Program-made: the position numbers and the translations under genes
In this document: in pieces, positions 1 through 12,996 of the stretch
How the letters are laid out: each line of letters starts with the position of its first letter
Position numbering within the stretch: the first letter of the stretch is position 1
Assembly: GCA_945631445.1 (NCBI GenBank)
Contig: CALZCR010000012.1
Span: forward strand, 1 to 12,996
DNA length: 12,996 nucleotides
Reading direction: 5' to 3'
Source: an uncultured Corynebacterium sp.
GTDB taxonomy: Bacteria > Actinomycetota > Actinomycetes > Mycobacteriales > Mycobacteriaceae
The notes under the pieces: model-generated
Database searches by the model: none
What the model was told of the DNA's origin: nothing
What the model saw: the letters and a program-made list of their open reading frames with translations, nothing else

Positions 1-105
1 GATACGGTCCGGGTTGTTGCGCTTGTTCTTGCGGGTGACATAGGTGTAACCGGTGCCAGCCGTGGACTTGAGCTTGATGATGGGGCGAATGTCATTACGT
101 GCCAT
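1..105 (-). CDS. rpmG: 50S ribosomal protein L33 (partial, C-terminus beyond left edge)
   Basis: The reverse strand encodes 35 residues beginning [20 protein letters not shown] and continuing [14 protein letters not shown], which is the N-terminal two thirds of bacterial L33, a small protein of the 50S subunit near the E site. The full family length is about 54 residues, so roughly 20 residues lie left of base 1. The visible part has no cysteine where zinc-binding L33 forms carry a CxxC pair, so this is the zinc-free type. The ATG lies only 2 bases after the rpmB stop, and GGAGAAG inside the end of rpmB serves as its ribosome binding site. The two genes therefore form an operon, which in relatives continues with rpsN and rpsR (established for relatives, not visible here). 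Confidence 0.95.
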
Positions 106-107
106 GC

Positions 108-344
108 TTAAATCTTCTCCCCACGTGCTCGGATCTTGGCGACGACAGACTCGATGCCGTCGCGGTCGATGACCTTCATGCCCTTGGTGGACACGGTCAG
201 AGTAACGGTGCGCCCCTCAGAGGGCAGGTAGTACCGACGACGCTGCACGTTGGGGTTCCAACGACGCGAGTGGCGGCGGTGCGAGTGCGAGACGGTCTTG
301 CCGAACTTCGGCGAGCGTCCCGTGACCTGGCAAATAGCCGACAT
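108..344 (-). CDS. rpmB: 50S ribosomal protein L28
   Basis: This 78-residue protein begins [20 protein letters not shown] and ends KIRARGEKI, matching L28 over its full usual length. L28 is a structural protein of the large ribosomal subunit. Typical family segments are the N-terminal CxVTGxxP, the RRRY block around residue 35, and [14 protein letters not shown] near residue 50. Only one cysteine is present, so the two CxxC pairs of zinc-binding L28 forms are missing. AAGGAG, 11 bases upstream of the ATG (356-361 on the complement), fits as the ribosome binding site. The gene is first in its operon, followed by rpmG 2 bases later, and is probably read from the promoter at 473-501. Confidence 0.97.
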
Positions 345-472
345 GGTGCTTCTTTCTCCTTGCCGCCCACATCATGGCTACGAAGTGCGGAAACACTAAA
401 GGCGGCGCCGCGCCGCCCAGGCCGGTGGCCAGGACGGGGCGCTGCCGGAATAGCCGGCTGACGGGGCGTAAA

Positions 473-501
473 CGATTACTTTCGACAACAGCAAGGGTCA
501 A
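473..501 (-). promoter_or_regulatory. Candidate sigma-70-type promoter for rpmB-rpmG
   Basis: On the minus strand a -35 element TTGACC (496-501) is followed after 17 bases by TAATCG (473-478); AGTAAT, shifted by two bases, is an alternative -10. The -35 is close to consensus and the spacing is ideal. It would give an rpmB leader of roughly 120 bases. Confidence 0.5.
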
Positions 502-551
502 CCCTACCGGCGGAGAGTGAAAAAACCTAATCCCCTCTATAGTTAAGTGAT

Positions 552-580
552 TTCTGGATTCACCGCGTCCTCTGTATGAT
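552..580 (+). promoter_or_regulatory. Candidate promoter for rpmE2-rpmF
   Basis: TATGAT at 575-580 is a good -10 hexamer, preceded at 17 bases by the weak -35 TTCTGG (552-557). A second possible -10, TATAGT at 538-543, lies just upstream. Both are in the AT-rich block before the gene. The choice between them is open. Confidence 0.4.
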
Positions 581-716
581 TGTCTGAGCTGTCGCCGACG
601 TGCGTCTCACGTGCGTCCGGCGCTGATGACCACCTATCGAAACCCAACTCAGGCACGATCCTCGGCCACCGCGCGGGGAACCGACCTGAAGTTCAATCCT
701 GAGGGACACGATTTTC

Positions 717-989
717 ATGAAGAACGACATCCACCCGGACTACCACCCGGTAGTCTTCCAGGATGCGGGCACGGGCTTCCAGTTCCTGACCCGCTCCACC
801 GCCACGTCGGACCGCACGGTCGAGTTCGAGGGCAACGAGTACCCGCTGATCGTCGTTGACGTCACCAGCGAGTCCCACCCGTTCTGGACCGGCGCCCAGC
901 GCGTCATGGACACGGCCGGCCGCGTCGAGAAGTTCCAGAAGCGCTTCGGTGGCATGGCCCGCCGCAAGAAAAAGTCCGACAACAACTAA
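717..989 (+). CDS. rpmE2: 50S ribosomal protein L31 type B
   Basis: This 90-residue protein begins [16 protein letters not shown] and is a large-subunit protein of the zinc-free type B L31 class. Type B features are the length (80-90 residues against about 70 for the zinc-binding form), absence of any cysteine, the N-terminal IHPxYxPVVFxD, the central SHPFWTG segment around residues 52-58, and a basic C-terminus (RRKKK). GAGGG at 701-705 is a plausible ribosome binding site 11 bases before the ATG. rpmF follows after 20 bases, so the two are co-transcribed. In many bacteria type B L31 replaces the zinc form when zinc is scarce; whether this one is zinc-controlled cannot be seen from the promoter. 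Confidence 0.96.
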
Positions 990-1009
990 CCCGAGGAGGG
1001 AAATAGACC

Positions 1010-1183
1010 ATGGCAACTCCCAAGTTCAAGAAGTCCCGCGCTAACACGCGCATGCGTCGTTCGCAGTGGAAGGCCGACAACGTCGCCCTCCAGGAGGTCA
1101 CCGTCGACGGTCAGACCGTGCGTATCCCGCGCCGTCTGGTGAAGGCCGCCAAGCTCGGCCTCGTCGACGTCGAGCAGTTCTAG
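1010..1183 (+). CDS. rpmF: 50S ribosomal protein L32
   Basis: This 57-residue reading frame begins [20 protein letters not shown] and ends LGLVDVEQF. It is L32, a structural protein of the large subunit, at full family length. The N-terminal block (KxKxSRxxTRxRRxxW) is diagnostic. The zinc-ribbon cysteines of many L32 proteins are absent, as is usual for this lineage. The start is fixed by a strong purine-rich Shine-Dalgarno (GAGGAGGG at 993-1000). It is the second gene of the rpmE2-rpmF unit, followed directly by an intrinsic terminator that separates it from mprA. Confidence 0.96.
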
Positions 1184-1204
1184 TCTCGCTCGATAGCTCC
1201 GGTC

Positions 1205-1245
1205 ACGCCGTCCCCGCACCGCTGGGACGGCGTTTCTGCTTTCTT
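1205..1245 (+). terminator. Intrinsic terminator after rpmF
   Basis: ACGCCGTCCC (1205-1214) and GGGACGGCGT (1224-1233) form a perfect 10-bp stem with a 9-base loop, followed by the T-rich run TTCTGCTTTCTT. It lies 22 bases after the rpmF stop and should end the ribosomal transcript, so the two-component system needs its own promoter. Confidence 0.88.
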
Positions 1246-1310
1246 CCGGGGGTGCGAAGAGTAGCGGAGAGGAGCGGGGTCGGGGAAGATGTACGGAAAC
1301 AGCACTCAAC

Positions 1311-1322
1311 TTTTAATTAAAT
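1311..1322 (+). promoter_or_regulatory. AT-rich element upstream of mprA, likely promoter core
   Basis: TTTTAATTAAAT is a sharp AT island in GC-rich sequence and contains a perfect 10-bp palindrome (1312-1321). It lies 18 bases before the mprA ATG and is the best -10 candidate after the rpmF terminator. No clear -35 partner is visible. MprA-type regulators often control their own promoter, but I cannot identify a binding box. Confidence 0.4.
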
Positions 1323-1339
1323 AGGACACATTACTTATC

Positions 1340-2035
1340 ATGAACATTTTGGTCGCCGACGACGAACAGGGCGTGCGGGACTCCCTCCAACGCTCGCTCG
1401 CCTTCAACGGGTACGGCGTGCGCCTGGCCGCTGACGGCGAGGAAGCGCTTTCCCTCATTGAGGAGGAGTTGCCGGACCTGGTCATCCTGGACATCCTCAT
1501 GCCCGGACTGGACGGGCTGGAGGTCTGCCGTACGCTGCGGAGCAGTGGTTACGAGCGGCCGGTCCTGATGCTCACCGCCCGCGGCGACGTCGCGGACCGG
1601 GTGGCGGGGCTCGACGCCGGCGCCGACGACTACCTCCCCAAGCCCTTCGCCCTCGAAGAGCTCCTCGCCCGGGTACGTTCCCTGGCCCGACGCTGCGCCA
1701 TCGAATCCCGGGGCAAGGGCGCGCAGGACGCGGAGCTGGCTTTCGAGGACCTCTCCCTGAACGTGCAGACGCGCGACGTGCGCCGCGGCGACCGGGCCAT
1801 CAGTCTCACGCGCACGGAGTTCGCCCTCATGCAACTGCTCATGCAAAACCCTCGTCACGTGCTGTCGCGGGCGACGATCCTCGAGGAAGTGTGGGGGTAC
1901 GACTTCCCCACGTCCGGGAACGCCCTCGAGGTCTACATCGGGTATCTCCGCCGCAAGACGGAGGCCGGGGGCGAGGAGCGTCTGATCCACACCGTGCGCG
2001 GCGTCGGCTACGTGTTGCGGGGCAGCACGCCGTGA
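1340..2035 (+). CDS. mprA: OmpR/PhoB-family response regulator (MprA-like)
   Basis: This 231-residue cytoplasmic DNA-binding regulator receives phosphate from the adjacent kinase. The receiver domain (about 2-115) has the acidic pair D7-D8, phospho-acceptor D51 in [12 protein letters not shown]79 and K101 (LPKPF). The winged-helix effector domain (about 135-228) shows [19 protein letters not shown] and the C-terminal [11 protein letters not shown] typical of the OmpR class. Length is normal. Its stop overlaps the GTG of the kinase (GTGA), implying translational coupling. Position between rpmF and a kinase-htrA pair matches M. tuberculosis mprA, an envelope-stress regulator, and C. glutamicum cgtR2; that orthology is inferred from synteny. 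Ribosome binding is weak (AGGAC 12 bases upstream). Confidence 0.93.
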
Positions 2036-3036
2036 CCGGGTGGCGGCTGGCTGTAACGGCCATCGCCGTCATCGCCTCGGGAGCGTGGCCGCTGGCAGTC
2101 GTCTGGCTGATGATCGGCGAGGACTTTAGTTGGCCTCGCCTCCTGCTCGTCGGTTGCGGCGCGCTCGTCACGCTGGCCGCCGGGTTGTCCCTGGCGTGGT
2201 GGTCCGCAGCGGACCGGGCTTCGGTTCGACAGGTGAAGCAGGCGATGGACCGGGTCGCCGCAACAGGCGACCTGGGACCGACGCACGAGATTTCCGATCC
2301 GGGGGTGAGCGGTTCTTTCCACCACCTGCTGGCTTCCTGGCAGGAGTCCCGGATGCGGCAGGAGCGGCGGATCACGGAAGTCGGCCACGACCTGCGGAAC
2401 CCGTTGACCGCACTGCGGGTCAACGTCGAGTTGTTGTTGTCGCTGCACAGAGGTGATCGCCCGCGGGGACTTCCCCCCGAGCAACTCCGGGCACTGGAGC
2501 GGGACGTGCTCACCCAGCTAGACGAATTCGCCGGGCTCATCGACGATCTCGTCGACTTGTCCGGAGACGCGGCCGGTCCGGTGCGTTTCGACGCCGTCGT
2601 GGAGACCGCGTGTGAACGGGCCCGTTGCCGACGCGGAGACGTGGAAGTCCAGGTGACCACCATGCCGTGGCTGGTGCGCGGTGACGGCGGCGCTCTGGGC
2701 AGGGGCGTGACCAACCTGGTGGACAACGCCGTGAAGTGGTCGCCCTCCGGCGGCGTCGTCCGGGTGCGGTTGGCCCGGGACGGCGACAGGCGAGCCGTGC
2801 TGACCGTCGCGGACTCCGGGCCGGGCGTGGCCGTAGGGGAACGCGACCGCATCTTCGATCGTTTCTACCGTCCCCCGGACGTGCGCAACACCCCGGGGTC
2901 CGGGTTGGGCCTGGCCATCGTCAAAGACGCGGTGGAAGACGTCGGCGGAAGCGTCGAAGTCGGCGAATCCGGGGACGGCGGGGCGTTGTTCACCGCCCAC
3001 GTCCCCGGCTCCCCGGGGCAGCATCGCCCGTCGTGA
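2032..3036 (+). CDS. mprB: Sensor histidine kinase (MprB-like) with no sizeable extracytoplasmic domain
   Basis: This 334-residue membrane kinase starts at the GTG overlapping the mprA stop. Two hydrophobic segments (about 6-28 and 36-57) are joined by only about seven residues (GEDFSWP), so there is practically no outside sensor loop. A juxtamembrane linker (58-112) precedes the dimerisation helix with phospho-acceptor H119 in [13 protein letters not shown]. The ATPase domain shows the N box ([10 protein letters not shown]), G1 (DSGPGV), F box (FDRFYRP) and G2 ([10 protein letters not shown]). M. tuberculosis MprB has about 500 residues with a large periplasmic domain, so this one resembles intramembrane-sensing kinases. 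The upstream in-frame start at 1891 would lie inside mprA and is rejected. The neighbouring HtrA protease suggests sensing of membrane or envelope damage (inference). Confidence 0.9.
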
Positions 3037-3130
3037 CTACACTGGCATGTCAGAAAACGTCCAGAGACCGGACGGCTGACATTGACCAGAGTTAAAGCGC
3101 GATCACATCCGTGAGGGGCAAGATAGGGAT

Positions 3131-4345
3131 ATGACGAACACCACCGGGGACAACTCCTACCACCCGGGGCAGCGGCCCCAGTCGCCTTACCAGCCTTTCC
3201 ATGCCACTGGGCAGCCCCCGACTCCCCCTGAGACGCCGGTCGAACAGAAGGGCAAGGAAGAAAAACGGGGCCGCGGCATGGGCGGCGTCATCGCCCTCGT
3301 CGCGGTTTTGAGTCTGCTCCTCGGTGGGGTGGCCGGCGGGGTGGCCGGGTACGCGGTCTCTTCGCCGGATGAGGAGCCGGCCCCTGACTCTGGGCCGGAC
3401 AACGCGTTGACCGCCCCGCCGGCAGACGCGCCGGAGACCCCGGCGGGGAGCGTGGAAGAGGTCGCCGACGCCGTGCTGCCCACCGTGGTCTCCATCCAGG
3501 TGGTCACCCCGTTGTCGGCGGGCGAAGGCTCGGGCTCCATCTTCACCTCCGACGGCTACGTGTTGACCAACCACCACGTCGTCGACGGCGCCGAGGACGG
3601 CGCGATGCAGGTCACCCTGAATGACGGCACCGACATGACCGCGGATTTCGTGGCCTCTGACGCGGCGACGGACATTGCCGTGATCAAGATCCGGGACGCC
3701 GAAAACTTGCCGACCATCCAGTTCGGGGACTCCGAACAGCTCGCCGTCGGCCAACAGGTCGTCGCCGTCGGCGCTCCGCTGGGGTTGTCCGGCACCGTCA
3801 CCAGCGGCATCGTCTCGGCGATGGATCGCCCGGTCCGCGCTTCCCAGGGCGGCGGCGAGTCGTCGCTGATCGACGCCATCCAGACCGACGCCGCCATCAA
3901 TCCCGGCAACTCGGGCGGGCCGTTGGTGGACATGAACGGCAACCTGGTGGGCATGAACTCCGTCATCGCCACCTTGTCCACCGGCAACACCGCCGGTTCC
4001 ATCGGGCTCGGGTTCGCGATCCCCTCAAACTTCGCCCAACGCGTCGCGGAACAGTTGATCGCCGGGGGCGAGGCCAGCCAGCCCATGCTGGGCGTGACCG
4101 TCGACGGCGCCAACCCCGTGGACGGGGCACTCATCGTCGGCGTGCAGCCGGGCGGGCCGGGGGCGGACGCAGGGTTGGAGGAGGGGGAGGTGATCACCCG
4201 CCTCAACGACCGAAACATCGACACCTCGGACGGGCTCATCGCTGCAGTTCGTTCCCGTGATTTCGGAGAGACCGTCACCTTGGAGGTGGTGGACCCGGAA
4301 ACGGACGAGCGCAAAGAGGTTCAGGTTACGCTGAGCGTCGAGTAG
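3131..4345 (+). CDS. pepD: Membrane-anchored HtrA/DegP-type serine protease (PepD-like)
   Basis: This 404-residue protease acts outside the membrane on misfolded envelope proteins. A proline-rich cytoplasmic N-terminus (1-45) ends in a basic stretch before one TM helix (about 51-76). A linker rich in P, D and E leads to the trypsin-like domain with the full triad: H149 (TNHHVVDG), D181 (TDIAVIKI) and S261 (NPGNSGGPLV). A single PDZ domain (about 315-400) contains the GxxPGGPGADAGLEEGE substrate-groove motif. The architecture equals M. tuberculosis PepD (Rv0983), which is also downstream of mprAB. The ATG is preceded by GAGGGG (3113-3118). A 94-base gap after mprB leaves room for its own promoter, but I can assign none. 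In mycobacteria pepD is under MprA and SigE control; that is inferred, not visible, here. Confidence 0.95.
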   Translation: MTNTTGDNSYHPGQRPQSPYQPFHATGQPPTPPETPVEQKGKEEKRGRGMGGVIALVAVLSLLLGGVAGGVAGYAVSSPDEEPAPDSGPDNALTAPPADAPETPAGSVEEVADAVLPTVVSIQVVTPLSAGEGSGSIFTSDGYVLTNHHVVDGAEDGAMQVTLNDGTDMTADFVASDAATDIAVIKIRDAENLPTIQFGDSEQLAVGQQVVAVGAPLGLSGTVTSGIVSAMDRPVRASQGGGESSLIDAIQTDAAINPGNSGGPLVDMNGNLVGMNSVIATLSTGNTAGSIGLGFAIPSNFAQRVAEQLIAGGEASQPMLGVTVDGANPVDGALIVGVQPGGPGADAGLEEGEVITRLNDRNIDTSDGLIAAVRSRDFGETVTLEVVDPETDERKEVQVTLSVE

Positions 4346-4398
4346 CGTTAGCGACTAGATTCATTCCCATAACAGGGAACTTAAGTTTGAGGAGAAAC

Positions 4399-4980
4399 AT
4401 GGACACGATCCCCGTCGCTCGCGAAGCATCCGACGAGCTGAACGACATCGTCGAGCCCAATGACGAGTTTCTGCGGGCCACTGAGGAAGCGGAGGACATG
4501 CCGGCCCGTCGGCGGGCGTTGGTCGTGTTGGTCAGCGACCACCACAACGGCGCTGAGGACGACACCGACCGCCTGATGACGGAGCTGCTCATCGAATGCG
4601 GTTTCCAGGTCGACGCGGTCGTCCGCGTCAAGTCGAAGAAGAGCGAGATCCGCCAGGCCATCGAGACCGCCGTGGTGGGCGGCGTCGACCTGGTGCTGAC
4701 GGTGGGGGGCACTGGCGTCGGTCCGCGCGACCGCACCCCGGACGCCACCCTGACCGTCCTGGACCAGGAGGTTCCGGGCATCGCGCAGGCGCTGCGGGAT
4801 TCCGGGCAGGCGTGCGGCGCCGTGGACGCGGTGGTCTCCCGCGGCGTGTCCGGCGTCTCCGGTTCGACGGTCATCGTCAACCTCGCCTCGTCGCGGGCCG
4901 CGATCCGGGACGGCATGGCGGCGCTTCCCCCGCTGGTGCACCACGTGGTCGATGAGCTGCAGACCTACAGCGTGCACTGA
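4399..4980 (+). CDS. moaB: MoaB/Mog-family molybdopterin-binding-fold protein (MoaB2-like)
   Basis: This 193-residue protein has the fold that adenylylates molybdopterin in cofactor synthesis. An acidic N-terminal extension of about 36 residues precedes the domain. Signatures are VLVSDHHNG (43-51), the nucleotide/pterin motif GGTG at 103-106 with D111 in PRDRTP, and the C-terminal GVSGVSGSTVIVNLA. The start chosen is ATG 4399, which has GAGGAGA at 4389-4395; an in-frame TTG at 4387 overlaps that Shine-Dalgarno and is unlikely. It follows pepD by 53 bases and is probably translationally linked to the small gene 3 bases downstream. Position matches M. tuberculosis moaB2. The M. smegmatis MoaB2 has been reported to bind the housekeeping sigma factor, so a non-metabolic role is possible. 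No other molybdopterin synthesis gene is in the window. Confidence 0.87.
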   Translation: MDTIPVAREASDELNDIVEPNDEFLRATEEAEDMPARRRALVVLVSDHHNGAEDDTDRLMTELLIECGFQVDAVVRVKSKKSEIRQAIETAVVGGVDLVLTVGGTGVGPRDRTPDATLTVLDQEVPGIAQALRDSGQACGAVDAVVSRGVSGVSGSTVIVNLASSRAAIRDGMAALPPLVHHVVDELQTYSVH

Positions 4981-4982
4981 TC

Positions 4983-5210
4983 ATGTCTGACCCACAGCAC
5001 AGCCCGCGCCGCAAAGACCGCCGCCGGGTCCGCCGTCCCAGCGCGGCGGAGCACATCGACCGCAGCGCGGATACCCCGCGGCACGGTTTCGCCGACGACC
5101 TGGTCTCCGATGACGCCGAACGTCCCGTGCCCGTCGAGGACAGTCAGACAGACGACCCGGCGGGCGAGGAATTCTTGCGGGAGCAGCGCCCTCCTCACTA
5201 CGGGGAGTGA
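4983..5210 (+). CDS. Small highly charged protein downstream of moaB, function unknown
   Basis: This 75-residue frame starts 3 bases after the moaB stop, so it is probably translated by coupling. The N-terminal third is strongly basic (RRKDRRRVRRP), the remainder acidic, ending EEFLREQRPPHYGE. There is no cysteine, signal peptide or hydrophobic segment, so it should be a soluble, largely disordered cytoplasmic protein. I do not recognise the family. Support for it being real is its tight placement, its stop only 14 bases from the convergent mscL stop, and the structured-looking C-terminal FLREQRPPHYG. The charge segregation could suit nucleic-acid or protein binding, but that is speculation. 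It could still be a chance ORF in GC-rich DNA. Confidence 0.65.
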   Translation: MSDPQHSPRRKDRRRVRRPSAAEHIDRSADTPRHGFADDLVSDDAERPVPVEDSQTDDPAGEEFLREQRPPHYGE

Positions 5211-5224
5211 CGCAAGCGCACGGA

Positions 5225-5635
5225 CTACTCCTTGGCGGAAGAATCCTTGTCCGCCAGCAGATCACGGATTTCTGACAGCAACTGCACCTCGGTGGTCTCC
5301 GGCTCTTCCGGGTCGACGTCCTGCTTCCGCTTCTGGATCTCCTGGAGTTTGTTCATCGGCAGCACCAGCGCGAAGTAGATGACCGCCGCGACGATCAAGA
5401 AGTTGACGATCGCGGTGATCACGGCGCCGAAGTCGAGGAAGGTGGAGTCATCGCCCGGGCGGATGTGAAATCCCAGCCCGGAGACGTCCGGATTGCCCAA
5501 GGAGGCGATGAGTGGGTCGAGCAGATTCTGGGTGAACGAAGTGACGATGGCGGTGAAAGCGGCGCCGATGACGACCGCCACGGCCAAGTCGATGACGTTG
5601 CCGCGCATGATGAAATCTCTGAAACCCTTGAGCAT
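5225..5635 (-). CDS. mscL: Large-conductance mechanosensitive channel MscL
   Basis: This 136-residue inner-membrane protein forms a homopentameric pore that opens under membrane tension and releases solutes on hypo-osmotic shock. The amphipathic N-terminus (MLKGFRDFIMRGNVIDLAV) runs into TM1 with the pore motif AVAVVIGAAFTAIVTS (about 18-33). A periplasmic loop follows (about 45-67), then TM2 (about 70-92, ITAIVNFLIVAAVIYFALV) and the cytoplasmic bundle helix TEVQLLSEIRDLLADK near 115-130. Length is normal for the family. AAAGGA (5645-5650 on the complement), 9 bases before the ATG, supports the start. It converges on the small gene with 14 bases between stops and no obvious terminator. It lies 60 bases after the SAF-protein gene and may be read with it. 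Confidence 0.97.
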   Translation of the reverse strand: MLKGFRDFIMRGNVIDLAVAVVIGAAFTAIVTSFTQNLLDPLIASLGNPDVSGLGFHIRPGDDSTFLDFGAVITAIVNFLIVAAVIYFALVLPMNKLQEIQKRKQDVDPEEPETTEVQLLSEIRDLLADKDSSAKE

Positions 5636-5695
5636 GTGCCGGGGTCCTTTCTGAGGAGTGTGGCCGAATAGTTAGAAGGCACCTTACACAGTGTC

Positions 5696-6349
5696 TCACC
5701 GGCCGTGTGCACGGTCTCCCGTGAGCACGACCGCCAGCGGGGACGTCAGCGAAGCCGCCGCGACCCGCTGCGCCGCTTCGTTCTCCAAGGCCACCAGCAA
5801 AGACTCTGAACCGGCTTCGGCGCCTGCCAGGATCACCCGGGCCCCGTCGGCCACCATCACCGGGTCCGTCCCCTCTGCGGCGACCGTGACGATGGACACG
5901 GTGTCCCCGTGCCGCAACAACGTCGCGACGTCCGGGTCCGCCAACGTCACCGGGACCATGGTGGCTGAGGAGGGGCCTTCGTCCCTCGAGCCCACCAGCG
6001 TGTTGATCAGCTCCGGTCCGATCAGCCGCGCCGCGGTGACCGGTTCGCCGGCGTCGGCCGCCGCGGTGACCACTAGGCCGACGGCCTCTTGCGGGTCTGT
6101 GAGGGCGGAGTCGGGGATGAGGTCGGCGGGCACGGCGCGGAGCACGACGTCGTCTTCCCCCAGCGACGCACCGGCGGCGACGGCGCCGGCGAAAACGACG
6201 ATGCGGGGATGCTCGGCCGTCGCCGAACGGACCACGGACGTCACCGCCGCCAGCACGAGGGCGGCGGCCAGCAGCCGGCGGAGCAGGAGGGAACGGCGGT
6301 GTCCGGGTGGACGCAACAGGGCGTGCAGCGAAGATGCGGAAGCGGTCAC
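5696..6349 (-). CDS. SAF-domain membrane-anchored protein, function unknown
   Basis: This 217-residue protein begins with a GTG. A basic stretch (PPGHRRSLLLRR) leads into one hydrophobic helix (about 22-42), giving a signal-anchor with the remainder outside the membrane. Residues about 48-112 form an SAF domain, recognised from VVFAGAVAAGASLGEDDV, the AVPADLIPDSALTD segment and the AGEPVTAARLIG end. The rest shows VPVTLADPDVATLLRHGDTV, as in CpaB/RcpC-like proteins of pilus assembly and FlgA-type chaperones. No pilus or flagellar genes are nearby, so a pilus role is not supported; the position between fthC and mscL is what relatives show. Start is uncertain because AAGGGAG sits almost against the GTG. 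It lies 36 bases after fthC, on the same strand and probably in its operon. Confidence 0.82.
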   Translation of the reverse strand: MTASASSLHALLRPPGHRRSLLLRRLLAAALVLAAVTSVVRSATAEHPRIVVFAGAVAAGASLGEDDVVLRAVPADLIPDSALTDPQEAVGLVVTAAADAGEPVTAARLIGPELINTLVGSRDEGPSSATMVPVTLADPDVATLLRHGDTVSIVTVAAEGTDPVMVADGARVILAGAEAGSESLLVALENEAAQRVAAASLTSPLAVVLTGDRAHGR

Positions 6350-6385
6350 ACTCCCTTGGACTGTCCGCGGGGCGCCCGGGGTTCC

Positions 6386-6988
6386 CTACACGCGGTGGAG
6401 CGCTTCGGCCGTGACGATGACGTTGACGGGCATGTCATGGGCTTCGACGGGGACGTCGTCGGTGACCTCGTGATCGAAAAGAACGACGGCCAGCAACGGC
6501 TGCGGGGCTTCAGCCTCCGCCAGGCGGGCCAGCGTGCGGTCGTAGTAGCCGGCGCCTTTGCCCAACCGGAAACCCCGGCGGTTGGCGCCCAGGGCGGGCA
6601 GAAAGACGATGTCGCAGTCCAGCAGGGCCCGCCAGTCCCGGCGTTCGCCGACGGGTTCGGGGATGTTTAAATCTCCCTTGGCCATGGCTTCCTCCCCCTC
6701 GTAGGGGGCCCACAGCATGGCGCCTTCGGCCTCGGAAATCGGCAACAGGACAGTACCCGTGGCCGCGCGGAGGGCGGGAAGAAAACCCGGGCCACCGGGC
6801 TCGTCGGGAAGCGGGTGGTACGCGGCGACCGTCTCGGCGCCGTGTTCATGGATCAGGTCCACGCACCTGGCGATCAGGGCCTCGTCCTGCCGCCTGCGGG
6901 CGGCGTCGTCGAGTTTTTGCCGCTGCTGCTTGAGGGTGCTGCGCAAGACGCGTTTTGTTTCGACGGGGTCACTGATGTTCATGCTCAT
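6386..6988 (-). CDS. fthC: 5-formyltetrahydrofolate cyclo-ligase
   Basis: This 200-residue cytoplasmic enzyme converts 5-formyltetrahydrofolate to 5,10-methenyltetrahydrofolate using ATP, returning a storage folate to one-carbon metabolism. The family signature G139-F-R-L-G-K-G-A-G-Y-Y-D150 is intact, with the preceding DIVFLPALGANRRG and the N-terminal KRVLRSTLKQQRQKL helix also typical. Length matches the usual 180-200 residues. Two in-frame ATGs (residues 1 and 3) are possible starts. The gene is divergent from galU across a 92-base gap with a perfect hairpin, and the SAF-protein gene follows 36 bases downstream. This pairing and its position next to galU recur in M. tuberculosis (Rv0992c). 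Confidence 0.95.
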   Translation of the reverse strand: MSMNISDPVETKRVLRSTLKQQRQKLDDAARRRQDEALIARCVDLIHEHGAETVAAYHPLPDEPGGPGFLPALRAATGTVLLPISEAEGAMLWAPYEGEEAMAKGDLNIPEPVGERRDWRALLDCDIVFLPALGANRRGFRLGKGAGYYDRTLARLAEAEAPQPLLAVVLFDHEVTDDVPVEAHDMPVNVIVTAEALHRV

Positions 6989-7004
6989 GGGCTTCAGCCT
7001 AATC

Positions 7005-7025
7005 CCGCCGGGGAAAACCCGGCGG
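7005..7025. repeat. Perfect inverted repeat between fthC and galU
   Basis: CCGCCGGG (7005-7012) and CCCGGCGG (7018-7025) are perfectly complementary around the loop GAAAA. It lies 17-37 bases upstream of the fthC ATG, so it is either a leader hairpin of that transcript or an operator in the divergent promoter region. No T-run follows in either direction, which argues against a terminator. Confidence 0.55.
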
Positions 7026-7067
7026 AAGGCGGCCGGGTCTTTGCCGATGACGGCCTCGCGGAGAAGG

Positions 7068-7073
7068 TAAGGT
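7068..7073 (+). promoter_or_regulatory. Candidate -10 element for galU, possibly leaderless
   Basis: TAAGGT fits the actinobacterial TAnnnT -10 pattern and ends 7 bases before the galU ATG, the spacing expected when transcription starts at the start codon. TTGCCG at 7041-7046 could be a -35, but its spacing (21 bases) is long. GAGAAGG at 7061-7067 could alternatively act as a distant Shine-Dalgarno on a longer transcript. Confidence 0.3.
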
Positions 7074-7080
7074 CTCGGTC

Positions 7081-8037
7081 ATGGTTGAGACGAATGACTT
7101 TCACCCCAACGGCGTGCGCACGGTCGTCGTGCCGGCCGCCGGCATGGGGACCCGGTTCCTGCCGGCGACGAAGACGGTGCCGAAGGAGCTGCTGCCGGTG
7201 GTCGATACGCCGGGCATCGAATTGATCGCGGAAGAGGCGTCGGCGCTGGGGGCGTCGCGTCTGGCGGTGATCACCGCCCCCTCCAAGGACGAGGTGCTGG
7301 CGCACTTCGGTGAGTTCCCGGGCCTGGTCAAGACGTTGGAGGCTCGCGGCAAAGACGAGCAGGTGGCCAAGGTCAGGCGTGCCTCTGAATTGATTCAGCC
7401 GGTGGCGGTGGAACAGGAACAGCCGCTGGGTCTGGGGCACGCTGTCGGACTGGCCGAGGACGTGCTCGACGAGGACGAGGACGCGTTCGCCGTCATGCTG
7501 CCGGACGACCTGGTGTTGCCGGAGAACGGGCGGCCGGGCGTGGTGGAGTTGATGTGCCGGGTGCGTGAGCGATTCGGCGGCAGCGTGTTGTGCGCGTTCG
7601 AGGTCGAGCGCGACGAGGTGTTCAACTACGGCGTCTTCGACGTCGCAGAAATTGACGGGGCGTCCGGACTGCCGGGGGAGCTGGTCAAGTCCGTGACCGG
7701 GATGGTGGAGAAACCGGAGCCGGCGGCGGCGCCGTCGACGCTGGTGGCCGCGGGGCGCTACCTGCTGGACCGGGCGGTCTTCGACGCGTTGCGCCGGATC
7801 ACCCCGGGTCAGGGCGGCGAGCTGCAGCTGACGGACGCCATCGAGTTGATGATCCAGGAGGGGCACCCGGTGCACGTCGTGGTGCACACGGGCAAGCGCC
7901 ACGACCTGGGGAATCCGGCGGGCTACATTCCCGCGAACGTGGATTTCGGCCTGCATCATCCGAAGTACGGCCCGGCGTTGTACCGTGCGATCAAGCAGGT
8001 CGTCGCCGACTTCGAGGCGGAGCAGGCGCAGAGCTAG
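7081..8037 (+). CDS. galU: UTP-glucose-1-phosphate uridylyltransferase
   Basis: This 318-residue cytoplasmic enzyme makes UDP-glucose from UTP and glucose 1-phosphate, feeding UDP-galactose for cell-wall arabinogalactan, trehalose and polysaccharide synthesis. The N-terminal nucleotide-binding signature VPAAGMGTRFLPATK (17-31) with KELLPV (35-40) is intact. The metal/sugar region LPDDLVLP has D142 and D143, and VEKP (209-212) follows as in the GalU family. GGELQLTDAI and the C-terminal HTGKRHDLGNPAGY are also diagnostic. Length is normal. It is divergent from fthC and upstream of glp, from which it is separated by 80 bases containing a possible promoter. The synteny galU-moeA-rimJ is the same in M. 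tuberculosis (Rv0993-Rv0995). Confidence 0.96.
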   Translation: MVETNDFHPNGVRTVVVPAAGMGTRFLPATKTVPKELLPVVDTPGIELIAEEASALGASRLAVITAPSKDEVLAHFGEFPGLVKTLEARGKDEQVAKVRRASELIQPVAVEQEQPLGLGHAVGLAEDVLDEDEDAFAVMLPDDLVLPENGRPGVVELMCRVRERFGGSVLCAFEVERDEVFNYGVFDVAEIDGASGLPGELVKSVTGMVEKPEPAAAPSTLVAAGRYLLDRAVFDALRRITPGQGGELQLTDAIELMIQEGHPVHVVVHTGKRHDLGNPAGYIPANVDFGLHHPKYGPALYRAIKQVVADFEAEQAQS

Positions 8038-8070
8038 GTGTCATAACGCGGCCGGGCACGGTCGCGGCGG

Positions 8071-8076
8071 TAGGCT
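8071..8076 (+). promoter_or_regulatory. Candidate -10 element for the glp operon
   Basis: TAGGCT fits the TAnnnT pattern and lies 42 bases before the glp GTG, leaving room for the strong AGGAGG at 8105-8110. There is no clear -35. It lies in the 80-base gap after galU and suggests that glp, the acetyltransferase gene and perhaps glpR can be transcribed separately from galU. Confidence 0.35.
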
Positions 8077-8117
8077 AGCTGAGATGACGTCCGGTCGGCA
8101 CAACAGGAGGTAACCAC

Positions 8118-9383
8118 GTGCGTTCCGTGGAAGAACAGCTGGCGATCGTCACAGACGCCGCGGTCACCCCTGAACCCGTCCGCATGGCGATCACCGACGC
8201 GCTCGGGTTGATGAGCGCCGAGGAAGTCCAGGCCAGCGCCCCGCTGCCGGGCTTTCCGCAGGCCGCCATCGACGGCTACGCGGTGCGCGCCGTCGACGTC
8301 GGCGGCGAGCGTGCGCTGAGCGCCACGGGCGGCTCCGACCGCCCCGCCACGGCGCATTCCCTGCCCGTGGTGGGGGAGGTGCCCGCCGGATCCCGTCAAC
8401 GTATCCGCCTGCAGCCGCAGCAGGCGGTGCGTGTGCATACCGGCGCCCCGTTGCCCACGCTGGCGGACGCCGTGCTTCCGCTGGAATGGTCGGATCGCGG
8501 ACGCAAGCGCGTGACGCCGTTGCAGCCGGTGCGCTCCGGGGACTTCATGCGCCGCCGCGGCGACGACGTCCAGCCCGGCGACGTCGCCGTCACCGCCGGC
8601 ACCGTCCTGGGACCGGCGCAGATTGGGCTGCTCGCCGCCGTGGGACGCACCAAGGTGCTCGTGTACCCGCCACCCCGGGTCAGCGTCTTCAGCTTCGGCG
8701 CCGAATTAGTCGACGTCGACCAGGAACCCGGCCCCGGACAGGTCTACGACGTCGCCTCCTACGCGGTGGCCGCGGCGGCCGGGGAAGCCGGCGCCCAAGT
8801 CACCCGGGTGGGCCTTCTCGACGGCGAGCCCCGGCGGCTCCGGCAGAAGATCGAGTCCCAGCTGCAGCGCAGCGAAATGCTCGTCATCTCCGGCGCGGTC
8901 GGCGGCTCCGGGTCAGAGCTGATCCGGTCGGTGCTCGCCGAAATCGGCGACATCGACACCACCCGGGTGGCCATGCACCCCGGCTCCGTGCAGGGGTTCG
9001 GGCTGCTGGGGGAGGAGCGCATCCCGGTGTTTCTGCTGCCGAGCAACCCGGTCTCCGCCCTGGCGGCCTTTGAAGTGTTCATCCGGCCCGTGCTGCGGTT
9101 GTCCTTGGGCAAGCGTTCCGCGAATCGCCGCGTGGTGCGCGCCCGGGCCCTCAACCACGTCACCTCCACCCCCGGCCGCCGTGGTTACGTCCGCGCGCAA
9201 CTGATGCGCGACGCCCATTCCCAGGACTACCTGGTCGAAGGCCTCGGCGGGGCGACGGGTGCGCCGGCCCACCTGCTGGCCGGCCTGGCGGAGGCCAACG
9301 CCATGATCCGCATTCCCGAGGACGTCACGGAGATCCGCCCCGGCGACGTGGTCGACGTGCTCTTCTTGGCGCAGCGATCGTGA
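8118..9383 (+). CDS. glp: Gephyrin-like repurposed molybdotransferase Glp (MoeA fold)
   Basis: This 421-residue protein has the full MoeA domain order: PGFPQAAIDGYAVRAVDV near 46, VRVHTGAPLP near 105, RRRGDDVQPGD near 145, the molybdopterin-binding Mog-like domain with SFGAELVD at 192, and the beta-barrel C-terminus. Against E. coli MoeA several signatures have decayed: STGDEL reads SFGAEL (D to A195), GGVSVGExD reads GAVGGSGSE, IKPGKP reads MHPGSV with both lysines lost (H287, S290), and LPGNPVS reads LPSNPVS (S309). D52, D150 and E196 remain. Together with the membrane protein two genes downstream this matches C. glutamicum Glp, a divisome scaffold that binds FtsZ and its receptor GlpR (established there; inferred here). 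AGGAGG at 8105-8110 fixes the GTG start. Automatic annotation may call it MoeA. Confidence 0.88.
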   Translation: MRSVEEQLAIVTDAAVTPEPVRMAITDALGLMSAEEVQASAPLPGFPQAAIDGYAVRAVDVGGERALSATGGSDRPATAHSLPVVGEVPAGSRQRIRLQPQQAVRVHTGAPLPTLADAVLPLEWSDRGRKRVTPLQPVRSGDFMRRRGDDVQPGDVAVTAGTVLGPAQIGLLAAVGRTKVLVYPPPRVSVFSFGAELVDVDQEPGPGQVYDVASYAVAAAAGEAGAQVTRVGLLDGEPRRLRQKIESQLQRSEMLVISGAVGGSGSELIRSVLAEIGDIDTTRVAMHPGSVQGFGLLGEERIPVFLLPSNPVSALAAFEVFIRPVLRLSLGKRSANRRVVRARALNHVTSTPGRRGYVRAQLMRDAHSQDYLVEGLGGATGAPAHLLAGLAEANAMIRIPEDVTEIRPGDVVDVLFLAQRS

Positions 9384-9396
9384 CGGGACTCCGACT

Positions 9397-10092
9397 GTGC
9401 TCATAGACCCCTTCGGGCTCGCGGCCGCCCGCTTCGACAAACCCGCCACCGGCCCCCGCGACCCGGTGCATCCCGGCTGGCCGGAATCCACCCCGACTGT
9501 GCGGTTGCCCACCGGCGAAAAAATGCGGTTACGCCCACTGACCAGCCGGGACGGCGACGACTGGGCGGAGATCCGCCTCCTGGACGAACAATGGCTGCGC
9601 CCCGTGGAGCCCACCACCGCCGACACCTGGCAGGAGGCCCATTCCCCCGCTTCCTGGCGCAACACCTTCTCTTATCTGCGGGGATTGGCCTCGCGGGGCG
9701 TCGCGGTCCCGCTGGTCGTCGAGGTCGACGGCGAATTCGCGGGACAGACGACTATCGGCAACATCCAGCACGGCGCCGTCTCGGAGGCGTGGATCGGCTA
9801 CTGGGTCCATTCCGCCCACATGGGTAAGGGGGTGGCCACCGCTGCGTGCGCCTTGGGCACCGACCACGCCTTCTCCCGCATCGGGCTGCACCGGGTGACC
9901 GCCACTTACCTGCCGTCGAACCCGGCGTCCGGAAAAGTGCTGTTGACGGCCGGATTCCGGGAAGAGGGCCTCCTGCGCCGGAACCTGCACATCGACGGCG
10001 AGTGGCGGGACCACCACTTCGTGGCCCAGAACGCGGAGGACCACCCGGACACCTGTGTTTCCCGTCTGCGCAAGGCCGGTCGGCTACTCTAG
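9397..10092 (+). CDS. rimJ: GNAT-family N-acetyltransferase (RimJ/RimL-like)
   Basis: This 231-residue cytoplasmic acyltransferase should use acetyl-CoA to acetylate a protein N-terminus or amino group; the substrate is not evident. The GNAT core covers about 42-215: MRLRPLTSRDGDDW (motif C/D start), IGNIQHG, then GYWVHSAHMGKGVATAA with the CoA-pyrophosphate loop H141-M-G-K-G-V-A147, and the RVTATYLPSNPASGKVL and GFREEGLLRR segments typical of RimJ/RimL proteins. An N-terminal extension of about 35 residues (LIDPFGLAAARFDKPATGP) is unusual. It starts with GTG 13 bases after glp and has a poor Shine-Dalgarno, suggesting operon reading. Its placement between glp and glpR is conserved (Rv0994-Rv0996), so a link to the division proteins is possible but unproven. 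Confidence 0.88.
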   Translation: MLIDPFGLAAARFDKPATGPRDPVHPGWPESTPTVRLPTGEKMRLRPLTSRDGDDWAEIRLLDEQWLRPVEPTTADTWQEAHSPASWRNTFSYLRGLASRGVAVPLVVEVDGEFAGQTTIGNIQHGAVSEAWIGYWVHSAHMGKGVATAACALGTDHAFSRIGLHRVTATYLPSNPASGKVLLTAGFREEGLLRRNLHIDGEWRDHHFVAQNAEDHPDTCVSRLRKAGRLL

Positions 10093-10122
10093 TCCACAAT
10101 GCACGGCGTGGCTGGACAGGTG

Positions 10123-10136
10123 TGCCTGGCCAGGCA
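10123..10136. repeat. Perfect 14-bp palindrome upstream of glpR
   Basis: TGCCTGGCCAGGCA is a perfect inverted repeat without a loop, which suits a homodimeric DNA-binding protein better than an RNA hairpin. It is 56 bases before the glpR ATG, in the only sizeable gap (99 bases) of the glp-rimJ-glpR cluster. No T-run follows. I cannot name the regulator. Confidence 0.5.
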
Positions 10137-10191
10137 ATTACGCTTGTGGTGACCGACTGTTTCTCGAACGACGAAAGGTAGGCGACGGGGT

Positions 10192-11277
10192 ATGTCCGAT
10201 GGTTTGATGATCATCCTGGTCATCGTGGTGTGGCTCTTTGTCCTCGCACCGCTGTTGCTGCGTGGCCAGCGACCGATCAATAAAACCGGCGAAGCCTTCG
10301 ACGACACCCGCGTCGTCTATGAAGGAGGAAGCGGCGACATCCCCGCCCGCCGTCACCCCCGGGTGCTGCCGAAAGACGTCCGCTCCCGCGCCGAGGAAGA
10401 CGACGAGGACTACGAACTCGTCGAGGCGCTCACGGAGGAGGACGACCTGCTCATCGACGAGCGCCGCACTCCGCCGGTCACGGAGCCGGTGGAGGAGCTC
10501 GTCGTCGACGACCCCCGCGGGGAAGTCGTCGACGGGGAAGTGGTCGAGCAGCCCGTGGCTGAGCTCCCGCAGGGCGGGTCCACCGCCTACTCTGCGCTGG
10601 AGTCGGCCGAGGAGGTCACCGCGCCGCTCGAGGACGGCGACTTCTATGGGCACGACGACACCTATGTCACCGCCGCAGACTATCTGCATCCCGCCACTCG
10701 GACTCTGGCGGAACCCGTCCAGGAGCTGGAGCTGGACGAAGCCGAGCAGGATTTCGACGGCGAGGAACTGCTCGTCGAGGACGGCGACCTGACCGACGAG
10801 GACCTGGCTTTCGCCAAGCGACGCGCAGGCCGCGGAGGATGGGACCCGGAGTCGGACCGGCGCAACTCCGTCGACCGCTACCAGCGCCGCCGCCGCACCT
10901 TGGCGGGGCTGCTCGCGGCGGTGGCCGTGACCCTGGTGCTGAGCATCGTCGTCGGCGGGTGGGCGTGGGCCACGGTCCTGCTGACTGGCGCGCTGACCGC
11001 CGTCTACCTGGTCGCCCTGCGTAAGAAGGTGCACGAGGAAAAGGCGCTGCGCGCCCGCCGGATCCGGCAACTGCGTCGCGCCCGATTGGGCGTGCGCCGG
11101 GCGGACGACGCCGACGGCGGCGTCCCCCGCGAACTGCGCCGCCCGGGGGCGGTGGTGGTGGAACTCGACGACGAAAGCCCCGACTTCGATTACCTCAGCG
11201 TCACCGAAGCCTCCTTTGATCCGACCACCCTGCGCCCGGTCCGCGGCACGGAACTCGACCGCCGTCGCGTCGGGTAG
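10192..11277 (+). CDS. glpR: Divisome membrane receptor SepX/GlpR family protein
   Basis: This 361-residue membrane protein has one N-terminal TM helix (about 5-23), directly followed by RGQRPINKTGEAFDDTRVV. A long, very acidic, low-complexity cytoplasmic region follows (about 45-225). Two TM helices form a tight hairpin (about 238-258 and 259-279), and a basic then acidic tail ends the protein (280-361). The positive-inside rule puts the acidic region and the tail in the cytoplasm. No enzyme motif is visible. Architecture and its place after glp and rimJ match GlpR of C. glutamicum, the receptor that ties Glp to the division membrane, and Streptomyces SepX. The name has no relation to the glycerol repressor GlpR. 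ATG 10192 is the first start; Met6 is an alternative. A palindrome upstream suggests separate control. Confidence 0.83.
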   Translation: MSDGLMIILVIVVWLFVLAPLLLRGQRPINKTGEAFDDTRVVYEGGSGDIPARRHPRVLPKDVRSRAEEDDEDYELVEALTEEDDLLIDERRTPPVTEPVEELVVDDPRGEVVDGEVVEQPVAELPQGGSTAYSALESAEEVTAPLEDGDFYGHDDTYVTAADYLHPATRTLAEPVQELELDEAEQDFDGEELLVEDGDLTDEDLAFAKRRAGRGGWDPESDRRNSVDRYQRRRRTLAGLLAAVAVTLVLSIVVGGWAWATVLLTGALTAVYLVALRKKVHEEKALRARRIRQLRRARLGVRRADDADGGVPRELRRPGAVVVELDDESPDFDYLSVTEASFDPTTLRPVRGTELDRRRVG

Positions 11278-11327
11278 GTTAGATACTCAGGGTCGTCCGC
11301 TGGGGTGCCGGCGGACGCACCCGCTTC

Positions 11328-11403
11328 GGGGGCGTAGCTCAGTTGGTAGAGCGTCGCGTTCGCAATGCGAAGGTCAGGGGTTCGATTCCCCTCGTCTCCA
11401 CCA
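11328..11403 (+). tRNA. tRNA-Ala (anticodon CGC)
   Basis: The 76 bases fold as a full cloverleaf with encoded CCA (11401-11403). The acceptor stem GGGGGCG pairs with CGTCTCC and includes the G3-U70 wobble that marks alanine tRNAs. The D stem is GCTC/GAGC, and the anticodon stem TCGCG/TGCGA encloses loop TTCGCAA, giving anticodon CGC for codon GCG. The T arm is AGGGG-TTCGATT-CCCCT and the discriminator base is A. It lies 50 bases after glpR, with its last 30 bases overlapped antisense by the end of tag. Confidence 0.97.
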
Positions 11404-11997
11404 CACGCCCGACGATCCGCGCCGGTGAGATCCCGTCAGGTGGGTGTCTACTATGCCGACCGATTCCATGAGGGCGAACATCGTGGTCGGGCCGACGAAC
11501 ACAAACCCTTCCCGCTTCAGCGCCTTGGCCAGAGCCACGGACTCAGGGGAGGTGGTGGGCACCTCGGACATGGTGCGCGGCTCCGGCGTCTCCTCCGGTT
11601 GGAAGGACCAGATGAACTCCGCCAACCCGCCCTTATCCCGCAGCGCGACGGTGGCCCGCGCGTTGGTGATCGCGGCGAGGATCTTGCGGCGGTTGCGGAT
11701 GATGCGGGCGTCGGCGAGCAGTCTGTCGACGTCGGCCTCGTCGAACTCGGCGACCGTCTCCGGGTCGAAGTCCGCGAAAGCCTCGCGGAAGGCGGGGCGT
11801 TTGCGCAGCACCGTCGCCCAGGACAGGCCCGACTGGAAGGCCTCGAGGGTGACGCGCTCATAGAGCCCGTGCTCGTCGCGCACGGGCATGCCCCATTCGT
11901 TGTCGTAGTAGTCGCGCAGCAGGTCGCTGGCCTCCGCCCAGGGCGGGCGGGCGAGTCCGTCGGCGCCGATGATCAATCCGTGTGCAGTGCTCTCCAT
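11374..11997 (-). CDS. tag: DNA-3-methyladenine glycosylase I
   Basis: This 207-residue DNA repair enzyme removes 3-methyladenine from alkylated DNA. The family core is clear: DNEWGMP (32-38), catalytic E52 in LEAFQSGLSWATVLRKR, IIRNRRKILAAITNA in the helix-hairpin-helix region, FIWSFQP, and KREGFVFVGPTTMFALMESVGIVDTHL. Compared with E. coli Tag, three of four zinc ligands are gone: the N-terminal Cys is P18 (RPPWA), the His of YHDNEWG is Y31, and the last Cys is S190; only H186 remains and the protein has no cysteine. The stop lies inside the tRNA-Ala gene, so the last nine residues (WWRRGESNP) are tRNA antisense. GAGGG sits just before the ATG. It is divergent from the doxX-like gene. Confidence 0.92.
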   Translation of the reverse strand: MESTAHGLIIGADGLARPPWAEASDLLRDYYDNEWGMPVRDEHGLYERVTLEAFQSGLSWATVLRKRPAFREAFADFDPETVAEFDEADVDRLLADARIIRNRRKILAAITNARATVALRDKGGLAEFIWSFQPEETPEPRTMSEVPTTSPESVALAKALKREGFVFVGPTTMFALMESVGIVDTHLTGSHRRGSSGVWWRRGESNP

Positions 11998-12068
11998 ACC
12001 CTCTTAGACGCTACTGGAGCGGTGCAGGTTCCCGTTTCATCGTGACCGCTTTCGGGGCCGATCCGTTG

Positions 12069-12074
12069 TAGTCT
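12069..12074 (+). promoter_or_regulatory. Candidate -10 element for the DoxX-family gene, possibly leaderless
   Basis: TAGTCT fits the TAnnnT pattern and ends 7 bases before the ATG at 12082. There is no purine-rich Shine-Dalgarno in the gap (GATCATC), so transcription may begin at the start codon. No convincing -35 is visible. Confidence 0.35.
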
Positions 12075-12081
12075 GATCATC

Positions 12082-12489
12082 ATGGATAGGCCCGTGGTCA
12101 GAGATGCAGCGCTGCTGTTCCTGCGTGTCGTGCTCGGCGTGGTGTTCATCGCCCACGGTTGGGACCGGTGGTTTCTGAGCGGGATCGTCGAGACCACCGG
12201 CCAATTTTCCGCCTGGGGAGTGCCGCAGCCGCGCCTGTCCGCGTACTTGACCGCCACGGCGGAATTGCTGGGCGGGGCCCTGCTCGCCCTGGGGCTGTTG
12301 ACCACCGTGACAGCCGGCGCGCTGACGCTGCTGGTGGCCGCCGCACTCTACTTCGTGCATCTGGGCAACGGCTTTTTCGTCGCGCAGGGCGGAGTGGAAT
12401 ACCCCCTCGTGGTCATCGCGGCGCTGGTGATGATCGTGGTTTTTGGTTCCGGCCGGGCTAGTATCGACGGGGTGTTGCAGCGTGATTGA
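12082..12489 (+). CDS. DoxX-family integral membrane protein
   Basis: This 135-residue protein has four hydrophobic helices (about 8-25, 52-73, 75-95 and 107-124), the DoxX-family layout. Family traits are the N-terminal LLFLRVVLGVVFIAHGWDRW, the G-W-G-VPQP loop, and TATAELLGGALLALGLLT. DoxX relatives are linked to thiol or quinone-dependent redox reactions at the membrane; in M. tuberculosis a DoxX protein works with a superoxide dismutase and a thiosulfate sulfurtransferase-like partner. No such partner is next to this gene, so its reaction is unknown. It is divergent from tag, and its last eight bases overlap the GTG of the next gene, indicating a coupled pair. Confidence 0.88.
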   Translation: MDRPVVRDAALLFLRVVLGVVFIAHGWDRWFLSGIVETTGQFSAWGVPQPRLSAYLTATAELLGGALLALGLLTTVTAGALTLLVAAALYFVHLGNGFFVAQGGVEYPLVVIAALVMIVVFGSGRASIDGVLQRD

Positions 12490-12996
12490 TCATGATGAGG
12501 TGCAGGCGGCCCTGTCGGCGCGCCTCGACGGGGAGCCCTCCGGGCTCGACGAAGACGTCGTGGACGCGCACGTCGCGGGCTGCGAGACGTGTTCCCAGTT
12601 CTGGGAAGAGTCCCTGTCTTTGTCGCGGCGGTTGAATTTCGTGGAATCCTCCGGCGTCGGCATGAGCCCGCCGAAAGACCTCTCCGAGATCATCATCGCC
12701 GGGGTGGAGCCGGAGTGGCGCAAAAACTCCGCCAACCGCTTGGTCTCGCTGACCGTCGCCCGCGCCCTCGCCGCGCTGCTCGCGGTCGGACTGGTGGTCT
12801 GGGCGATCATGATGGTGCTGGACACCGGCGGACTGATGCAGCTCAGCAGCGACGGACGGGTGCTGTCCCCGGAGGCGCAGCCCGAGGTCGCGGCCCTGCT
12901 CATCGAAGGCGCGGCGGTGCGGCTGGCGCTGGCGGTCGGGCTGGGCCTGGCAGCCTGGCAACCGCGGATGGCGGGCGGAATGGCTCCGGTGGTGGC
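12482..12996 (+). CDS. Membrane protein with anti-sigma-type zinc finger (partial, runs off right edge)
   Basis: An open frame from GTG 12482 to the window end gives at least 171 residues and no stop. The N-terminus (about 5-42) holds a zinc-binding anti-sigma-like motif H30-x3-C34-x2-C37 (AHVAGCETC) followed by an aromatic FWEE. A soluble linker leads to a TM helix (about 92-112) and a second hydrophobic segment (about 144-159). This resembles membrane-bound zf-HC2 proteins such as anti-sigma factors, but no sigma-factor gene precedes it; it overlaps the DoxX-family gene by 8 bases. With two or more helices it may be a related membrane protein rather than a true anti-sigma factor. GTG at 12500 is an alternative start. 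Confidence 0.8.
   Translation, partial: MIDHDEVQAALSARLDGEPSGLDEDVVDAHVAGCETCSQFWEESLSLSRRLNFVESSGVGMSPPKDLSEIIIAGVEPEWRKNSANRLVSLTVARALAALLAVGLVVWAIMMVLDTGGLMQLSSDGRVLSPEAQPEVAALLIEGAAVRLALAVGLGLAAWQPRMAGGMAPVV

Follow-up and report, generated by a model that had tools for sequence, protein, structure and literature searches.

A Glp/GlpR locus of an uncultured Corynebacterium and the likely derivation of Glp from a molybdenum-cofactor operon

Organization of the locus and assignment of its products

The window analysed here, a stretch of 12,996 nucleotides from an uncultured Corynebacterium sp., carries on its forward strand three consecutive genes, which were found where the first-pass annotation had read them: one for a MoeA-fold protein (8118-9383; 421 aa, GTG start), one for an acetyltransferase (9397-10092; 231 aa, GTG start) and one for a membrane protein (10192-11277; 361 aa, ATG start). 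Upstream and on the same strand lie a GalU-like nucleotidyltransferase gene (7081-8037; TIGR01099, 224.6 bits, under the cut-off of 326.8), a conserved neighbour preceding Glp in 80/80 loci (L003-L082), and the gene for MoaB2 (4387-4980; PF00994, 5.4e-19), a protein of the MogA fold in which, by alignment, Ser83 (codon 4633-4635) replaces the catalytic Asp49 of MogA. The order Glp, acetyltransferase, GlpR on one strand is kept in 119 of 120 Mycobacteriales loci and thus is not a matter of chance; for the remaining one (L029) the fetched DNA holds no GlpR, the contig stopping shortly past the acetyltransferase.

The first product is composed of Pfam domains MoeA_N, MoCF_biosynth and MoeA_C and exceeds the curated NCBIfam cut-off for Glp, the gephyrin-like divisome scaffold (NF045515; 558.9 bits vs 475), as does the third product, encoded in the neighbourhood of Glp, for the GlpR/SepX membrane receptor (NF045516; 253.4 bits vs 160), which bears out the proposed match to the C. 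glutamicum pair. The concern that the best match might be a true MoeA is removed by the nearest solved structures, since 8bve/8bvf stands far ahead (E 6.4e-195; 8bvf is described as C. glutamicum Glp in PMC11733289) and a MoeA, 1uz5, comes only next (4.8e-47). The expectation that routine annotation would conceal the system proved wrong, as NCBIfam release 20 offers named models for both proteins, and annotation with it would therefore not hide Glp and GlpR. Nine FtsZ-contact residues taken from PMC10522489 (window numbering is that of C. glutamicum plus 2) are all identical (9/9) in the window Glp and in C. glutamicum Glp, and the predicted FtsZ-binding hairpin, equivalent to M361-L370 of the latter, maps to 9204-9233 (forward strand). 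M361, R362 and F414 were present in none of three Corynebacterium MoeAs aligned, and FtsZ of the window genome terminates in DDLDVPSFMR, a sequence that retains L, V, P and F, the residues seen bound in the crystal. Checked for the two proline-rich hinges between domains I and III, Glp displayed YPPPR at residues 183-187 as a candidate.

A Pfam search of the third protein returned no domain. Its hydropathy peaks cover residues 1-27 and 234-277, the second fitting two helices and giving three in all; residues 24-235 form an acidic segment with a pI of 4.22, and residues 276-361 a basic tail with a pI of 10.64. Thus the earlier reading of a three-TM protein with a long acidic region stands, and the arrangement TM1, acidic loop, TM2-TM3, basic tail corresponds to the family topology of three helices, acidic IDR1 and basic IDR2, the helices being placed by hydropathy only. 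The first loop is acidic in 81/82 Corynebacterium proteins, mixed in other Mycobacteriales (20 of 35 acidic) and basic in 22/25 GlpR/SepX-like proteins from other Actinomycetes families. For the tail past the last helix, which is basic in the window protein, the median pI across the 82 Corynebacterium GlpRs is 7.0, so that, judged in this way, a basic tail as published is not a general feature.

In C. glutamicum, Glp dimers bind the C-terminal peptide of FtsZ via the domain IV hairpin and bind GlpR tightly, while GlpR in turn contacts Wag31, through the N-terminal domain of the latter (Martinez et al., 2023, PMC10522489); in the model of these authors Glp/GlpR is retained at the septum by FtsZ, and Wag31 is restrained until division ends (PMC10522489). 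By orthology, the same interactions would be expected for the window proteins, which share with Cgl0883/Cgl0885 the fold, the FtsZ-contact residues, gene order, GlpR topology and charge pattern. C. glutamicum is a different species and has two further MoeA copies, whereas no second copy was found in the incomplete window assembly. We consider it very probable that the locus is a Corynebacterium Glp-GlpR divisome module with a molybdenum-independent role; as such it adds one member to a system already published in 2023, and what the comparison addresses is the choice between moonlighting and repurposing of the actinobacterial protein, together with the timing of the event. The resemblance to gephyrin and the glycine receptor consists, as outlined in PMC10522489, in a MoeA-fold dimer clustering a membrane partner and tied to a tubulin-type cytoskeleton. 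Gephyrin, according to the account in PMC11733289, differs in having a fused MogA domain and retained enzyme activity, whereas the MogA-fold protein of the window is encoded separately.

Glp in Corynebacterium with and without MoaC

Two catalytic residues of E. coli MoeA, the Mg-binding Asp228 (for the role of which see the description in PMC9458074) and Asp259, are by alignment replaced in the window Glp by Gly236 (codon 8823-8825, forward strand) and Glu267. Asp228 is kept in 0/120 Mycobacteriales loci versus 29/30 loci of other families, and 111 of the 120 carry an exact copy of the seven-residue FtsZ signature. Other parts of the site are more stable: Asp59, Thr100, Asp142, Glu188 and Pro298 are unchanged in 40/40 Corynebacterium Glps, 20 of which come from genomes devoid of MoaC, and the invariance of the first four implies that a part of the Glp pocket is still under constraint. 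Alteration of Pro301 in 5/20 Glps without MoaC vs 1/20 with it gives only a hint of relaxed constraint, other catalytic positions being alike, and relaxation is not proposed.

Glp exceeded the cut-off in 196 of 201 Corynebacterium genomes surveyed, and MoaC was detected in 129 and absent from 72. A single match to the Glp model, and no more, was present in 71 of the latter, while in the 72nd (G078) the one Glp is split into two pieces; in genomes of good quality (completeness of at least 90%, contamination of at most 5%) Glp was the sole detected MoeA-fold gene in 70/70. GlpR, the acetyltransferase and MoaB2 were each matched in all 72. The text of the 2025 paper speaks of at least two copies, and by comparison the finding of Glp as the only detected MoeA-fold gene in genomes without MoaC is new. 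Mapped on a tree built from 40 Glps, the presence or absence of MoaC requires eight changes (7-8 on bootstrap trees), five of them forced by supported branches. The lack of MoaC in the window genome itself may be an assembly gap, given a completeness of 77% and the presence of MoaC, together with three Glp-model matches, in its closest survey relative (G088), and we do not claim a pathway-free species. Joint loss of Glp, acetyltransferase and MoaB2 in G153 and G200 was dropped as well, the former having a masked stretch, which makes gene absence there unreadable. Assembly G200 is 90% complete and G118 is 53% complete.

The Glp clade outside Mycobacteriales and a proposed origin of the probably non-catalytic protein

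The 120 Mycobacteriales loci were compared with 30 loci of other Actinomycetes families, whose 'Glp' genes all pass the NCBIfam Glp cut-off. Six catalytic residues (DTDEDD) are kept in 28/30 of these and the FtsZ signature in 0/30; in 28/30, moaC, moaB/mogA and then the acetyltransferase follow downstream, and in 12/30 genomes the clade match is the only one. In one locus (L254) the DNA fetched contains neither moaC nor moaB, yet the catalytic site is complete. On the tree, the Glp clade with its other-family members is separate from second MoeA copies (98/96). Among non-catalytic members, L256 is separated from Mycobacteriales on supported branches, whereas L261, L262, L266 and L267 group beside them on long stems, and this join may be false; the non-catalytic sets also differ in which residues are altered, and a single origin is not claimed. 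Streptomyces SepX (PMC8748795) belongs to the GlpR receptor family as far as NCBIfam names tell; SepX-like loops of the other families sampled, perhaps not including Streptomyces, are in most cases shorter and basic, and catalytic residues are retained by the MoeA encoded nearby.

Could the MoeA-fold protein still be a molybdotransferase that moonlights in division, as gephyrin does? The five residues invariant among Corynebacterium Glps and the catalytic residues and moaC and moaB neighbours of other-family relatives speak for it, but the loss of Asp228 from every Mycobacteriales locus, retention of Glp in all good-quality genomes without MoaC and extra MoeA-fold matches in 127/129 genomes with MoaC make this highly improbable. 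Since Glp and MoaB2 are kept without MoaC and Asp228 is absent from every Mycobacteriales Glp examined, the window Glp most likely does not function as a molybdotransferase, and corynebacteria devoid of MoaC argue that Glp serves a purpose other than cofactor synthesis. The NCBIfam model and the 2025 paper imply another history, in which a single early repurposing would account for all actinobacterial members of the Glp clade. Separation of the entire clade from second MoeA copies, and passage of all 30 other-family members over the cut-off, fit this proposal, which nevertheless appears unlikely against complete catalytic sites and adjacent cofactor genes in nearly all of these members, none with the FtsZ signature, and the dozen genomes offering no other match.

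Retention of Glp in genomes without MoaC, together with contrasts between Mycobacteriales and other families in Asp228 and the FtsZ signature, in cofactor-gene neighbours and in the GlpR loop, suggests that Glp as a non-catalytic protein binding FtsZ arose within Mycobacteriales, where a cofactor operon was converted. The starting point would be a catalytic MoeA in a moeA-moaC-moaB-rimJ locus, usually accompanied by galU and a sepX-like gene. In the ancestor of Mycobacteriales moaC and moaB would have been lost from between moeA and rimJ, Asp228 lost and the FtsZ hairpin gained by Glp, and the first GlpR loop would have turned from basic to acidic, chiefly in Corynebacterium. As a whole, this scenario is judged likely. 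Other Actinomycetes, with a catalytically complete clade member that may be the genome's sole match and usually lies near a SepX-type gene, are where one might encounter a genuine moonlighting gephyrin in bacteria. Caution is due with the NCBIfam name 'divisome protein Glp', as it also reaches probable cofactor enzymes outside Mycobacteriales.

MoaB2 and the acetyltransferase

MoaB2 constitutes one clade (100/100) drawn among MoaBs of other families; the tree was rooted merely for display and contained no corynebacterial MogA (a partial MogA-like ORF seen in L091 was left out), and orthology with other-family MoaB is not asserted. The M. smegmatis MoaB2 likewise has a MogA fold with Ser in place of the catalytic Asp, as reported in PMC11656743; its published role is different, namely sigma A binding, and the main text of that paper makes no mention of Glp or FtsZ. 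In Mycobacteriales, Glp and MoaB2, which correspond to the two halves of the molybdenum insertase (MoeA and the MogA/MoaB-type protein), each lack a key catalytic Asp, sit on long stems in their own trees and are neighbours in genomes without MoaC. A split gephyrin, in which a MoaB2 oligomer and Glp dimers could form a septal lattice coupling division to transcription via sigma A, is conceivable from these sequences and very improbable.

The second product of the locus has Pfam GNAT domains (PF13302, 1.4e-17) and matches PDB 6c30 (1.1e-62), an M. smegmatis protein (PMC8072286), which supports its designation as a GNAT acetyltransferase; the name RimJ did not survive beyond resemblance, the E. 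coli-type cut-off being missed (NF008072, NCBIfam S5 N-acetyltransferase; 79.8 bits vs 190). Gene order confirms its position between the partners, directly after Glp in 119/119 loci measured and in L029 by position, but the gene is not confined to the company of the division pair: elsewhere among Actinomycetes families it follows moeA-moaC-moaB, lying downstream of the Glp-clade gene in 30/30 loci, though 3.9 kb off in L254. The acetyltransferase is thus older than the Glp conversion, and being a neighbour is not enough to connect it with division. Two roles seem possible, both rather doubtful. It may be the ribosomal S5 N-terminal acetyltransferase, RimJ proper, a bystander at the locus: the S5 enzyme is its top NCBIfam match, 6c30 is named RimJ in one review and Rv0995 is listed as RimJ acting on S5 in another, while the score far under the cut-off disagrees, as do S5 starts, which are mixed (MSER 6, MPGR 6, MSGR 3) among 15 loci parsed out of 30 fetched, the window genome's own S5 lying outside this set. 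Six of the 15 thus begin with Met-Pro, a start that would not be expected to be acetylated, and S5 is not put forward as substrate. Or it may be a working third component acetylating Glp, GlpR or another divisome protein. Against this, apart from its older neighbourhood, neither partner shows a conserved N-terminus of the type usually acetylated, because GlpR starts vary (second residue Ser 39, Pro 37, Gly 14 and others 27 of 117 resolved starts, two being unresolved; starts were chosen by hydropathy and Shine-Dalgarno score, a rule of thumb, and some may be wrong) and Glp begins with Met-Arg-Ser/Thr in 115/120; GlpR was accordingly rejected as N-terminal substrate. A working component is favoured by constant placement after Glp, by its presence in every genome without MoaC and by 33 alignment columns conserved at 97% or more (n = 120).

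The Glp/GlpR locus and its conservation in Mycobacteriales

The Glp/GlpR locus of the window belongs to an already known system. The first-pass annotation took a MoeA-fold protein (8118-9383, + strand) for Glp and a three-TM protein with an acidic region (10192-11277, + strand) for GlpR, and this assignment is borne out by both proteins exceeding the cut-offs of their families: 558.9 bits against 475 for the Glp model (NF045515) and 253.4 against 160 for the SepX/GlpR model. Checked for a better match to true MoeA, the first protein has 8bve as its closest solved structure (E 6.4e-195), with MoeA 1uz5 a distant second (4.8e-47), and the actinobacterial MoeA model yields 332 bits at a cut-off of 560. 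FtsZ-peptide contacts of C. glutamicum Glp, according to the available text of PMC10522489, include V338, L343, L360, M361, R362, A364, Y369, L370 and F414; all nine are identical in the window Glp (window numbering is that of C. glutamicum plus 2), and FtsZ of the same genome terminates in DDLDVPSFMR. The topology of the window GlpR fits, and its charges (acidic IDR1 of pI 4.22, IDR2 of pI 10.64) agree with the published description of C. glutamicum GlpR (4.05 and 10.87, respectively); sequence search up to E of 1 gave no solved relative of it. The source assembly comprises 2.02 Mb in 362 contigs and is 77% complete. Its genus is taken as Corynebacterium by the nearest named loci, with which the window Glp shares at most 77% identity.

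The locus closes a series of genes spanning 1340-11277, namely a response regulator and a kinase (both by eye), an HtrA-type protease, the MogA-fold protein MoaB2, MscL, a SAF-domain protein and folate cyclo-ligase on the other strand, and a GalU-like protein followed by Glp, GNAT acetyltransferase (9397-10092, + strand) and GlpR, an order which we take to be that of M. tuberculosis Rv0981-Rv0996. The three genes Glp, acetyltransferase and GlpR are arranged in this sequence on a single strand at 119 of 120 loci, all counted as Mycobacteriales; in the remaining one, L029, GlpR was not found in the DNA up to the contig end. Eighty of these loci (L003-L082) are the best 80 of 506 confirmed stretches and thus stand for the closest relatives rather than a random sample; their records bear the names Corynebacterium, Nocardia, Rhodococcus, Prescottella, Antrihabitans, Speluncibacter, Mycobacterium and Mycolicibacterium, except for L034 and L078, which are named to family or order alone (L034, "Actinomycetales bacterium", is counted under Corynebacterium). 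The other 40 (L097-L136) were drawn from the Corynebacterium survey. MoaC was detected in none of the 120.

The FtsZ signature was defined as seven of the nine contacts (V, L360, M, R, Y, L370 and F), L343 and A364 being excluded because they vary among Glps (each is retained by 39 of the 80 named loci), and it is exact in 111 of 120 loci. Besides position 228, positions 59, 100, 142, 188 and 259, presumably of the MoeA active site, were scored. The first four of these are invariant in all 40 Corynebacterium Glps, and 228 is occupied by Gly or Ala in every one; among the 120 loci Asp stands at 228 in none and at 259 in 28. Asp228 of E. coli MoeA is catalytically relevant and binds Mg, as stated in the accessible part of a review (PMC9458074).

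Glp in Corynebacterium genomes lacking MoaC

Among 201 Corynebacterium genomes, that of the window included, Glp passes the cut-off in 196; in the five others the gene is broken (G078), split over contigs (G107) or masked (G153), the genome is 53% complete (G118), or the case is unexplained (G200). MoaC, the sole marker by which presence of the molybdenum cofactor pathway was scored, was detected in 129. The split between MoaC absence and a single Glp-model match is nearly perfect: 71 of the 72 genomes without MoaC have one match, the remaining one, G078, having a single gene in two pieces, while 127 of the 129 with MoaC have at least two, a single match occurring only in G118 and G153. All 70 good genomes without MoaC (at least 90% completeness, at most 5% contamination) carry Glp and no further match to its model. 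GlpR, acetyltransferase and MoaB2 are each matched in all 72, the MoaB2 frame of G128 containing an internal stop; one TAG lies inside each of the MoaB2 frames of G128 and G180. In a tree built from 40 Glps, 20 from either group, the MoaC label requires 8 changes, 5 of them forced by supported branches. The text of the 2025 paper on Glp speaks of at least two copies of the MoeA-fold gene, to which figures or supplements of the two Glp papers (2023 and 2025) may show exceptions; the word moaC is absent from the main text, as available, of both.

The same locus in other families of Actinomycetes

Of 45 genomes drawn from the class (the window genome plus others with a completeness of at least 90%), 35 exceed the Glp cut-off: the window genome, three of its family and 31 more, of which 30 loci from 21 families, assumed to lie outside Mycobacteriales, were compared, G213 being omitted at a contig end. 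All six catalytic residues are kept in 28 of the 30, the exceptions being L248 (D259E) and L256 (T100A, E188D, D228E), and M361 and F414 are kept in none. In 28 loci MoaC separates the Glp-clade gene from the acetyltransferase, and these same 28 contain a MoaB/MogA-type gene; the acetyltransferase is downstream in all 30 and GalU upstream in 24. Twelve of the 30 genomes hold no second match to the Glp model, and in all six in which both models were run Glp scores above MoeA. Judged by sequence, these genes look like working MoeA enzymes, so that the NCBIfam equivalog NF045515 would name probable MoeA enzymes outside Mycobacteriales (L228-L257) divisome protein Glp.

Four further loci (L261, L262, L266 and L267) fall below the Glp cut-off and have active sites altered at differing residues, the row for L262 being the least sure because it was read in overlapping long frames. 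Their fetched stretches yielded neither moaC nor moaB; all keep the acetyltransferase match, accompanied in L261 and L262 by a GlpR-like gene. Together with L256 they suggest repeated conversion of catalytic MoeA into a non-catalytic form, in events that the tree cannot count, and L254, with its site intact and moaC and moaB not found, is a counter-example. In all, six MoeA-fold genes (L254, L256, L261, L262, L266 and L267) occupy this locus with neither moaC nor moaB found, and five of them have an altered active site. The comparison narrows when and where the conversion of MoeA to Glp occurred and merits specialist attention.

Partner genes and neighbouring features

Weak profile matches place a GlpR-like gene in 25 of the 30 other-family loci; each of ten candidates, eight from the 30 loci plus those of L261 and L262, is hit by SepX/GlpR models, and six of them exceed a cut-off. 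In Corynebacterium the pI of the TM1-TM2 loop is below 6 for 81 of 82 proteins and at least 9 for 1; the corresponding figures are 20 and 3 of 35 in other Mycobacteriales and 2 and 22 of 25 in the other families. Median loop lengths in these three groups are 237.5, 116 and 87 residues (three of 85 Corynebacterium loci are uncounted, one without GlpR and two unparsed). The charge of the tail past the last TM does not follow this trend (median pI 7.0, 6.5 and 5.8).

The acetyltransferase was detected in all 120 Mycobacteriales and all 30 other-family loci; 33 columns are at least 97% conserved among the 120, and the structure closest to the window protein is 6c30 of M. smegmatis. A review, in its available part, lists Rv0995 as RimJ with S5 as target; the words acetyltransferase and RimJ are absent from the main texts of both Glp papers (2023 and 2025) as available, and no published role at the Glp locus was seen among the literature matches listed.

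Asp49 of MogA is replaced in all 109 aligned Mycobacteriales MoaB2 (20 from genomes without MoaC, 19 with MoaC, 70 of the 80 named); all 25 sequences from other families retain it. Asp82 is kept in 17/20, 19/19, 67/70 and 25/25, respectively. Tree stems are long for both MoaB2 (1.12 changes per column) and Glp (1.77). M. smegmatis MoaB2, as described in the accessible text of PMC11656743, has Ser at the place of Asp49 and binds sigma A.

At the window's start, a short ORF resembling ribosomal protein L28 (by eye; 108-344, - strand) precedes an Rfam L31-Corynebacteriaceae ribosomal leader (67.7 bits; 647-706, + strand) immediately 5' of an L31-like ORF (by eye; 717-989, + strand). Directly 3' of GlpR stands tRNA-Ala (CGC) (11328-11403, + strand), after which the opposite strand carries an ORF resembling DNA-3-methyladenine glycosylase I (214.9 bits vs a cut-off of 232.5); a DoxX-like ORF precedes a membrane anti-sigma factor-like ORF (both by eye), the latter at 12443-12994 on the + strand and leaving the window.
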